From: Jiangella endophytica
GTDB taxonomy: Bacteria; Actinomycetota; Actinomycetes; Jiangellales; Jiangellaceae
Direction of reading: 5' to 3'
NCBI RefSeq assembly: GCF_003427025.1
Contig: NZ_QVAI01000016.1
Coordinates: forward strand, 1 to 64,000
DNA: 64,000 nt
In this document: piece by piece, positions 1-64,000 of the stretch
Layout of the letters: each line of letters begins with the position of its first letter
Position numbering within the stretch: position 1 is the stretch's first letter
Made by a program: the position numbers and the translations under genes
The notes under the pieces: model-generated
Seen by the model: only the letters and a program-made list of their open reading frames with translations
What the model was told of the DNA's origin: nothing
Databases searched by the model: none

Positions 1-1537
1 CTTCGGCAACGCCGTCCAGTTCAACTCCGGCACGGCGAGCCAGTACGCCGCGCTGCCGACCGGCGTGGTCAGCGACCTGACCGGCGACTTCACCATCGCC
101 ACCTGGATCAACCGGCCCGCCACCGGCCAGGAGTGGTCGCGGATCTTCGACTTCGGTTCGGGAACGGGCGTCAACATGTTCCTGACACCGAACGCAGGCG
201 GGGCTCCGGGCCTGCGCTACGCCATCAAGCCACAGGGCGCCTCCGAACAGCAGGTCAGCTACAACCAGGAGGTCCCCGCCGGGTGGCACCACGTGGCGGT
301 GACGCAGTCCGGCAACACTGCGACACTGTGGCTCGATGGCGCCGCGGTCGCGACGAACACGAACATGACGTTCAAGCCGTCCGCACTCGGCGAGACGACC
401 CAGAACTGGCTGATTCGGTCGCAGTACGCCTCGGATCCGTACCTGAACGCGACGCTGGACGAGTTCCACATCTACAACAGCGCTCTCGGCCAGGCTCAGA
501 TCCAGGAACTCATGGCCGGGCCGGCCGGTGAAGCCGGCGGCAACGTCGTCGCCTACGACTTCGACGAGACCGGTGGCGCCACCATCGTGGACTCGTCGGG
601 TCAGGGCAACGACGCGGCCATCGCGGTGAACAACTCGGTCGCGAACTGGACCGACGTCACCGTCGACCTCGAACCGTCCGAGGGCAGCACCCAGCTCTAC
701 CTGGTGTTCCCCGGCGCCGAGGCCAACGTGAACTGGCTGCACTTCAACGCCGGCCCCGGCGTCCAGGTGCCGACAGTGTCGGCGAGTGTGGCGCCGGCTG
801 AGCCGGATGGTCTGGACGGCTGGTACGTGACGGCGCCGGCGGTGACGTTGTCCGCGGATGATTCCGGGGCCGACATCGAGTATCGCGTGGGCGAGGGGGA
901 GTGGTCGGCCTATGCCGGGCCGGTGACCCTCGATCAGGACGGTACGTACTCGGTCGAGTACCGCGCGACCAATGCGGCCGGGACGTCGGAGACCGGCACG
1001 GTCGAGGTGGCGGTCGACCTGACTGCGCCGGAGACCGCGACATCGGTCGAGGGTGATCTCGACGGCGACGTCTACCTGGGGTCGGCGACGCTGACGCTCG
1101 CCGCCACGGACGCGGCGTCGGGTGCGGTCGAGACGCATTACCGGCTGGCCGGCGACGCCGAGCACACGGTGTACTCGGGCCCGGTCACGTTCGATCCGGC
1201 TGAGGTGTATGAGGTCGAGTATCGGTCTGTGGACGCGGCGGGCAATATCGGCGAGTGGGAGCAGCTGACGATCGTGGTTGCCGACACGACGGTGATCATC
1301 GGCGGCATCGACTCCGGTGTCGCGAACCGGGCGGTGTCGAGTGGCACGACGATCAATGACCTCATCCTCGACGAGCAGCCGTGGAGCAGCCGCGGCGCGT
1401 TCCTGCGGCATGTCGACGAGGTCGTTTCTCAGCTGCGGGCCGACGGCGTCATCACGGCGCGTGAGGCGAGCAGCATCCGGCGGGCCGCCGCACAGAGCGA
1501 CGTCGGAAGGAGTGGCTCGGGCTTCTTCCTCGAGTGA
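1..1537 (+). CDS. Secreted LamG / OmpL47-like / FIMAH-domain protein, C-terminal part (5' end outside window)
   Basis: The reading frame is already open at base 2, so only the C-terminal ~510 residues are present. In order: a LamG/concanavalin-like jelly-roll (to about residue 170) of the type that binds or accompanies carbohydrate; two OmpL47-type Ig-like repeats marked by 'EYRATNAAG' and 'EYRSVDAAGN'; and a C-terminal FIMAH domain ('GVANRAVSSG', 'LRADGVITAREASSI'). FIMAH is a small helical domain at the end of many secreted enzymes of Gram-positive bacteria. The catalytic domain must lie upstream. The last ~250 residues closely match the end of the secreted glycosidase at 8540-11938, and both genes end in near-identical terminators, which indicates a duplicated module. 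It was probably an extracellular polysaccharide-active enzyme. Confidence 0.85.
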   Translation, partial: FGNAVQFNSGTASQYAALPTGVVSDLTGDFTIATWINRPATGQEWSRIFDFGSGTGVNMFLTPNAGGAPGLRYAIKPQGASEQQVSYNQEVPAGWHHVAVTQSGNTATLWLDGAAVATNTNMTFKPSALGETTQNWLIRSQYASDPYLNATLDEFHIYNSALGQAQIQELMAGPAGEAGGNVVAYDFDETGGATIVDSSGQGNDAAIAVNNSVANWTDVTVDLEPSEGSTQLYLVFPGAEANVNWLHFNAGPGVQVPTVSASVAPAEPDGLDGWYVTAPAVTLSADDSGADIEYRVGEGEWSAYAGPVTLDQDGTYSVEYRATNAAGTSETGTVEVAVDLTAPETATSVEGDLDGDVYLGSATLTLAATDAASGAVETHYRLAGDAEHTVYSGPVTFDPAEVYEVEYRSVDAAGNIGEWEQLTIVVADTTVIIGGIDSGVANRAVSSGTTINDLILDEQPWSSRGAFLRHVDEVVSQLRADGVITAREASSIRRAAAQSDVGRSGSGFFLE

Positions 1538-1582
1538 TGAGGAGCTGACCGGGCCGGCTGAGCCGGCTCGCTGACCAGATCC

Positions 1583-1622
1583 AGGGTGGCCCGGGGGGAC
1601 TCTCCTCGCCCCGGGCCACCCT
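1583..1622. terminator. Strong hairpin after the FIMAH gene
   Basis: A 14-bp perfect stem (AGGGTGGCCCGGGG / CCCCGGGCCACCCT) closes a 12-nt loop just after the stop at 1537. There is no clear U-run, which is usual for high-GC actinobacteria. A sister hairpin with the same loop bases lies at 11978-12015. Confidence 0.75.
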
Positions 1623-1730
1623 GCTGGTGCGTTCACGAGCGGGTGAGTCCGGTCCTGCCGCATGGCGCCGTCGCGGCGCTACGGCCGGGATACCCTTCTG
1701 CGCATGGTGCAGCAGGGGACGCCGTCTTCC

Positions 1731-2741
1731 ATGCCCGCTCATCAGCCGCCTGTGCTCGCCGACGTGGCCGCGGATGCCGGCGTCAGCGTGTCGACGGTGT
1801 CCCGGGTGCTCACCGGTCGTACCCCCGTGAGCGAGAAGCTCAAAGCGCGGGTCGAGGCCGCGGTCGAGCGGCTCGGCTATCGGCCGAACGCCGCGGCGCA
1901 GACGCTCGTGAGCGGCCGCCGGTCGACGGTCGCGGTGCTGGCTCGCAACACGCTGCGCTTCGGCTACGCCGCGACGATCCAGGGCATCGAGGAGGCCGCG
2001 CGCACCGCCGGGATGGTCGTCAACATCGCCGTCGTCGAGTCCGACGACTCCGCCGAGATCCGGCGCACCATCGATCTCGTGCTGACCCAGGCGCTCGCGG
2101 GCGCCATCGTCATCGAGTTCGACTCGGTCGGCATCAAGACCCTGGAGGCGCTGCCGTCGTCGGTCCCGGTCGTCGCGGCCGCCGGTGCGCGACGCAGTGG
2201 TAGCGGTCGTCCCCATGCCTTCCTCGACGACGCCGAGGGCGGTCGCCTGGCGACGGAGTACCTGCTCGGTCTCGGGCACCGGACGGTGCACCACATCGCG
2301 ATCCCGACGACGCGGGTGCGAAGTGGCCGGACGGAGGGCTGGCGCCAGGCTCTCGCCGCGGTCGGCGCGCCCGTGCCCGAACTCGTCCAGGCCGACTACT
2401 CGCCGGCCTCTGGATATCGTGCCGCCCAGCGGCTGATCGGCCGCACCGACGTCACGGCGATCCTGTGCGGCAACGACGAGCTCGCCATCGGTGTGGCGCG
2501 CGCGTTTCAGGAGAGGGGGGTCGGCATCCCCGACGAGGTGAGCCTGGTGGGCTTCGACGACCAGCCGTTCGCCGAGATGTGGATGCCGGCGCTCACGACG
2601 GTCGCACAGGACTTCACCGATCTCGGCCGCCGCACCTTCGCTCTCCTCGACGAGTGGATACAGACGGGCAGCCGTCCCGCGGACTCTGCCGTGATGCCCG
2701 ATCTCGTCATCCGGGACAGCGCGGCACCTCCTCGCGGCTGA
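1731..2741 (+). CDS. LacI-family transcriptional regulator of the alpha-galactoside locus
   Basis: About 336 residues, the usual LacI/GalR length. The N-terminus carries a LacI helix-turn-helix ('LADVAADAGVSVSTVSRVL') and hinge ('YRPNAAAQTLVSGR'), followed by a periplasmic-binding-protein-like sensor domain ('AILCGNDELAIGVARAF', 'GFDDQPFAEM'). ATG 1731 is chosen because it gives a standard distance to the HTH; ATG 1704 is also possible. It sits directly upstream of the GH36/ABC operon, with two 17-bp direct repeats in between, so it is inferred to repress that operon and release on binding a galactoside or related sugar. Confidence 0.9.
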   Translation: MPAHQPPVLADVAADAGVSVSTVSRVLTGRTPVSEKLKARVEAAVERLGYRPNAAAQTLVSGRRSTVAVLARNTLRFGYAATIQGIEEAARTAGMVVNIAVVESDDSAEIRRTIDLVLTQALAGAIVIEFDSVGIKTLEALPSSVPVVAAAGARRSGSGRPHAFLDDAEGGRLATEYLLGLGHRTVHHIAIPTTRVRSGRTEGWRQALAAVGAPVPELVQADYSPASGYRAAQRLIGRTDVTAILCGNDELAIGVARAFQERGVGIPDEVSLVGFDDQPFAEMWMPALTTVAQDFTDLGRRTFALLDEWIQTGSRPADSAVMPDLVIRDSAAPPRG

Positions 2742-2778
2742 CTCGGACAGGGCCGGCCGCGAATCCCTTCACGGAGTC

Positions 2779-2825
2779 TTGACCAACGTTTGCAGAGCCG
2801 CCTATGGTTTGACCAACGTTTGCAG
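2779..2825 (+). promoter_or_regulatory. Twin LacI-type operators
   Basis: TTGACCAACGTTTGCAG occurs twice, at 2779-2795 and 2809-2825. The start-to-start spacing is 30 bp, close to three helical turns, so both copies face the same side of the DNA. The core CAACGTTTG is a near-palindrome around a central CG, the hallmark of LacI-family operators. It lies 36 bp before the GTG start of the alpha-galactosidase gene. Each repeat also begins with TTGAC, which may overlap a -35 element. Confidence 0.7.
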
Positions 2826-2860
2826 GCTCTCGAAGTGGCGAGCAGGAGGCAGGGTCCCGA

Positions 2861-5056
2861 GTGAGCACGACTCTTCCCGATGAGGACACCAGAGGCTCAC
2901 GTGACGGCGCCACTCGGCCCGAACGCGTGCAGCTCTCCGCCAGTGGTGTCGCCCTGATCCTGGCGTTGCCCGCGGACTCCCTCCCGATTGTGGTCCATTG
3001 GGGAGCGGACCCGGGCCACCTGGACGACGGGAGGCTCGCTTCGGTGGAGCAGGCGTCCTTGGCGCCGCTCGCCACGAACGGCGTCGACTCCCGGGTGTCC
3101 GTCTCGATCCTGCCGGAAGGTGCCCGCGGGTGGACGGGGACGCCGGGGCTGGTCGGCCATCGCGCCGACGGCAGCGGCTGGTCCCCACGCTTCCGAACCA
3201 CCTCCGTCGACTGGGAGAGCCGCCCCGGACAGGGCGGTCACGTCGAGGTCAACGGATCCGACCCGGTCGCCGGGCTCACGGTCCGCGTGTACATCGAACT
3301 CGTGCCCGCCGGTCTGGTGCGGGCGCGGGCCGAAGTCACGAATGTGGGACCGAACCCCTACACGCTCGAGGCGTTCCAACTGGCCCTCCCGGTTCCGACG
3401 CGGGCGGCGGAGGTCGTCGACCTGGCCGGCCGGTGGGCCAAGGAGCGGGTCCCGCAACGGCGTCCGTTCACGGTGGGTGCGCACACCCGTGAGGGCCGGC
3501 ACGGCCGCACGGGCGCGGACGCTCCGACGCTGCTCCTCGCGGCCGAGGACGGCGTCGACTTCGACCGTGGGGACGCCTGGGGTCTGCACGTCGCTTTCAG
3601 TGGCAACCATCGCCACAGTGCGGAACGCGGGTTCAGCGGCGAGCGCCTGCTCTTCGGCGGTGAGCTCCTGCTTCCGGGCGAGATCGTGCTCGACCAGGGC
3701 GGCTCGTATCGAACGCCTTGGTTGTTCGGCTCGTACGGTCATGGCCTCGACGAGGTCGCGGCACGGTTCCACCGTCATCTCCGCGCCCGGCCCCATCACC
3801 CGCGCGGACCACGGCCGGTCGTGATGAACGTCTGGGAAGCCGTCTACTTCGACCACGACCTCGCGCGGGTTCTCCCGCTCGTCGATCTCGCCGCTCGTGT
3901 CGGCGTCGAGCGGTTCGTACTCGACGACGGATGGTTCGGTTCGCGGCGAGACGACCGTAGCGGTCTCGGTGACTGGGCCGTGGCCGACTCGGTGTGGGGC
4001 GGCGGCCGATTCAGCGAGTTGATCGCCGCGGTGAAGTCGCGGGGCATGGAGTTCGGGCTGTGGTTCGAGCCCGAGATGGTGAATCTCGACTCCGACCTGG
4101 CCCGTGCGCACCCGGAATGGGTGCTCCAGGTCCCCGGCCGGCTTCCAGTTGAGGCGCGGCATCAGCAGGTGCTCGATCTCACCTACCCGGGGGCGTTCGC
4201 GCACGTGCGCGACAGCATCGTGTCACTGGTCCAGATGCACGGGATCGACTACATCAAGTGGGACCACAACCGCGATCTCGTCGATGCGGGATCGACCCGC
4301 AGCGGTCGTGCGAACGTGCACGAGCAGACACTCGCCGCCTACCGGCTCCTCGACGAGATCAGATCGGCATGTCCGAGTCTCGAGATCGAATCGTGTTCGT
4401 CCGGTGGCGGCCGGGTCGATCTGGAGATCCTCGAACACACCGACCGGGTGTGGGCGTCGGACTGCATCGACCCGCACGAGCGTCAGCAAATCCAGCGCTG
4501 GACGGCGCAGCTGCTGCCGTGGGAGCTGATCGGCAGTCACATCGGAGCCGAACAGGCTCACACGACGCGCCGGAAGAACGACCTCGGCTTCCGTGCAGCG
4601 ACGGCGATCTTCGGCAGTCTGGGAATCGAGTGGGACCTGAGCGAAGCCTCGGAGGACGAGCTCGATCGGGTCGCCGCCTGGGTGTCGTTCTACAAGTCGG
4701 TTCGGCATCTGGTCCACACGGGCACGACGATCCGTCGTTCTCTCGAGGACGGCGATCTGTGGCTCACCGGCGCGGTCTCGCCGAACCGCGAACGCGCGCT
4801 CTACCAGGTGGTCCTGCGGCAGCGTCACGTCACGTGGCCGGTGGGTGCGGTGCGCCTGCCCGGGCTCGATCCGGACCGCTCGTACGCCGTACGCGCGGTG
4901 GGACCGGACGCCGACGTCCCGTTCGATCCGCGCATCCACCCGGAGTGGTGGGGGAGCGGCATCGAGCTGAGCGGTTCCGTGCTTGGCGCGATAGGCATTC
5001 AGATCCCCGCGCTGGATCCCGATCACGCCGTCACGTTCTCCGTGGAGGCGGTGTGA
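2861..5056 (+). CDS. Alpha-galactosidase, glycoside hydrolase family 36
   Basis: 731 residues, normal for GH36. The enzyme releases alpha-1,6-linked galactose (melibiose, raffinose, galactomannan side chains). The family signatures are present: 'FVLDDGWFGSRRDD' on an early barrel strand, 'YIKWDHNRDL' with the nucleophile at about D468, 'ESCSSGGGR', and 'WASDCIDPHER' with the acid/base at about D534. There is no signal peptide, so it acts in the cytoplasm on imported oligosaccharide. The GTG start is preceded by AGGAGG at 2844-2849. The stop overlaps the next start by one base (TGATG), so it is the first gene of the transport operon. The operators at 2779-2825 suggest LacI control. Confidence 0.93.
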   Translation: MSTTLPDEDTRGSRDGATRPERVQLSASGVALILALPADSLPIVVHWGADPGHLDDGRLASVEQASLAPLATNGVDSRVSVSILPEGARGWTGTPGLVGHRADGSGWSPRFRTTSVDWESRPGQGGHVEVNGSDPVAGLTVRVYIELVPAGLVRARAEVTNVGPNPYTLEAFQLALPVPTRAAEVVDLAGRWAKERVPQRRPFTVGAHTREGRHGRTGADAPTLLLAAEDGVDFDRGDAWGLHVAFSGNHRHSAERGFSGERLLFGGELLLPGEIVLDQGGSYRTPWLFGSYGHGLDEVAARFHRHLRARPHHPRGPRPVVMNVWEAVYFDHDLARVLPLVDLAARVGVERFVLDDGWFGSRRDDRSGLGDWAVADSVWGGGRFSELIAAVKSRGMEFGLWFEPEMVNLDSDLARAHPEWVLQVPGRLPVEARHQQVLDLTYPGAFAHVRDSIVSLVQMHGIDYIKWDHNRDLVDAGSTRSGRANVHEQTLAAYRLLDEIRSACPSLEIESCSSGGGRVDLEILEHTDRVWASDCIDPHERQQIQRWTAQLLPWELIGSHIGAEQAHTTRRKNDLGFRAATAIFGSLGIEWDLSEASEDELDRVAAWVSFYKSVRHLVHTGTTIRRSLEDGDLWLTGAVSPNRERALYQVVLRQRHVTWPVGAVRLPGLDPDRSYAVRAVGPDADVPFDPRIHPEWWGSGIELSGSVLGAIGIQIPALDPDHAVTFSVEAV

Positions 5057-5964
5057 TGGCGGCCGCGCCGGGCACGGCGCCACGTACCCGCGGGCGTCCA
5101 CGCTCCGATCTGAGGATCGCGCTGCTGTTCATCGCCCCGGCATCCGTGGGGTATGTGGCCTTCTATCTGATGCCGGCGTTGCGGGGTTTGTGGTTCAGCT
5201 TCACCGACCAGAACCTCATCGGCACGGGCGACTTCATCGGGACCGCGAACTACGAGCGCATGTTCGGCGACGATCTGTTCTGGAACGCGCTCTGGGTCAC
5301 GGTCCAGTACGTGCTGATCAACATCGGCGTCCAGATGGTGCTCGCCATCGCCGTCGCCGTGCTGCTGCACCGGCTCACGAGGTCGGTCGTGATCCGCGGC
5401 ATCGTGTTGTTGCCGTACCTGGTGGCGAACGTCGTGGTCGCCCTGGTGTGGTTCTGGATGAGCGACTACTCGATCGGCATCGTCAACGTGGTGCTCGAGG
5501 AGATCGGCCTCGATCGGGTGGCCTTCTTCGGCAACCCGGCCACCGCCATCGCGACCATCGCGCTCATCAACGTGTGGCGTTTCCTCGGCTACACAGCGCT
5601 GCTGCTCTTCGCGGGGCTCCAGATGATCCCTCAGCAGTACTACGAGGCGGCGGCGCTCGACGGCGCATCGGAGTGGCGCATGTTCTGGAGGATCACGCTG
5701 CCGCTCCTGCGGCCGGTTCTGGCGCTGGTGCTCGTGATCAGCGTGGTGGGGAGCTTCCAGATCTTCGACACGGTGGCGGTCACGACCGAAGGCGGGCCCG
5801 TCAACGCCACCCGGGTCATCTACTACTACATCTACCAGCAGGCATTCGAACGGTTCGACCTGGGCTATGCGAGTGCGATCGCGGTCTTCCTCGTGGTGCT
5901 GCTCGCCGGGATCGCCTACTTCCAGCTCAAGATCATGCGCTCCGACCGTTCGGACCTGGCGTGA
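5056..5964 (+). CDS. Sugar ABC transporter permease, MalF type
   Basis: 302 residues with about six membrane helices, starting after a short basic cytoplasmic stretch ('RIALLFIAPASVGYVAFYL'). The EAA loop that contacts the ATPase is clear ('EAAALDGASEWRMFWRITLP'). ATG 5056 is chosen because it overlaps the upstream stop as TGATG. With the next permease and the lipoprotein at 6990 it forms a CUT1-family oligosaccharide importer. No ATPase gene is present; such importers often share a multitask MsiK-type ATPase encoded elsewhere (known for Streptomyces, inferred here). Confidence 0.92.
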   Translation: MAAAPGTAPRTRGRPRSDLRIALLFIAPASVGYVAFYLMPALRGLWFSFTDQNLIGTGDFIGTANYERMFGDDLFWNALWVTVQYVLINIGVQMVLAIAVAVLLHRLTRSVVIRGIVLLPYLVANVVVALVWFWMSDYSIGIVNVVLEEIGLDRVAFFGNPATAIATIALINVWRFLGYTALLLFAGLQMIPQQYYEAAALDGASEWRMFWRITLPLLRPVLALVLVISVVGSFQIFDTVAVTTEGGPVNATRVIYYYIYQQAFERFDLGYASAIAVFLVVLLAGIAYFQLKIMRSDRSDLA

Positions 5965-5974
5965 AGGGCTCAGG

Positions 5975-6928
5975 ATGAGCACCACTCACCTCGTCGACGT
6001 CGAACCGACGTCCAGCGACCGGCCGAACGGCGAGCCGACGCCGCGCGCGCGACGCCGTCCCAGCTGGGGTCGCGTTCTCGCCTGGGCGGTGCTCATCGCC
6101 GTGATGATCGTGACGCTGTTCCCGTTCTACTGGATGTTGCGCACCGCGTTGTCCAACAACAACGCCCTCTACGCCGATCCCGGGAGCCTGCTCCCCGTCG
6201 ACCCGACCTGGGGCGGCTTCCGCCGGGTCTTCGGGTTGGCCAGTGCGGAGGAGGCGGCGGCCGAGGGCGGGACGACCGGATCGATCCACTTCTGGTTGTA
6301 CCTGCGCAACTCGGTGATCGTCGCGACGGTGATCACCGCGGGTCAGGTCCTGTTCTCCTCCATGGCCGCCTACGCCTTCGCGCGGCTGCACTGGAAGGGC
6401 AGGGACACGGTCTTCTTCCTCTTCCTCACCGCGCTGATGATCCCACCAATCTTCGTTCAGTTGCCGAACTTCATTCTCATCCGTGATCTCGGCCTCCTGA
6501 ACACGCTGGCGGGCGTCATTCTGCCCTTCTTCTTCATGACGCCGTTCGCGGTCTTCTTCATGCGCCAGTTCCTGCTCGGAATTCCGCGAGAAATCGAGGA
6601 AGCCGCCATGATCGACGGCGCGGGACATGGGCGCATCTTCTTCGGAGTCCTGCTGCCGATGTCGTCGACCCCGCTGGTGACCCTCTCGCTGCTGACCTAC
6701 ATCACGGCCTGGGGTGAGTATTTCTGGCCGCTGCTGGTCGGGCGCGCCGACGAAGCGCGGGTCCTGACCGTCGCGCTCGGTGTCTTTCGTGCACAGACGC
6801 CACAGACCGGGCCGGACTGGGCCGGTCTCATGGCGGGCGCGCTCATCGCGGCACTCCCGGTTCTCATCCTCTTCGTCGTCTTCGGGCGGAGATTCGTGCA
6901 GAACCTCGGTTATTCCGGCATCAAGTGA
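5975..6928 (+). CDS. Sugar ABC transporter permease, MalG type
   Basis: 317 residues. After a ~35-residue basic N-terminus the first membrane helix begins ('VLIAVMIVTLFPFYWMLRT'), the pattern of MalG-like permeases. The EAA motif reads 'EEAAMIDGAGHGRIFFGVLL'. ATG 5975 lies 10 nt after the previous stop and is preceded by GGGCTCAGG. It partners the permease at 5056 to form the membrane channel of the alpha-galactoside importer. Confidence 0.92.
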   Translation: MSTTHLVDVEPTSSDRPNGEPTPRARRRPSWGRVLAWAVLIAVMIVTLFPFYWMLRTALSNNNALYADPGSLLPVDPTWGGFRRVFGLASAEEAAAEGGTTGSIHFWLYLRNSVIVATVITAGQVLFSSMAAYAFARLHWKGRDTVFFLFLTALMIPPIFVQLPNFILIRDLGLLNTLAGVILPFFFMTPFAVFFMRQFLLGIPREIEEAAMIDGAGHGRIFFGVLLPMSSTPLVTLSLLTYITAWGEYFWPLLVGRADEARVLTVALGVFRAQTPQTGPDWAGLMAGALIAALPVLILFVVFGRRFVQNLGYSGIK

Positions 6929-6989
6929 TTCAGGCGCCGAGCCCGAAGATCAGCTCGCGCCGACCCATCTGGGAAAGGAACGAACTGCA

Positions 6990-8360
6990 ATGTCGCACTC
7001 CCATCCTCTCCTCGCGCGAACCGGCCGCGGAATCATGTTGGCGTCGGCCGCCGCTCTCGTCCTGGCGTCGTGCTCGAACGAATCCGATTCGTCCGAGCCC
7101 GCGGCGGAAGGCGCCGAGATCACTTACTGGCTCTGGGACTCGAACCAGCAGCCCGCGTACCAGCTGTGCGCCGACCAGTTTGAGTCCGAGACGGGGATCT
7201 CGGTCACCATCGAACAGTACGGGTGGGCGGACTACTGGCAGGGCCTCACCACCGGGTTCGCCTCCGGTACCGCGCCCGACGTCTTCGCGGACCACCTGTC
7301 CTACTATCCGGAGTTCGTCGCGCAGGGCCAGCTGCTCGACATCTCCGACCGTGTCGAGGCGGACGGCGTCGACCTGTCCATCTACCAGGACGGCCTGGCC
7401 GACCTCTGGGTGGACCAGGACGGCGGCCGGTACGGTCTTCCGAAGGACTTCGACACCGTCGCGCTCTTCTACAACGAGCAGCTGGTGACCGAGGCCGGCT
7501 ACACCGCCGACCAGTTGGCCGAGCTGACCTGGAGCCCCGATGGTTCGGGCAGCTACGACGAGCTCATCGCGGCCCTGACCGTGGACGCCAACGGCGTCCG
7601 GGGGAACGAGGCGGGCTTCGACCCGGACAACGTCGCCGTGTACGGCCTGGCGCTCAGCGGGAACGGGCTCAACGCGTCCGGTCAGCAGACGTGGGCGCCG
7701 TACGCGCTCGGCAACGACTGGTACTTCGGCGACACGACGCCGTGGACGACGCAGTGGAACTTCGACAGCCCGGAGTTCGCGGAGACCATCGAGTGGTACA
7801 AGAGCCTCCAGGACCGTGGTTTCATGCCGTCGGTCGACATCGCCCTCTCCGAGCTCGACCCGCTCAACGGGTACCTCGCCGGGCGCTATGCGCTCGTCAC
7901 CGACGGCAGCTGGATGAACACGTCGTACCTCGGCCAGACCGACGTCCCGACCCTTGTCGCGCCGAGCCCCATCGGCCCGAGCGGCGAGCGGGCTAGCGTC
8001 TTCAACGGCCTGTCGGACGCGATCTGGGCGGGCACGGATGAGCCCGACGCCGCGTGGGAGTGGGTCAAGTACCTCGGATCGGCGGCATGCCAGGACGTCG
8101 TGGCCGAGAGCGCGGTCGTCTTCCCGGCCGTGAAGACCTCGACCGAGATCGCCACTCAGGCATTCGCGGACAAGGGCTGGGACGTGACTGGTTTCACGGT
8201 CCAGGTCGATGAGGGGACGACCGCCCTCCTCCCGATCGCCGACCACTGGTCCGAGATCAACGACACCGTCTCGGCCGCGGTCGAGTCCTACCTTCAGGGC
8301 AGCGCCGACGCGTCCGCCTTCACGCAGGCGAACGACCAGGTGAACGCGCTGTTCGAGTGA
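6990..8360 (+). CDS. Sugar-binding lipoprotein of the ABC importer (family 1 solute-binding protein)
   Basis: 456 residues. The N-terminus is a lipoprotein signal peptide ending in the lipobox 'LVLASC', so the mature protein is anchored outside the membrane. The remainder has the extracellular solute-binding family 1 fold ('EITYWLWDSNQQPAY', 'GTAPDVFADHLSYY', 'YGLPKDFDTVALFYN', 'WEWVKYLGS'). ATG 6990 follows GGGAAAGGAA at 6971-6980. It is the last gene of the GH36-permease-permease-binding protein operon and is followed at once by a strong hairpin. The substrate is probably an alpha-galactoside, inferred from the GH36 neighbour only. Confidence 0.92.
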   Translation: MSHSHPLLARTGRGIMLASAAALVLASCSNESDSSEPAAEGAEITYWLWDSNQQPAYQLCADQFESETGISVTIEQYGWADYWQGLTTGFASGTAPDVFADHLSYYPEFVAQGQLLDISDRVEADGVDLSIYQDGLADLWVDQDGGRYGLPKDFDTVALFYNEQLVTEAGYTADQLAELTWSPDGSGSYDELIAALTVDANGVRGNEAGFDPDNVAVYGLALSGNGLNASGQQTWAPYALGNDWYFGDTTPWTTQWNFDSPEFAETIEWYKSLQDRGFMPSVDIALSELDPLNGYLAGRYALVTDGSWMNTSYLGQTDVPTLVAPSPIGPSGERASVFNGLSDAIWAGTDEPDAAWEWVKYLGSAACQDVVAESAVVFPAVKTSTEIATQAFADKGWDVTGFTVQVDEGTTALLPIADHWSEINDTVSAAVESYLQGSADASAFTQANDQVNALFE

Positions 8361-8363
8361 GCC

Positions 8364-8395
8364 GGTGGTGGCCGGAAGCGCGCCCGGCCACCACC
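8364..8395. terminator. Hairpin after the sugar-binding lipoprotein gene
   Basis: A 12-bp perfect stem (GGTGGTGGCCGG / CCGGCCACCACC) with an 8-nt loop begins 4 nt after the stop. It probably ends or attenuates the importer transcript before the secreted glycosidase gene, whose start is 145 nt further on. Confidence 0.65.
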
Positions 8396-8539
8396 TCCGG
8401 AGGCCTGTGGGTGTCCGGCAGGTCCGCAGCCATCGGGACGGGTGCCGCAGCGCTCGTCCCGAGGCTGCTGGACGCTGCCTGCTCGCCGGCCGACGGGGAC
8501 GCATGAAGGAAACCCCAACCCCAAAGGAGTGGAATCCCA

Positions 8540-11500
8540 ATGCCACCAAGTACCGGAAGACGCGCAGGAGGGATGCTGGCGGCCGCGCTCGTGGCGGCAG
8601 GAAGCCTCACCTTGGCGCCGCCCGCCTCGGCGGCGGCTGAGACGATCGCCGTCGACTTCGCCGACTCGACGGGGGCGCTGCACGGAGGCGCGGCCGGTTA
8701 CCTCTACGGTCTCGGCGACCCGGGCGTGCCCACCACGTCCGTCGTCGCGGGCGCGGGCGTCAAGCACGTGACCCAGATGCCCGAGGGCGGTCTGCAGCAC
8801 CCCAACGGAGGCGCGCTCACGAACGCGCCGGACTTCTTCCGCTCCGGCGGCGAAGAGATCTACATCAACATCCAGGACGACTACGCCCAGTGGCCTTACA
8901 ACGGGAACACCCATCCCGGCCAGGCCGCCTACCTCGAGGTCGTGGAGAAGGTCGTCCAGCGGGTCGCCGACGCGACCGACCCCGACGACTACGACCGGTA
9001 CGTGTTCACGCCGTTCAACGAGCCGGACTGGATCTGGTATGGAAACTGGGCGGCCACGCGTGCGCAGTTCCTGTCCGACTGGGAGGCGTCCTACCACCTG
9101 ATCCAGGAGATCATGCCCGGCGTCCGCGTCGCCGGAATCGGGCTGGCCGGCTGGAACGCCCAGCGCATGCAGGACTGGCTCACCTTCGCCCGGGACCGGA
9201 ACGTGCTTCCGGACATTGTGACCTGGCACGAGCTGGACGATCCGGACCTGCGCGACTTCCCCGCGCACCTTGCGCAGTACCGCGGCATCGAGGATTCCCT
9301 CGGTATCGACGACATCCCGATCAACATCAACGAGTACGCGGGTCAGCGCGACACCGGCGTCCCCGGCCGCATGATCCAGTGGCTGTCGATGTTCGAGGGC
9401 GCGAAGGTCGATGCGCAGGTCGCCTACTGGTCGCAGTCGGGCAACCTCGACGACCACGTCGCCGAGGTCAACGGCGGTAACGGAGCCTGGTGGCTGCTGA
9501 AGTGGTACGCGGATCTCACCGGCGACACCGTCCGTCTCACCCCGCCCGTCGCGCATCAACCCGGCACCCTGCAGGGGATCGCGACGTCCGACGAGGACGC
9601 GCAGATCGCCACCGTGCTGCTGGGCGGCGGCAGCACCGATGTCCAACTGGACTTCACCGGCCTCGACGCCGCCGTCTTCGGCACCGAGGTCGACCTTCAG
9701 GTCCAGCGGACCCAGTTCTCCGGCCAGGAAGGCTTCGCCGAGCAGCCGCCGGTGATCCAGTCCGAGCGCATCACGCTCGACGGTGACGGCGGTGGCAGCG
9801 TGACGGTCCCCAACAGCGACCGCATGGACGCCTACCGCGTGCTGATCACGCCAGCAAGGGGCGCGGCTCCCCTGGTCGACGCGGCGTGGCAGATCCGCAC
9901 GGAAGCCGAGGCGACCGCCCTGGCGGGAGGCGCCACGGTGACCACCCTGGCGGCGAACGCCCAGGCGACCTCCGGCCAGGCCGACGTCCGTGGCTTCACG
10001 AACGCCGGCGCCTCCGCGACCTGGACGGTCGAGGTTCCGCGCGACGGCACGTACCTGCTCGGCATCCAGTACGGGACGAACGACCGCCCCGACGGGACGA
10101 ACATGAAGTCCGGGCGGCACGCCCTCTTCGTCGACGGAGCGTTCGGGCAGATCGTCCAGTACACCTCGACCCTGCGCGTCACCTACAAGGGGCGCGTCGA
10201 AGTGCCCGTCGAACTCACGGCGGGTACGCACACGCTGTCGCTGCGGGCCGGCCAGGACGGCGTGACCGCACTCCCGGGCAGCAACATCGCGCTCGACCGG
10301 TTCGACCTCACCGAGGCCACCGCTCCGGAGTCCGCTAGCTACCCGGGACCGCTCGCACGGCTCTCCGGCGACACCACCGTGACCTGGGGAGACGGTCCCT
10401 TCGGGGGCGACGTCAGGTTCGGCGCCGACGGCGAGGCGGCGTTCTACCTCGGTGCGGCGGACGACGGCTACTACGACGTGACGCTCGAGTACACGACGGA
10501 CGGTGCGCAGGACCTGAGCGTCGCACTCAACGGCCGCACGATCGACGGCGTGGCCGCCACGGCCGCAGGGACCTGGCAGAGCACGCTCACGGTGCATGCC
10601 GCCAAGGGCATCCAGGAACTGACGGTCGCCGGCGAGGGCGTGCGCGTCCGTGGTGTCTCCGTCGTTCGCAACGATGTGGCGGACGAGAACGTCACGACGA
10701 TCCAGGCCGAGGATGCCTCCGTCGTGAAGTCGGCTGGTGTCACGATCGAGAACCCGGCGACGTCGTATGCCACCTACGGATCGAACGCCCAGGGACAGTT
10801 CGTCGGCTGGTTGTCGGCGGGACGGACGCTGACCATCCCGCGGCCCGCCACGGCGGACGCCGGGCAGTACAACTTCCTGGTGCACTTCGCCAACGCGACG
10901 CGCAACACGTCGCACCCCTATAACACCGACGGCATCAGCCGGCAGGCCGACATCACCGAGGTCGGCGGCGAGACGACCGCCACGGGGTACTTCCGGTACA
11001 ACTACAGCTACTACAACTTCTGGTGGCAGAACGTGCCGCTCGACCTCGTGACCGACGACGGCGCTATCGTCGTCGGCAATCCTCGAGGCGACGCCCCGAA
11101 CATCGACGCGTTTCAGTTGGCTCCTCTCGTGGTGGCTCTGACGAATGAGCCGCTCGACGAGGTCGAGATCCCGGCGGTGTCGGCCGCTGTGGCACCGGCG
11201 GAGCCGGACGGTCTGGACGGCTGGTATGTGACGGCGCCGGCGGTGACGGTATCCGCCGACGATCCTGGCGCCGACATCGAGTACCGGGTCGGCGGCGGGG
11301 AGTGGACGGTCTACAGCGGGCCGGTCACGCTGGACGAGGACGGCACGCACACGGTCGAGTACCGCGCGACGAACGAGGCGGGCACGTCGGAGGTCGGCAC
11401 GGTCGAGGTGGCGGTCGATCTGACTGCTCCGGAGACCGCTGCGACGCTGGATGGCGAGCTCGATAGTGACGTCTACCTGGGGCCGGCGACGCTGACGCTC

Positions 11501-11938
11501 GCCACCTCGGATGTGGCGTCGGGTGTGGTCGAGACGCAGTACCGGCTGGCCGGCGGAGCCGAGCACACGGTGTACTCCGGTCCGGTGACGTTGGATCCGG
11601 CGACGGTGTACGAGGTCGAGTACCGTTCCGTCGACGCTGCGGGCAACGTCGGCGACTGGCAACAGCTGACGATCGCGGTCGCGGAGACCATGGTGATCGT
11701 GGGAGGCGTCGACTCAGGTGTGGCGAACCGGACGGTGTCGAGCAGAGTGACGATCAACGATCTCATCCTGGACGAACAGCCGTGGAGCAGCCGGGGCGCG
11801 TTCCACCGCCACGTCACCGAGGTGACCGGCCAGCTGCGCGCCGACGGCGTCATCACCGCACGCGAGGCGAGCAGCATCCAGCGCGCCGCCACCCAGAGCG
11901 ACGTCGGGAGGTCAGGGCCTCGCGTCCCCCTCGAGTGA
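8540..11938 (+). CDS. Secreted multidomain glycoside hydrolase (clan GH-A, GH39-like) with CBM, OmpL47 and FIMAH domains
   Basis: 1132 residues. A signal peptide ends near 'APPASAAAE'. The catalytic (beta/alpha)8 barrel covers about residues 35-430: 'VFTPFNEPDW' supplies the acid/base (about E161) and 'IPININEYAG' the nucleophile (about E265), the clan GH-A arrangement; GH39 or a related family fits best. Two CBM6/35-like jelly-rolls follow (about 455-600 and 710-850), then two OmpL47-like Ig repeats ('EYRATNEAG', 'EYRSVDAAGN') and a C-terminal FIMAH domain. AAAGGAG precedes ATG 8540. It is probably exported to cut plant polysaccharide whose fragments the upstream importer takes up. The tail is a duplicate of that in the gene ending at 1537. 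The exact substrate is unknown. Confidence 0.85.
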   Translation: MPPSTGRRAGGMLAAALVAAGSLTLAPPASAAAETIAVDFADSTGALHGGAAGYLYGLGDPGVPTTSVVAGAGVKHVTQMPEGGLQHPNGGALTNAPDFFRSGGEEIYINIQDDYAQWPYNGNTHPGQAAYLEVVEKVVQRVADATDPDDYDRYVFTPFNEPDWIWYGNWAATRAQFLSDWEASYHLIQEIMPGVRVAGIGLAGWNAQRMQDWLTFARDRNVLPDIVTWHELDDPDLRDFPAHLAQYRGIEDSLGIDDIPININEYAGQRDTGVPGRMIQWLSMFEGAKVDAQVAYWSQSGNLDDHVAEVNGGNGAWWLLKWYADLTGDTVRLTPPVAHQPGTLQGIATSDEDAQIATVLLGGGSTDVQLDFTGLDAAVFGTEVDLQVQRTQFSGQEGFAEQPPVIQSERITLDGDGGGSVTVPNSDRMDAYRVLITPARGAAPLVDAAWQIRTEAEATALAGGATVTTLAANAQATSGQADVRGFTNAGASATWTVEVPRDGTYLLGIQYGTNDRPDGTNMKSGRHALFVDGAFGQIVQYTSTLRVTYKGRVEVPVELTAGTHTLSLRAGQDGVTALPGSNIALDRFDLTEATAPESASYPGPLARLSGDTTVTWGDGPFGGDVRFGADGEAAFYLGAADDGYYDVTLEYTTDGAQDLSVALNGRTIDGVAATAAGTWQSTLTVHAAKGIQELTVAGEGVRVRGVSVVRNDVADENVTTIQAEDASVVKSAGVTIENPATSYATYGSNAQGQFVGWLSAGRTLTIPRPATADAGQYNFLVHFANATRNTSHPYNTDGISRQADITEVGGETTATGYFRYNYSYYNFWWQNVPLDLVTDDGAIVVGNPRGDAPNIDAFQLAPLVVALTNEPLDEVEIPAVSAAVAPAEPDGLDGWYVTAPAVTVSADDPGADIEYRVGGGEWTVYSGPVTLDEDGTHTVEYRATNEAGTSEVGTVEVAVDLTAPETAATLDGELDSDVYLGPATLTLATSDVASGVVETQYRLAGGAEHTVYSGPVTLDPATVYEVEYRSVDAAGNVGDWQQLTIAVAETMVIVGGVDSGVANRTVSSRVTINDLILDEQPWSSRGAFHRHVTEVTGQLRADGVITAREASSIQRAATQSDVGRSGPRVPLE

Positions 11939-11977
11939 CGGCGAGGTGACCGAGACGGCTGCTCGCTGACCAGAACC

Positions 11978-12015
11978 AGGGTGGCTCGGGGGACTCTCCT
12001 CGCCCGAGCCACCCT
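11978..12015. terminator. Bidirectional hairpin terminator between convergent genes
   Basis: A 13-bp perfect stem (AGGGTGGCTCGGG / CCCGAGCCACCCT) lies between the plus-strand glycosidase (ends 11938) and the minus-strand ABC ATPase (ends 12064). It closely resembles the hairpin at 1583-1622, with an identical GACTCTCCTCG loop core, so it was probably copied together with the FIMAH module. Confidence 0.75.
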
Positions 12016-12063
12016 GCTGGCGCGATCGACGACACCGCTGGACGGCTGACCCGGCGGCGAGGT

Positions 12064-13650
12064 TCAGCCTGTGACGGTGAGCAGCCGGCGGGTGTACTCG
12101 TGCTGGGGTGTGGCGAGCACATCGGGGGTGGGGCCGGCCTCGACCACTGCGCCGTCGCGCAGGACGAGGGTGCGCTGGGCGATCGTGCTAACGAGTGGCA
12201 GATCGTGGGTGATGAACAGCATGGTCAGGCCGTCGGACTGCAGGCCGGTCAGCAGCTGGACGATCTCGGCCTGGACGGAGAGGTCCAGCGAGGACGTCAC
12301 CTCGTCGCAGATGAGGATCCGGGGGCGGCAGATCAACGCCCGGGCAAGTGCGACCCGTTGGCGTTCGCCGCCGCTGAGCGCGTGCGGCTGTGACCGTAGG
12401 TGGCGGGTGGACAGTCCCACGCGTTCCAGCGCGGCCGCGGCGGCGTCGGCCGCCTCCGGGCGCGACATGCCCAGCACCAGTTCGGCGGCCAGGGCGACCG
12501 AGCGGCCGGCGGTCCGGCGCGGGTTGAGCGAGCCGAACGGGTTCTGGAAGACGTACTGCAGCGCGCGCAGCTGGGTGAGGTTCCGTCGGGACACTGACCG
12601 CGCCAGCACCTCGCCGTCGAGGCGCACTGTGCCGTCGTAGGAGGTGTGCAGGCCGGCGACGGTGCGGGCGATGGTCGTCTTGCCGCTGCCGGACTCGCCG
12701 ACGAGCGCCACGCACTCGCCGGCATCGACCGTGAAGCCGACGTCGGAGGTCACCGCGACGCCGGCGTGCCGGGCGGTGAGCGCGTCGACCGCGAGCACCG
12801 GGCCAGTGGCCGCGTCTCCCGGCGACGGGCCGGGCCAGTGGCGCGCGAGAGCGGCGCCGACCGGTGCCGGCACGGCCGCGAGCAGTGTCCGCGTGTACTC
12901 GTGCCGCGGCTCGGCCGCCACCCGCGCCGTCGGGCCGTCGTCGACGATAGCGCCGCGGTAGACGACGATCAGCCGGTCCGCCGTCTCCATCAGCAGCCGC
13001 AGGTCGTGGCTGATGAACAGCACGCTCGCACCGGCCGAACGGCTCAGATCGTGCACCAGCCGGACCACGGCGGCCTTGGTGGCGGCGTCCAGACCGGTCG
13101 TCGGCTCGTCGAGGACGACGACGGCGGGGCGCAGCACGAACGCGGTGGCGATGGACACCCGCTGCTGCTGGCCGCCGGAGAGCTGGTTGGGGTAGCGGCG
13201 CAGGAACGCGTCGTCGTGCGGGAGGCCGACGGCGCCGAACGCGGCGGCGATGCGGCGGCGTTGCTCGTCACGATCCCCGATGCCGTGCGCGCGCAGTACT
13301 TCGCGCAGGCCGGCGCCGACGCGCAGCCCCGGGTTGAGCGCGGTGGCCGGGTCCTGGGGGACGTAGCCGACGACATCGCCGCGCAGCCGGCGCAGTTCCT
13401 CGCGGCCCGCGCCGATCAGCTGGTGGTCGCCGACGGCGACGCTTCCGGCGGTGACGGAGAGGCCGGGGCGGGCGAACCCGAGCGCCGACAGGCCGAGGGT
13501 CGTCTTGCCGCTGCCGGTCTCGCCCGCGATGCCGACGAACTCGCCGGGGCCGACGGTGAGGTCGACGCCGTGCAGGACCTCGCGCCGGTCGTCGGTCGCG
13601 TGGATGCGCAGCCCGCTGATCGCGATCCCGGACGCCTCGCTCACCGTCAC
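12064..13650 (-). CDS. Dipeptide/opine-type ABC transporter ATPase, two fused nucleotide-binding domains
   Basis: 528 residues containing two complete ATPase domains (DppD-like then DppF-like). Walker A motifs are 'GETGSGKTT' and 'GESGSGKTT'; signature motifs are 'LSGGQQQR' and 'LSGGERQR'; Walker B regions are 'VVVLDEPTTGLD' and 'ILICDEVTSSLD'. Residue D-E-V instead of D-E-P in the second copy is a mild variant. The GTG start at 13650 overlaps the permease stop as GTGA. It is the last gene of a six-gene minus-strand operon and energises uptake through the two permeases upstream. Confidence 0.92.
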   Translation of the reverse strand: MTVSEASGIAISGLRIHATDDRREVLHGVDLTVGPGEFVGIAGETGSGKTTLGLSALGFARPGLSVTAGSVAVGDHQLIGAGREELRRLRGDVVGYVPQDPATALNPGLRVGAGLREVLRAHGIGDRDEQRRRIAAAFGAVGLPHDDAFLRRYPNQLSGGQQQRVSIATAFVLRPAVVVLDEPTTGLDAATKAAVVRLVHDLSRSAGASVLFISHDLRLLMETADRLIVVYRGAIVDDGPTARVAAEPRHEYTRTLLAAVPAPVGAALARHWPGPSPGDAATGPVLAVDALTARHAGVAVTSDVGFTVDAGECVALVGESGSGKTTIARTVAGLHTSYDGTVRLDGEVLARSVSRRNLTQLRALQYVFQNPFGSLNPRRTAGRSVALAAELVLGMSRPEAADAAAAALERVGLSTRHLRSQPHALSGGERQRVALARALICRPRILICDEVTSSLDLSVQAEIVQLLTGLQSDGLTMLFITHDLPLVSTIAQRTLVLRDGAVVEAGPTPDVLATPQHEYTRRLLTVTG

Positions 13651-14456
13651 CTCACCGCCAGTGCGCGGACGGTGCCGCCGCGCAGGAGATTGACGCCGAT
13701 CAGGAACACGCCGGTGCAGATCACCGGCGCGAGCACGGCCCATGGCTGGATGGTGAGGCCGCCCTGGTTCTCGTGGATCATCCGGCCCCACTGGGTGTCG
13801 GTGGAGCCGAATCCCAGGTAGCTCAGCGAGGCGAGGACGACGACGGAGATGGCGAGCCGGATGCTCAGCTCGAGTAGCACCACGCCCGCGATGTTCGGTA
13901 GCACCTCGCCGGTGAACAGCCGCCGCCGGGACGCGCCCAGGGTGCGGGCGGAGTCGTAGTAGTCCTGGGTGACGACGCGTTGGGTCGCGGCCCGGACCAC
14001 CCGGGCCGACTGCGGGACGTGCACGATGCCGACCACCAGGACGAGCGTCAGCGGCGTCGCGCCGAGCCGGGTCAGCACCAGCAGGGCGATGACGATCTGC
14101 GGCAGGACGATCACCGTGTCATTCAGCGACAGCACCAGGTCGGCGACCCGCCGGGACGCGCTGGCCAGCGCCACGCCGAGGAGCACGCCGGCGCCGACGC
14201 CGAGCGCCGCGGCGAGGATGCCCTGGAGCAGGAAATCACGCCCGCCGGCGAGCAGCCGCGCGAGCACACTGCGGCCCATGACGTCGGTGCCCAGCGGCGC
14301 ATCACCGCCCGGGCCCTGGAACGGTGCGCCGACGAACTCGTCCGGGCTCCCGGCCAGCGCGGGGCCGGCGAACGCGACGAACAGCGTGGCGGCGGTCATC
14401 AGCGTCCCCGCGACGACGCTCGGTCGCCGGACCAGCTGCGTGGCGACGGCGCTCAC
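13647..14456 (-). CDS. Peptide/nickel/opine ABC transporter permease, DppC type
   Basis: 269 residues. The typical DppC N-terminus ('GTDVMGRSVLARLLAGGRD') leads into a five-helix permease domain with an EAA-type loop ('YDSARTLGASRRRLFTGEVL'). The GTG start at 14456 overlaps the stop of the DppB-type permease (GTGA), and its own stop overlaps the ATPase start in the same way, so translation is probably coupled across all three genes. Confidence 0.92.
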   Translation of the reverse strand: MSAVATQLVRRPSVVAGTLMTAATLFVAFAGPALAGSPDEFVGAPFQGPGGDAPLGTDVMGRSVLARLLAGGRDFLLQGILAAALGVGAGVLLGVALASASRRVADLVLSLNDTVIVLPQIVIALLVLTRLGATPLTLVLVVGIVHVPQSARVVRAATQRVVTQDYYDSARTLGASRRRLFTGEVLPNIAGVVLLELSIRLAISVVVLASLSYLGFGSTDTQWGRMIHENQGGLTIQPWAVLAPVICTGVFLIGVNLLRGGTVRALAVR

Positions 14457-15460
14457 GTCAGTGCCGTCCGCAGCCGCGGGGTGAGCAGGATCCCCAGCAC
14501 GTCCGCGACCAGGTAGACGACCAGCGCCACCGTCGCCAGCAGCATGGCGATGGCCTGGACGACGGGGATGTCGCGGTTCGCGACGGCGGCCGTGAGTGCG
14601 GACCCGACGCCCGGGAAGGCGAAGACGTTCTCGACGGCCACGATCCCTCCGGTCAGGTAGATCAGGGTGGTGCCGGCGACCTGGAGGCCCGGGCCGACGG
14701 CGTTGGGCAGCGCATGCCGCCACAAGATCCGCCGCTCCGCGACCCCGCACAGCCGGGCCCAGGTGACGTGCTCGCTGGTGAGCTCGTCGGTCATGGTGGT
14801 GCGGATCGACTCGGTGAAGTAAGGCAGCGAGCCGATGACGAGGGCCAGGACCGGCAGGACCAGCAGGTCCGGCTGCTCCCAGGCCGGTACGGCGGGGTCC
14901 AGGATGGACGTGGGGGCGAACAGCCGCCAGACGTTCGTGGCCAGCAGCACGACCACGAGGATGGCGATGATGAACTCCGGCAACGCCAGGATGAGCAGCA
15001 CCGAGCCCGACACCACGCCGTCGACGACACCACCGGGACTGCGGGCGGCCGCCACCCCGAGGGCGACCGCCAGCGGAATGAGGATCACGGCGGTGAGCAC
15101 CACGATGGTCGCCGAGTTCGCGACCCGGGTGCCGACCAGATCGGCGACCGGCGTGCCGGACGTGAGCGAGGTGCCCAGGTCGAACGTCACCAGGCCGCCG
15201 ATCCAGTCGAGGTACTGGGCCACCACGCCGCGGTCCAGGCCCAGCTGCTCGCGCAGCCGAGCCACCTGGTCGTCGGTGGCGGTCTGGCCGAGCACCTGCC
15301 GGGCGACGTCGCCCGGCAGCGCCTGGGTAAAGAAGAAGACCACCACCGAGACCACGAACAGCATGGCGACGCCGAGCAGCAGCCGCCGCAGCACGTACCG
15401 CGCCACAGGCGAGAGCGCCAGCGTGATCGCCGTGCCCCGCCGCAGGCTCGTCGTCGTCAT
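14453..15460 (-). CDS. Peptide/nickel/opine ABC transporter permease, DppB type
   Basis: 335 residues. The DppB signature N-terminus is present ('YVLRRLLLGVAMLFVVSVVV', then 'FFFTQALPGDVARQVLG'), with a large extracytoplasmic loop and the EAA-type segment 'EHVTWARLCGVAERRILWR'. ATG 15460 is preferred because GGTGGTGAG lies just upstream; an in-frame GTG at 15469 is the alternative. It starts 28 nt after the binding-protein gene ends. Confidence 0.92.
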   Translation of the reverse strand: MTTTSLRRGTAITLALSPVARYVLRRLLLGVAMLFVVSVVVFFFTQALPGDVARQVLGQTATDDQVARLREQLGLDRGVVAQYLDWIGGLVTFDLGTSLTSGTPVADLVGTRVANSATIVVLTAVILIPLAVALGVAAARSPGGVVDGVVSGSVLLILALPEFIIAILVVVLLATNVWRLFAPTSILDPAVPAWEQPDLLVLPVLALVIGSLPYFTESIRTTMTDELTSEHVTWARLCGVAERRILWRHALPNAVGPGLQVAGTTLIYLTGGIVAVENVFAFPGVGSALTAAVANRDIPVVQAIAMLLATVALVVYLVADVLGILLTPRLRTALT

Positions 15461-15487
15461 GCTCACCACCGTTCCGAGTGGGATCCG

Positions 15488-17080
15488 TCAGCCGTCGAAC
15501 CGGAGCGAGGAGAAGTTGTAACCCACGGGCCCGTCGGAGTTCGGGTAGGCCTCGAACCCGGTGACGGTTGTGCTGTGCGCCGTGATCGAGTTGAGGAAGA
15601 CGGCGACGACGTAGGCGCCGCGGTCGTACTCGATCGCCTGCATCTGGTGCACCAGCTCGGTCCGTTCGGCGTCGTCGACGGTGCGGACGGCCTGCTGGTA
15701 CAGGGCGTTGTACTCGTCGTCCTGCCAGTGCGTCGCGTTGTACGGAGCGTTGTCGACGATGGTGAAGGCCGCCTGGTCGAAGATGCTGAGGAAGCCCCAG
15801 AAGGACAGCGAGAGCGGGTAGGTGCCGTAGGCGTCGCCGTAGTACGTGGCCGAGTCGACCTCGTTGAACGTGATGCGGAAGCCGGCTTCGGCCGCCTGCT
15901 GGACGAGCACCTCGTTCTGCCGCGTGGCCGTCGGCTGGATCGGCGCCGCGGTCAGCTCCACGTCCACGCCGTCCGGGTAGCCGGCCTCGGCGAGCAGTGC
16001 GCGTGCCTTGTCGAGGTCCTGTTCGCGCTGCGCCAGGGTGTCGTCGTACGCCGGATCGGTGGGGCCGAAGACGTCGTTGCCGACGCTGGCGTGGCCGGCG
16101 TAGACCTGCTCGACGATCTGGTCGCGGTCGACGGCCAGCCGGAGTGCCTGACGCACCCGGGGGTCGTCGAACGGCTCCTGCTCGACGTTCATCTGCCAGG
16201 TGAGAGTCCCGGTCGTGGCGTACTCGAAGACGTCGAACCCGTCGCCGCCGGACTCGACGATCGGGATGAGCGTCGGGTCGATCGCCGACGCGACGTCGAT
16301 CTGCCCGCCGATCAGCGCGTTCGCCTCGGAGGTGCTGTCCGGGAAGCTGATCACCTCCAGGGTGTCGACGTACGGCTCGTCCTCGACGAAGTAGTCGTCG
16401 TTGGCGGTGAACGTGACGCGGGTGCCCGGCTCCATGGCGCCGAGCTTGAACGGGCCCGACCCGATCGGGGTGGCGGGATCGAAGCTCGCGGGGACGATCG
16501 CGGTGGTGGGCGAGGTCAGAGCGTCGGGGAAGGTCATGGTCGGGTAGCCGAGTTGGAAGTGCACGGTCTTCTCGTCGACGACCGTGACCCGCGCGGGGTC
16601 GATGAACGGCAGCGAGCTGGCCGGCGGCAGCTGCTCGCTGAACCAGCGCTGGACGGTGGCGACGACGTCGTCGGCGGTCACCGGGGTGCCGTCGTGCCAG
16701 ACCGCGTCGCGCAGGACGACCGTCCACGACGATGCGTCTGCGGGGTCGGGCTCCATCGACTCGGCCAGCCGCATCGCGACCTGGCCGCCGGTGCCGTACT
16801 CGACGAGCGTGTCGAACAGCTGGCGGGCGATGACGTAGCCGCCGGTCGTCGTCGCGGCCGCCGGATCGAGCGAGTCCGACGTGGACAGCGACGGGACGCC
16901 GACGCGCAGGGTGCCGCCCTCGGCGGCAGCGGTTCCGGACGACGATTCCTGGCCGGTCGGGCCGGTCGAGTCCGAACCTCCGCCGCAGGCGGCGGCCAGG
17001 ACCAGCGTGAGAGCGGCGGCGAGGGCGGCGCGGGCGGCCGAGGCGCGACGGCGCGCTCGGCGAGGGTGTGGTGCTCGCAT
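15488..17080 (-). CDS. Family 5 solute-binding lipoprotein (peptide/opine/nickel type)
   Basis: 530 residues. An Arg-rich signal peptide ends in a lipobox ('LVLAAAC'), followed by a Gly/Ser linker. The family 5 fold is clear from 'SWTVVLRDAVWHDGTPVTA', 'YPTMTFPDALTSPTTAIVP' and 'VRQALRLAVDRDQIVEQVY'. The family binds peptides, opines, nickel complexes or oligosaccharides. Its neighbours, two genes resembling opine-synthase halves, point to an amino-acid-derived ligand, but this is inference. A 13-bp hairpin at 17100-17126 separates it from the two upstream small genes, so its expression level may differ from theirs. Confidence 0.92.
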   Translation of the reverse strand: MRAPHPRRARRRASAARAALAAALTLVLAAACGGGSDSTGPTGQESSSGTAAAEGGTLRVGVPSLSTSDSLDPAAATTTGGYVIARQLFDTLVEYGTGGQVAMRLAESMEPDPADASSWTVVLRDAVWHDGTPVTADDVVATVQRWFSEQLPPASSLPFIDPARVTVVDEKTVHFQLGYPTMTFPDALTSPTTAIVPASFDPATPIGSGPFKLGAMEPGTRVTFTANDDYFVEDEPYVDTLEVISFPDSTSEANALIGGQIDVASAIDPTLIPIVESGGDGFDVFEYATTGTLTWQMNVEQEPFDDPRVRQALRLAVDRDQIVEQVYAGHASVGNDVFGPTDPAYDDTLAQREQDLDKARALLAEAGYPDGVDVELTAAPIQPTATRQNEVLVQQAAEAGFRITFNEVDSATYYGDAYGTYPLSLSFWGFLSIFDQAAFTIVDNAPYNATHWQDDEYNALYQQAVRTVDDAERTELVHQMQAIEYDRGAYVVAVFLNSITAHSTTVTGFEAYPNSDGPVGYNFSSLRFDG

Positions 17081-17099
17081 GGGCAGCTCCTTGACGAGA

Positions 17100-17126
17100 C
17101 CGTGGGCCTGCCTGGCAGGCCCACGG
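17100..17126 (-). terminator. Intra-operon hairpin between the small genes and the binding-protein gene
   Basis: A perfect 13-bp inverted repeat (CCGTGGGCCTGCC / GGCAGGCCCACGG) with a single-base centre lies 23 nt after the stop of the cyclophilin-like gene and 20 nt before the binding-protein start, reading on the minus strand. It could be a partial terminator, an mRNA-stabilising stem, or, as DNA, a protein-binding palindrome. Confidence 0.5.
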
Positions 17127-17149
17127 TGGAGTCCGCGGTGCGTGGAGAC

Positions 17150-17578
17150 TCAGTTCTCCACGAGTGACAGCCAGACCCGGGCGCCGGGCTCAAGCCAGGT
17201 CTTGATTCCGATGAGTTCGAGCTGGTCGGCACCCTCGACGACCCGGCCGATCCCGGAGACGGGCAGCGGCTCCGGCGGGATGTCGGTGCCGTACATGATG
17301 GAGATCTGCTGGCGCGGGCCGTAGTACGAGACCATGCCGCGCACGTCGGTCTCGCCGGCGTTCGCCTGCTCGACGAGGTCGTCGGGGTAGAACATGTTCT
17401 CCCAGTCGGCCAGGATCTTCGTCTGCATCAGAAGCAGGTCACCGGTGAGCTTGCCGTGCTGCAGGTAGGTCGCGAACGGCAGCGCCTCGCGGATCGCGGC
17501 GGCCAGCTGCGGGACCTTGTCGCCCCAGATCTCGATGACGGCCACGTCCTCGCCGGCGAGATTGAAATTGATCTTCAT
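17150..17578 (-). CDS. Small cyclophilin-like-fold protein (DUF3830-type; resembles the cucumopine synthase N-terminal domain)
   Basis: 142 residues, no signal peptide, no membrane segment. The sequence pattern ('VAVIEIWGDKVPQLAAAIRE', 'ATYLQHGKLTGDLLLMQTK', 'GMVSYYGPRQQISIMYG') matches, from memory, small cyclophilin-like proteins grouped as DUF3830, the fold of the N-terminal half of agrobacterial cucumopine synthase. That enzyme condenses histidine with 2-oxoglutarate. The gene sits 33 nt after a helical-bundle protein that resembles the other half. A single-chain synthase would join the two. It may instead act on an imported compound. Function is not proven. Confidence 0.55.
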   Translation of the reverse strand: MKINFNLAGEDVAVIEIWGDKVPQLAAAIREALPFATYLQHGKLTGDLLLMQTKILADWENMFYPDDLVEQANAGETDVRGMVSYYGPRQQISIMYGTDIPPEPLPVSGIGRVVEGADQLELIGIKTWLEPGARVWLSLVEN

Positions 17579-17611
17579 GGAGTGCTGCTCCAGTGCTCGG
17601 GGTGGGCCGGG

Positions 17612-18151
17612 TCAGGCGGTCGCGGTGTCGGCGACCCGCTGGAGCGGGTTGACCCGCTTGAAGCCGTTGATGAGGCCCCAGGGGAAGGCGATGTCGACCC
17701 AGCCGTGGATGCGGTTGAAGTACGTCATGGCCGCGCGCGTCAGCTCGGCGAACTCGTCCAGCGTGGTCGCGGCGAGGATGCCGCCCACGTAGAGCTTCAT
17801 GACCGAGCCGGCCTCGGGCAGCCCGACGTAGTCGAACATGTTGCCCTTGTACTGGCAGATCTCGTCCATGTAGGAGACGAGCGTGGCCAGGTCGGTCTCC
17901 GGCTTGGTGGTGGCGGTCCGCCACGCGAACCAGAGCACCTCGTCGGTGACCGTGCGCAGTTCGTTCTCGGCGAAGATCAACGTCGAGAGGTAGTTGTTCT
18001 TGGCGCCCGTGCCGCGCGGCACCTCGCCGCGGCTCAGCGCGAGCACTTCCGCCGGTGGCGTCTCCCACACCCGGTCCCGTTCGGCGTCGATCTGGGCGAC
18101 CGTCGCCTCGACCGATGCCACGGAGGTGCGGACCTCTGCCTGACTGACCAC
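17612..18151 (-). CDS. Helical protein resembling the cucumopine-synthase C-terminal helical bundle
   Basis: 179 residues, soluble, mainly helical, starting GTG/ATG-type at 18151 with GGAGAGGGCGACGTGG just upstream. The segments 'KNNYLSTLIFAENELRTVTD' and 'EVLWFAWRTATTKPETDL' recall the helical-bundle domain that follows the cyclophilin-like domain in cucumopine/mikimopine synthases; this is recognition from memory and is uncertain. It is the first gene of the six-gene operon, divergent from the IclR regulator. Paired with the cyclophilin-like protein it could form a two-subunit opine-type enzyme. Confidence 0.5.
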   Translation of the reverse strand: MVSQAEVRTSVASVEATVAQIDAERDRVWETPPAEVLALSRGEVPRGTGAKNNYLSTLIFAENELRTVTDEVLWFAWRTATTKPETDLATLVSYMDEICQYKGNMFDYVGLPEAGSVMKLYVGGILAATTLDEFAELTRAAMTYFNRIHGWVDIAFPWGLINGFKRVNPLQRVADTATA

Positions 18152-18171
18152 GTCGCCCTCTCCTCTGCTCT

Positions 18172-18409
18172 GGTGACTGGTGCTGCGGAACGCTACGGAG
18201 CGCCGACAAGGATTGTCAATGGATGCAAGTCGATGTCACTCTATGAAAGAGTGGCGTCGTGTGGCGCAGCGAGGCGCCGCCAGAACCCGGGGACACATGG
18301 TGGCAATCATCCGGACATCTGAAGCTCGTCGGCCGGCCTGCGGCGACACATTCGACTTTCATTCTGTGGTGGTGTGTAACATCTCGTGATCAGAACACCA
18401 GGAGGGTCT
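18172..18409. promoter_or_regulatory. Divergent control region between the opine-type operon and the IclR gene
   Basis: Reading minus, TTGACA (18219-18214) is followed 18 nt later by TAGCGT, a plausible promoter for the transport operon. Just upstream of that -35 is an inverted repeat, CACTCT-ATGAA-AGAGTG (18237-18253), a candidate IclR-type binding site. Nothing else in the interval is recognisable except the ribosome site of the IclR gene at 18400-18406. Confidence 0.45.
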
Positions 18410-19105
18410 GTGGCGAAGGCAACACCGGACGACAACGCTGGCAGCTCGACCAAGACCGTCGATCGCGCCCTCACGCTCCTCGTGACCCTGCTCGAGGGCC
18501 GGTCCGGCACGACGCTCACCGAACTGGCCCGCGCGACCAACCTCTCGCCCAGCACCGCCTCGCGGCTGCTCGCCACCATGGCCGGCCACCAGCTCGTGGC
18601 CCGCGGCGTCGACGGACGGTTCCGGGCCGGCTCCCGGATGAAGCAACTGGCGGCGGCCACGCTGCGCGAGGAACCGCTCTACGAGCTGGCCGGTCCGCAC
18701 CTGCACGAACTGGCCACCGAGACGGGCGAGACGTCCAGTCTCGCGGTCGCCGCCGAGGAGGACCGCGTGCTCTACCTGCGTCAGGTCGCCAGCTCGCACC
18801 GGGTGCACGCCGCCGACTGGACCGGCCGGACCATACCGCGCTCCGGCACCGCTCTCGGCGCCGCGTTGGACGGCACGTCCAGCCCCCGCGGCTACGTGAC
18901 GTCGCGCCGGCCCGACAGCGACATCGTCGCCGTGGCGGCCCCGGTCATCGGGCGCGACGGGCACATCGTCGCCGGGCTGAGCATCAACGCCCCCGCCTAC
19001 CGGACCTCCAACGCCGACCTCGACCGCTACGGCAAGTCGATCGCCCGCCACGCCGTCACCCTGTCCCTCGCGCTCGGTGCCCCCGCCGACATCGTCGGCC
19101 GCTGA
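18410..19105 (+). CDS. IclR-family transcriptional regulator
   Basis: 231 residues. The winged HTH occupies the first ~80 residues ('TLTELARATNLSPSTASRLL'), followed by an effector-binding IclR domain ('ELATETGETSSLAVAAEEDR', 'AAPVIGRDGHIVAGLSI'). The GTG start at 18410 is chosen because AGGAGGG lies at 18400-18406; upstream in-frame codons lack a ribosome site. It is divergent from the opine-type transport operon, the usual position for a local IclR repressor or activator. The conserved region is slightly short of the family norm (~250) in the sensor domain. Confidence 0.9.
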   Translation: MAKATPDDNAGSSTKTVDRALTLLVTLLEGRSGTTLTELARATNLSPSTASRLLATMAGHQLVARGVDGRFRAGSRMKQLAAATLREEPLYELAGPHLHELATETGETSSLAVAAEEDRVLYLRQVASSHRVHAADWTGRTIPRSGTALGAALDGTSSPRGYVTSRRPDSDIVAVAAPVIGRDGHIVAGLSINAPAYRTSNADLDRYGKSIARHAVTLSLALGAPADIVGR

Positions 19106-19119
19106 GCGACCTCGCTGTT

Positions 19120-19635
19120 CTAGTCTCTCGGGGCGACCGATTCATGCGGCGGCACACTGCGGTGGTGACGTGCAATGAGCGTGGTCACGGCCCGTTCGGA
19201 CGGAGGATCACCGACGGTCATCACGGTGGTGATGAGCTCCCGGTCATCTGCGCCGTTGACGGCGGCGCGTACCTGGTCGGCGACGACTTTGGCGTGGGCT
19301 CCGCAGCTTGGAGGAGTCGGTGGTGTGGAGGTGAAGGTCTCCGCACGCACCAGCTTCTCGTCGAACATCCAGAAGCCGTGCACGGGCATCACGGGATACG
19401 CGGCGTCGAGCGGGACGATGCCCAGGCGAACTCTGCGCATCGTTGACGCGGCCACCAGTCGATCGAGCTGGTCTTCCATGATCGCAGGTGGACAGAGCCG
19501 GTATCGCAGAGCGGCATCCGTCATGACGATGTGGAATCGTCGGCCGGGTGTGTGTACGCCCCACGAGGTGAGCGCCTCACTCGGCGATCTGCTGGTGCGC
19601 ACGCGCGCGTCTGAGGTCCTCGCCAGCGCGAGCAC
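19120..19635 (-). pseudogene. Truncated XRE/DUF5753 regulator (Scr1-type), HTH missing
   Basis: 171 residues that match only the C-terminal DUF5753 sensor part of XRE-family regulators ('LVAASTMRRVRLGIVP', 'VHGFWMFDEKLVRAETFTS'). An in-frame TAG stands directly before the first codon, so the N-terminal helix-turn-helix is gone. Intact relatives are ~280 residues and often pair with a DUF397 gene, which is absent here. A deletion scar is the simplest reading. Confidence 0.65.
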
Positions 19636-19718
19636 CTACGATCGCGATGGTCTCCACAGCATCGACGACTTTCTCACGTCGATGCGGAAATGAGGAGCCA
19701 ACTTACTCAGGGAGCGCG

Positions 19719-20633
19719 CTATCGCCGGAGATCGTCGATGCCCGGGTCGACTGAGTGGTCGACTCCGGGAGTCGCGGCGGAGATCCCGGCGCGAGGCACC
19801 GTCCGCAGCGCGGTGACGACCCGACCCACATGGACAGGGTCGTAGATCTCGATGCGGTGCTCGGGATTCGTCCCCTGGGCCCACACGGAGAACGTCGCCG
19901 TGAACGCGCCGGCAACGGGGTGCCGGAACTCCTTCATCCCCGATACGCACTCTCCCACGCGACCTTCGGCCCATAGCGTGGCGAAGGTCGGATCCTTCAT
20001 CACCAATTCGCCGACGAGCGCCGCAAGGGCGGCGTCGTCCGGGTGCTTGCCGCTGATCATCCGGTGGTACGCGACCAGGTCGCCCGCTTCCTTCGTCCAG
20101 TTCGGATACATGGCCCTGATGTGAGGATCGAGGAAGATCATCCTTGCCATCGACGGTCGCTCGCTCACGATGCTCGGCGCTGAGAACGGCAGATGCGGGG
20201 CAATGAGCGCATGCCCGAGTTGGTTCCACGCGAGCACATCGTTGCGGCGACCCAGGAGCAGCGCGGGCCGGTCCGTGATGAAGTCGAGCATCGCGAGTGC
20301 GGCCCGGTCGGCGACCTCTGGCGCCGGTTCGGACGGTCCCCGCAGAGACGTCCGCGTCCTCGACAGATCCAGCACGTGCTCTGTCTCGGTGACGGAGAGC
20401 TGCAGCGCTGCAGCGATCGCGAGCAGCACATCGTCCGATGCGTGCCGGCTGTGCCCCTGCTCGAGACGGGTGTAGTAGCCGACGCTCACGCCCGCGAGCT
20501 GCGCGACCTCCTCCCGCCGCAGCCCCGGCACCCGCCGCCGGCGGCTGAAGCCAGGCAGCCGCGCACGATGCGGCGACAGCTCGGCGCGCTTCGCACGGAG
20601 GAAGTCGGCCAGCGGCCCGATGCTGCTGCTCAT
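19719..20633 (-). CDS. XRE-family regulator with MmyB-like ligand-binding domain
   Basis: 304 residues. The N-terminal HTH is textbook ('GLRREEVAQLAGVSVGYYTR' then 'LEQGH'), followed by an MmyB-type PAS-like ligand pocket ('RPALLLGRRNDVLAWNQLGH'). Such regulators bind small hydrophobic or fatty-acid-like ligands and usually control the adjacent, divergently transcribed gene. Here that neighbour is an MFS efflux pump starting 132 nt away. It is probably a repressor of that pump. Confidence 0.9.
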   Translation of the reverse strand: MSSSIGPLADFLRAKRAELSPHRARLPGFSRRRRVPGLRREEVAQLAGVSVGYYTRLEQGHSRHASDDVLLAIAAALQLSVTETEHVLDLSRTRTSLRGPSEPAPEVADRAALAMLDFITDRPALLLGRRNDVLAWNQLGHALIAPHLPFSAPSIVSERPSMARMIFLDPHIRAMYPNWTKEAGDLVAYHRMISGKHPDDAALAALVGELVMKDPTFATLWAEGRVGECVSGMKEFRHPVAGAFTATFSVWAQGTNPEHRIEIYDPVHVGRVVTALRTVPRAGISAATPGVDHSVDPGIDDLRR

Positions 20634-20765
20634 ACCTCAACGCTATGTTCGCCGGCTGCGACGAGCCATCCCCGCTGATGCATAGGCAGCCCGTGAATAG
20701 GACGAGCGTGGGTGGCAAGAGGCGGGATCTGGTCACCGGGCGGGCGCGATTCGACGATCGGATGC

Positions 20766-21962
20766 ATGGCACGTTCCCGGTCCCCTCTTCCCATCTACGC
20801 GCTTGCCCTGACCTCGTTCGCGATGGGCACCGCGGAGTTCGCTCCCAACGGTCAGCTGCTGTCGGTCTCACACGGCTTCGACATCCCGGTAGCGGACGCG
20901 GGCCTCATCACGACGGGCTTCGCGCTCGGCGCGACGGTCGGCGGTCCGCTCATCGCCGCAGCGACCCTCCGCATGCGCCACAAGTCCCTCGCGCTCGGCC
21001 TCGTCTCCGTATTCCTGATCGCGAACGTCGTCACCGCACTCGCCCCCGAGCTGAGCACGGCCGTCATCAGCCGTGCCGTCGCCGGTGCGATGCTCGGCAC
21101 GTTCATGGGAGTCGCGGTGACGATCGCCAGCGATCTCGTCCCGGTCGCCAGACGCGGTCGCGCCATCGCCCTGGTCTTCTCAGGCCTGACGATCTCGAAC
21201 GTCCTCGGGGTCGTCGCCGGCAACCTCGCCGGCAACGCGTGGGGGTGGCGGAGCGTCTTCTGGTTCGTGACCATCCTCGCCGTCATCGCCCTTGTTGGGC
21301 TGATCGCCGTCCTTCCGCGCCATCATGAGTCCGGGCGCACGGAGACGATCAGCGTGCGCACTGTGCTCGTGAAGGGGCGCCTTTGGTTGACCTATGCCGC
21401 CATGGCGCTCGCGTACTCGGGCCTGTTCACAATGTTCACCTACATCGAGCCCTTCCTCGAAGACCGCGCCGGGGCCGCCCCCGACGCCGTCGTCTGGCTG
21501 CTGCTCGTGTTCGGCATCGGCGTCGTGGTCGGGACGCATTGCGCGGGGGTCCTTGCAGACCGATCGATCCTCGTGACGACAGCGGGAGCGATGGTCATGT
21601 TGATGGCGACGCTGGCGCTGTTCTCGCTCGTCGAGATCGACATCGTCGCCACTGTGGCGTTGCTGCTGGTGCTCGGTGCCGCCGGCTACGGCATGGTCCC
21701 GCCGCTGCAGTCGTTCGCCGTCGAGGTCGCAGGGCTCACGTCCCCGTTCGTGTCCGCTCTCGCCGCAGCCTCCTTCATGGCTGGCGTGAGCCTGGGCTCG
21801 GCAGTCGGCGGGGAGATCCTCCGCCAGGGCGGCGGATACGAGATCCTGCCGCTCGTCGGCATCGGGCTCGCACTGCTGGGCCTGACCGTCTTCCTCATCG
21901 TCACCGCCATGCACCGACGCGCGGCCAGGGCGCATACCACATCGACGCCAGCCGCCGCGTGA
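20766..21962 (+). CDS. MFS drug/metabolite efflux transporter (DHA1, AraJ/PbuE-like)
   Basis: 398 residues, twelve predicted helices. DHA1 hallmarks are visible: 'MGTAEFAPNGQL' at the end of helix 1, the motif-A region 'GPLIAAATLRMRHKSLALGL', and 'RAVAGAMLGTFMGVAVTIAS' (motif B/C region). ATG 20766 is chosen over GTG 20712 because it places the first helix directly at the N-terminus, as usual. The gene is divergent from the MmyB-type regulator, suggesting ligand-induced efflux of a toxic small molecule. Confidence 0.9.
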   Translation: MARSRSPLPIYALALTSFAMGTAEFAPNGQLLSVSHGFDIPVADAGLITTGFALGATVGGPLIAAATLRMRHKSLALGLVSVFLIANVVTALAPELSTAVISRAVAGAMLGTFMGVAVTIASDLVPVARRGRAIALVFSGLTISNVLGVVAGNLAGNAWGWRSVFWFVTILAVIALVGLIAVLPRHHESGRTETISVRTVLVKGRLWLTYAAMALAYSGLFTMFTYIEPFLEDRAGAAPDAVVWLLLVFGIGVVVGTHCAGVLADRSILVTTAGAMVMLMATLALFSLVEIDIVATVALLLVLGAAGYGMVPPLQSFAVEVAGLTSPFVSALAAASFMAGVSLGSAVGGEILRQGGGYEILPLVGIGLALLGLTVFLIVTAMHRRAARAHTTSTPAAA

Positions 21963-22079
21963 GCGCACGAGCCGCAACCGAGCCTCTCGCCACCCGCACC
22001 GGGCGTGGCTGTCGATCACGGCGAGCTCTCTCAGGAGATCCTGACGACGTCGGTGGGCGAGGCCGTCTCGAGTCAAATC

Positions 22080-22683
22080 ACGACGAATGTGGTCGTCTCC
22101 ACGGAGTCGGCTCTGGGGGCGACGCCTCGGCCTACCATTACGGTGGCGAGGCAATCGTGGGGTGCACCACCGGTTTTGGGACGAGGACCTCGAACTTCAC
22201 GCGCGGGATCGCCACCGCCGGGCATTGCGGTAATTCTCAGACTGATGACGGTGCGGCCCTGACGTATCAGGCTGGTCATGAGGGACTCATGGTGACTTTC
22301 AGTGGCACACCGGGCCGAGGGTCGAATCCGACGACTTCTATTCTGGATCTGCCACTGCGACGGAGGTGAACAGGCGCGACGTCTCGTCCGTACTGGCGCC
22401 CTACGTGGGGAAGCCGCTGTGCAAGAACGGCAGAGTCGGCTACCAGGACTGCCAGAAGTTGCGCAAACTCAACGTCTGCTACAGCGGCGAGTGCAATCTT
22501 GTGCAGATGGACGCGCGAATCGCGGCAGGTGGTGACAGCGGCGGGCCCGTGTACTACGGCTAGGTGGCCTGCGGATTTCACAAGGGCTGGCACTATGACC
22601 CGGCCATTCCTGCTGACCGGGATCTGTTCTCCCGAGCTGATCGCATCGACAACGCCCTGGGCGTCTTCGTCGCCACAAGTTGA
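22080..22683 (+). pseudogene. Dead secreted serine protease (S1/streptogrisin-like)
   Basis: Protease coding sequence is spread over two frames. Frame 2 holds the histidine box ('GIATAGHCGNSQ', ending 22369); frame 1 holds the serine box 'ARIAAGGDSGGPVYYG' followed by TAG at 22561. Reading through that TAG gives a normal C-terminus ('RADRIDNALGVFVATS') to the stop at 22683. The frame switch falls near 22300-22325. At least one frameshift and one nonsense codon therefore inactivate it; the propeptide upstream is also scrambled. The intact ancestor would be an exported alpha-lytic-type peptidase. Confidence 0.8.
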
Positions 22684-22805
22684 CTTGTGAGTCTGCATGG
22701 CAGATGCATTGCCGGGAGACAGGGGAGGCGGAGCCTGAGGTTGCGCGCAGGCCTGCAATTCGGCGGTAGAGTTGGGAGCTGAATGATGGCAGTCGGGGGT
22801 CTCAC

Positions 22806-23192
22806 ATGACCGAGGCGTCCAGTGGTCGTAAACCGCGCACCCGCCGTGTGGCGCTGTTGGTTGTGGGCTTGGCTGTGGCAGTCGCTCTGGTCGTGGGCTG
22901 GCGGCTCGTCGGAGGCCTCAGCACGCGTGGCACCGTCGAGGTCGTCGCCGCGGACCTCTTGGCGGACGACCTCGTCATGCTCTCGGTGGATTCGTGCAAC
23001 GGTGAGCCAAAAATGTCGGTTCTCGAGGAGGACGGCCAACAGGTGCGGGTGGAGGTCGTCGCTTCCTCGACTCCCTTCGGGGGTGGCGATGACTGCCTCG
23101 ATACCGTCGAGCTCCAGCTCCAAGCGCCGCTGGGTGACCGAGACGTCATCGATATCCACACCGACGAGTCAGTGGACGTCAACGGTCGCTGA
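22806..23192 (+). CDS. Small membrane-anchored hypothetical protein
   Basis: 128 residues: a basic N-terminus, one membrane helix at about residues 15-33 ('VALLVVGLAVAVALVVGWRL'), then a short external beta-rich domain with two cysteines ('VDSCNGEP', 'GGGDDCLDTVELQL') that could form a disulfide. No family is recognised. Its codon usage is normal high-GC and the ATG at 22806 follows GGGGGTCTCAC, so it is likely a real gene amid decayed neighbours. Confidence 0.7.
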   Translation: MTEASSGRKPRTRRVALLVVGLAVAVALVVGWRLVGGLSTRGTVEVVAADLLADDLVMLSVDSCNGEPKMSVLEEDGQQVRVEVVASSTPFGGGDDCLDTVELQLQAPLGDRDVIDIHTDESVDVNGR

Positions 23193-24197
23193 CTCTCGCA
23201 CTCTCGCCGCTCATAGAGGGCCGGCGATACGCGAAGGCCCCTGACCTCAGGCTTGGGAGGTCTGAGGCCCTTCCCACTGGTCGGACGAGGGGGCCCGGCT
23301 GTGAACCACAGCAGGTGGCGGCGTGGGCTGGTCGAACTACCCGGCGTTGGTGCTGGGCGTTTCGCCGAGACCGACCAGGCGCCTGTGGCCGCGTTATCGA
23401 GAGTCCGATCTGCTCCGCTCCTATGGATTTGGTGGTCGTGCGCGATGATGCGTTCCGACCAAGACGTCGAGGCGGCGCGGGCCCCAACAGCCGCTGAGAG
23501 CGAGCACGCTGCTAAGCAACGCTCGCAGCGCTGGAGGATGAGCGGACTCTGGAACGCGTCCATCGTCACCGTGGCCCGACTACGAACTGCGCAGGTCGCA
23601 GCTTCGTAGCGCTCGGCCCGACCGAGCCCTACGACATCACCGAGGTCGACTGCTACGCCGTGTCGATGCTGGACGTGACGATAGAGCCTGGAGCCGGGCA
23701 CAGTCGGCATCGCCAGGCTCGGTAGCGGGCTTGCACGGCGGCTTGTGGGCGCAGCAGGCGGTAGTGATCGGCTCGGTGCCAGCTGGGGAGATGGAGACGC
23801 CCGAGTGCGCGACGCTGGTCGCGCCCATTGAGCGCGCAGAGGCCAAGGGTGACCGCACAGCAGCCGGCCGATCTCAACCAGAACCTGGGCAAGGTGCTGG
23901 ACGTGGCGAGCGATTGCTATCGGGCGTACCTGGCGGCGCCCCGCCGAGCGGCTTGCGACCAAACCTGCAGTGGTCAGTGCAACTACCGCGATCGTGAGCG
24001 CCCTCATCGCCGTCCCTTCTGGAACTCGCTTCCCGAGGAGCCATTTGGATCGAGAGGTCGTTGACCCGCAGACCTGCGTTTGGCGGGGCGTGGCCGGACG
24101 AGATCGAAGCTGCCCTTCTCGACGCGTGGCATTCGGACCGACGCCAGCGCCAACTCGGGCCGGCATCGCCCACCGGAGTCAGGAGCCGTCGTTCGCG
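23193..24197. other. Decayed intergenic segment with coding scraps
   Basis: No intact gene is seen in ~1 kb. Short coding-like stretches survive in different plus-strand frames: one frame ends at 23724 and includes 'PYDITEVDCYAVSMLDV', reminiscent of DUF6308-type proteins (weak memory match); another near 24060-24135 reads 'WPDEIEAALLDAWHSDRRQ'. These look like pieces of one gene broken by frameshifts and stops. The remainder shows nothing recognisable. Confidence 0.4.
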
Positions 24198-26162
24198 TCA
24201 TCCATCATGCGCCTGAGGGTCACTGCTGGGTGCTGCCAAGGGGATGGTGAGGACAAACGTGCCGGCCGGCCGGTCGGGCGTGCCCGGCTGGTAGGTGACG
24301 TCGCCGTTGTGAGCACGGGCGAGCTCCTTGGCGATGTACAGGCCCAAGCCGGTGCCTTGTGCGCCGTCGCCGGTGCTGAAGCGCTTGAACAGCCGCTCCC
24401 GGATGTCTGCAGGGACTCCGTGGCCGGCGTCGGTGACCTCGACCCGCGCGGCGTCGTCCGCGGTGTCGATGCGGACCTCGACCGGTGGCGCGCCGTGGTG
24501 CAGTGCGTTGCCGATGAGGTTCTCGAGGGCCTGCACCAGGCGGCCGGGGTCGGCGAGGACCTGGATGTCGGGGTGGAGGTGTGCAGTGACGGCGCCGCCG
24601 GGGTGGAGCGCGCGAACCGTCTCGATGGCCGTCGCCACCAGTACAGCCAGAGAGGTCGGTTCCGGTCGCAGCCGCAGCGAGTCGGCATCCAGTCTCGATG
24701 TGGTCTGCAGGTCGGTGACCAGCCGCTGCATTCTGGTGGCGCTGTTGGAGATGCTGTTGAGAAGGCGGGTGCGCTCCTTGTCGGCGATGTCGGCCCAGTA
24801 CCGCTTGAGGGTGTCGGCCGCCCCGCCGAGGACGGAGGCGGGTGTGCGTAGCTCGTGGGCGGTCACGGCCAGGAACTGTTTTTGCTCCTCGACCGCCCAT
24901 CGCAGCTGTTCGTTGGCCTCGGCAAGGGCGGCCGCGGCAGCGAGGCGCTCCTGCTCGGTGCGCCGGTGCTCGGTCATGTCGCGGGTGACCTTGGCGAATC
25001 CGATGTGCTCGCCCATCTCGTTGAAGACGGCGGTGATGAGGACGTTGGCCCAGAAGCGGGTGCCGTCCTTGCGTAGCCGCCACCCTTCCTCGCTGTACTG
25101 GCCGTTGCGCAGTGCGAGTTGCAGTTCGTGCTCGGGGTGCTGCTCCTCGCGCTTGTCCGGTGGGTAGAAGCTGCGGAAATGCTGGCCGATGATCTCCGCG
25201 GCGGCGTATCCCTTGATCCGCTCGGCGCCGGCGTTCCAGCTGGCCACCTGTCCGTGAGGGTCGAGCATGAAGATGGCGTAGTCGCGGACGGCGTCGACGA
25301 GCAGCCGGAACCGCTCCTCGCTGCGGAGCAGTTCCTCCTCCGCGGCGCGCTGCATCGAGATGTCCTGGACCTGCAGGAACACGTAGAGCGCCTGGCCGCG
25401 CGAGTCGCGGACTGGGGCCAGGGTGGCCAGCACCCTCCGCGGCTCCACGGTGCCGTCGACGTCGTGCTCAAGTTGCACGATGTCGGCGGACGTGCGCGTG
25501 ATGTCGAACAGCGCGGCGTCGAGGAGATCGCCGCGGCCGCTGGTCAGCCTGCCGTAGTCGAGACCGACCAGCTCGTCCGGATTGCCACCGAGGAGATTGC
25601 TGAGGGCGCGGTTGGCTCGCACGATGCTGCCGGTCAGCGTCATCGTCGCCATGCCGATGGCGGCCTGTTCGAAGACCTCGCGGAACCGTTCGAGGTGCTC
25701 GTCGAGGACCTGCTGGTCGGGCTCTGGCCTGGGCGCGCGGGTACCGGCGTGCTGCTGTTGAGCGCGCGGGTCGGTGACGACGTGGTGCTCGGGTAGCTTC
25801 GCCAGCAACGCCTCGGCCAGGCGGTCGATGGGCAGGGACTTCTCGATGAAGCCTGCGGCGCCGAGTTCCCGCGCACTCTGCACGAGCCCGCTCTCGTCGA
25901 AGCCGCTGTAGACGACGACCCGGGTCGCGGGCGAGACGGCGAGGACGCCGGGGAGTGCCTCGAGGCCGTCCATCACCGGCATCGAGAGATCGAGGAGCAG
26001 CAGCGAGGGTTGGTGCTTGAAGGCGAGTCCCACGGCCTCGGTGCCGTCGCCGCCCTCGCCCACGACGTCGAGCAGCCTCGACAGTCGAAGCCGAGCGGTG
26101 ACGACGGCCCGGACCTCGATGGAATCGTCGATGACGACGACGGTCGGGAGCTTGCTCGTCAC
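24198..26162 (-). CDS. Receiver-PAS-PAS-histidine kinase (inverted hybrid sensor kinase)
   Basis: 654 residues, no membrane helices, so cytoplasmic. Order: response-regulator receiver (1-125, phospho-acceptor D58 in 'LLLLDLSMPVMDG'); first PAS (about 155-280); second PAS with PAC ('FAKVTRDMTEHRR', ending about 400); HisKA with 'TAHELRTP' (H436); HATPase ('LENLIGNALHHG', 'VEVTDAGHGVPADI', 'GTGLGLYIAKEL'). The receiver is N-terminal, so it probably takes input from another kinase and gates this one. No cognate regulator is adjacent; the nearby SigB/F factors make a stress-signalling role plausible. An alternative frame start is not apparent. Confidence 0.92.
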   Translation of the reverse strand: MTSKLPTVVVIDDSIEVRAVVTARLRLSRLLDVVGEGGDGTEAVGLAFKHQPSLLLLDLSMPVMDGLEALPGVLAVSPATRVVVYSGFDESGLVQSARELGAAGFIEKSLPIDRLAEALLAKLPEHHVVTDPRAQQQHAGTRAPRPEPDQQVLDEHLERFREVFEQAAIGMATMTLTGSIVRANRALSNLLGGNPDELVGLDYGRLTSGRGDLLDAALFDITRTSADIVQLEHDVDGTVEPRRVLATLAPVRDSRGQALYVFLQVQDISMQRAAEEELLRSEERFRLLVDAVRDYAIFMLDPHGQVASWNAGAERIKGYAAAEIIGQHFRSFYPPDKREEQHPEHELQLALRNGQYSEEGWRLRKDGTRFWANVLITAVFNEMGEHIGFAKVTRDMTEHRRTEQERLAAAAALAEANEQLRWAVEEQKQFLAVTAHELRTPASVLGGAADTLKRYWADIADKERTRLLNSISNSATRMQRLVTDLQTTSRLDADSLRLRPEPTSLAVLVATAIETVRALHPGGAVTAHLHPDIQVLADPGRLVQALENLIGNALHHGAPPVEVRIDTADDAARVEVTDAGHGVPADIRERLFKRFSTGDGAQGTGLGLYIAKELARAHNGDVTYQPGTPDRPAGTFVLTIPLAAPSSDPQAHDG

Positions 26163-26235
26163 GTGAGGAGTATGACCCTTCGTTCACGGAGCTCACGGGA
26201 CGGACCGGCTGGTCGGTCACGCGTGAGCAGGCGCC

Positions 26236-26460
26236 TCAGCTCTTGTTCGCGGCCGCCCTGCCGCCCTTGCGGCCGGCGCGCTTCTTCTGGGCGGTGGTGC
26301 CGCCCTGTGAGCTGTCGCCCCCGGAGCCGCTCTGCTTGCCGCCGCGCTTCGATGCGCCGGGGGAGTTGGCGATGCGGGCCGCCCGCTCCTTCGACATGCC
26401 CTTGTCCTTCAAGGCTTCATACTGCTTCTCGTTCTTGACGTTCGCCGACTTACCAGGCAT
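26236..26460 (-). CDS. DUF7218-type small basic protein (copy 1)
   Basis: 74 residues, very basic and hydrophilic. The conserved core 'NVKNEKQYEALKDKGMSKER' followed by 'AARIANSPGAS' matches the actinobacterial DUF7218 family (name from memory), function unknown. ATG 26460 follows GGAGGAGG. A paralogue with the same core lies at 40631-40855, also at an edge of the stress island. A GGGTAT box (minus strand, 26499-26494) with GTGT 15 nt upstream resembles a SigB/F promoter. It may be DNA- or RNA-associated, given its Lys/Arg-rich tail. Confidence 0.85.
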   Translation of the reverse strand: MPGKSANVKNEKQYEALKDKGMSKERAARIANSPGASKRGGKQSGSGGDSSQGGTTAQKKRAGRKGGRAAANKS

Positions 26461-26493
26461 GTCGTCCTCCTCCACTCATTCCTGGAGGCCTCA

Positions 26494-26518
26494 TACCCGA
26501 ACCGCCCGAGCCGAACAC
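26494..26518 (-). promoter_or_regulatory. Candidate SigB/F-type promoter for DUF7218 copy 1
   Basis: On the minus strand, GTGT (26518-26515), 15 nt, then GGGTAT (26499-26494), ending 34 nt before the ATG. It fits the loose GTTT-N14-16-GGGTA pattern of SigB/SigF-family promoters, with one -35 mismatch. Confidence 0.45.
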
Positions 26519-26537
26519 GTCTGGCGATGAAAGGTAG

Positions 26538-26569
26538 ACAGACCCTTCTGTCAGGGGGCTTGATAACGA
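26538..26569 (+). promoter_or_regulatory. Conserved upstream element of sigma factor gene 1
   Basis: The palindrome ACAGA-CCCT-TCTGT (26538-26551) is followed by CTTGATAACGA (to 26569), 86 bp from TTGATAACGA to the ATG. The same arrangement and distance occur before the second sigma gene (29405-29438). It is a likely shared operator/promoter. Confidence 0.55.
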
Positions 26570-26645
26570 ACCGGCATCCGTGGTGTGGTGGAGGAACGTG
26601 GTCCAGCAACGCGCCACGTCCCTCCACATCTGGAGAGGTGCGGCC

Positions 26646-27458
26646 ATGCAGCGCCACACATACGCGACGGACGAGCACCAGAACCATCAAGAATCTGAAA
26701 GCACTGCACGGCAGTTGCTGGAGCGCGCGGCCGGCGCCGAGGCAGACGAGCGCCGGCGGCTCATCGACGAGGTGGTTCTTCTCTATCTCGGGCTGGCCGA
26801 GTCGATCGCGCGGCGCTATGCCGGGCGCGGCGTCGAGCGCGACGATCTGCTGCAGGTGGCCAGGCTCGGTCTGGTCGCCGCTGCTCACCGGTTCGATCCG
26901 AGTCTGGGCAAGGACTTCGTCTCGTTCGCGGTCCCGACGATCAGCGGCGAGGTGAAACGATACTTCCGCGACCATGGCTGGGCGGTGCGGCCGCCGCGCC
27001 GGGTGCAGGAGCTGGCGGCGCAGGTGTCTGTCGCCACAGCGGAGGTCGCGCAGACCAGCGGCACGACGCCCACCCAGGCCGAGTTGGCCGAGCACCTCGG
27101 TGTCGAGGCCGACGAGATCCGCGAGGCCAGCGCCTCGCACGACTGCTTCACCGCCGCTTCGCTGGACTACCGGGGCTTCAATGATGAGGAGACGTCGCTC
27201 GTGGAGACCCTCGGCGATGACGAGGACGGTTATGACCGGACCGAGACCATGGTGCTCCTGGCGCCTGTCTGCCGCGAGCTCAAGCCGCGCGACCGCCACA
27301 TCCTGTATCTGCGCTTCTTCAAGGGCAGGACCCAGCAGGAGATCGGCACCGAGCTCGGAGTGACGCAGATGCAGGTGTCTCGCCTGCTCACCCGCATCCT
27401 CGGGCAACTGCGTGAACGGGTCGGGAACAGGCCGCCCGCGCCGGGCCGGCCCGGCTGA
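26646..27458 (+). CDS. SigB/SigF/SigG-family RNA polymerase sigma factor (copy 1)
   Basis: 270 residues. Region 2 ('RDDLLQVARLGLVAAAHRFD', 'FVSFAVPTISGEVKRYFRD'), region 3 ('HGWAVRPPRRVQELAAQV') and region 4 ('RTQQEIGTELGVTQMQVSRL') are all present, the pattern of stress/sporulation sigma factors controlled by anti-sigma kinases. ATG 26646 is preferred over upstream in-frame codons because the paralogue at 29515 starts with the same 'MQRH' and shares the ribosome site region (TCTGGAGAGG). No anti-sigma or anti-anti-sigma gene is adjacent. It probably directs RNA polymerase to GTTT-N15-GGGTAC-like promoters nearby. Confidence 0.93.
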   Translation: MQRHTYATDEHQNHQESESTARQLLERAAGAEADERRRLIDEVVLLYLGLAESIARRYAGRGVERDDLLQVARLGLVAAAHRFDPSLGKDFVSFAVPTISGEVKRYFRDHGWAVRPPRRVQELAAQVSVATAEVAQTSGTTPTQAELAEHLGVEADEIREASASHDCFTAASLDYRGFNDEETSLVETLGDDEDGYDRTETMVLLAPVCRELKPRDRHILYLRFFKGRTQQEIGTELGVTQMQVSRLLTRILGQLRERVGNRPPAPGRPG

Positions 27459-27555
27459 CGGCCGCGTACATGTCCAGGAGTGGCCCTGCCGAGGTCGGGG
27501 TACGTCAAGGGGGAATGCGGCCGCGGTGTGCCGCACCAATGACGGGAGCCCCCTC

Positions 27556-27816
27556 ATGATCGGTTTCATCGTCGCCGGCTTGGTCATCGGTGCGCTCGCC
27601 CGGCTGATCAAACCTGGCAAGCAGAACCTCGGCTGGGTCGCCACCCTGCTGCTCGGGCTCGCCGGCTCCGTCATCGGCGGCCTGGTGGCCAACTTGCTCG
27701 GCACCGGAGGCATCTTCGAGCTCAACGTCCTCGGTTTCATCGTCGCGGTGGTCGCGGCGGTCCTGCTGATCGGAACGGCTGAGACCCTCAGCGCCCGCCG
27801 TCGCCAGGACGCGTGA
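27556..27816 (+). CDS. GlsB/YeaQ/YmgE-family stress membrane protein
   Basis: 86 residues with three hydrophobic helices and glycine-rich turns ('MIGFIVAGLVIGALARLIKP', 'LLLGLAGSVIGGLVANLLG', 'FIVAVVAAVLLIGTAET'), the transglycosylase-associated/YeaQ family of small inner-membrane proteins induced in stress. ATG 27556 is the only start that matches the family N-terminus. A GGGTAC box at 27498-27503 could be a SigB/F-type -10, though the -35 (GTGG, 14 nt upstream) is weak. Confidence 0.9.
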   Translation: MIGFIVAGLVIGALARLIKPGKQNLGWVATLLLGLAGSVIGGLVANLLGTGGIFELNVLGFIVAVVAAVLLIGTAETLSARRRQDA

Positions 27817-28382
27817 ACCGGTCTGAGAACGCCCAGGAACGGGGGCGGCATTCGCCTTGGCGAACGCCACGTAGAGATCGGCGAGCTACGCCAGGCCGGC
27901 GGACCGAGCATCTGCGGCGGGCAGTTCAGCGCTGGGTAAGGCGCTGCAGCGACGGCGAGGTTCCGCGGCGTCCTGGGCGCGCGGGCGGCATCAGATGTTG
28001 GCGAACTCGGGTCGGCCGGGACTGCTGACAAGCGCAGATCCGCTCGCGGACGGCGTCCACGTAGCCAAAGCCACGGCCCCGCCGAAGGACCGTCGGCTCG
28101 GCGCGGGCCCCATCACTGCTGTCCCACGGTCGCCCCGCGAGTGGCGGTCCCTACCCGGTCGTCTGGGCCGGGTTCACCTGTAACCGGTCGGGGGCGGGTT
28201 CGTCCGAGATACTGGAACCGGCGATCCGAGAGACCCATGCCTCGGCCCACGAAGTCCTTGGATGTCTCGACCACGCAGTGCCCCGCCGCCAAGAACCGCG
28301 ACGAGATGATCGACCACATAGAAGGGCCGGCCGGTGCACTGGCGAGCTGTACGCGAGACACTGGCCAGTCGCGGAGGGCGAA
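27817..28382. other. Intergenic segment with a decayed SRPBCC upstream region and 5' end
   Basis: No intact gene. From 28052 to about 28266 the sequence resembles the region upstream of, and the first codons of, the SRPBCC gene at 41650: 29 nt (28052-28080) match 41413-41441 with one difference, GATCCGAGAG recurs before the start, and an ATG at 28237 opens 'MPRPTKSLDV', matching 'MSTATKSVDV' before similarity ends. The remainder shows nothing recognisable. Confidence 0.5.
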
Positions 28383-28784
28383 CTACTTGAACGCGTCCTT
28401 GACGTTCTCACCGGCTTGCTTCAGGTCGGACTTGGCCTGGTCGGCTTTGCCCTCGGCGCGGGTGGACTCGTCGTCCGTGGCGTCGCCGTAGGCCTCTTTG
28501 GCCTTGCCCTTCAGGTCTTCGCCGGTGTTCTTGATCTTGTGGTCGGTGCCCATGGGCGGCCTCCCTCCGTCAATCGGTGCCGAGTGCGAGTGTTCGGTCT
28601 CGGCGGCCAACTGCATCATGCGCAGGGTGAGCATGCGTTTGACGATCGGACGGTCGGCATGTGTGGCCTCGTACTCGAGAGTGGCGGCCAGCCCGACCTC
28701 GTCGAGACGCTTGATCAGCCGCGGCAGCCGCATGACGGCCACCTCGTCGTAGCCGACTACGGGTGGTTTCTGGATGAGCGCCAT
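28383..28784 (-). CDS. CsbD-family stress protein with an N-terminal DUF8129-like domain
   Basis: 133 residues in one frame. Residues 1-70 ('VVGYDEVAVMRLPRLIKRLD', 'YEATHADRPIVKRMLTLRM') resemble a small actinobacterial domain (DUF8129, from memory). Residues 78-133 are a complete CsbD-like domain ('DHKIKNTGEDLKGKAKEAYG', 'EGKADQAKSDLKQAGENVKD'), a hydrophilic stress protein that is normally free-standing. ATG 28784 has GGGAGGA upstream; an internal ATG at 28553 has GGAGGGAGG, so free CsbD (56 residues) may also be made. GGGTAG with GTGT 15 nt before it (minus, 28829-28805) is a candidate SigB/F promoter. Confidence 0.8.
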   Translation of the reverse strand: MALIQKPPVVGYDEVAVMRLPRLIKRLDEVGLAATLEYEATHADRPIVKRMLTLRMMQLAAETEHSHSAPIDGGRPPMGTDHKIKNTGEDLKGKAKEAYGDATDDESTRAEGKADQAKSDLKQAGENVKDAFK

Positions 28785-28804
28785 CTGGTCCTCCCGTCAT
28801 GGCA

Positions 28805-28829
28805 CTACCCGGCTTTCGCCGAGCCACAC
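28805..28829 (-). promoter_or_regulatory. Candidate SigB/F-type promoter for the CsbD gene
   Basis: On the minus strand, GTGT, 15 nt, then GGGTAG, ending 21 nt before ATG 28784. Same spacing as the better match before the gas-vesicle operon. Confidence 0.4.
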
Positions 28830-29404
28830 GGCCTCGAGAGTGGCTCATCCCGGCGCCGAGCTGCTGGAGCGCGTGGGCGTGGGTGTGCACGCTCCAGCCG
28901 CCGTGCTTCCTCAGAACAACGCGACGTTGATGTTCGGGCGGCGCCGCCGTTCACACGGCGCGGCGCTGGGGCACCCGGGGGCATTGGAGGGAGACCAGCA
29001 CGCTCCCGTCACGCCGGATGGCATGACTGGGAGCGCCGCGGCTATCCGCCGAGATCGTCTTCGGGGGTGGCCGGTCTGATCGCCTGGTCCCAGGAGCCGG
29101 TGGCCTCTTGAGGCAGCGTGATCCCCGTGGAGCGGCTCGGCGCGATCTGCAGATGGTAGCTGGAATCACGTTCGACGACCGGAGCGCTGTCGATGGGTCC
29201 CACTTCGACGAGGGCCCACCGGCCGGAATCGAGCGTCGATCGGCGCCGCGACGGAGCTGCGGGTGGTGCGTACCGGGCAGAGCCCGCTCGAGAGCGTCGT
29301 CACGCGCGAGCGCAGATCGCCATGATTCTTCGTATCGATGCACGTCGAAGCTGATCGCTCCACTGCGACGGGGCTGCGCTTGTTCCGACGCCTCGTCGGG
29401 GTGG
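28830..29404. other. Intergenic segment with a possible minus-strand gene remnant
   Basis: No intact gene. On the minus strand from about 29240 down to a TAG at 29042 a frame reads like real protein ('WALVEVGPIDSAPVVERDSS', 'TPEDDLGG'), but it has no start and the continuation upstream lies in another frame. It looks like a broken gene of unknown family. Confidence 0.35.
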
Positions 29405-29438
29405 ACAGACCTTTCTGTTCAGTGTGGCTTGATAACGA
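29405..29438 (+). promoter_or_regulatory. Conserved upstream element of sigma factor gene 2
   Basis: ACAGA-CCTT-TCTGT (29405-29418) followed by TTGATAACGA (29429-29438). The distance from TTGATAACGA to the ATG is 86 bp, exactly as in front of the first sigma gene. Confidence 0.55.
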
Positions 29439-29514
29439 GCCGGTCACGTGCTTCGGTGGTTGCCACGTGGTCAAGAACCCGCCACGTCCACTCCGTCTGG
29501 AGAGGGTGCAAGCC

Positions 29515-30333
29515 ATGCAGCGCCACGCACATGCGACGGACAGCATTCAGCACCAGAACCAGAACCAGAACCAGAACGAACGCGAGCGCCTCGCCAGGGA
29601 CCTACTGGAGCGCGCAGCGGACGCCCAAGGACACGAACGACGCAGACTCATCGACGAGGTCGTTCTTCTTCATCTCGGATTGGCGGAGTCGATCGCCCGG
29701 CGGTACTACCGCCGCGGCGTCGAGCGGGACGATCTCCTGCAGGTCGCCAATCTCGGTCTGGTCAATGCCGCCCAGCGGTTCGACCCCGGCCTGGGCAAGG
29801 ACTTCGTCTCCTTCGCGGTCCCGACGATCAGCGGCGAGGTGAAGCGGTACTTTCGCGACCATGGGTGGGCGGTCCGGCCGCCACGCCGGGTCCAGGACTT
29901 GGCGGCAGCGGTCACGGCCGCCACTGCGGAGGTCTCCCAGGCGAAAGGCACGGCGCCCAGCCCGGCCGAGGTGGCCGAGCACCTCGGCGTGAGCATCGAC
30001 GAGGTCCGCGAGGCCGACGCCTCTCACGAGTGCTTCGCCACCGCGTCCTTCGACTATCGCGGCGACGGTGGCGAGGAGACGCCGCTGGCGGAGACGCTCG
30101 GTGAGGAGGACGACGGCTACGACCGTGCGGAGGCCGTGGCCGCGCTGGCCCCCGCCTGCCACGAGCTCAAGCCACGCGACCGGCACATCCTGTACCTGCG
30201 CTTCTTCAAAGGCTGGACCCAGGAGGAGATCGGCACCGAGCTCGGCGTGACGCAGATGCAGGTATCGCGGCTGCTGGCGCGCATTCTCGGGCAGCTCCGC
30301 GCGCGGATCGGCCCCGCGCCCGTTCGGCGCTGA
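29515..30333 (+). CDS. SigB/SigF/SigG-family RNA polymerase sigma factor (copy 2)
   Basis: 272 residues, a close paralogue of the factor at 26646, with identical promoter-recognition blocks ('FVSFAVPTISGEVKRYFRD', 'HGWAVRPPRRVQ', 'EEIGTELGVTQMQVSRLLAR'). Near-identical region 2 and 4 sequences imply overlapping promoter choice. The variable N-terminus contains a Gln-Asn run encoded by four CAGAAC repeats (29554-29577). ATG 29515 is chosen by homology with copy 1. The two genes lie in the same orientation 2.1 kb apart, separated by small stress genes, consistent with a tandem duplication. It converges on a minus-strand gene 6 nt downstream. Confidence 0.93.
   Translation: MQRHAHATDSIQHQNQNQNQNERERLARDLLERAADAQGHERRRLIDEVVLLHLGLAESIARRYYRRGVERDDLLQVANLGLVNAAQRFDPGLGKDFVSFAVPTISGEVKRYFRDHGWAVRPPRRVQDLAAAVTAATAEVSQAKGTAPSPAEVAEHLGVSIDEVREADASHECFATASFDYRGDGGEETPLAETLGEEDDGYDRAEAVAALAPACHELKPRDRHILYLRFFKGWTQEEIGTELGVTQMQVSRLLARILGQLRARIGPAPVRR
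29554..29577 (+). repeat. CAGAAC hexanucleotide repeat, four copies
   Basis: Four perfect in-frame CAGAAC units encode Gln-Asn repeats near the N-terminus of sigma factor copy 2. Copy-number change would alter length without shifting frame. Copy 1 lacks the run. Confidence 0.85.
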
Positions 30334-30339
30334 CTCCGT

Positions 30340-30798
30340 TCAGGGGACGGCAAGGAGCTGCGCGGCGTTGGCCTTGACCAGGGCCTTCGACCAGGCAAGC
30401 TGCTGCTGGGTCTGGGCATGGCACGTCCGGGCGAGCGCGAGTAGCTCGTCGTCCCTCAGCGCCTGCGCCGCCTGCGTGACGATGTCCCAGACCAGCGCGA
30501 TGCCGGCGGTCCGCTCGTGGAGGCCGCGGAGTTCGGCGAGCAGCGTGAGCCCTGGGTCGCCGGCCGGTGGCGAGGCGTCTGGCGCCGAGGGCTCGGCACC
30601 GATCCGGAGGCCGTAGCGGTGCGCCGTCTCGACGAGGTCCGTGGCATGCCTGCGGGACCAGCGGGCGAGGTCGTGCCCGACGTAGGCGATCTCGGGATCG
30701 GCCGGGTGCCGGCCGGCGGTGCGCAGCAGCGCTGCGGCGAGCTCGGTCTCGTCGCGGTGCAGGTCGCTCAGGGTGCTGGCGAGACGGCCGGTCATCAT
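30340..30798 (-). CDS. Hypothetical helical protein coupled to the molybdopterin oxidoreductase
   Basis: 152 residues, soluble and almost entirely helical ('LHRDETELAAALLRTAGRHP', 'HDLARWSRRHATDLVETAHR'), with His/Asp/Glu-rich helices suggestive of, but not proving, a four-helix metal-binding or chaperone-like bundle. The start (ATG 30798) overlaps the stop of the oxidoreductase gene as ATGA, so the two are translated together. Dedicated small chaperones accompany many molybdoenzymes, which is one possible role. No family name is recognised. Confidence 0.75.
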   Translation of the reverse strand: MMTGRLASTLSDLHRDETELAAALLRTAGRHPADPEIAYVGHDLARWSRRHATDLVETAHRYGLRIGAEPSAPDASPPAGDPGLTLLAELRGLHERTAGIALVWDIVTQAAQALRDDELLALARTCHAQTQQQLAWSKALVKANAAQLLAVP

Positions 30799-33254
30799 CG
30801 GGAAGCTCCGTCCTGCACATCCTCGGTGGCGCGGTCGGCCTCGCCACCGAGAGTGGGGGCCGAAACGTCGAGGACCGGTCGGGACGCCGTCGTCGTCGGT
30901 GCCGGCGCCGGGGTGCCGTCGCCGGCAGCGATGCGCTCGACGGCGGCCGCGGCGGTCTTGAACAGCGGCTGTTTGGAGGCCGGGTCCCAGTCGGTCGGGG
31001 TCAGTTCGTTGGCGGCCCGGCCGGCCCCGTCCGGCCGGTGGCCGGCCGAGGTGTCCCAGTAGCCGTAGTGGAACGGCAGGAACACGACGCCGGGCCGGAT
31101 CGCGCTGATCCGCAGTCGGCCCTCGACCCGGCCCCGTGGCGTCGTGACGCGCATCAGGTCGCCCTCCGCCCAGCCGTGTGCCCGCGCGTCATCGTCGGAC
31201 AATTCGACCCACACGTCGGGCGCAGCGAGCTGCAGTTGCGGCGCGCGACCGGTCTTCGTGCGGGTGTGGAAGTGGTACAGCGTCCGGCCGGTAGTCAGCA
31301 CGAACGGGTACGCCGCGTCGGGCGGCTCGTGCGGCGGGACGTACTCGGCCGCCTTGATCAGCGCCCGGCCGGACGGGTTCAGCGCGCGGTACGCCTGGGG
31401 CTCCACCGGCGCACCAGTGAGGAGGTCGCGGCCGTAGGTCTCGCAGTTGCCGGGGTCGGTCGGGAAGACGCCGTCGACGTACAGGCGCTCGGTTCCGTCC
31501 GGGTGCTCGGCGTCGACCGGCCACTGGATCCCGCTCCCGCCGCGGAGCTGGTCGTACGTCAGCCCGGAGTAGTCGCACGGCCGGCCGGCGCTGCACGCCG
31601 CCCATGCCGCGAACGCCCCCTCGGCGTCGGCCCACCGCACCAGCGGCGCGCCGTCGCGGTCGGTCAGCCCGAGTCGACGGGCGTAGTCGAGCAGGATGTC
31701 GAGGTCCGGACGGGCCTGACCCGGCGGGTCGACGGCCCGCTCGGACAGGTGGACGGTGCGGTCGGCGTTGGTGAACGTCCCGGTCTTCTCGCCCCAGGTC
31801 GCGGCCGGCAGCACGACGTCGGCGAGTTGCGCGGTCTCGGTCAGGAAGATGTCCTGTACAACGAGGAACAGCCGGTCCTGTGCGAGGAGCTCGCGGATGC
31901 GGGCCAGGTCCGGCAGCGACACCGCGGGGTTCGTGCCGGTCACGTACAAGAACCGGATCGAGCCCTGTTCGGCGTAGCGCAGCAGCTGCATGAGATGGGT
32001 GGGCGCGCTGTGGTGCGGGATCCGCGCCGGGTCGACGTTCCACAGCCGCGCGAGCTCGTCGACGTGCTCCGGGTTCGCCCAGTTGCGGAAGCCTGGCAGG
32101 TCGCCGTCGGCGCCGCACTCGCGGGTGTTCTGTGCGGTCGGCTGGCCGTTCATCTGCAGAACACCGCGGCCGGGCCGCCCGAGCATTCCGCGCAGCAGGT
32201 GCACGTTGTTCACCTGGACGGCGGCCGCGGTGGCCTGGTGCGACTGGTAGAAGCCCTGCAGGACGGTGGACAGGAGGCGGCCGGCGGTGCCCAGGAGGCG
32301 GGCCGCCGCGCGGATGTCGTCAGCCGGTACGTCGCAGACCTCCGCCGCGCGCTCGGGCGGGCAGCCGGCCACTTGCGTGCGCAGCTCCTCGAAGCCGGTC
32401 GTGTGCCGCGCGACGTAGTCGTGGTCGATCCAGTCATGCGCCACGATCTCGTGCAGCAGCGCGTTCATCAGCATGAGGTTCGTGCCCGGCCGCGGAGCCA
32501 GGTGCACCGTCGCGGCGTCCGCCGCCGGCGTGCGCCGCGGGTCGACGCAGAGCAGCCGCGGCGGGTCCGGTCCGGCCAGCCGGTCCAGCATGCGCGTCCA
32601 CAGCACGCTCTGTGTCTCGGCGACATTGTGGCCGTAGAGCGCGATCACGTCGGCGTGGTCGACGTCGGTGTACGAGCCCGGCTGGCCGTCGCAGCCGAAC
32701 GACTCCTTCAGCGCCTCGCCGGCGGTTGCCGTGCACAGCCGGGTGTTGCCGTCCAGGTGGTTGGTGCCGATGCCGCCGCGTGCCATGACCGCCAGCGTGT
32801 AGTACTCCTCGAGGAAGAGCTGCCCAGTCGTGTAGAAACCGATCGAGCCCGGCCCGAATTGGTCCAGCAGCTCACGGGTCCGGCCGGCGACGGTGTCCAT
32901 CGCGGTGTCCCAGTCCGTGGCGACCAGCTCGCCGTTCCGGCGGATCAGCGGGCCGGTCAGCCGGTCGGCGGCGTGGTTGGCCTGCCAGCCGTAGAGGTCC
33001 TTCGGGTCGAGCCGCCCGTGGTTGACGCGGTCGACGGCCCGCCCGCGTACACCGACGATGTGGCCGTCCTTGACGCCGATGTCCATGGCATCGCCATTGG
33101 AGTGCAGGACAGTTGCCGACTGCACCCAGCGCTCGACCTCGGTCTCGTCCAGCCCGCCGCTCAGGTACTGGTCCACGCGGACCGGCCAGATCTCGCCCGG
33201 TCCGTACGGCGTGCGGGTCCCCCACGGTTCGGCGATCCGATCGATGCGCCTCAT
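30795..33254 (-). CDS. Molybdopterin-dependent oxidoreductase (formate dehydrogenase/nitrate reductase superfamily)
   Basis: 819 residues. bis-MGD enzyme signatures: 'GWQANHAADRLTGPLIRR', the Mo-ligand region 'GNTRLCTATAG' (Cys), 'DVIALYGHNVAETQSV', 'PGTNLMLMNALLHEIV', 'FLYVTGTNPAVSLPD', and a C-terminal dinucleotide-binding domain ('YPFVLTTGRTLYHFHTRTKT'). The N-terminal Cys motif that holds a 4Fe-4S cluster in NasA/FdhF is missing: the equivalent stretch reads 'VERWVQSATVLHSNGDAMD'. No Tat signal is seen, so it is cytoplasmic. ATG 33254 is chosen because the family begins at 'RRIDRIAEPWG'. Substrate unknown. Confidence 0.88.
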   Translation of the reverse strand: MRRIDRIAEPWGTRTPYGPGEIWPVRVDQYLSGGLDETEVERWVQSATVLHSNGDAMDIGVKDGHIVGVRGRAVDRVNHGRLDPKDLYGWQANHAADRLTGPLIRRNGELVATDWDTAMDTVAGRTRELLDQFGPGSIGFYTTGQLFLEEYYTLAVMARGGIGTNHLDGNTRLCTATAGEALKESFGCDGQPGSYTDVDHADVIALYGHNVAETQSVLWTRMLDRLAGPDPPRLLCVDPRRTPAADAATVHLAPRPGTNLMLMNALLHEIVAHDWIDHDYVARHTTGFEELRTQVAGCPPERAAEVCDVPADDIRAAARLLGTAGRLLSTVLQGFYQSHQATAAAVQVNNVHLLRGMLGRPGRGVLQMNGQPTAQNTRECGADGDLPGFRNWANPEHVDELARLWNVDPARIPHHSAPTHLMQLLRYAEQGSIRFLYVTGTNPAVSLPDLARIRELLAQDRLFLVVQDIFLTETAQLADVVLPAATWGEKTGTFTNADRTVHLSERAVDPPGQARPDLDILLDYARRLGLTDRDGAPLVRWADAEGAFAAWAACSAGRPCDYSGLTYDQLRGGSGIQWPVDAEHPDGTERLYVDGVFPTDPGNCETYGRDLLTGAPVEPQAYRALNPSGRALIKAAEYVPPHEPPDAAYPFVLTTGRTLYHFHTRTKTGRAPQLQLAAPDVWVELSDDDARAHGWAEGDLMRVTTPRGRVEGRLRISAIRPGVVFLPFHYGYWDTSAGHRPDGAGRAANELTPTDWDPASKQPLFKTAAAAVERIAAGDGTPAPAPTTTASRPVLDVSAPTLGGEADRATEDVQDGASR

Positions 33255-33332
33255 GTCCGCCCGCGTACCCCGGCCGCCACGTGGCATGCGCGGGCGAAGG
33301 CCGGGTACCGGGTCGGCCAGCGAAGCGAGGTG

Positions 33333-34547
33333 GTGACGGTGGACCAGGACGGTGTGCTGGGTCTTTGGCGACAGGGTTACGGATGGGCGAGTGGCCTGCG
33401 GGTGGGCCGGTCGGCCGCGCCGATCCGGTTCCTCGGCCGCCGCTCAGTGGTCGTCGGCGGGCCGGAGGGCGTGTCACGGTTCTACAGCCCACGGCTGCGG
33501 CGCGAGCGGGCGATCCCGGCGCCGGTCGGCGGCGTGGTCTTCGGACACGGATCGGTGCACGGGCTCGACGACGCACGACACCACCGGCACAAGGCGAGAT
33601 ACCTGGAACTGCTCACACCGGTCGCGGCCGAAGACCTGCGCCTGCGCACCCGTCACCGGTGGGAGCTGGCGGCCCGCACCTGGGAACCCCGCCGTCCATT
33701 CGTGCTGTTCGACGAGGCGGCCCGGGTGCTCACAGCGACGATGCTTCCGTGGGCCGGCATCCCAGCCGAACCGGACGACGTGGCACGACGCGCGCGCCAG
33801 TTGGCGCTTGTGCTCGACGGCTTCGCCAGCCCGGGACGGTCCTACGTAGGCGCCGTCGCCGCCAGGCGCGGGCTGGACCGATGGGCGGCCGGACTGATCC
33901 GCGCGGCCCGCGTCGGCCGGATCCGGGTCCAGCCCGGGACGCCGTTGGACGTCATGGCGCACGCCCGGGAGCCGGACGGCCGCCTGCTCACGCAGCGGGA
34001 CGCTGGCGTCGCCCTGCTCAACGTCGTGCGGCCGGCCGTCGCCGTGGCGTGGTTCGTCACCTTCGCCGCCATCGCGCTGGCGCATCAGCCGTATTGGCGG
34101 GACCGAATCGCCGCCGGCGATGACACCGCGCTCGGGGCGTTCGCCCAGGAGGTTCGGCGCCGCTACCCGTTCGTGCCGGTGCTCATCGCCCGCGCTCGCA
34201 CCGGCCAGGACGTCCTCGGCGTCGACGTCCCCGCCGGCGGCTATGTCGTGCTCGACGTCCACGGCACCGACCACGATCCGGTGCACTGGCCGGACCCGGA
34301 CCGGTTCGACCCCGGCCGGTTCCTCGGGCCGCCGCCCGCGCCCGGCACACTCGTCCCGCAGGGCGGCGGCGCGGTGCGGACCGGACACCGCTGCCCGGGC
34401 GAGGACGTCACCCTCGTCCTGCTCGAGGAGGCCGTACGCCGCCTGGCACTGACCCGGTTCGACCTCCCGGAGCAGGACCTGACGGTCGATCTCGCGCGCG
34501 TCCCCACCCGGCCGCGCAGCGGGGTGCTGCTCGCCGTCGCCGCGTGA
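33333..34547 (+). CDS. Cytochrome P450, CYP152-like (fatty-acid peroxygenase/decarboxylase type)
   Basis: 404 residues. The haem loop 'PQGGGAVRTGHRCPGED' (ligand about C354) has the insertion typical of CYP152 enzymes such as P450-BSbeta and OleT. The helix-I region 'NVVRPAVAVAWFVTFAAIAL' keeps the Arg-Pro pair (about R233) whose Arg binds the fatty-acid carboxylate; CYP152 enzymes use H2O2 without redox partners, and none is encoded nearby. 'GSVHGLDDARHHRHKARYL' also fits. GTG 33333 is one of three close candidates (33330, 33339). The gene is divergent from the molybdoenzyme and overlaps the next start by one base. Confidence 0.85.
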   Translation: MTVDQDGVLGLWRQGYGWASGLRVGRSAAPIRFLGRRSVVVGGPEGVSRFYSPRLRRERAIPAPVGGVVFGHGSVHGLDDARHHRHKARYLELLTPVAAEDLRLRTRHRWELAARTWEPRRPFVLFDEAARVLTATMLPWAGIPAEPDDVARRARQLALVLDGFASPGRSYVGAVAARRGLDRWAAGLIRAARVGRIRVQPGTPLDVMAHAREPDGRLLTQRDAGVALLNVVRPAVAVAWFVTFAAIALAHQPYWRDRIAAGDDTALGAFAQEVRRRYPFVPVLIARARTGQDVLGVDVPAGGYVVLDVHGTDHDPVHWPDPDRFDPGRFLGPPPAPGTLVPQGGGAVRTGHRCPGEDVTLVLLEEAVRRLALTRFDLPEQDLTVDLARVPTRPRSGVLLAVAA

Positions 34548-34969
34548 TGTCCGGCGGTCTGCCGGTCCTCGACTCGCTCGACGGAGTCATGCGCGTGGTC
34601 CACGACCATCCCCGCCTGTTCGTCCGCTACTCGAAGGGGCCGGACACCGACCGGCGGGACGGGCCGAGCCGCGACTACGAGGCCGGCGTCGACCTGCCTG
34701 GCTGGTCGGTCACGACCCTGGAGCCCGAGCCGTGGTGGCCGAGACCGCCGGCCGACTGGGTGGCTCGGCGGCTGTGCAAGTACGACGAACTCGGCGAGGA
34801 CGACCGTTTTCCCTGGGTGCTCACCGGCCGGATCGTCGGCCAGGGGCCGGACCATGAGCCTCTGGTCGCGGAGCCGGTCCCGGTGGCCAAGGTCGGCCGA
34901 CGCGCGCTGGCCGAGGCGCGGCAACGGTACGAGGAGCGGTTCGACGTCGGTCGCGGCTCGGCAGATTGA
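34547..34969 (+). CDS. DUF6098-type hypothetical protein
   Basis: 140 residues, soluble. The pattern 'LFVRYSKGPDTD', 'SRDYEAGVDLPGWSVTTLEP', 'EPWW', 'RRLCKYDELGE', 'PWVLTGRIVGQGPDHEPLV' matches the actinobacterial DUF6098 family (name from memory), whose function is unknown. The ATG overlaps the P450 stop as TGATG, so the pair is co-translated; members of this family commonly lie beside stress genes. Confidence 0.8.
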   Translation: MSGGLPVLDSLDGVMRVVHDHPRLFVRYSKGPDTDRRDGPSRDYEAGVDLPGWSVTTLEPEPWWPRPPADWVARRLCKYDELGEDDRFPWVLTGRIVGQGPDHEPLVAEPVPVAKVGRRALAEARQRYEERFDVGRGSAD

Positions 34970-35061
34970 TGCCCGAAAAGTCGACTATGGCCCGTTTGTG
35001 CCGAGATGCAGGTGGTAACCGACGACCAGAGTCGAGTTGTCGCCGCGGCCTGGGAGGGGTC

Positions 35062-35283
35062 ATGCCGAAGCAGCAGGAAGTCATCCGGAAGATCGTCCTC
35101 GACACGCTGATGCGCAAGGCCGAGGCGGACCAGTACCCGTCGCCGACGATGCTCGACTACATCGAGTCGTTGCTCACCGAGGACGACGTCTGGGACTACA
35201 TCACGCTTCTGGTGGAGCGCATCGACGAGGACTACTACCCGAGCATCCCGATGCTCCAGCGGCTGCTGCGGCTCGCCGCCTGA
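35062..35283 (+). CDS. Small conserved protein upstream of the gas-vesicle operon
   Basis: 73 residues, acidic. It contains two short similar helical repeats: 'EADQYPSPTMLDYIESLLTE' and 'DEDYYPSIPMLQRLLRLA', each with a [D/Q]-Y-P-S-x-x-M-L core, suggesting an internal duplication. ATG 35062 follows GGGAGGGG; longer in-frame starts lack a ribosome site. I recall similar small proteins near actinobacterial gas-vesicle genes, but no function is known. Confidence 0.75.
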   Translation: MPKQQEVIRKIVLDTLMRKAEADQYPSPTMLDYIESLLTEDDVWDYITLLVERIDEDYYPSIPMLQRLLRLAA

Positions 35284-35310
35284 AGCGGCGCCGGCGACTG
35301 GGCCGCCATC

Positions 35311-35335
35311 GTTTGCGGTGAATCCCGCCGGGTAC
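35311..35335 (+). promoter_or_regulatory. SigB/SigF-type promoter of the gas-vesicle operon
   Basis: GTTT (35311-35314), 15 nt, GGGTAC (35330-35335): a full match to the consensus of SigB/SigF-family promoters in actinobacteria. It ends 51 bp before the first gene of the operon. Two sigma factors of this family are encoded 5-9 kb upstream. Confidence 0.7.
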
Positions 35336-35386
35336 GCCGCAGCAAATACCCACAAATCAGCACAAACCCCACAAAGGAAGTGTGTG

Positions 35387-35941
35387 ATGAACACGGCCAC
35401 ACGGGTCGCCGCAGCGGCGGCCACCGGCTACATCCTCGGCCGGAGGAAGAAGCTCAAACTGGCGATCGCGGTCGGCAGCATGCTGGCCGGCAAGCGGCTG
35501 GCCACGGATCCGCGCGGCATGCTGCGGCAGGCCGGCGAGCTCGTCGAGAGCCGCCCGGAACTGGCGAAGCTCTCCGAGCAGGTTCGCACGACGCTCTACA
35601 CGGCCGCCCGAGGCGCTGCCGTCGGCGTGGTCGGCCAGCGAATCGACCACCTCAGCGACTCGATCCGGGATCGCTCGGACCGGCTCACCAGCACGGTCAC
35701 GGAGCGCGTCCCGGTCGGCCGTGGGAGTGAGGACGACACCGAGGCGGCGGCCGGCGAGGAACCCGCCGATGAGGCCGCCGAGGAACCCGTCGAGGAGGAG
35801 CGGCCGCGCCCGCGTAAGCGTGCCGCGAAGAAGGCTCCGGCCAAGCGGACGGCGTCCGCGCGCAAGGACGCTCCGGCCCGCAAGCGGACGGCGAAGAAGG
35901 CCGCGTCGTCCGGCCGCTCCCGCTCCGGGTCGAGGAGGTGA
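35387..35941 (+). CDS. Gas-vesicle cluster protein, GvpY-like
   Basis: 184 residues. The N-terminus ('RVAAAAATGYILGRRKKLKL') is a conserved, weakly hydrophobic helix seen in the first gene of streptomycete-type gas-vesicle clusters. The middle is amphipathic ('RQIDHL'-type helices, 'GQRIDHLSDSIRDRSDRLTS'). The tail is Glu-rich and then Lys/Arg/Ala-rich, resembling histone-H1-like tails. ATG 35387 follows AAAGGAAG. It is the first gene behind the SigB/F-type promoter and is translationally close to the next gene. Role in vesicle assembly is unproven. Confidence 0.75.
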   Translation: MNTATRVAAAAATGYILGRRKKLKLAIAVGSMLAGKRLATDPRGMLRQAGELVESRPELAKLSEQVRTTLYTAARGAAVGVVGQRIDHLSDSIRDRSDRLTSTVTERVPVGRGSEDDTEAAAGEEPADEAAEEPVEEERPRPRKRAAKKAPAKRTASARKDAPARKRTAKKAASSGRSRSGSRR

Positions 35942-35946
35942 CTCAC

Positions 35947-37017
35947 ATGGCACGCACCGACACCGTCACCGACGGCCGACCGGATCAGGGCCTGCGCGGT
36001 GTGCTCGACGAGCTGCCGTTGGGCCGGCTCAAGGACGAGGCGAAGAACGGCCTCACGTCGCTCGGCGAGTGGGCGATCCAGTCCGCCGGCGACCGCATCG
36101 GCAAAGCCACCGACAAGCTCGACGACATCGCCGGCGGTAGCCCGATCGGCGTCGCCGCACTCGCGGGTGCCGCGAAGAACGGCCTGCCCGGCGCGGTCAA
36201 GGGCGCCGTCGGCGGCGTCAAGGACAAGGTCCTCGGAGTCTTCTCCGGCGGATCGAAGGACGGCGCGGACGAGGGTAAGAAAGGCGACAAAGCCACCCGT
36301 GCGACCAACATCGTCGAGGAGATCGACATCGGCGCGCCGGTCAGCGTGGTCTACAACCAGTGGACGCAGTTCCAGGACTTCGCCGGCTTCATGAAGAAGG
36401 TCGAGAACGTCGAGCAGAAGGCCGACGAGAAGGTCGACTTCAAAGCGCAGGTGTTCTGGTCGCACCGGACGTGGTCGGCGACGATCATCGAGCAGGTCCC
36501 GGACGAGTTGATCGTCTGGCGCTCGTCCGGCGCTAAGGGCCACGTCGACGGCACCGTGACGTTCCACGAGCTGGCACCTCGGCTGACCAGGGTCGTCGTC
36601 GTGCTCGAGTACTACCCGAAGGGCCTGTTCGAGCGCACCGGGAATCTCTGGCGGGCGCAGGGCCGCCGCGCCCGGCTGGAGCTCAAGCACTTCCGCCGGC
36701 ACGTGATGGTGCACCTCCTCCAGGACCCGGACGAGGTCGAGGGCTGGCGCGGCGCGATCCACGACAGCGAGGTCGAAGAGACCGACGAGGAGGCGCGCGA
36801 GCGCGAGGACGCCGAGGCCGAAGATGACGAGGAGTCGTACGAGGACGAGTACGACGACGGCTACGACGAGGAGCCGGCCGAGGACGAGGACGAAGCGGCC
36901 GAGGACGACGAGTACGCCGACGATGAGCCCCTCGACGAGGAGGAGCCCAGCGAGGAGGACGAGGACGTCGAGGAGGAGCCGGCACCCCGCCGGCGCCGGA
37001 AGGGGGCGAGCGCATGA
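35947..37017 (+). CDS. SRPBCC-domain gas-vesicle cluster protein, GvpZ-like
   Basis: 356 residues. After an N-terminal helical/glycine-rich region (1-110), residues ~115-265 form an SRPBCC (START-like) domain ('[20 protein letters not shown]', '[20 protein letters not shown]'). The last ~80 residues are almost pure Glu/Asp with a short basic end, an extreme acidic tail. ATG 35947 follows AGGAGG at 35933-35938 (8-nt spacing), better than GTG 35938. The SRPBCC core is paralogous to the protein at 41650. Its stop overlaps gvpA (ATGA). Confidence 0.8.
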
Positions 37018-37433
37018 CTGTGGTCAACCAGCGACGGTCCGGAGGTGGCGGTCAGCTGCAGCGGCCATCGCCCAGCGGACTCGCCGACGTCATCGACATC
37101 ATCCTGGACAAGGGCCTCGTGATCGACGCGTACGTGCGCGTCTCGCTGGTCGGCATCGAGCTGCTGACCATCGACGCCCGCATCGTCATTGCCAGCGTCG
37201 ACACCTATCTCCGGTTCGCGGAGGCGACCAACCGGCTCGACCTGTACGAGCACGGCGGCAAGGACCTCACCGAGCTGATGGGCGACGGCGTACACGAGGC
37301 CGCCAAGGGCAAGACCTCCGGTGCCATCGAGGGCATCAAGGACGCCTTCACCGACGACGACGAAGACGAGGAACGCAGGCGGCGGCCGCCCAAGAAGGCC
37401 ACCGCTCGCCGCCGAAGGAGCCAGAGCGAATGA
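37014..37433 (+). CDS. gvpA: Gas vesicle structural protein GvpA
   Basis: 139 residues. The GvpA core is unmistakable: '[20 protein letters not shown]', '[20 protein letters not shown]', '[10 protein letters not shown]'. In classic gas vesicles this ~70-residue protein polymerises into the hollow ribbed shell. Here, as in other actinobacteria, it carries an extra ~65-residue tail that is acidic and then strongly basic, so the shell surface may differ or the tail may be processed. ATG overlaps the upstream stop (ATGA), and its own stop overlaps gvpF in the same way. Confidence 0.92.
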
Positions 37434-38224
37434 CCCGGACAGAAGCAGCAGCGGCGATGGACGACCACACGGTCGCCCCGATGGCCCAGTACGTCTACGC
37501 CATCGTGCCCGCCGGCACGTCCGCTCCCGACGATCTCACCGGCATCGACGGCGGCGCGATCGAGATGGTCGCGTATGGTCCGGTGGCCGCCGTGGTCGGC
37601 AAGGTCGGCACCGATCGCGCCTTCGGCCGGCGCGATGACCTGCTCGCGCACAGCCGGGTGACCGACACGCTGGCGCCGCACTGCGCCGTGATCCCCATGC
37701 GGTTCGGTTCCGTGGTGGCTGACACCGACGCGGTCGTGGCCGAGCTGCTGGAGCCCAACGCCGAGTACTTCAGTTCGGTACTCGACGAACTGGCCGGACA
37801 CCGGCAGTTCGTCGTCCGGGCTCGCTACAACGAGGAGGCCGTGCTGGCCGAGATCGTCACGGAGAACCCGGACATCGCCGAGCTGCGCGAGCGGACCCGC
37901 GGCCACACCGTCGAGGCCAGCTGGACCGAGCGGATCCGGCTGGGCGAGCTCGTCGCGCAGGCCTTGGAGGTCAAGCGCGACGTCGACAGCGGCACCCTGC
38001 TGGATCTGCTCGTCCCGGCCGCCGCCGACTGGAACATCCGTGCCTCGGGCGAGGTCGACTACCTGATCGACGTCGCACTCCTGGTCGCGGACGACCGGCT
38101 GGAGGAGTTCGAACGGGCTGCCGAAGAGGCGGCGCGGGATCTGGCCGGGCGCGGCCGAGTCCGGCTGGTCGGACCGATGGCGCCGTACGACTTCGTGCCG
38201 GGCGATGACCCATGGGTCTCCTGA
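37430..38224 (+). CDS. gvpF: Gas vesicle protein GvpF (GvpF/GvpL family)
   Basis: 264 residues. GvpF/L signatures: '[16 protein letters not shown]', '[11 protein letters not shown]', '[20 protein letters not shown]', and the C-terminal ferredoxin-like lobe ending 'GPMAPYDFV'. GvpF/L proteins bind GvpA and help nucleate the vesicle. ATG 37430 overlaps the gvpA stop; the downstream ATG at 37457 is a possible shorter start, since the family usually begins near 'YVYAI'. The end overlaps gvpG by 13 nt. Confidence 0.92.
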
Positions 38225-38430
38225 CCGGGCTGCTGACCTTGCCGCTGGCGCCGGTCCGCGGCGTGGCCGGGATCGCCCGGCTGATCGGCGACGAGGCCGA
38301 GCGGCAGTACCGCGACCCCGCGGCCGTCCGCCTGGCTCTGGACCAGGTGGAGCAGGACCGGGTCGCCGGGCTGCTCTCCGATGAGGAGGCCGCGGCGATG
38401 GAGGACGAGTTGATCGGGCGGTTGCTGTGA
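38212..38430 (+). CDS. gvpG: Gas vesicle protein GvpG
   Basis: 72 residues, the family's usual size. '[20 protein letters not shown]' followed by an amphipathic helix and 'GLLSDEEAAAMEDELIGRLL' is the GvpG pattern. It is a minor assembly protein thought to contact GvpF/L. Overlaps gvpF by 13 nt and gvpO by 4 nt. Confidence 0.9.
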   Translation: MGLLTGLLTLPLAPVRGVAGIARLIGDEAERQYRDPAAVRLALDQVEQDRVAGLLSDEEAAAMEDELIGRLL

Positions 38431-38681
38431 AGGCGTCGGAAGTGGCCGCTCGGGCGGCCGAGGAATTGGCCGCGCTCAGCGGGCGCACGGCGGAGGCCGT
38501 CACCGGCATCCACCGGACCGACGACGGCTGGCGGGTGCGGGTCGAGGTGCTCGAATTGGAGCGCGTCCCGCGTTCCACCGACGTGCTGGCCGAGTACGCC
38601 GTCGACCTCGACGGAGACGGCGACCTGACCGGCTACCGGCGCGCACGGCGCTACTCGCGCGGCGCGTCGAGGGAGGACTGA
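38427..38681 (+). CDS. gvpO: Gas vesicle protein GvpO
   Basis: 84 residues. 'ELAALSGRTAEAVTGIHRTD', 'GWRVRVEVLELERVPRSTDV', 'LAEYAVDLDGDGDLTGYRR' match the GvpO family of actinobacteria and haloarchaea, which is needed for full vesicle formation or expression. GTG 38427 overlaps the gvpG stop (GTGA). In Streptomyces gvpO usually leads the cluster; here it is internal. Confidence 0.88.
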   Translation: MKASEVAARAAEELAALSGRTAEAVTGIHRTDDGWRVRVEVLELERVPRSTDVLAEYAVDLDGDGDLTGYRRARRYSRGASRED

Positions 38682-38684
38682 ACC

Positions 38685-38978
38685 ATGACGCAGGCCAGAG
38701 AGCGCGCCCCGCTCACCCGGCCCTACGGATCGGCACTGGCTGCGCCGCCGCAACCGGCGAACCTCGCCGACATCCTGGAACGGGTCCTGGACAAGGGGAT
38801 CGTGATCGCCGGCGACATCCGGGTCAACCTGCTCGACATCGAGTTGCTCACGATCAAGATCCGGTTGCTGGTGGCGTCGGTCGACAAGGCCCAGGAGATG
38901 GGCATCGACTGGTGGCGCCGCGACCCCATGCTGTCGGGCGGCGGCAACGGCGACGACGACAGGGCGCGCGATGAGTGA
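38685..38978 (+). CDS. gvpJ: Gas vesicle protein GvpJ (GvpA-like minor shell protein)
   Basis: 97 residues. A GvpA-type core ('NLADILERVLDKGIVIAGDI', 'RVNLLDIELLTIKIRLLVAS') with the divergent end 'WWRRDPML' that marks GvpJ rather than GvpA. GvpJ probably forms the conical caps. ATG 38685 follows GGGAGGA; the stop overlaps gvpL by 8 nt. Confidence 0.88.
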   Translation: MTQARERAPLTRPYGSALAAPPQPANLADILERVLDKGIVIAGDIRVNLLDIELLTIKIRLLVASVDKAQEMGIDWWRRDPMLSGGGNGDDDRARDE

Positions 38979-39756
38979 GACCGCCAGCTACCTCTACGCG
39001 ATCGCGGCGCCGGTCGGCGACGACGTCCTCGACGGCCTGCGGGGGGTGGCGGACGAGCCGGTGCGGGTCGTCCGCCACCGCGACTTGGTCGCCGTCGTCG
39101 GCACCGTCGACGTCAGCGCGGGCGGCGCGTTCGGAGAGGAGGCGCTGGCGCGCAACCTCGACGACCTCGGCTGGCTGAAGGCCGCCGCGCAGGCTCACCA
39201 CGGCGTCGTCGACGGCGTCGCACGGGCGGTGCCGGCAGCACCATTGCGACTGGCCACCATCGTCGCCGACGACGACGGTGTCCGAGAACGCCTGGACCGC
39301 TGGCACGACGGCTTCCGCCGTGCACTCGACGAGGTCGCCGGGCGGGCGGAGTGGAGCGTCAAGGTGTACGCGCCGGAGGTTTCACCGCCGGACACCGACG
39401 CGGAGCCGGCTCGCGCGCCGGGCACTCCGGGCACAGGAGCGGCCTACCTGATCCGCCGCAAGGCCGCCGCTACCGCGCGCGACGACGCATTCGCCCGCGC
39501 GACGGCCGTCGCGGGGCAGGTGCACGAGGAACTGACCCGGTACGCCGTCGACGCCCGCCGGCTCGCCGTGCAGGACCAGCGGCTCACCGGCCACGACACC
39601 CCGATGAGCCTCAACGGTGCCTACCTGGTCCCGGTCGACGGGGCCGATACCTTCGCGGCGGTCGTCGAGAGTCTGCGGGAGCGGCACGAGGACTGCAGGT
39701 TCCAGCTGGCTGGCCCCTGGCCGGCGTACTCCTTCGTCACGGTGGAGGAGCCGTGA
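38971..39756 (+). CDS. gvpL: Gas vesicle protein GvpL (GvpF/GvpL family)
   Basis: 261 residues. 'SYLYAIAAPVGDDVLDGLRG', 'WLKAAAQAHHGVVDGVA', 'PLRLATIVADDDGVRERLD' and the C-terminal 'FQLAGPWPAYSFV' are the GvpL pattern. It is the second member of the GvpF/L family in the operon; such proteins act as a platform that gathers the minor shell proteins. Overlaps gvpJ and gvpS. Confidence 0.9.
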   Translation: MSETASYLYAIAAPVGDDVLDGLRGVADEPVRVVRHRDLVAVVGTVDVSAGGAFGEEALARNLDDLGWLKAAAQAHHGVVDGVARAVPAAPLRLATIVADDDGVRERLDRWHDGFRRALDEVAGRAEWSVKVYAPEVSPPDTDAEPARAPGTPGTGAAYLIRRKAAATARDDAFARATAVAGQVHEELTRYAVDARRLAVQDQRLTGHDTPMSLNGAYLVPVDGADTFAAVVESLRERHEDCRFQLAGPWPAYSFVTVEEP

Positions 39757-40609
39757 CCGTCGCCCCGGCTGCGCGGCCCGAGGGCGTGCAGATAGCGCTG
39801 GTCGACCTGCTCGACCGGCTGCTCGGCGCCGGCGTGGTGGTGTCCGGCGACATCACCATCTCCCTGGCCGGTGTCGATCTGGTAGAGGTCCGCCTGCGTG
39901 CGCTGATCCGGTCGATCCGAGCCGAGGAGGCGCGGTGACCCGGCCGATGCATGTCCTGCCGAACCGGATCGACTCCGATGCGGACTCCGTCGAGCGGGAC
40001 CTGTTCAAACTCGTCCTCACCGTCATCGAGCTGATCCGGCAGCTGATGGAGCGGCAGGCACTGCGCCGGGTCGACGAGGGCGACCTCGACGACGTCCAGG
40101 TCGAAGCGCTCGGTCAGGCGCTGCTCCAGCTGGACACCGCGATGGCCGAACTGCGCGGCCGGTATGGACTGACGATCCGCGACCTCAACCTGGACCTCGG
40201 CCCGCTCGGCACATTGCTGGGCGACTGAGCCGTGCCGTTCAGGACGACCGGCGGTGCAGCAGAACTCGTTGCCCTCCGGATCGGCCAGCACGGTGAACCC
40301 CTCCCTGCCGGTCTGCCCGACGTCGGCGCGGGTGGCACCGAGTCCGAGCAAACGCTCCACCTCCGTGTCCGCCGTCCCGGCCGCCGCGACGAGGTCGGGG
40401 TGGTCGCGGCTCTTCTCGTGCTTTGGCCCGGCGCAGGGCTGCAGCCAGACGGAGAGCGTTCCGGCCGGTGCGCCGACGGGCGGGTGCAGGTGGGCGCCGT
40501 CGCCGTCGCCGTCGGGCTCGATCCGGTAGCCGAGCGCCGCGGACCAGAACCGCGCCATCAGCTCGACATCCCCCACGTCCAACGTCCATTGCGCGAACGT
40601 ACTGGTCAT
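39737..40609 (-). CDS. VOC-family (glyoxalase-like) protein, apparently without its normal stop codon
   Basis: The first ~120 residues are a complete VOC domain ('FAQWTLDVGDVELMARFWSA', 'GYRIEPDGDGDGAHLHPP', 'GFTVLADPEGNEFCC'). Such proteins end a few residues after 'NEFC'. Here the frame stays open for 165 more codons, antisense to gvpK, gvpS and the end of gvpL, with no family resemblance. A small indel or stop loss near 40240-40250 is the likely cause. The true protein may still work as a short domain with a junk tail. Confidence 0.6.
   Translation of the reverse strand: MTSTFAQWTLDVGDVELMARFWSAALGYRIEPDGDGDGAHLHPPVGAPAGTLSVWLQPCAGPKHEKSRDHPDLVAAAGTADTEVERLLGLGATRADVGQTGREGFTVLADPEGNEFCCTAGRPERHGSVAQQCAERAEVQVEVADRQSIPAAQFGHRGVQLEQRLTERFDLDVVEVALVDPAQCLPLHQLPDQLDDGEDEFEQVPLDGVRIGVDPVRQDMHRPGHRASSARIDRISARRRTSTRSTPAREMVMSPDTTTPAPSSRSSRSTSAICTPSGRAAGATVTAPPP
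39753..39938 (+). CDS. gvpS: Gas vesicle protein GvpS (short GvpA-like protein)
   Basis: 61 residues, essentially only the GvpA core ('ALVDLLDRLLGAGVVVSGDI', 'TISLAGVDLVEVRLRALIRS'). GTG 39753 overlaps the gvpL stop (GTGA) and its stop overlaps gvpK (GTGA). Short GvpA-like proteins of this kind are called GvpS in streptomycete clusters. Confidence 0.87.
   Translation: MTVAPAARPEGVQIALVDLLDRLLGAGVVVSGDITISLAGVDLVEVRLRALIRSIRAEEAR
39935..40228 (+). CDS. gvpK: Gas vesicle protein GvpK
   Basis: 97 residues. 'DADSVERDLFKLVLTVIELI', 'RQLMERQALRRVDEGDL' and 'GLTIRDLNLDLGPLGTLL' are diagnostic of GvpK, an essential minor component. GTG 39935 overlaps the gvpS stop. It is the last gene of the operon. 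A minus-strand VOC frame overlaps it antisense. Confidence 0.92.
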   Translation: MTRPMHVLPNRIDSDADSVERDLFKLVLTVIELIRQLMERQALRRVDEGDLDDVQVEALGQALLQLDTAMAELRGRYGLTIRDLNLDLGPLGTLLGD

Positions 40610-40630
40610 CGTTGCCCTTTCGCATCGGGT

Positions 40631-40855
40631 TCAGCTCTTGCGGTGGGCCGCCTTGCCGCCCTTGCGGCTGGCCTCCTTCTTCTGTGTGGTCGTACGGCCC
40701 TGGGAGCTGTCGCCGACGGAGCCGCTCTGCTTGCCGCCGCGCTGTGAGGCGCCGGGGGAGTTGGCGATGCGCGCGGCCCGCTCCTTCGACATGCCCTTGT
40801 CCTTCAAGGCTTCGTACTGCTTCTCGTTCTTCACGTTCGCCGACCTGCTGGGCAT
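40631..40855 (-). CDS. DUF7218-type small basic protein (copy 2)
   Basis: 74 residues, sharing the block 'NVKNEKQYEALKDKGMSKER' and the next 'AARIANSPGAS' with copy 1 at 26236-26460. The tail is again Lys/Arg/Ser-rich ('KKEASRKGGKAAHRKS'). ATG 40855 follows AAGGAGGC. A GGGTAC box lies upstream on the minus strand (40892-40887) but no good -35 pairs with it. Function unknown. Confidence 0.85.
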   Translation of the reverse strand: MPSRSANVKNEKQYEALKDKGMSKERAARIANSPGASQRGGKQSGSVGDSSQGRTTTQKKEASRKGGKAAHRKS

Positions 40856-40983
40856 GGCCGCCTCCTTGGTCCGTTCTTGGCGGTCCGTACCCCGCTGCGC
40901 ACGACCGATGCCCAGCGCATGCGGCAGCAGGCGCCCGGTAAGGGTCGGCCAGGTCGCGACGGGCGACCGGAGGGGTGAGGACG

Positions 40984-42108
40984 ATGGCTGAGAGCCGTGA
41001 CGTGGTGGATCTGATCGAGAGGGACCACAGGGAGATCGAGCGGCTCTTCGAGTTGCTGCGTAGTGATCCTGGGCGGCGGGATCTGGCGGTGACCGAGGTG
41101 ACGGCGCTGCTGGTCGCGCACAGCCGGGCCGAGGAGGCTGCGGTGTATCCCGTCGCGCGGGACGAGGCCGGCGAGACTGACGAGGTCGCGCACAGCCAGG
41201 AAGAGCATGCCGAGGCCGAGGCGATCCTCGAACGGCTCGCCGCGATGGACGCGCACGATCCCCGGTACGAGGCGGTGCTGCGCGAGCTCGTCGAGTCCGT
41301 CGGTCATCACGTCGAGGAGGAGGAGAACACCGTTCTGCCCGGTATGTGGCAGCGGCTCAGCGGCGAGCGACGGGCGGAGCTGGGGGGAGGCGTCGTGCGG
41401 AGCTCCGTCGTCGGCGTCCACGTAGCCGAAGCCACGGCCCCTGCGCTGGCGCAGGATCGCCGGCCCGGTGGATCCCACGTCGCTGTCGCAGGATCGCCGG
41501 CCCGGTGGATCCCACGTCGCTGTCGCAGCGTTACCCCTCCGTGGGGGGCGTTCGTACCCGATCGGGGGCAGGTTCACGCGTCGTTACCGGGCGGCAGACC
41601 CGGGTACGGGCCGAGAGACCGACGAACCGACGATCCGAGAGGAGCATTCATGTCCACGGCCACGAAGTCCGTCGACGTGCACGTCCCGATCACGACCGCG
41701 TACAACCAGTGGACCCAGTTCGAGGAGTTCCCGAAGTTCATGGACGGCGTCGAGACGGTCAGTCAGCTCGACGACCGGCACCTGCACTGGACGGTGAAGA
41801 TCGCTGGCGTGCAGCGTGAGTTCGACGCGGAGATCACCGAACAACACGCCGACGAGCGGATCGCGTGGCGCTCCACCGGCGGCGTCGACCAGGCCGGCGT
41901 GGTGACGTTCCATCGGCTCGACGCGGAGAACACGCGTGTCACGCTGCAGCTGGAGATGGAGCCTGAGGGCATGGCCGAGACCGTCGGTGAGAAGACCGGC
42001 ATGGTCTCCATGGCCGCCGAGCGAGATATGGCGAACTTCAAGGAGTTCATCGAATCGCGTGGCCTCGCCTCCGGTGCCTGGCGCGGCGACGTCCCGCGCG
42101 ACGACTAG
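40984..42108 (+). CDS. Hemerythrin-domain protein in frame with a downstream SRPBCC domain
   Basis: A 374-codon open frame. Residues 1-140 are a hemerythrin-like four-helix bundle with the His/Glu iron ligands ('IERDHREIERLFELL', 'VAHSRAEEAAVYPVA', 'HSQEEHAEAEAILERL', 'VGHHVEEEENTVLPGM'), typical of di-iron O2/NO-sensing stress proteins. Residues ~140-222 are low-complexity sequence with no family features and include the 37-bp tandem duplication at 41452-41525. Residues 223-374 are an SRPBCC domain with its own start (41650). ATG 40984 follows GGAGGGG. Hemerythrin relatives normally end shortly after the fourth helix, so the natural C-terminus has been lost. Confidence 0.75.
   Translation: MAESRDVVDLIERDHREIERLFELLRSDPGRRDLAVTEVTALLVAHSRAEEAAVYPVARDEAGETDEVAHSQEEHAEAEAILERLAAMDAHDPRYEAVLRELVESVGHHVEEEENTVLPGMWQRLSGERRAELGGGVVRSSVVGVHVAEATAPALAQDRRPGGSHVAVAGSPARWIPRRCRSVTPPWGAFVPDRGQVHASLPGGRPGYGPRDRRTDDPRGAFMSTATKSVDVHVPITTAYNQWTQFEEFPKFMDGVETVSQLDDRHLHWTVKIAGVQREFDAEITEQHADERIAWRSTGGVDQAGVVTFHRLDAENTRVTLQLEMEPEGMAETVGEKTGMVSMAAERDMANFKEFIESRGLASGAWRGDVPRDD
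41452..41525 (+). repeat. Perfect 37-bp tandem duplication
   Basis: Two identical 37-bp units, 41452-41488 and 41489-41525, beginning CAGGATCGCCGGCCCGG. Since 37 is not a multiple of three, loss or gain of one unit changes which frame continues from the hemerythrin domain. Confidence 0.95.
41583..41607 (+). promoter_or_regulatory. Candidate SigB/F-type promoter for the SRPBCC gene
   Basis: GTTA (41583-41586), 15 nt, GGGTAC (41602-41607), 42 bp before ATG 41650. It supports independent transcription of the SRPBCC gene. Confidence 0.55.
41650..42108 (+). CDS. SRPBCC-family protein (independent start inside the longer frame)
   Basis: 152 residues. A stand-alone SRPBCC/polyketide-cyclase-like domain ('TKSVDVHVPITTAYNQWTQF', 'EEFPKFMDGVETVSQLDDRH', 'ITEQHADERIAWRSTGG'), of the type encoded beside stress genes. 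GAGAGGAG at 41637-41644 sits 5 nt before the ATG and a SigB/F-like promoter is close by, so this is probably the main product. It is paralogous to the SRPBCC core of the GvpZ-like protein; the shared 'YNQWTQF' stretch is identical. The ligand is unknown. Confidence 0.85.
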   Translation: MSTATKSVDVHVPITTAYNQWTQFEEFPKFMDGVETVSQLDDRHLHWTVKIAGVQREFDAEITEQHADERIAWRSTGGVDQAGVVTFHRLDAENTRVTLQLEMEPEGMAETVGEKTGMVSMAAERDMANFKEFIESRGLASGAWRGDVPRDD

Positions 42109-42427
42109 GCGGCCGCGGCCGGGGTGGTGGTGGTTCGTAGTCAGCGGCACAAGGGGAGACATCGGCGCCGACGATCGCGGACGTCGTGAGGCATGGGTTT
42201 CGGGGCTCGGGCCGAGGACGCGTCGGCCCAACGTGAGCCGCGCCCCTGAGCGACTATTCAGAAGCGCGGCCCACCTGCTATTTGGGTACGATCTGTCTCG
42301 CGTTGCCTATACCGGCGTGCAGCTTGGAGTCGTTGAGAGAATCTAGCACGGTTGGCTAAGTTTGATTTAGTTTTTTCGTTGGTTGACGCGGGCTGGAGTG
42401 GCTAGCTGATGCGCATAGGCGGGGGAT
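42109..42427. other. Intergenic segment, AT-rich at its right end
   Basis: No gene recognised. Base composition falls abruptly after about 42280; the stretch 42355-42385 is unusually T-rich for this genome and marks the left edge of a low-GC insert. Confidence 0.5.
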
Positions 42428-42808
42428 ATGGAAGCTCGGCCGCTGGAGTTCCGCGACTTCGCTCTGGGCATTTTTGCAGCCTATGTTTGCGCGTGCGCCC
42501 TGATGATCGCCCTCGGATCCTTCGTAATCGATGACTCGTTTTCTGCTGGATTGTTCCTTGGCGGCCTAGTTGCAATTTTTGCGATTCCTTTGATTGCACT
42601 AATCGCAGTACCGGGCTCGATGTACATCGAGCGCCGACTAAACGGTGCTGGTGATGCTCCTGTTGGTAGGCTCGCCTATTGGTACCTGGTTCTGGGTGCA
42701 CTGGCCGGAGTGCCGCTTTCCTTCCTCTCCTGGCACGTCATGAGTGTGAGTATCGTCTCGTCCTTGGTTGGCAGATTTGTGGCGGCGGTGAGTGCGCGGA
42801 AAGGTTAG
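42428..42808 (+). CDS. Small membrane protein of unknown function, atypical base composition
   Basis: 126 residues with four predicted membrane helices ('FALGIFAAYVCACALMIALG', 'GLFLGGLVAIFAIPLIALIA', 'YWYLVLGALAGVPLSFLSW', a weaker C-terminal one). The codons are much richer in A/T than those of neighbours (TTT, ATT, GTA), so the gene was probably acquired from a lower-GC donor. ATG 42428 follows GGGGGAT. No family is recognised. Four-helix proteins of this size occur as immunity or stress proteins, but nothing here decides that. Confidence 0.65.
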   Translation: MEARPLEFRDFALGIFAAYVCACALMIALGSFVIDDSFSAGLFLGGLVAIFAIPLIALIAVPGSMYIERRLNGAGDAPVGRLAYWYLVLGALAGVPLSFLSWHVMSVSIVSSLVGRFVAAVSARKG

Positions 42809-43063
42809 CCGGGATCATTCTCGGGCTGGCGAAGTACCCCACAGCCAGGGCGCTAGCGGGGTAGACGCGGACGTCTGGCGCTTGAGAGCCTGGCCAGAGT
42901 CATCGCGACGGCCCCATCGGCGCGTGTTGTCCCTCGTCGGAAAGTGCGTACGACCTCGGGCGTCGGCCACGCACCGGAGGTGCAATGAGGCGCGCGCCCA
43001 GGCCGGAGAAGTGCGGATCACGTTGTCTGAGTTCCGGCATCGCCATCGTCACCGACGGAGTCG

Positions 43064-44563
43064 ATGCTCCGGATCGTCCTTCCGGGCCTCGCGACGCTCG
43101 ACGCCGCGGGCCTCAAGACCCGCACGACGAGATCGGCCCTCACAGCGGCCGACACGACCGTGATCTACGTGTCCGCCGCGGACGTGTCCGCGGTCGTCTC
43201 ATGGCTGCGCCCCTTCGCCGGAGGACTGTGCGGCCCGGTTCCTGCCTGCACCGATGCCGTCGCGGACGGGGTCGCCCTCGCGCCGGGTCACGGAGCCGAG
43301 AGCTACGGTGCGCGTGTCTGCGCGCGGCTCGCGGCCATGTGGGTCGACGGGATCACCGATCACCATGCCCTCGATCGAGGCCTGACGGAGAGCATCCCCC
43401 GCCTCGCGCCGTCCGTGGTCCGGGACGCCAGGCGGGCCTGGCGCGCGCCCGGCCCGGCCGCGAACGACCACCCGCATCGTGTGCCGTCGCCGCCACGGTC
43501 TGTCAGTTCGTCGCTCAAGGACACCCTTGCGGCCGTCGTCGCGGACCTCACCGGGACCGCGATCTGGCGCGACGGCGCGTGCTCGTGGCTCGTGCGCACC
43601 CACCCGGACCAGGACCGGCACGGTCTGGCCGGGCCGTACCTGTACGACGGCACGGCGGGGATCGCGGTCGCCCTGACCCATGCCGCTCGTGCCCTCGGCT
43701 GCGAGCAGACGATCGAGACCGCCGCCGGCGCGGCGACCCACGCCGCGCGCACCGTCGGCACCGATCCGACTGGCTACGATCTCGGCCTCTTCACCGGCGG
43801 CGCCGGCGCGTGGCACGCCGTCCGCATCGTGGCGGCCCACTGCGGGCGCCCTGACCTCCACCGGCAGGCATCCGAACGGCTCGCAGGCCTGACAGTGCCG
43901 CGGGGCCGGGGTCCCTGGGATCTCATCGACGGCCTCGCCGGCTACGCCTATCAGGCGAGCCTGCTGGACCCGCCCGCCCGGCCGGCCGCGGAGTCGCTGG
44001 GGCGGGTCGCGCGACGGCTCGACTCGCTCCGATCCCGGCAGCTCGGCTTAGCCCACGGGGTCCTCGGCCGAGATCTCGCTCTCGCAGCACTCGCCCCGGG
44101 TGGCACCGGCGCGACAGCCGGTCCGGCCTCCGTCGATCCCGTGGTGCTGCGGCGGCGTGGCGGCACGAGCTGGTGCCGTGGCACGGCCGGGCTGGTCGAG
44201 GCCGACCGGCTCGTGCGCTTACTGCGCGGCGACGGTTACCGCGAGGGACGGGTGGACGAGGCGCTGCGGACACTCCTCGAACGGCACGCCGCTGTCGCCG
44301 AGCGCACCGTCCCTACCGGCAACCTGTGCCACGGCCCGCTGGGCGCGGTACTGATCCTTCTGCTCCGCGACCACGAGATCAGCCCGCCGCCGTCACTCAC
44401 CACCGACTGGTACGGGCACGAGTACCGGTCCGCCGAACCTGGCCTCATGACGGGCAAAGCAGGCGTCGCGCATACCCTCGCCGTCGCACTCGCCACGATG
44501 GACTCCCTCACCCGCCCGACGACACTGCTGGCACTCCTCGTGTCCGGCTCGTGCAGGGCGTGA
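43064..44563 (+). CDS. LanC-like cyclase-fold protein with a HopA1-like N-terminal remnant
   Basis: 499 residues. Residues ~190-495 show the repeated Gly motifs of the LanC alpha/alpha-toroid: 'YLYDGTAGIAVAL', 'LFTGGAGAWHAV', 'DLIDGLAGYAYQ', 'GLAHGVLGRDLAL', 'SWCRGTAGL', 'NLCHGPLGAVL', 'GLMTGKAGVAHTL'. The zinc ligands Cys, Cys-His are kept ('SWCRG', 'NLCHG'), so lanthionine-type cyclisation is possible. Residues ~1-115 resemble the C-terminal part of HopA1-family proteins ('VIYVSAADVSAVVSWLRPFA', 'VALAPGHGAESYGARVCARL'), which serve as lyases in class V lanthipeptide pathways. A stop lies 15 codons upstream of the ATG, so the HopA1 part is truncated. No precursor peptide or kinase is seen nearby. 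Confidence 0.7.
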   Translation: MLRIVLPGLATLDAAGLKTRTTRSALTAADTTVIYVSAADVSAVVSWLRPFAGGLCGPVPACTDAVADGVALAPGHGAESYGARVCARLAAMWVDGITDHHALDRGLTESIPRLAPSVVRDARRAWRAPGPAANDHPHRVPSPPRSVSSSLKDTLAAVVADLTGTAIWRDGACSWLVRTHPDQDRHGLAGPYLYDGTAGIAVALTHAARALGCEQTIETAAGAATHAARTVGTDPTGYDLGLFTGGAGAWHAVRIVAAHCGRPDLHRQASERLAGLTVPRGRGPWDLIDGLAGYAYQASLLDPPARPAAESLGRVARRLDSLRSRQLGLAHGVLGRDLALAALAPGGTGATAGPASVDPVVLRRRGGTSWCRGTAGLVEADRLVRLLRGDGYREGRVDEALRTLLERHAAVAERTVPTGNLCHGPLGAVLILLLRDHEISPPPSLTTDWYGHEYRSAEPGLMTGKAGVAHTLAVALATMDSLTRPTTLLALLVSGSCRA

Positions 44564-44897
44564 TGGCTTCCGCCTTGGGTGCCGAGGCGTGAACCGGTGG
44601 AACGCGTATGTCCTGTCGATGAACAGACCCCGCTTGTTGATCTTTCGAAAGGTTTCAGGGGTCGTCGGCCTGGGTGTCGTCCTCGTGCCGCCGCTCGGCC
44701 GGCGCACGACGTATCAGCGGGATTGCGTCCGTGGTGACGATCACCGATTTCGGTAACCGACAATGTCTGTTGGCACGTGTTCATGATCTACAGGGGGTTT
44801 GATCGGCCGGGACGAATGCAAGCGTGTGCGGAGCAGTCGCACGCAGTCTCGCCCTGGGTCTGATGGGGGCTCTCAGTCCCAGGGAGGGATGGGAGTC
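44564..44897. other. Intergenic segment with a 10-bp palindrome
   Basis: No gene. CTTTCGAAAG (44642-44651) inside GATCTTTCGAAAGGTTTCA resembles operator sequences of LacI-family plant-polysaccharide regulators, but no such gene is adjacent. It may be a remnant. Confidence 0.35.
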
Positions 44898-45165
44898 ATG
44901 GTGGCACCGAGGGAGTATCCGGAGGAGCTTCGAGAGCGGGCGATCCGGATGCGGTCGAGGCGCGGCGTGATCCGGCGACGCGGCCTGGCGCGGTCCGGCG
45001 GGTCGGTGAGCAGCTCGGGATCAATCCCGAGGCATTGCGCGGGTGGGTCAATCAGGCCCTGATCGACGCTGGCGACCGGCCCGGGACCACCACGCCGGAC
45101 GCACAGCGCCTGGCCGAGTTGGAGCGAGAGAACCGTCGACTCCGAGCAACGCCGCGCAGGCGAGA
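44898..45165 (+). pseudogene. IS3-family transposase OrfA remnant
   Basis: An N-terminal piece 'PREYPEELRERAIRM' in one frame continues after a frameshift near 44955 in another frame as 'ARRDPATRPGAVRRVGEQLG', 'INPEALRGWVNQALIDAG' and 'TTTPDAQRLAELERENRRLR', the HTH and leucine-zipper parts of IS3/IS911-type OrfA. Similarity stops at about 45150, before OrfB. No terminal inverted repeats could be assigned. The element is dead. Confidence 0.75.
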
Positions 45166-45287
45166 CTCAGAGAGCAGGATAGCGGCAACTGGGCGGGGAG
45201 ACCTCAGGCTACCCGTCCGACAGCCAGAACCGCCGGTCACCGAACCACACAAATAAGATCACGATGAGCTGCGCTGGGTCTCCCATG

Positions 45288-46597
45288 TCAGCCTGTGAGC
45301 GGCCTCATATTGTATAGCGAGGCGACCGTATGAATGGACGTGAACCACGCAGCACACGGCCCGACAGTCGAATTGGCGTTCGTAGCGCCACTCTGTATTC
45401 CTACCGCCCGGGGGCCGCTCGAAACAACTTGAATCCATGGGCCGCCGCTGTCACCTTGATAAATGCACGGACCGTAGGACTTGTAAGCCCGCACCATAGG
45501 GTACATGGTCCAACCGTTGGAATACGTCACGGAAACATGCGTATCGGTAATATCCCAACCGCATGATGTTCCACCCAGTGCACCGCTCATGCACAGGCTG
45601 CCGCCGCTAACATCGACTGGCCAACTAGTATTGTAGGAATTTATCGTAGTGTATGTTGTTGTTCTCCTTGCTCCCCAGAAGACGCTAGGGCTACCTCCTG
45701 TGATGGGCCAAACAGTTAGGTCGCCGTAGCGAATATCACCAATAAGTCTTGAGTCTCCGCTGGAATTGAGAGTGTTCGTCATTCCGCTAACGGTTCCAAG
45801 AAGGTTCGTCCATGTCGAGCCATCCCCACAAGACTGTTGGCAGCATTATAGGTGGATACTGCAACCGTGCCGATGCAGTGGCCTGCTGTCACCATGAACT
45901 GGCGAGCATCAGTAGCTCGCCGGACAGCGAAACCACCGGTGCAAACGGGCGAATGCACGTGCCAGTTGGTCGGAGCATAACCTGCGCCGCCGCTGTACGG
46001 GTAGCGGTCCTTCCACCGGTCGGGGCCGGCAGTCGCCACTGCTATGTCCTCTTGCCGAAATAGAGTGTCAGTCCCAAAAACGGCTTGTGCGGCCAGGACT
46101 GTCGACTCGTTGAGCACGGACAGGCCGATGACGAGCTTGTTGTCTTCGGGATCGACAGTCGCGGTGACCATGGAGGCTCCGGCGTAATCGGCCTCGTTGA
46201 GACTCGGATCGAGCGCCGGCTCCATGAGTTCCTCGAGGCTGTGATCCACCTCCCGGATCTCAACTGGCGTAGGCGCCGTCGCCACCAAATGCTCTAGCTC
46301 ATCGCCAACGACCGCTTCCCACCCAGGAGTGACGTTCACGATCACGCTGCCATCGCGGTAATGATTCTTGGCCCAGATGTCTTCATGGCCACCCAGAACC
46401 GCATTGGCCGCGTTGAATGCGGATTCCTCTTGAGGTGTCAGATCAAGATCATACGCTCGTTCGGGCGCGATATACGACTCCCAGTCGCGCTCTGTGCGCG
46501 TATCTGCACCCGCTGCGTGACGTGCGGCAAGTGCGGTCGCCAACAGAACTAGAAGTGCAGTCCCCGCCTTCACGGGTGTCTGACGAGTCAATGTCAT
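45288..46597 (-). pseudogene. Secreted trypsin-like serine protease split by a frameshift
   Basis: The upstream part (46597-45779, 272 codons) has a signal peptide ('ALLVLLATALAARHAAGA'), a propeptide, and the start of a chymotrypsin-fold domain with the catalytic His ('FMVTAGHCIG'). It stops at TGA 45779. The rest (from 45782, ATGA overlap) supplies the Asp region ('GDSRLIGDIRYGDLTVWPI'), the Ser box ('CIYQGDSGGPW') and the C-terminus in the -1 frame. Translating the second frame upstream gives 'TNLLGTVSGM', a natural continuation, so a 1-nt indel near 45800-45812 fits best. Programmed frameshifting is less likely because no canonical slippery heptamer is seen. GC content is lower than in flanking genes. 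Confidence 0.75.
46146..46387 (-). repeat. 242-bp perfect inverted repeat, left arm
   Basis: Reverse complement of 47038-47279 without a single difference. It covers the protease propeptide-coding part. Similarity falls off sharply at both ends, which is typical of gene conversion or a recent short duplication. Confidence 0.95.
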
Positions 46598-46794
46598 GAG
46601 CCCCCCCAGCTGTCGATCGTCGCAAGTTGGATGATCGTTTCACCTGATTGAGATTGTGTCAATGTATGGTGTAAACTAGTGGCGAGTTTTTCCGACTTGA
46701 TCAGCCCACATGGAACTTTGCGCTGGCTGGGAACGTCTACTGAATAGGCGCTCGGGTGCGGGGTCACCGGCAAGGGGCGAGGGAGGCGGTCAAG

Positions 46795-47406
46795 ATGAGA
46801 CGACGGTTGGCAACGCAGGCGGGCCGGGCCCACGGTGTGCTGCAGTCTGCGATGGGACTGCTTGTCGTAGGTGCGGGCGTCGGCGCCGTGACTGCGTGCG
46901 GCGCCAGCGACGAGGCCACTACTTCGGAGCATGATGTGACCAACTGGCAAGACAGAGTGCTCACGTCACAACCTGTCGAACTCCCGTCACCTGAGGCAAC
47001 GGCGACGCTTGAGCTCGCCAATGCGGTTCTGGATGGTCATGAAGACATCTGGGCCAAGAATCATTACCGCGATGGCAGCGTGATCGTGAACGTCACTCCT
47101 GGGTGGGAAGCGGTCGTTGGCGATGAGCTAGAGCATTTGGTGGCGACGGCGCCTACGCCAGTTGAGATCCGGGAGGTGGATCACAGCCTCGAGGAACTCA
47201 TGGAGCCGGCGCTCGATCCGAGTCTCAACGAGGCCGATTACGCCGGAGCCTCCATGGTCACCGCGACTGTCGATCCCGAGCGGAACGCCCTCGTGGTCGG
47301 ATTGACCGAGGTTGACGAAGACTCTGTCAGTGCTGCAGCTGAGGCATTCGGGTCAGATGCATTGTTCGTGCGCGAGGATCCTGCTAGCCCGACAGTCAAT
47401 CGTTGA
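46795..47406 (+). CDS. Lipoprotein consisting of a stand-alone protease prodomain
   Basis: 203 residues. The signal peptide ends in a lipobox-like 'GAVTACGAS', so the protein is probably anchored outside the membrane. The body equals the propeptide of the protease encoded opposite: 80 residues from 'HEDIWAKNHYRDG' to 'VTATVDPE' are identical. It stops just where the catalytic domain would begin ('VREDPASPTVNR'). Prodomains of this type fold and inhibit their protease, so this could be an anchored inhibitor or chaperone; alternatively it is a truncated protease gene. ATG 46795 follows GGGAGGCGG. Confidence 0.65.
   Translation: MRRRLATQAGRAHGVLQSAMGLLVVGAGVGAVTACGASDEATTSEHDVTNWQDRVLTSQPVELPSPEATATLELANAVLDGHEDIWAKNHYRDGSVIVNVTPGWEAVVGDELEHLVATAPTPVEIREVDHSLEELMEPALDPSLNEADYAGASMVTATVDPERNALVVGLTEVDEDSVSAAAEAFGSDALFVREDPASPTVNR
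47038..47279 (+). repeat. 242-bp perfect inverted repeat, right arm
   Basis: Partner of 46146-46387. The arms are separated by 650 bp containing both divergent gene starts. Confidence 0.95.
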
Positions 47407-48122
47407 TCTTGCGGATCGGAACCACAAACACCTAGCGACGGTGTTCTCGCGGCGCCGCAGCGGGGTGCTGGCGGGGCGTGCGGAAGAGGTGCCTCGAGCC
47501 GCGCGGATCCGGCCGGGTCGCCGGATGATCGACGTCCTCGGCACCCCGCTGTACTGCTGCCAGGCGATGGAGCCGAATGTCAGATGCATGGTGAGGCTCG
47601 CGACGGCGAACCCCGTTCGTAGGTTCGATGCCCGCGGCACCGCAGTCGTCGCGAGCCAACTCACAGGCACGGGCGCGCGAGCCGTTGTCGTCGAGGACGG
47701 CCTCGACATCGAGACCTGCGAGGGTTCAGCGACGATCGGCCTAGAACTGGGCCGGCGCCCTCCCGTCGCTCGATGCCGTCCTGATCGCTCTCCGTGGCGG
47801 AGTGATGGCCACCAGGGCGGGTCGCGTGCTGAAGACAGCGGCGTACGGCGTCGAGGTGACCTGCGTTCAACCGGCGGGCGCACTGGCCATCCGGTGTCAC
47901 CGTCGACGGGCGCCGCGAGGTGCTCGGGTTCGATGTCGGCGACAGCCGGCGCTCCGGTTCGGGTGGTCCGGCAGCCTGCCAGATCTGATCCGCTCGCTGT
48001 CGGCGATGGCTTCACCATGTCCGACCGTAAGCGATCACGTCCGGCCACCTACGACCGTAGTTTGGCGAATACGTGTCCAAGTTCGCCTTCCTGCCGCAGC
48101 CTCGCGCGTGTTACAGCAGGTC
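47407..48122. other. Degenerate mobile-element segment with an IS256-type scrap
   Basis: No intact gene. A plus-strand frame at about 47893-47990 reads 'VTVDGRREVLGFDVGDS', the conserved core of IS256/mutator transposases, and then ends. The rest shows no recognisable feature. Confidence 0.55.
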
Positions 48123-48147
48123 AGCGCAGGTGGTGATGCTGCCGGTG

Positions 48148-48197
48148 CACCGCCCTCTCAAGGCGGTAGCGCGGGTTCGAATCCCGTCGGGGCTACA
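48148..48197 (+). tRNA. tRNA 3'-half (CTC anticodon, Glu-like): probable attachment-site remnant
   Basis: A perfect anticodon arm (CCGCC-CTCTCAA-GGCGG, anticodon CTC), a short variable loop, a T arm (GCGGGTTCGAATCCCGT) and a 3' acceptor strand CGGGGCT-A are present. The 5' half does not fit: the expected AGCCCCG strand is absent (5 of 7 pairs at best) and no normal D arm forms. A tRNA 3' half beside an integrase gene is the classic trace of site-specific integration. Confidence 0.6.
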
Positions 48198-48202
48198 GAT
48201 AG

Positions 48203-48243
48203 GCGCCCCTCACCTGCGGAAACGCAAGGTGAGGGGCGCTTTT
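48203..48243 (+). terminator. Rho-independent terminator after the tRNA 3' half
   Basis: A 13-bp perfect stem (GCGCCCCTCACCT / AGGTGAGGGGCGC) followed by CTTTTG. It lies 6 nt beyond the tRNA 3' end, where a tRNA terminator is expected. Confidence 0.8.
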
Positions 48244-48249
48244 GTGTCC

Positions 48250-49295
48250 AGCCGTCGACGGTCGTAGACGGCTCGCTACGGGCGTCCTCGCCAGGTGCGC
48301 GCCCAAGGTTCTCGGCTGGTGGTGGCGCTTCAGCGCTGCGACGATCCTGGCTCGGTACAGCTCGTCGTCGCCGTCGACGCACGTGGCGTAGATCTTGAGC
48401 AGGACGTCGACGGAATGTCCGGCCCAGGCCGCGACCTTGGTCGCTGGGACGCCGGAGTTGAGCCAGGTGGAGACGGCGGCGTGGCGCCGGTCGTAGGGGC
48501 GCAGCGCGACCAGCAGACGTTCGCATCGACGTCGAAGACTGCCTCGCGGGCGCGGTTCCAGACTCGGAACACGGTGAAGGCGGGGAGGTGGTCGGAGCTG
48601 CGTTCGCCGACGAACAGGCGCCCGTCGGGTGTGGTGCCGAAGGTGTCGAGGTGGTGGTGCAGCAGGGCGGTGAGTCAGGTGGTGACGGGACCTTGCGTAC
48701 CTCGCCTGGCTCGCGCTGTTTGAGTGGCCGGTCATCTCGCGCATTGCCTGTGTTGGTCCATTCGCCGCCGGCGTGGGGCTCGGCTGCTTCCAGGTAGATC
48801 CAGCCCCAGCCCTTGCCGGGGAGATCGAGGTTGTCGCGGCGTAGTTCGGCGGCTTCGGGGCGGAGCGCGGCGTAGTAGAGGCAGCCGAAGTAGGCCTCGA
48901 GACGCTGCCCCGTGAAGCTCTGGGCGGCGACGGCGGCGAGCAGGTCGCGCGCCTGGCTCGGGTTGGCGACGCAGCGCCGGTCGACCTCGGCGATGCGGTG
49001 CGCCGGCTGCTTGACGGTGGGGAGCGGGTTGGTGACGAGAACCTTCCGCTTGATCGCGTACTCGGCCAGGTTGTACAGGATCTTCCGCCACCGTGAGATG
49101 GCGCTGGTCGCCCTGGCACCACCGTCGAGGCGCACCGCGAGGCCGTCGACGAGGTGGCGCAGCACGTCGGTATCGGCGAGATCCGAGGCCGGTCTGCTGT
49201 GGCTGGCGGCCCATCGCAAGGCGTCGCTCACCCAGGCCGGCTGATTCGGGTCCTCGCGCCGGTTGGTGTTGAACGCCCACCGTTTCAGCGCCGCG
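48250..49295 (-). pseudogene. Degenerate tyrosine-type site-specific integrase
   Basis: The N-terminal core-binding part ('TSAISRWRKILYNLAEYAIK', 'RKVLVTNPLPTVK') and first catalytic stretch ('FGCLYYAALRPEAAELRRDN', with the Arg) are in one frame. The C-terminal catalytic box ('RPYDRRHAAVSTWLNSGVPA', 'TKVAAWAGHSVDVLLKIYAT', with His, Arg, His, Tyr) is in another, with a further frame change in between. A stop precedes the first coding stretch at the 5' end. At least two frameshifts plus 5' loss make it inactive. It resembles integrases of actinobacterial integrative elements and abuts the tRNA scrap. Confidence 0.8.
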
Positions 49296-49517
49296 CGCAG
49301 CTGAACACCGTTTCCGTGCCATCACCATCGCCCTCAAGACGATGTCTCCCCGCTACGAGGGGACCCCGGCTGGGGTCGACGAGAGGCTGGCTAGATCGGC
49401 TGCTCCCGTCGGGGCCCGGGAATCATGTGGCGGTAGGGCCCCGACGAGATCAAAGTACCGCTCGACGAGCGGCATCCGCCCACTTCAGCGGCCCGTGGGA
49501 AGGGATGCCGCGGGTGG

Positions 49518-50933
49518 TCACGGCCCGTCGGGGATGGCGCAGAAGTGGCTGTGCTTCTCGAGGCCCGTGGCAGCGATCCACCCCGCCGGATCCTCGATCG
49601 TCCAGGGCTGCCCGTACTGGAGGGGCGTCGCCCGCTGCAAACGTATGGTGTTTCGATCCGATACGAAGCCTGTCGGGACGCCAGCACCGAAGTAGGCGTA
49701 GTTCATGGTGGAGTTGAAGAAGAAGTTGTCCTCGATAGGGAAGTCGATCGGGAGCTCGTTCAGGTAGATCAGCAGGTGCGTGCTCTTGCCTGCCTTGTCT
49801 GGGCGGACGGCCGCGCCCCAGCTCTTGCCGGCGTCGATGCAGGTATTCCGGGTGAAGGAGCAGTTCACGAATCCAGTGCCCGGGCCGCGATTCGTCCCCT
49901 TCGACCATGTTTCAAGGGACTGGGTGCAGTTCTGCACGAGATTATCCCGGATGATCACATCGGTCCAGCCGAGATTCGCTCCCTCCTGACTTCCCTGGCA
50001 CGTGATTGCGACGTCGTAGACCTGGCTGATCGAGTTGTTCTCGATGGTGATCCCTCTAGAGCCGATCCACAACTGGACGCCGTTGCCGTACCGAGTGGTG
50101 TTGGCAGCCGGACCTAGCTGGGAACCTCCGATTTCTCGGATGATGTTGCTTCCGAAGTAGACGTTCGCCATCCCTGCGGCCCCGCTGAAGCCGTGCCCGC
50201 CCGCTCCGAGGAGATCCAGCTCGGTGACGTTGAGGGAGGACTGCCCCACGATGATGCTGTCATCGACGGCAATGCGTACGCTGCGCCCGTTGGCTGCAGG
50301 GTTGGAGTACGCCCGGACGTAGACGTACTGGTCGTCCGAGTAGAAGTCCCACTCCGAGGCGAGCGCGGCCAGAGACCACCGCTTGACTCCCCGGATGACA
50401 CCGTCCACATTGAGGAACCCCACCTCGGTACTGGCGGAGCTGGTGTTCCCCGTGTACGAGCCGGACGCCGCCGTGATGTCTATCCGCCACACGCCCGAAC
50501 TGTGCTCGATCCAGGCTCCCGGGATCTTGCAGATCTTGTAGCAGGAGATCTGAGGTCGAGCACCTGTCCCGTAGGCACCGATCGACAGGGACGGCTCGGT
50601 TCCCACTGCTCGCGGGATCGCTGTGACCGCTCCGTAGAAGGTGTCGCCCCGGCGTAGCAGAACGACGTCGCCGCGGTTGATCGTCCCATCAGCCAAGGCT
50701 GCGTTGAGTTTCACGATCGAGGCCCAGGCGTTGGCGTCGCTCAGGCCGCTCTTGGAATCGTCGCCATTCGAGCGAAGGTAGAAGGTCTTGCCGCCCGGAG
50801 CGGGCTCCATCGCCCGGGCGGCGTGGGTCGACGGGGCGAGCGCCGCGAGCGCCCCTCCCGCCAAGGCAGCCGAAAGGAGCGTCCGCCTTCTCAGGGCGAA
50901 GCTCGACGAATGGTCTTCGGAGGATGGGTTCAT
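49518..50933 (-). CDS. Secreted right-handed beta-helix protein (pectate-lyase-like fold)
   Basis: 471 residues. A twin-arginine-type signal ('RRRTLLSAALAGGALAALAP') is followed by a parallel beta-helix: 'GKTFYLRSNGDDSKSGLSDA' (the start of many PL/GH28-type helices), then repeated N-x-I turns ('ITIENNSISQVYDVAITCQG', 'VIIRDNLVQNCTQSLETW', 'FTRNTCID'). No catalytic motif can be assigned with confidence; polysaccharide lyase or hydrolase activity is likely. It is divergent from the LacI gene at 51206 and probably belongs to that regulon. Confidence 0.82.
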   Translation of the reverse strand: MNPSSEDHSSSFALRRRTLLSAALAGGALAALAPSTHAARAMEPAPGGKTFYLRSNGDDSKSGLSDANAWASIVKLNAALADGTINRGDVVLLRRGDTFYGAVTAIPRAVGTEPSLSIGAYGTGARPQISCYKICKIPGAWIEHSSGVWRIDITAASGSYTGNTSSASTEVGFLNVDGVIRGVKRWSLAALASEWDFYSDDQYVYVRAYSNPAANGRSVRIAVDDSIIVGQSSLNVTELDLLGAGGHGFSGAAGMANVYFGSNIIREIGGSQLGPAANTTRYGNGVQLWIGSRGITIENNSISQVYDVAITCQGSQEGANLGWTDVIIRDNLVQNCTQSLETWSKGTNRGPGTGFVNCSFTRNTCIDAGKSWGAAVRPDKAGKSTHLLIYLNELPIDFPIEDNFFFNSTMNYAYFGAGVPTGFVSDRNTIRLQRATPLQYGQPWTIEDPAGWIAATGLEKHSHFCAIPDGP

Positions 50934-51068
50934 GACAGCCTTTCGCCCGCGAAGGGGTCGCGATTAGGTCGTCAACAGTGCTCGTCTGAGGGAGGAGCGG
51001 GCCCACGTTTTCGACGTTGAACGGGTACCCGCCCGCGATATCACGGGCGATGGGGAAAGTAATGCTGA

Positions 51069-51090
51069 CCCGTGCACGGGAAATTGTCAA
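51069..51090 (-). promoter_or_regulatory. Promoter region of the beta-helix gene with a 12-bp palindrome
   Basis: On the minus strand TTGACA (51090-51085) is followed by a spacer that contains the perfect palindrome CCCGTGCACGGG (51069-51080). A repressor bound there would cover the promoter. It differs from the CTAAT-type operators of the LacI gene. Confidence 0.45.
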
Positions 51091-51108
51091 CGCTCGATCG
51101 CAGGCGCC

Positions 51109-51166
51109 TTGACAAGAGCCCTTCGTGCGGTAGGCTGACTCCCGAGCTGGACTAATGCGTATTAGT
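51109..51166 (+). promoter_or_regulatory. Promoter and operator of the second LacI gene
   Basis: TTGACA (51109-51114), 16 nt, TAGGCT (51131-51136), then the inverted repeat ACTAAT-GCGT-ATTAGT (51151-51166) just past the expected transcription start. A closely related site, CTAATACGATTTAG, lies at 52320-52333 before the binding-protein gene. This suggests autorepression and control of the operon. Confidence 0.65.
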
Positions 51167-51205
51167 AATCATTGGCCGCGCGGAGTCTCGACGAGGAGGC
51201 GATCG

Positions 51206-52273
51206 GTGTCCCGCTTTGCGAAGCCGAGCCAGCGCGATATCGCGAGGCTCGCTCAGGTGTCGCAAACAACGGTCTCCATGGTGATCACGGGTAAAGCGGA
51301 AGCGATCGGGATCTCATACGACACCCAGGAACGCATCCGGCAGGCGATGCGAGAACTCGGCTACACGCCGAACGTTGCAGCTCGGTCGCTGCAGGGCGGG
51401 CGAAACGGTCTCATCGGCGTCCACACGTTCGAGCCGGTGTTCCCCGTGAGCGCCGACGACTACTTCCACCAGTTCCTGGTGGGCATCGAACAGATGGCGG
51501 TCGAGCTCGGGCAGGACCTGGTGCTCTTCGCATCCACCCAGGGCGCGGATGGAACCCGATCGATCTATAGGACCGGCGTGAATCGGCTCAACCTGGCCGA
51601 TGGCGTGATCATGCTCGGCATCGAGAAGAACGACAGTGAAGTGGCCCGGCTCCGCGCAGAGGGGTATCCCTTCGTGCTCATCGGCCGGCGCGATGTTGCA
51701 GGGGTGCCGTTCGTGACCACCGACTATGTGGAAGCGGCAGGGGCGGTGGTGGACCAACTGGTCTCTCGGGGGCATCGCTCGATCGGATATCTTGCGCGAC
51801 CGCTCGACACGAGTCCTCAGAACGAACGCCGAGAGGGCTTCCGTGAGCGCATGTCCGCGAGGGGAGCGATCACGGTGTTCGAGAGATTTGTCGAACCCGC
51901 AGATCTCGTCTCGTCGTGGCTGCGCGATGCTATGGCGTCGGGAACCACGGCCATCGTGGTCGAGAACTACGAGCTCATCGCAGCCCTTGACTCGGCGGCC
52001 TCCGACGTGGGGGTCGCGATCCCGGAACACCTGTCGGTCGTGTGCCTGGATTGGGGAGCCCATGACCTCAACGGGGCGGCATGGAGTCATCTCTCGGTTC
52101 CTCGCCGCGAACTCGGACGCCGCTCGGTTGCCGTGTTGATGGCTCTGCTCGAAGGCGAGATCGGACCCGATCACGCGGAGGTAGTCCCCTGTGAACTACC
52201 GGGATCTGCGACGATCGCCGCGCCCAGATCCGGCCTGGGCGCGGACTCGGGATCGCGGCTCGGTCCGAGGTAG
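51206..52273 (+). CDS. LacI-family transcriptional regulator of the mannoside-type locus
   Basis: 355 residues. HTH 'SQRDIARLAQVSQTTVSMVI' and hinge 'GYTPNVAARSLQGGR' are followed by a periplasmic-binding-like sensor domain ('DLVLFASTQGADGTRSIYRT', 'SRGHRSIGYLARPLD'). GTG 51206 is chosen because AGGAGG lies at 51194-51199; the upstream in-frame start at 51155 would lie inside the operator. It precedes a complete sugar-import and degradation operon in the same orientation and has matching operators in front of itself and that operon. Confidence 0.9.
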   Translation: MSRFAKPSQRDIARLAQVSQTTVSMVITGKAEAIGISYDTQERIRQAMRELGYTPNVAARSLQGGRNGLIGVHTFEPVFPVSADDYFHQFLVGIEQMAVELGQDLVLFASTQGADGTRSIYRTGVNRLNLADGVIMLGIEKNDSEVARLRAEGYPFVLIGRRDVAGVPFVTTDYVEAAGAVVDQLVSRGHRSIGYLARPLDTSPQNERREGFRERMSARGAITVFERFVEPADLVSSWLRDAMASGTTAIVVENYELIAALDSAASDVGVAIPEHLSVVCLDWGAHDLNGAAWSHLSVPRRELGRRSVAVLMALLEGEIGPDHAEVVPCELPGSATIAAPRSGLGADSGSRLGPR

Positions 52274-52319
52274 CGCATCACCTTCCCGCGCTCCGGGGGC
52301 ACCTCTCTTCGGTTGGGAT

Positions 52320-52333
52320 CTAATACGATTTAG
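52320..52333 (+). promoter_or_regulatory. LacI-type operator before the importer operon
   Basis: CTAATACGATTTAG, a near-palindrome around a central CG and a close match to CTAATGCGTATTAG at 51152-51165. It lies 8 bp before the ATG of the binding-protein gene and overlaps its ribosome site (TTAGGAGA), so a bound repressor could block elongation of transcription. Confidence 0.65.
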
Positions 52334-52341
52334 GAGATGAC

Positions 52342-53667
52342 ATGGTCGTCGTCATAAGACCCAGACGCGTCGCCACATCGGCTGTCGTCGTCGCATCCGC
52401 GCTCGCGCTGTCCGCCTGCGGTTCCGCCGGACCGGAACCATCGGGCGGCGAATCGTCCGGGGAACTGAGCGTGTGGTTCCCCGGAACCAACCAGACGGAG
52501 ATCGATCTCGTCACCGAGCAGATCGTCCCCGCCTTCGAGGAGGAGACCGGCGCGACGGTGGAGGTCACGTTTCTCGACTGGGGCGACATGTCCACCAAGC
52601 TCAACGCCGCGTTCGCCGGCGGAACCGCTCCGGACGTCTTCGGGCACGGGCCTGCGGCGCTAGCCGACTTCGTGGCGAACGAGCGTGTTGAGCCGCTCAC
52701 CGAGTATGTCGATCGGCTCAGTGCGGAGGACCAGGACGATCTGGCGGATGCCATGTCGGGTGGCCAGGTCAACGGCACCCAGTTCCTGATACCGCTCTCT
52801 CTGCAGGGGTCGCTCCTGGTGTACAACGCCGACGACTTCGTCGAGGCAGGCCTGGATCCCGCCAATCCGCCGGCCACCTGGGAAGACGTCTACGATGTTG
52901 CCTCCGACCTCACCGTCCGAGATGCGTCGGGCACGATCGTCAGATCCGGACTCCTGCTCCCCAGCCAGCCGATCGGCCGGCAGCAGACCTTCGCGTTCCT
53001 GCTGCATTCGGCAGGCGGTCAGCAGCTGACAGACGACGGCGCCGAGGCGGCCTTCGCGTCAGACGAAGGTCAGCGCGCACTCGACTACTTCACCCAGCTC
53101 TTCAGCGGGAGCGACGCCGTCTCCGCGGGTCTCGGCGCGGATTACAGCAATGCCCCGACTGCTCAGCAGCCTCTCGTACTCGGGACAGCCTCGATCACGC
53201 TGCTGAGTCCGAACTCGATGCAGCAGGTCGTCACTGCTTACCCGGAGCTGGATCTGCGCGTGATGATGCCGCCGAAGTTCGAGGGAGCCGACGACGGGCA
53301 TGCCCTCGGAGGGGCTGGCCCAGGCCTCATGATCAATGCCGACAGCGCGGAGAAGGACCTTGCCTGGCAGTTCATCCAGTACATGATCTCGCCGGACACG
53401 GGAGCCGAGTACACCCAGGGCATCGGAGCGATCCCGGCCCGCGCATCGGCGGCATCGACGCCGTACGTCCAAGACAACCCGGTCCTGCAGGCCTTCGTCG
53501 AGGCTGCCCCGCTCTACGTCACCAACCCCAACGTGCCTGGATGGGTTCAGGTGCGCGACACCATGGACAAGTACATCGAACAAGCGCTCAACGAGACGAC
53601 CTCGGCTAGAGATGCGCTGGACCGGGCGGCCGCGGACGTCGACAAGATCCTCGAAGCCAACAGGTAG
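52342..53667 (+). CDS. Sugar-binding lipoprotein of ABC importer 2 (family 1)
   Basis: 441 residues. Lipoprotein signal with lipobox 'LALSAC', then a family 1 solute-binding fold ('LSVWFPGTNQTEIDLVTEQI', 'GTAPDVFGHGPAALADFVAN', 'GGAGPGLMINADSAEKDLAW'). ATG 52342 follows AGGAGATGAC. It is the first gene of an operon that runs to 61493 with overlaps or short gaps. The ligand is inferred to be a mannose-containing or otherwise modified plant/fungal oligosaccharide, from the GH2 and oxidoreductase genes downstream. Confidence 0.92.
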   Translation: MVVVIRPRRVATSAVVVASALALSACGSAGPEPSGGESSGELSVWFPGTNQTEIDLVTEQIVPAFEEETGATVEVTFLDWGDMSTKLNAAFAGGTAPDVFGHGPAALADFVANERVEPLTEYVDRLSAEDQDDLADAMSGGQVNGTQFLIPLSLQGSLLVYNADDFVEAGLDPANPPATWEDVYDVASDLTVRDASGTIVRSGLLLPSQPIGRQQTFAFLLHSAGGQQLTDDGAEAAFASDEGQRALDYFTQLFSGSDAVSAGLGADYSNAPTAQQPLVLGTASITLLSPNSMQQVVTAYPELDLRVMMPPKFEGADDGHALGGAGPGLMINADSAEKDLAWQFIQYMISPDTGAEYTQGIGAIPARASAASTPYVQDNPVLQAFVEAAPLYVTNPNVPGWVQVRDTMDKYIEQALNETTSARDALDRAAADVDKILEANR

Positions 53668-53679
53668 GGATCTCAGCAC

Positions 53680-54627
53680 ATGACACCTCCAATCTCCCCG
53701 GCGGGCGCGTTGAGGGACGCGCCCGCCGGGGTCGCCCCGGCGGACACGAGAAGGCGCCGACCCCGATCGAGAATCGGACTGATCGGACTGACGTTCGTGG
53801 CGCCGGCCGCGGTCTACGTGATCGTCTTCCACTTCGTTCCGGTGGTCTACGGGTTCGTCCTGAGTTTCACCTCCTACAGTCCGCTCAGCCGATCCGGACC
53901 CGAGTTCGTCGGTGGTGACCACTACACGAGCCTGCTCTCGGATCCAGACTTCGGCCGAGCGCTGCTCATCACGGGCCGGTACGTGCTGCAGGTGCTTCCA
54001 CTGACGGTCGCGATCGCACTCGTCCTCGCAATGCTCGTGAATCGGCCCTTCAAAGGCGTGGGCTTCTTCAGATCGGCCCTCTATATTCCGCACATCGTCT
54101 CGCTGACCGCCGTCAGCATGATCTGGTTATGGATGTACTCGCAGAACGGACTGTTCAACGAGGTCCTGTCCTTCTTCGGCCTGCCGGGTCAGGCCTGGCT
54201 GTTGGATGAGCAGACCGCCCTCAACGCGGCGTCCGCGATGCGGATCTGGAAGGCGCTGGGCAGCAACATGGTCCTTCTGCTCGCGGGCCTTCAGTCCATC
54301 CCCAAGGAGCTCTACGAGGCCGCTCGAGTCGATGGGGCGGGGCGGTGGAATCTCTTCCGCTACGTGACGCTGCCCGGACTACGCCCGATCCTCGTCTACG
54401 TCGTCGCGATGGACATCATCTTCCTCGCGCAGGGCTTCGCCGAGATCTTCGTGCTGACGCAAGGTGGGCCCCTGGGAAGCACGACGACGGTGAACTACCT
54501 CATCTACACCGAAGCGTTCCAGTACAACCAGTTCGGCTCGGCATCCGCCATGGCGTTCGTACTTTTTGCGCTCATCATCGGTTTCTCGTACCTCTCGATG
54601 CGAGGCATCTCCGGGAGGCGAAATTGA
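53680..54627 (+). CDS. Sugar ABC transporter permease, MalF type (importer 2)
   Basis: 315 residues. A Pro/Ala-rich cytoplasmic N-terminus precedes the first helix ('IGLIGLTFVAPAAVYVIVFH'), and the EAA loop reads 'YEAARVDGAGRWNLFRYVTL'. It starts 12 nt after the binding-protein gene. With the next permease it forms the channel; again no ATPase gene is in the operon, so a shared ATPase encoded elsewhere is likely. Confidence 0.92.
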   Translation: MTPPISPAGALRDAPAGVAPADTRRRRPRSRIGLIGLTFVAPAAVYVIVFHFVPVVYGFVLSFTSYSPLSRSGPEFVGGDHYTSLLSDPDFGRALLITGRYVLQVLPLTVAIALVLAMLVNRPFKGVGFFRSALYIPHIVSLTAVSMIWLWMYSQNGLFNEVLSFFGLPGQAWLLDEQTALNAASAMRIWKALGSNMVLLLAGLQSIPKELYEAARVDGAGRWNLFRYVTLPGLRPILVYVVAMDIIFLAQGFAEIFVLTQGGPLGSTTTVNYLIYTEAFQYNQFGSASAMAFVLFALIIGFSYLSMRGISGRRN

Positions 54628-54686
54628 GGTCGCCAGCCAGGACGGACCCCGGGGACCGCATGCGTGGGCGTCAGGGGAGGCCCGCC

Positions 54687-55535
54687 ATGCGACGCGCGTC
54701 GTTCGTCGCTGCGCTGATCGCGATGTCCCTCATCGTGCTCCTCCCGTTCGTTTGGATGGTCAGTCTTGCCTTCACCCCACAGGAACAGGCCTTCGGCTCG
54801 TTGAGCGTCATCCCGGCGCAGCCGACGCTCGACAACTTCGTCACCGCGTTCGTCGATGCGAACCTGCTCCGCGCCCTGGCGAACTCCGCGATCGTCGCGT
54901 CCGTGGCCGTGACTGCGAACTGCGTTATCGCGGTGCTGGCCGGATACGCGTTCGCGATGCTTCCGTTCCGCGGCGCGACTCCGATGTTCTACGCGCTCGT
55001 CGCGACCGCCGCCGTTCCCGTCTCGGTCACCCTGATCCCGCTCTTCCTGATGATCCGCGGCATTCCGCTGACCGGCGGAAACGACCTCTTCGGCGCAGGA
55101 GGAAGCGGCCTGCTCGACACACTCGCGGGCGTGGTCCTGCCTTATCTAGTCATGCCGATGAACATCTTCCTGGCGCGACAGTTCTTCAGCACCGCGCCCG
55201 TCGAGCTTGCTGAGGCAGCACGGATCGATGGCGCCGGCGAGTGGCGGATATTCACGCAGATCTATCTGCCCTTGGCTCGTCCGCTCGTCGCGGTGGTCGC
55301 GGTCTTCTCGTTCACAGGCGTGTGGGACGACTTCCTCTGGCCGTTGGTGTCGACGACGTCGGCTGATACTCAGACGGTCCAGCTCGCGTTGGCGCGATTC
55401 CTGGCGAGCGGGAACGTGCAATACGGACCGCTGATGGCGGGAGCCGTCCTCGTCACCATCCCCGTTCTCATCGTCTTCCTGTTCAACCAGCGGAGCTTCA
55501 TCTCCGGTCTTTCGGACGGAAGCCTCAAAGGCTGA
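54687..55535 (+). CDS. Sugar ABC transporter permease, MalG type (importer 2)
   Basis: 282 residues with six helices and EAA motif 'AEAARIDGAGEWRIFTQIYL'. ATG 54687 is preferred because AGGGGAGG lies 6 nt upstream; ATG 54660 and TTG 54624 (overlapping the previous stop) are alternatives. Its stop precedes the FAD oxidoreductase gene by 27 nt. Confidence 0.9.
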   Translation: MRRASFVAALIAMSLIVLLPFVWMVSLAFTPQEQAFGSLSVIPAQPTLDNFVTAFVDANLLRALANSAIVASVAVTANCVIAVLAGYAFAMLPFRGATPMFYALVATAAVPVSVTLIPLFLMIRGIPLTGGNDLFGAGGSGLLDTLAGVVLPYLVMPMNIFLARQFFSTAPVELAEAARIDGAGEWRIFTQIYLPLARPLVAVVAVFSFTGVWDDFLWPLVSTTSADTQTVQLALARFLASGNVQYGPLMAGAVLVTIPVLIVFLFNQRSFISGLSDGSLKG

Positions 55536-55562
55536 GTCGAAATGCTCTTCGAGAGGATTTGT

Positions 55563-57182
55563 ATGCCGCCAGCGCATCGCGCAGCAACGCTCGTCGTCAT
55601 CGGAGGTGGGGTGGGCGGGGTCGCCGCGGCGATCACAGCTGCTCGTCTCGGCCACAGTGTGATCCTCACAGAAAGCGGTGACTGGCTCGGCGGCCAGTTG
55701 ACCAGCCAGGGGGTGCCACCCGACGAACACGAGTGGATCGATACGCGACGCATCTCGCCCAGCTACTCCGAGCTGCGTACCCGGATCCGCAATCACTATC
55801 GGAGCAACTATCCGCTCTCGGAGGAGTCGCTGGGAACCGTCGCACTCAACCCCGGGGGTGGATTCGTATCGCGACTCTGTCACGAGCCCCGCGTGGCGGC
55901 GCTCGCCATCGAGGAGATGCTCTCGCCACTTGTCGCCTCCGGGCTGGTGACCGTGTTGAAGCACACGAAGCCGATCGGAGTCGAGCGGGTCGGCTCTCGG
56001 GTCGAGGCTGTTCTGGTCCGCGATGTCCGCGACGGCACCGAGACGCGGTTGGCTGCGAGCTTCGTGGCGGACGCCACCGAGCTCGGCGATCTGCTGCCCC
56101 TGGCCGACATCGACCACGTCATCGGGGCGGAGTCCTCAGCAGAGACGGGGGAGCTCCATGCGCTGGAGATCGCCGATCCGTTGGACCAGCAGGCGGTCAC
56201 CTGGTGTGCCGCGCTGGAATACAGAGCCGGCGAGCGGAATGTCATCGACAAGCCATCCGGTTACGAGCACTGGGCAACAGCTGTGGCGCCATTCTGGCCG
56301 GGACCGCAGTTGTCATGGCAGGACGTCCATCCGGTGACCCTGGTGCCGCGGGTGAGGCCGCTGTTCGCCGGCGCTCCCAGTGACGCGGAGACCTCGGACG
56401 ACCGAGACCTGTGGCACTATCGACGGATCCTCTCCCGGAACGCGATGCTGCCCGGCTGGTCGAGCGGCGACGTCACCCTGATGAACTGGCCTCAAGCGGA
56501 CTACTGGGAGAAGCCCCTACTCGGCGTCACGGACTCCGCACGCGCAGAGGCGCTGTCAGGAGCACGGGAGCTCACTCTGTCGTTCATCTATTGGATGCAG
56601 ACCGAGGCCCCGAGATCCGACGGCGGTGTGGGGTATCCGGAGCTGCGTCTCCGCGGCGACGTGCTTGGCACGACGGACGGCCTGGCGAAGGAGGTCTATG
56701 TCCGGGAGTCGCGCCGCATCCGCGCCAGGTTCACCATCACAGAGGGACATATCGGGCGGGAGATGCGTGAGTGCGGCGCCGGGGCCGAACGCTTTCCGGA
56801 CGCCGTAGGCATCGGCTACTACCGCATCGATCTGCACCCGAGTTCGTCAAGGACCTACGTAGACATCGACTGCTTCCCGTTCCAGATCCCACTCGGGGCC
56901 CTTCTTCCCCGTGACGTCGAGAACCTGTTCGCTGCCAGCAAGAACATCGGGACGACTCACATCACGAATGGCGCCTATCGGCTGCATCCCGTGGAATGGT
57001 CCATCGGGGAGGCGGTGGGCGCCCTCGCAGCCTTCTGCGCCCGCGAACGGATCACGGCCGAGGAGGTGCATACGAACGCCGCGGTGTTGAGCGACTATCA
57101 GTCGCTGCTGACCGGGAGGCTGGGTATCGCGATGGACTGGCCGGACGACATCCGAACCAAGGATCCCGAGGTGGTCACGTGA
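55563..57182 (+). CDS. FAD-dependent oxidoreductase (FAD_oxidored family)
   Basis: 539 residues. The N-terminal Rossmann motif is clear ('LVVIGGGVGGVAAAITAARL', then 'GHSVILTESGDWLGGQLTSQ'), as is the second FAD contact near the end ('NLFAASKNIGTTHITNGAYR', 'IGEAVGALAAF'). This family recurs in polysaccharide-utilisation operons of actinobacteria and Bacteroidetes and is thought to oxidise or reduce sugar or sugar-acid intermediates; the substrate is unknown. ATG 55563 is chosen because AGAGGA sits 7 nt upstream; ATG 55542 is possible. The stop overlaps the GH2 gene (GTGA). Confidence 0.88.
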   Translation: MPPAHRAATLVVIGGGVGGVAAAITAARLGHSVILTESGDWLGGQLTSQGVPPDEHEWIDTRRISPSYSELRTRIRNHYRSNYPLSEESLGTVALNPGGGFVSRLCHEPRVAALAIEEMLSPLVASGLVTVLKHTKPIGVERVGSRVEAVLVRDVRDGTETRLAASFVADATELGDLLPLADIDHVIGAESSAETGELHALEIADPLDQQAVTWCAALEYRAGERNVIDKPSGYEHWATAVAPFWPGPQLSWQDVHPVTLVPRVRPLFAGAPSDAETSDDRDLWHYRRILSRNAMLPGWSSGDVTLMNWPQADYWEKPLLGVTDSARAEALSGARELTLSFIYWMQTEAPRSDGGVGYPELRLRGDVLGTTDGLAKEVYVRESRRIRARFTITEGHIGREMRECGAGAERFPDAVGIGYYRIDLHPSSSRTYVDIDCFPFQIPLGALLPRDVENLFAASKNIGTTHITNGAYRLHPVEWSIGEAVGALAAFCARERITAEEVHTNAAVLSDYQSLLTGRLGIAMDWPDDIRTKDPEVVT

Positions 57183-59656
57183 CGTTCGGGGTCGATCGAA
57201 TTCTCCGCCGGAGTCGGATCGATGAGGGGTGGTCGGCCGAGGCCGGGATAGGGAAGGTCCCCGCGCACATCGTCGGAGTCAGTATTCCCGCGCAGGTCCC
57301 GGGGTGCATTCACACCGATCTCATGTCCGCAGGGCTCATCGATGACCCATATGTCGACGACAATGAACGGGTCAACGCATGGATCGGGTACTCGGACTGG
57401 AGCTACCGGACAGCGTTCGAGTGGACGAACGACGGACACCAACGCGTCGACCTGGTGTTCGAGGGTCTGGACACCGTCGCGACCGTCAGTGTGAACGGCG
57501 TCCGAATCGGGCGGACCGCCAACATGCACCGCACGTATCGCTTCCCCGTTTTGTCCCATTTGATCGAGGGAACCAACGAGCTGTCGATCCGGTTCGAGTC
57601 GCCGATCAGGTACGCGGATCGGGTGAGTCTTGAGGGCGGCGCTCGCCCCCATGTGATGCAGCACCCTTACAACGCGATCCGCAAGATGGCCAGCAACTTC
57701 GGCTGGGACTGGGGCCTGGATGCGGCGACCGTCGGAATCTGGCGTCCGGTCACTCTGGAGAGCTGGACCACAGCTCGCCTGGCGAGTGTGCGACCGCACG
57801 CGCACGGCGACGGAGCCAATGGACGAGTGGACGTCCGTCTCGACGTCGAGCGGGAATCGGCGGATGCCAATCTCGAGATCGAGGTCCGGGTCGGTGACTC
57901 CTCTTCCCGAGCAACAATCCCCGGGCAGGTTACCGATGCGACCATCAGCGTCCACGTGCCGGACGTCGAACTGTGGTGGCCGAGGGGCTATGGGGCACAG
58001 CCGCTCTACGAGGTGGAAGTCATCCTCGAGGAGGGCGGGTCCGTTCTCGACCGTTGGTCCTCCCGACTGGGATTTCGCACGGTGCGCGCGGTCTCCGAAC
58101 CCGACGACCACGGGTCGAGCTTCGAGCTTCAGATCAACGGAGAGCGCCTCTTCACGAAAGGGGCGAACTGGATCCCGGACGACTCGTTCATCCATCGCGT
58201 GACTCGAGATCGATACGCACACCGGTTGTCGCAGGCTGTGGACGCGAACCTCAACACTCTGCGGGTGTGGGGCGGCGGCGTCTTCGAGAGCGACGCGTTC
58301 TACGAACTGTGTGACGAGCTCGGGATACTGGTGTGGCAGGACTTCCCCTTCGCCTGCGCCGCCTACTCCGAGGAACTCCTCGCGGCGGAGGTCGAGGCGG
58401 AGGCCCGCGACAACGTCACCCGGCTCATGCCGCACGCCAGTCTCGTTCTTTGGAACGGATGCAATGAGAATCTCTGGGGACACCGCGACTGGGGCTGGGA
58501 GCAGCAACTCGATGGCGGGACCTGGGGCGAGGGCTTCTACTTCGACCTTCTTCCCCGAGTTCTCGACGAGTTCGACCCTCATCGACCCTACGTTCCGGGT
58601 AGCCCGTGGTCTCCGCGGGCGGACCTTCACCCCAATGACCCGGACCACGGTCTCACCCACGAGTGGGTTGTCTGGAACGAACGGGACTACCTCCACTACC
58701 GAGAGCACGTACCGCGCTTCGTCACGGAGTTCGGGTGGCAAGGGCCAGCAACGTGGACAACGCTCACCCGCGCCATCTCCGACGAGCCCCTGACCCCGCA
58801 GTCGCCGGGAATGCTCCGCCATCAGAAGGCGGTCGACGGAAACACGAAGCTGACGCGAGGTCTCCTGCCGCATTTTCCATTGCCCACGGAGATCGAGGAC
58901 TGGCATTGGGCGATGTCGCTCAATCAGGCCATCGCCGTCGAACTCAACATCACCCACCTGCGCTCGTGGGCCCCTCGGTGCGCGGGCGCGATCATATGGC
59001 AGCTCAACGACTCCTGGCCGGCAATCTCGTGGTCTGCGATCGACGTCCACGGCCGGGCGAAGCCGATGTACTTCGCGATGCGGCGCGCCTTTGCAGACCG
59101 GATACTCACCGTCCAGCCTCGAGGTGACGGCTACGTGCTCGCGGCAGTCAACGATCGACGCGAGATGTGGAAGGGTGAAATCGCTCTGGAACGACGCGAC
59201 TCGCGCGGATCGCCCCGGGCCTCGCAGGTCATCCCGATGGAGGTCGAGCCCCGCGGAACGGCGATCATCCCGATACCGTCAGAGATCTCGCGCTTCGACG
59301 ATGCGGCCGATGAGTTCATCGTCGCAACCGACGGCACCGTCCGAGGTCTGTGGTTCTTCGCCGACTACCGCGAGTCGACCCTTGGCCCGGCGCGCTTCGA
59401 CGCACAGGTCGAACGGACCGCCGACGGGTACGCGGTGCGGGTGACCGCGCGGACGCTCATCCGGGATCTCTCGCTGCTGATCGACAAACTCGATCCAGAT
59501 GCCAGCGTGGACGAGATGCTCGTGACGCTGCTTCCCGGCGAGACCACGACGTTCAGGGTCGTCACGTCGGCCCACCTCGATGCGTCGACGCTGGTGTCGT
59601 CTCGGGTGCTGCGTTCGGCCAACCAGGTGCTCTTCCCTCGAGAGGAATTCGCATGA
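57179..59656 (+). CDS. Beta-mannosidase-type glycoside hydrolase, family 2
   Basis: 825 residues, usual for GH2 beta-mannosidases. Jelly-roll domain ('IPAQVPGCIHTDLMSAGLID', 'DTVATVSVNGVRIG'), Ig-like domain, then the barrel: 'LFTKGANWIPDDSFIHRVTR', acid/base in 'LWNGCNENLWG' (about E430), nucleophile in 'RFVTEFGWQGPA' (about E517). 'HPYNAIRKMASNFGWDWG' is typical of beta-mannosidases rather than galactosidases. There is no signal peptide, so it acts in the cytoplasm on imported oligosaccharide. GTG 57179 overlaps the upstream stop. Confidence 0.9.
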   Translation: MTFGVDRILRRSRIDEGWSAEAGIGKVPAHIVGVSIPAQVPGCIHTDLMSAGLIDDPYVDDNERVNAWIGYSDWSYRTAFEWTNDGHQRVDLVFEGLDTVATVSVNGVRIGRTANMHRTYRFPVLSHLIEGTNELSIRFESPIRYADRVSLEGGARPHVMQHPYNAIRKMASNFGWDWGLDAATVGIWRPVTLESWTTARLASVRPHAHGDGANGRVDVRLDVERESADANLEIEVRVGDSSSRATIPGQVTDATISVHVPDVELWWPRGYGAQPLYEVEVILEEGGSVLDRWSSRLGFRTVRAVSEPDDHGSSFELQINGERLFTKGANWIPDDSFIHRVTRDRYAHRLSQAVDANLNTLRVWGGGVFESDAFYELCDELGILVWQDFPFACAAYSEELLAAEVEAEARDNVTRLMPHASLVLWNGCNENLWGHRDWGWEQQLDGGTWGEGFYFDLLPRVLDEFDPHRPYVPGSPWSPRADLHPNDPDHGLTHEWVVWNERDYLHYREHVPRFVTEFGWQGPATWTTLTRAISDEPLTPQSPGMLRHQKAVDGNTKLTRGLLPHFPLPTEIEDWHWAMSLNQAIAVELNITHLRSWAPRCAGAIIWQLNDSWPAISWSAIDVHGRAKPMYFAMRRAFADRILTVQPRGDGYVLAAVNDRREMWKGEIALERRDSRGSPRASQVIPMEVEPRGTAIIPIPSEISRFDDAADEFIVATDGTVRGLWFFADYRESTLGPARFDAQVERTADGYAVRVTARTLIRDLSLLIDKLDPDASVDEMLVTLLPGETTTFRVVTSAHLDASTLVSSRVLRSANQVLFPREEFA

Positions 59657-60393
59657 CCCTGGACATCTCGGTCCAGCTGTACACGGTTCGCGACGCACTG
59701 GCGCTGGACCTGCGTGGGACCCTCGAACGGCTGGTCGCGATCGGATATCGAGCGGTCGAGCCCTACAACCTCGCCGCCACGGCCGGACCGCTGGGTCCGG
59801 CCCTGCTCGAGCTCGGACTCCGCGCGCCGAGCGCACACGCACGACTCATCAGCGTCGAACTCGAGCCGCTTCTCGAAGCCGCCAGCAAAATAGGCATTTC
59901 GACCGTCATCAATTCGTCAAGCGACCCGGCCCTGTGGTCGACGCGCCGCGGGATCGAGTCCGTCGCCGACCACCTGAACATCGCGGCGGAGCTGGCATCC
60001 GATTACGGGATCCGGATCGGGTATCACAACCACGCGTGGGAGCTCGGCCACGACTTCGACGGCGACACCGGCCTCGAAGTCCTCGCCGGCCATCTCAGTG
60101 AATCGATCGTGCTGGAGGTCGACACCTACTGGGCCGCGGTCGCCGGGCACGACGTCCCGTCGCTCCTCGACAGACTGGGGACGAGAGCCCAGTACCTCCA
60201 TCTGAAGGATGCGAAGACCATCGCTGAGCACTCGGCCCAGGTCGCCGTCGGCGCCGGCGTGATGCCGGTCGACAGGATTCTCGAGGTGGCCCCTGACGCG
60301 CTTCGCGTCGTCGAGCTGGACCAGTCTGAGGGCGATGTCTTCGACGCCGTGGAGGACAGCTTCAACTGGCTCGCCGCACGGAGCGGGTCATGA
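59653..60393 (+). CDS. Sugar phosphate isomerase/epimerase (xylose-isomerase-like TIM barrel)
   Basis: 246 residues. 'DISVQLYTVRDALALDLRGT' and 'GYRAVEPYN' open the barrel; 'GIRIGYHNHAWELG' and 'IVLEVDTYWAAVAGHD' and 'YLHLKDAK' carry the conserved metal-binding residues (His, Glu/Asp, His). Members are often paired with Gfo/Idh/MocA dehydrogenases in operons that convert keto-sugars or inositols, as here. ATG 59653 overlaps the GH2 stop, and its stop overlaps the next start (both ATGA). Confidence 0.9.
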   Translation: MTLDISVQLYTVRDALALDLRGTLERLVAIGYRAVEPYNLAATAGPLGPALLELGLRAPSAHARLISVELEPLLEAASKIGISTVINSSSDPALWSTRRGIESVADHLNIAAELASDYGIRIGYHNHAWELGHDFDGDTGLEVLAGHLSESIVLEVDTYWAAVAGHDVPSLLDRLGTRAQYLHLKDAKTIAEHSAQVAVGAGVMPVDRILEVAPDALRVVELDQSEGDVFDAVEDSFNWLAARSGS

Positions 60394-61493
60394 GATCCGG
60401 TCCGGTCGGTGTGGGAGTCGTCGGAGCAGGGGTCATCAGCGATCAGTACTTGGCGAATCTGACGACGTTCCGAGACGTCCGGCTCTGCTTCATCGCAGAC
60501 ATCGACCTCGAGAGGGCCGCGACCCAGGCGGGGCGGTACGGGGTTCCTCGCTCCGGAACGGTGGACGAACTGCTGGACGACGACGAGGTCGAGATCGTCG
60601 TGAACCTCACGATACCCGCGGTCCACGTCGAGATCGCGGCTCGGGCACTGGCCGCTGGAAAGCATGTATGGAACGAGAAGCCCATCGCGCTCGATCGCGA
60701 CAGTGGAACACGGCTGCTTGCGGCCGCGACCAGCGCCAGGCTGCGGGTGGCATGTGCACCCGACACGTTCCTCGGCGCGGGCATCCAGACCGCGTTGCGC
60801 ATGGTGCGGAGCGGGGTCATCGGGACGCCGTTCGGGGCGATCGCGCTGTACCAGAGCAGCGGACCCGAATCGTGGCATCCGAATCCCGAGTTCCTCTTCC
60901 AGGCCGGGGCGGGTCCGCTCTTCGACATGGGCCCCTACTATCTCACCGCATTGGCTCAAGTCTTGGGCCCGATCGCCCGAGTGACGGCCACCGCGTCGAC
61001 CGCCAACCCGATGCGGACCATCACCGGTGGCCCGAGAGCTGGAGAGACGTTTCCCACCCGCGTCCCGACCCACGTGAGCGCCTTGCTGGAATTCGAGGGC
61101 GCGGGCTCCGCTCAGTGCGTCTTCAGCTTCGACTCGAAGCTTGCACGTGCAGGTTTCCTCGAAGTCACGGGCACGTCGGGAACGGTGGCACTCCCCAACC
61201 CCAATCGATTCGATGGTGACACCAAGGTGTGGAGCGGCGCACACAGCGATCCGTTTCTGCATCCTCCCCGGGGCGGCGGCAGCGGACGAGGGATCGGGGT
61301 CGTCGACCTTGCTCGAGCCGTGCGCGCGGGTTCCGCAGAGAGGGCATCCGGGGAACTGGCCCTCCATGTCCTCGACGTCTTGGTCTCGATCGGCGAGTCA
61401 GCCGACCGTGGCCAGTCCGTGCCGGTGACGAGCACGTTCAGGCCGATGGAGCCCTTGCCGGACGATTGGGACCCCGCCATCCTGACCCTCTAG
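60390..61493 (+). CDS. Gfo/Idh/MocA-family NAD(P)-dependent dehydrogenase
   Basis: 367 residues. Rossmann motif 'VGVGVVGAGVISDQYLANL', the conserved 'AGKHVWNEKPIALDRDSG' (EKP motif), and the C-terminal alpha/beta domain ('AGPLFDMGPYYLTALAQVLG' with the conserved D-x-G-x-Y/H region). Enzymes of this family oxidise sugar or inositol hydroxyls. Together with the FAD oxidoreductase and the isomerase it suggests that the imported glycoside is first oxidised to a keto-sugar and then cleaved or rearranged. Last gene of the operon. Confidence 0.92.
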   Translation: MRSGPVGVGVVGAGVISDQYLANLTTFRDVRLCFIADIDLERAATQAGRYGVPRSGTVDELLDDDEVEIVVNLTIPAVHVEIAARALAAGKHVWNEKPIALDRDSGTRLLAAATSARLRVACAPDTFLGAGIQTALRMVRSGVIGTPFGAIALYQSSGPESWHPNPEFLFQAGAGPLFDMGPYYLTALAQVLGPIARVTATASTANPMRTITGGPRAGETFPTRVPTHVSALLEFEGAGSAQCVFSFDSKLARAGFLEVTGTSGTVALPNPNRFDGDTKVWSGAHSDPFLHPPRGGGSGRGIGVVDLARAVRAGSAERASGELALHVLDVLVSIGESADRGQSVPVTSTFRPMEPLPDDWDPAILTL

Positions 61494-61679
61494 ATGCCGG
61501 ATGCGGTGCTGATTTCGCATAGTTGGTGCTGCGCCAGACCACCGATTCCCACCCGTCTCCTGACCGCCTGGCCTCCTCGGGCGCCCCGAACAGGTGCCTT
61601 CTCAGCCGACAGGCGAGCGATCCGTCGCGCCACCGTCGTCGGAGTCCTGGCAGCCTGCACCGGGGCGCCCGGGCGGCGA
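61494..61679. other. Intergenic segment between convergent genes
   Basis: No gene, and no strong hairpin with a T-run was found. GC-rich; presumably it ends both transcripts. Confidence 0.4.
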
Positions 61680-64000
61680 TCAGGTGCCGAAGTGAACCCA
61701 CTCGGGTGCGACAGCGCTGGCGAGTGCGCGCGTGCCGGTGAGTGAGAACTGGCCCGACGCCGTGTCGGAGAGGTAGATCGTCGCTCCGGCCGGGATCGTC
61801 GTCCCGGTCAACCCGGCGAGCTGGCTGCGGTGGAGGAAGCCGGACGTGAGAACGCGGCCGGTTGCCCCCGGCGTCATGCGGGTGAGGGCGACGCCGACGA
61901 TCTGAGCGGGCTGTGCCGTGGCTCCCGCGGCGTTGACGAGTCCGGTGCCGTTGGCGACGACCGCGGACCATCGAGCGATGGCGAAGGGACCACTCGCGGT
62001 CCGGCTGAGCTCGCGGTCCGGAAAGGACGGGTAGTACTCGTTCTGCGCGACAAGGTACTCCTGGGCCTGGGCGATTCCGCTGATCGCCTGGTTGATCAGC
62101 GCGATGATGCCGGCGTTGGACTGGGCGGTGTGGTCCTGGCCGAAGACCACGGTGCGAGTCTGGCCCGCTGCGGTCACGTCGAGCTGTACGGGTGCCGTCC
62201 GGCGATCGCCCAGCCGGCGGCCCAAGGTGTTCGCCACGGTGACGTTCGCCTGCAGGCCGACGAGGATTCCGGAGATGTCGACGCTGCCGTACAGGTAGGC
62301 ACTGAGCCCGCCTCCACCGGGTTGCGCCGTGAGGTCGCCGAAGATCAGCGGAACCGCCGATCCTGCGACGGTGATGGACGCCGCCGCGCTGGTGTCGAGG
62401 GAGAAGATCCGGAGGGCACTGCCGCGCTGACGGGGGAGGTACCCCAGTGGCGCCGAGGTGTCGACGGTGTGGTGGATCTCCGCGTGGTCGGACACCTGGC
62501 GGGCGGGCACCTGCGAGATCCAGGGTGTGTCGGTGTCGTCGATGTAGCCCGGCGACCACGTGCAATCGGTGAGGGTCAGGACGTCGGCGGTGCCCGAGCC
62601 GAGCGACTGCGTTGCGACGACGGTCGCGAACGCGCCGTGGCCGAGTCGGAGGTCGCAGCGCACCAGTTCGGTCACGTTCGGCGTGCTGAAGTCCTTGTTG
62701 GTGTGAACGTAGAACGGCTCCCGGGTCCCGGCGAGGGTGGAGTCCTCGACGCGGACCTGCACTCCTGACGCCGACCCATAGCCGTAGGGACGGTCCCAGA
62801 GCCACACCGTCGCGGGGGCGAGGCCGCTCTCGGGGTGAGCCGTTCGCCAGTCACGCGCGGCCTGGTTGCCGGCGTGCTCGATGCGGCAGTTGCGGACGAC
62901 GTGCACCGCCCCGACGTTGGCACCCGATGCCTCGTCGTGAATGGCGTAGCGCATGTTCTTGGCGAGGATGGTGAGGTTCTCCAGCGTCGCGGTGCCGGAC
63001 AGCCACAAGGTCGACGAACCGCTGATCTGAGCGTCGGTCGCGTCGTCGGGCAGGTCGCCACGCAAGATGCACGTGTCGCGGTCGGTGCCGCGCACGGTGA
63101 CGTGGGGTTTCACCGTCCACTCGCGTTCGGCATAGGTTCCCGGATGCACCTCGATCACGTAGGGCCTCGCCGCGGAGGCATCGAGGATCGATGCGTTCGC
63201 CTGCGTCGGCGAGGTGAAGTCGCCGCTGCCGTCGGCCTTGACCGTGATGACGATCGGCCCTCCGGCGATCGCCAGCTCCTGGGTGTTCCCGTCCCACGCC
63301 ACCGAGAAGTCCAGCACGTCGGCGAAGAACGAGGCCGGGATCCCGATCGTCCGGTCGGCGAGCATGCGGGCGGGCGCCTCGATCGTGACGTCGGCGTCGT
63401 TGTGCCGGACGGTGGTGCCGGTCGTCGGAACGGTGACGGTGTCGCCACCGCGCGCGATGTGCACGGCGTCGCCGTCGGGCGAGATGCCGGCTCGTCCGCC
63501 GGTGCCGTGGACGACCTGCTCGATGGACACGTAGACGATGCCGTCGTGTACCTCGGGCCGGGGGCGGGACTCGAGGATGCCATCGAGGCGGAGTCGCGGC
63601 CCCGTCATCGGCACGTGCCTGAGCCCGACGTAGTCGATGGCGAACTCGCCCACGTCGACGATCGGATCGATCCGGATCTGATGGATGCGTCCGCGCCAGG
63701 TGGGGACCCGCCACATGTCGAGATCGATCTCGCCGTAGTCCTGGCCGTCCTGGGGGATGGCCATGAACCGGGCACCCTTGGACTGGCTGTAGACGCCGTC
63801 GTGCTCGGTGATGAAGAAGACCTCGCCCTGCTGGATCGGTGTCGTGCGCATGCGGATCCGCAGGTACGGGTGTTCGGCGGCCTCGATGCCGAGCCCGGCC
63901 GGCGAGCCGACCTGAGGATCGTGGACGCTGCTCGTGCCGCGGAGCGCGCCGCTCGATGCGGTCAGGCCTTGGACGTTCGCCAGGTTGACCCAGCCCTGCC
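61680..64000 (-). CDS. Large beta-helix protein with pectinesterase-like (CE8) core, 5' end outside window
   Basis: The frame is open from the right edge to the stop at 61680, at least 773 codons. In reading order: a sugar-binding-like segment ('RGRIHQIRIDPIVDVGEFAI'); a copper-amine-oxidase-N-like domain ('VLDFSVAWDGNTQELAI'); a pectinesterase-type beta-helix ('VITVKADGSGDFTSPTQANA', 'RPYVIEVHPGTYAEREWTVK', 'STLWLSGTATLENLTILAKN'); and a C-terminal region ('PAQIVGVALTRMTPGATGRV', 'IPAGATIYLSDTASGQFSL') like the repeats of phage decoration and tail proteins. It is probably exported and acts on pectin-like polymer. Catalytic Asp residues could not be assigned with confidence. Confidence 0.72.
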   Translation of the reverse strand, partial: QGWVNLANVQGLTASSGALRGTSSVHDPQVGSPAGLGIEAAEHPYLRIRMRTTPIQQGEVFFITEHDGVYSQSKGARFMAIPQDGQDYGEIDLDMWRVPTWRGRIHQIRIDPIVDVGEFAIDYVGLRHVPMTGPRLRLDGILESRPRPEVHDGIVYVSIEQVVHGTGGRAGISPDGDAVHIARGGDTVTVPTTGTTVRHNDADVTIEAPARMLADRTIGIPASFFADVLDFSVAWDGNTQELAIAGGPIVITVKADGSGDFTSPTQANASILDASAARPYVIEVHPGTYAEREWTVKPHVTVRGTDRDTCILRGDLPDDATDAQISGSSTLWLSGTATLENLTILAKNMRYAIHDEASGANVGAVHVVRNCRIEHAGNQAARDWRTAHPESGLAPATVWLWDRPYGYGSASGVQVRVEDSTLAGTREPFYVHTNKDFSTPNVTELVRCDLRLGHGAFATVVATQSLGSGTADVLTLTDCTWSPGYIDDTDTPWISQVPARQVSDHAEIHHTVDTSAPLGYLPRQRGSALRIFSLDTSAAASITVAGSAVPLIFGDLTAQPGGGGLSAYLYGSVDISGILVGLQANVTVANTLGRRLGDRRTAPVQLDVTAAGQTRTVVFGQDHTAQSNAGIIALINQAISGIAQAQEYLVAQNEYYPSFPDRELSRTASGPFAIARWSAVVANGTGLVNAAGATAQPAQIVGVALTRMTPGATGRVLTSGFLHRSQLAGLTGTTIPAGATIYLSDTASGQFSLTGTRALASAVAPEWVHFGT

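Follow-up and report, generated by a model that had tools for sequence, protein, structure and literature searches.

What is the function of two small neighbouring genes in the actinobacterium Jiangella endophytica that resemble the two halves of cucumopine synthase and that head an operon with an ABC importer? The genes lie in the window, by which we mean the whole stretch analysed, the first 64,000 nucleotides of contig NZ_QVAI01000016.1. A preliminary description of this DNA proposed a bipartite enzyme that makes, modifies or degrades an imidazole-containing opine or a related adduct.

The operon and its two leading genes

Six closely spaced genes run on the minus strand from position 18151 down to 12064. 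The first (17612..18151) has a GTG start and encodes a helical-bundle protein of 179 amino acids that belongs to the Cucumopine_C family (PF18631). The second (17150..17578) follows after a gap of 33 bp and encodes a cyclophilin-like protein of 142 amino acids, so that the two domains occupy separate open reading frames rather than one chain. The importer consists of a family-5 solute-binding protein (SBP_bac_5, 15488..17080), whose N-terminus looks lipoprotein-like by eye, two permeases (14453..15469 and 13647..14456) and a fused double ATPase (12064..13650), the last three being supported by profile matches and by their retention in relatives. An IclR-type regulator gene (18386..19105) on the plus strand diverges from the operon across an intergenic region of 234 bp (18152..18385). 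The layout is therefore as first described: the pair heads an operon with a complete family-5 importer and faces an IclR regulator.

For the bundle half, homology to the Cucumopine_C half of cucumopine synthase, McbB and KslB is firm. The protein matches PF18631 with an E-value of 9.3e-36 (123.6 bits, the cut-off being 27) and, in a single-sequence search, PDB entry 3x27 (McbB, labelled cucumopine synthase) with an E-value of 4e-9. Its predicted model has a pLDDT of 87, and the top Foldseek matches are McbB and KslB, in agreement with the fold that had been proposed for it.

For the cyclophilin-like half, we draw the corresponding conclusion with moderate confidence. Three families match it below their cut-offs (PF04126, DUF3830 and PF18050, the best being PF04126 with E 0.0013). 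Membership in DUF3830 (PF12903) was rejected at 17.1 bits against a cut-off of 26, a cut-off that P0005 and P0007, proteins of the riorf22 type introduced below, likewise do not reach. The single protein finds KslB with an E-value of 0.065. In hhalign, the window-type cyclophilin half aligns with the riorf22-type alignment at 58.9% and E 9.4e-5, and the complete list of PDB matches of the window-type profile (A9) up to an E-value of 10 reads 2nnz (0.023), KslB (0.11 and 0.13) and 4gnx (0.56). Two further alignments (A7 and A8) include McbB from locus L026, so that their E-values for 3x27 follow by construction; their matches to KslB do not, yet are aided by McbB. The expected cyclophilin fold was upheld in part: KslB heads the Foldseek results (E about 1e-3), followed by TM1367 and 3kop, but the predicted model is poor (pLDDT 56) and no match reaches an E-value of 0.001 or below.

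Relatives of the pair in plasmids and genomes

A scan of species genomes returned 13 loci, four of which are close relatives of the window operon, in metagenome-assembled genomes titled Actinomycetales (L014), Bifidobacteriaceae (L015), Coriobacteriaceae (L016) and Eggerthellaceae (L017). The six operon genes occur in each of them in the same order. The best-kept parts are the two enzyme halves, with tblastn identities of 67-72% (bundle) and 75-80% (cyclophilin), against 46-62% for the importer (binding protein 52-62%, permeases 47-56%, ATPase 46-52%). The IclR gene is 47% identical, and likewise divergent, in L014. Identity within the two enzyme genes is 80-93% at second codon positions and 46-63% at third ones, a pattern that, together with the conserved operon, rules out a chance resemblance. 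In 22 genomes of the organism's own family, the matches listed for the binding protein, itself excepted, reach at most 37% identity. Since the identity is 52-62% in the carriers of the operon, importer and enzyme seemingly travelled together, and the same comparison rules out an ordinary dipeptide importer that happens to lie beside two unrelated genes.

The intergenic regions contain two elements. The divergent region harbours an inverted repeat, CACTCT-N5-AGAGTG (18237-18253), which from its sequence is a possible candidate operator, and a perfect 14-bp hairpin separates the enzyme pair from the importer genes (17099..17127, minus strand, z -3.68), a possible candidate for an mRNA stability or attenuation element. 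With the hairpin between them, the enzyme pair and the importer may be expressed differently. The lists of repeats upstream of the operon in L014-L017 do not include the CACTCT repeat, and the gap that corresponds to the hairpin holds no repeat of comparable length in these four relatives; with nothing comparable listed at the corresponding places, we do not claim that operator or hairpin is conserved. The upstream region of the operon in L017 (5668-5977) has inverted repeats based on CTCACGGGA / TCCCGTGAG.

In its own genome, the bundle protein is the one Cucumopine_C match, and searches for bundle matches in the family (1 of 22 genomes) and in two phylum samples (1 of 296, P0002, and 1 of 396) each recovered this genome alone; an order-level search covered the same 22 genomes as the family search. 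A window-type profile found bundle matches in 8 of 393 genomes of a class sample; L036/L044, L037 (McbB itself), L038, L041 and L042 were read, and L039, L040 and L043 were not. The four fused relatives read from this sample are McbB-like. One of the eight genomes, G574, has another split pair, 46% identical in the bundle half and 43% in the cyclophilin half, accompanied by an amino-acid-type importer in place of the family-5 importer. The 35 genomes of its family yielded no further split pair, the two matches being G574 itself and a fused gene in G605. Four scans of viral contigs turned up no relative, and tblastn of plasmid records with the cyclophilin half gave no match. The notion that the pair is unique to this genome was rejected, as relatives were found in the plasmid, species-genome and class-sample searches.

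The plasmid searches by tblastn recovered pairs of a second type, named here after riorf22 and riorf23, on pRi1724, on Sodalis plasmid pHS1 and on Sinorhizobium medicae plasmids; in all, the relatives of the pRi1724 pair come from Sodalis, Sinorhizobium, Chelatococcus, Phyllobacterium and others. On the mikimopine plasmid pRi1724, riorf22 and riorf23 are the same two halves, near an ABC importer and hydantoinase genes. The view that such a bipartite enzyme had not been described does not hold, since a 2014 paper already names these two genes as a mis homologue (PMC4242671), and the split pair as such is not new. The portions of the literature that we searched, which do not extend to the 2022 work on the cucumopine-catabolic plasmid pAtAg67, give no stated function for riorf22 and riorf23 and mention no such operon outside Proteobacteria.

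Like the window, the riorf-type loci have adjacent cyclophilin-like and Cucumopine_C genes, and 10 of the 13 loci have importer permeases in their flanks. Unlike in the window, the cyclophilin gene comes first, the proteins are 21-28% identical to those of the window, the importers are of other types, the regulators are often of the RpiR type, and hydantoinase A/B genes are present in some. Mis shares 54% identity with the riorf22/23 pair in the cyclophilin part and 36% in the bundle part. Plasmid pMl1 of Sinorhizobium medicae strain ml49 has two copies of the split pair (L007 8534-9501 and L013 8579-9546), one of them sharing 97% identity with pRi1724 in the bundle half. A third pair of split genes, strongly diverged, resides on the Paraburkholderia symbiotic plasmid pSYMBR3459 (L012 8501-19410), with AroM, GntR, an amino-acid importer, an aminotransferase, CtlX and ornithine cyclodeaminase as neighbours; it perhaps serves another opine-like compound.

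A stand-alone bundle gene comes with its partner, as had been anticipated: in all 21 such loci that were read, a cyclophilin-like gene adjoins it. One of these pairs looks broken, that of Paracoccus sp. MKU1 (L025 6640-7374), where the cyclophilin frame enters the bundle gene out of frame.

Single-chain relatives share both domains with the window pair, as well as the glutamate and histidine columns considered below. Cus and Mis differ by being single chains encoded beside rol-type genes, with the window halves 25% (cyclophilin) and 23% (bundle) identical to Mis. KslB and McbB are also single chains, but act on tryptophan, and the window halves are 19-23% identical to them; KslB condenses L-tryptophan with 2-oxoglutarate (PMC12513458). 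The bundle domain comes first in the window clade, in KslB and in the cus-like gene, and the cyclophilin domain in the riorf clade, in McbB and in Mis. Of the two fused genes in the histidine utilization (hut) cluster of plasmid pRi2659, one shows each order. In trees from which L009, L011, L023 and L025 were left out, the two fall together with KslB at a support of 100, so the domains have swapped places within the family.

Histidine utilization genes and the direction of the reaction

If the pair does work on an imported opine, does it make or break it? To address this question, we compared the surroundings of 22 loci: 6 of the window type, 13 of the riorf type (one locus being counted from two strains, L007 and L011, and several flanks being short), 1 from Paraburkholderia and 2 fused McbB-type loci, with L009 left out. 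An importer accompanies the pair in all 6 window-type loci, as expected for an opine catabolic operon. A hutH gene is found within a few kilobases in 2 of the 6 window-type and 4 of the 13 riorf-type loci (L006, L019, L022 and L024, three of which are one lineage), but neither in the Paraburkholderia locus nor in the two fused ones. In L014, a hutH-hutU-hutF-hutI cluster, with all genes above the NCBIfam cut-offs, starts about 2 kb from the pair, past two IclR genes. In G574 (L044), hutH and hutU diverge from the importer genes that precede the pair, and there is a hutF-like stretch as well. No hut genes were found near the other 4 of the 6 window-type loci, the window included, nor near riorf22/23 on pRi1724, with some of the flanks short; no hydantoinase match occurs within 12 kb of the window pair. 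The J. endophytica genome encodes hutH and hutU on another contig (C30), and the L015 genome hutI and hutH, also on another contig. In the metagenome-assembled L016 and L017 genomes no PF00221 gene was found, which is the main gap in the reading that histidine is the product.

Plasmid pRi2659 offers a parallel. It is called a cucumopine Ri plasmid (PMC8554961), and cucumopine and mikimopine are histidine-derived diastereomers (PMC9103826). One block of it contains hydantoinase A/B, hutC, hutH, two fused cus-like genes, a four-gene ABC importer, hutF, hutI, hutG and hutU. As in the window, the same two domains are encoded next to an importer; histidine catabolism genes surround them on pRi2659. 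The differences are that the pRi2659 proteins are single chains, on the plasmid of a plant-transforming bacterium, and that the importers are, by annotation, of other types. Such a block, in which a gene resembling the synthase lies with an importer and the histidine pathway, is the setting to be expected if the enzyme splits the opine to release histidine. Hydantoinases of the kind found on pRi2659 have been proposed to open opine lactams (PMC6733357). One gene of the hut cluster is 92% identical (284/308) to a cus-like gene about 16 kb away, beside rolB-family genes, which from its position is taken to be the T-DNA synthase. This near-copy could also be a recent or idle duplicate without a catabolic role. 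Three cus-like genes were read on the plasmid, one next to rolB-family genes and the other two within the hut cluster (L048 7162-9447, L051 5963-8248, L049 11488-12450); one of the hut-cluster copies is almost letter for letter the same as the rolB-side gene in its core and differs at the ends, as though a recent duplication, or gene conversion, had produced it.

The hut genes near the relatives' pairs and the pRi2659 block narrow the earlier choice between making, modifying and degrading towards degradation, with histidine as the product. They bear on two alternatives. The operon could serve biosynthesis, with an opine-like chelator or signal made from histidine and a keto acid, released, and retaken by the family-5 importer after metal binding, in the manner of opine metallophores. 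The characterised homologues are indeed synthases, and the best NCBIfam match of the binding protein is the NikA model, with a weaker one to the staphylopine-binding CntA, all far below the cut-offs. However, the six conserved genes include neither an exporter nor a tailoring enzyme (beyond the operon this was judged by eye), the type of importer differs in G574, and the linkage to hut genes points to breakdown. Taken together, this makes a biosynthetic role unlikely in our view. Alternatively, the pathway may be catabolic, but directed at an adduct of another arylethylamine, for example a tetrahydro-beta-carboline acid derived from tryptophan. This would fit with the use of tryptophan by the structurally solved homologues McbB and KslB, with the presence of hut genes near only part of the loci, and with the L016 and L017 genomes in which no PF00221 gene was found. 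That hut genes neighbour two separate loci of actinobacteria, and also surround the homologues on pRi2659, speaks for histidine instead, and we give a tryptophan adduct little chance. Importer and hut queries found no match at the McbB locus (L026) or at the McbB-like Nonomuraea locus (L010), although an ABC ATPase-like stretch is present in the latter.

A proposed reverse Pictet-Spengler reaction

Glu103 of the window protein aligns with Glu97 of McbB, and His41 with McbB His44 (the McbB numbers being hand-counted on the L026 reading frame); the placement of Glu103 depends on an alignment in which the window clade has 2 inserted residues. Both columns are invariant across the 24 members of the alignment, which contains some near-identical sequences and includes McbB, KslB, Mis and the pRi2659 genes. 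Glu97 of McbB is the catalytic glutamate, acting together with R72 and H87. The other two positions vary: R72 corresponds to R81 in the window, but to C in L016 and S in L017, and is thus not kept in the clade, and the H87 column has Q in the window clade and, by eye, K or an adjacent N in KslB-type rows. The window clade also has a 12-residue insertion relative to the riorf22 type. The lost arginine and the longer loop may indicate a carbonyl partner other than 2-oxoglutarate. One candidate substrate is spinacine, the adduct of histidine and formaldehyde (PMC9814826).

The altered R72 and H87 positions and the insertion, together with the 19-23% identity to McbB and KslB, would also fit if the pair had kept only the fold and had drifted to some other reaction on an imported compound, as a hydrolase, decarboxylase, epimerase or lactam-opening enzyme. 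The invariance of the glutamate and histidine columns is at odds with such a drift, as are the importers and, in part, hut genes in the neighbourhood, which parallel those of the pRi2659 homologues, and we consider it distinctly improbable.

Together, the data lead us to favour, by a little over an even chance, a model in which the operon serves to scavenge an adduct of histidine and a carbonyl compound, of the cucumopine/mikimopine type, which is split by a bipartite reverse Pictet-Spenglerase; we infer the substrate, the direction and the formation of a complex. The adduct would be taken up via the binding protein and the ABC importer. The two small proteins would assemble into one heteromeric enzyme, equivalent to single-chain cucumopine synthase, McbB or KslB. 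Acting as acid-base, the conserved Glu103 would run the Pictet-Spengler reaction backwards: by microscopic reversibility, the same glutamate could protonate the ring carbon for ring opening to the iminium, the hydrolysis of which would release L-histidine and a keto acid or aldehyde. The carbonyl partner might be 2-oxoglutarate, as in cucumopine, or else pyruvate, glyoxylate or formaldehyde. Histidine would then enter the Hut pathway, presumably through the hutH and hutU products encoded on the other contig, and the IclR protein would govern the operon in response to substrate or product.

The Pictet-Spenglerase family is known for the synthesis of alkaloids and opines, and its operation in reverse, if true, would be a new use of the family. 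The portions of the literature that we searched contain no statement of the way in which the cucumopine or mikimopine ring is opened in bacteria. Our study supplies concrete genes: a two-gene enzyme together with its importer and, within the pRi2659 hut cluster, a close copy of the synthase-like gene. The new evidence concerns direction, and consists of the hut genes near the pairs and of this copy. To our knowledge, the actinobacteria with the window-type operon play no part in crown gall or hairy root disease. We suggest, tentatively and at somewhat less than an even chance, that there is a catabolic branch of the Pictet-Spenglerase family, made up of importer-coupled, split "histidine-opine lyases" in actinobacteria outside the crown gall and hairy root setting. 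On this view, Cus and Mis would be enzymes of the same kind, fused and residing in plant-transferred DNA, so that the maker and the breaker of the opine would be one enzyme working in two directions, and histidine adducts would serve as a nutrient beyond Agrobacterium galls as well. If this is true, such adducts would have to be abundant enough in settings other than plant galls for dedicated uptake systems to be maintained.
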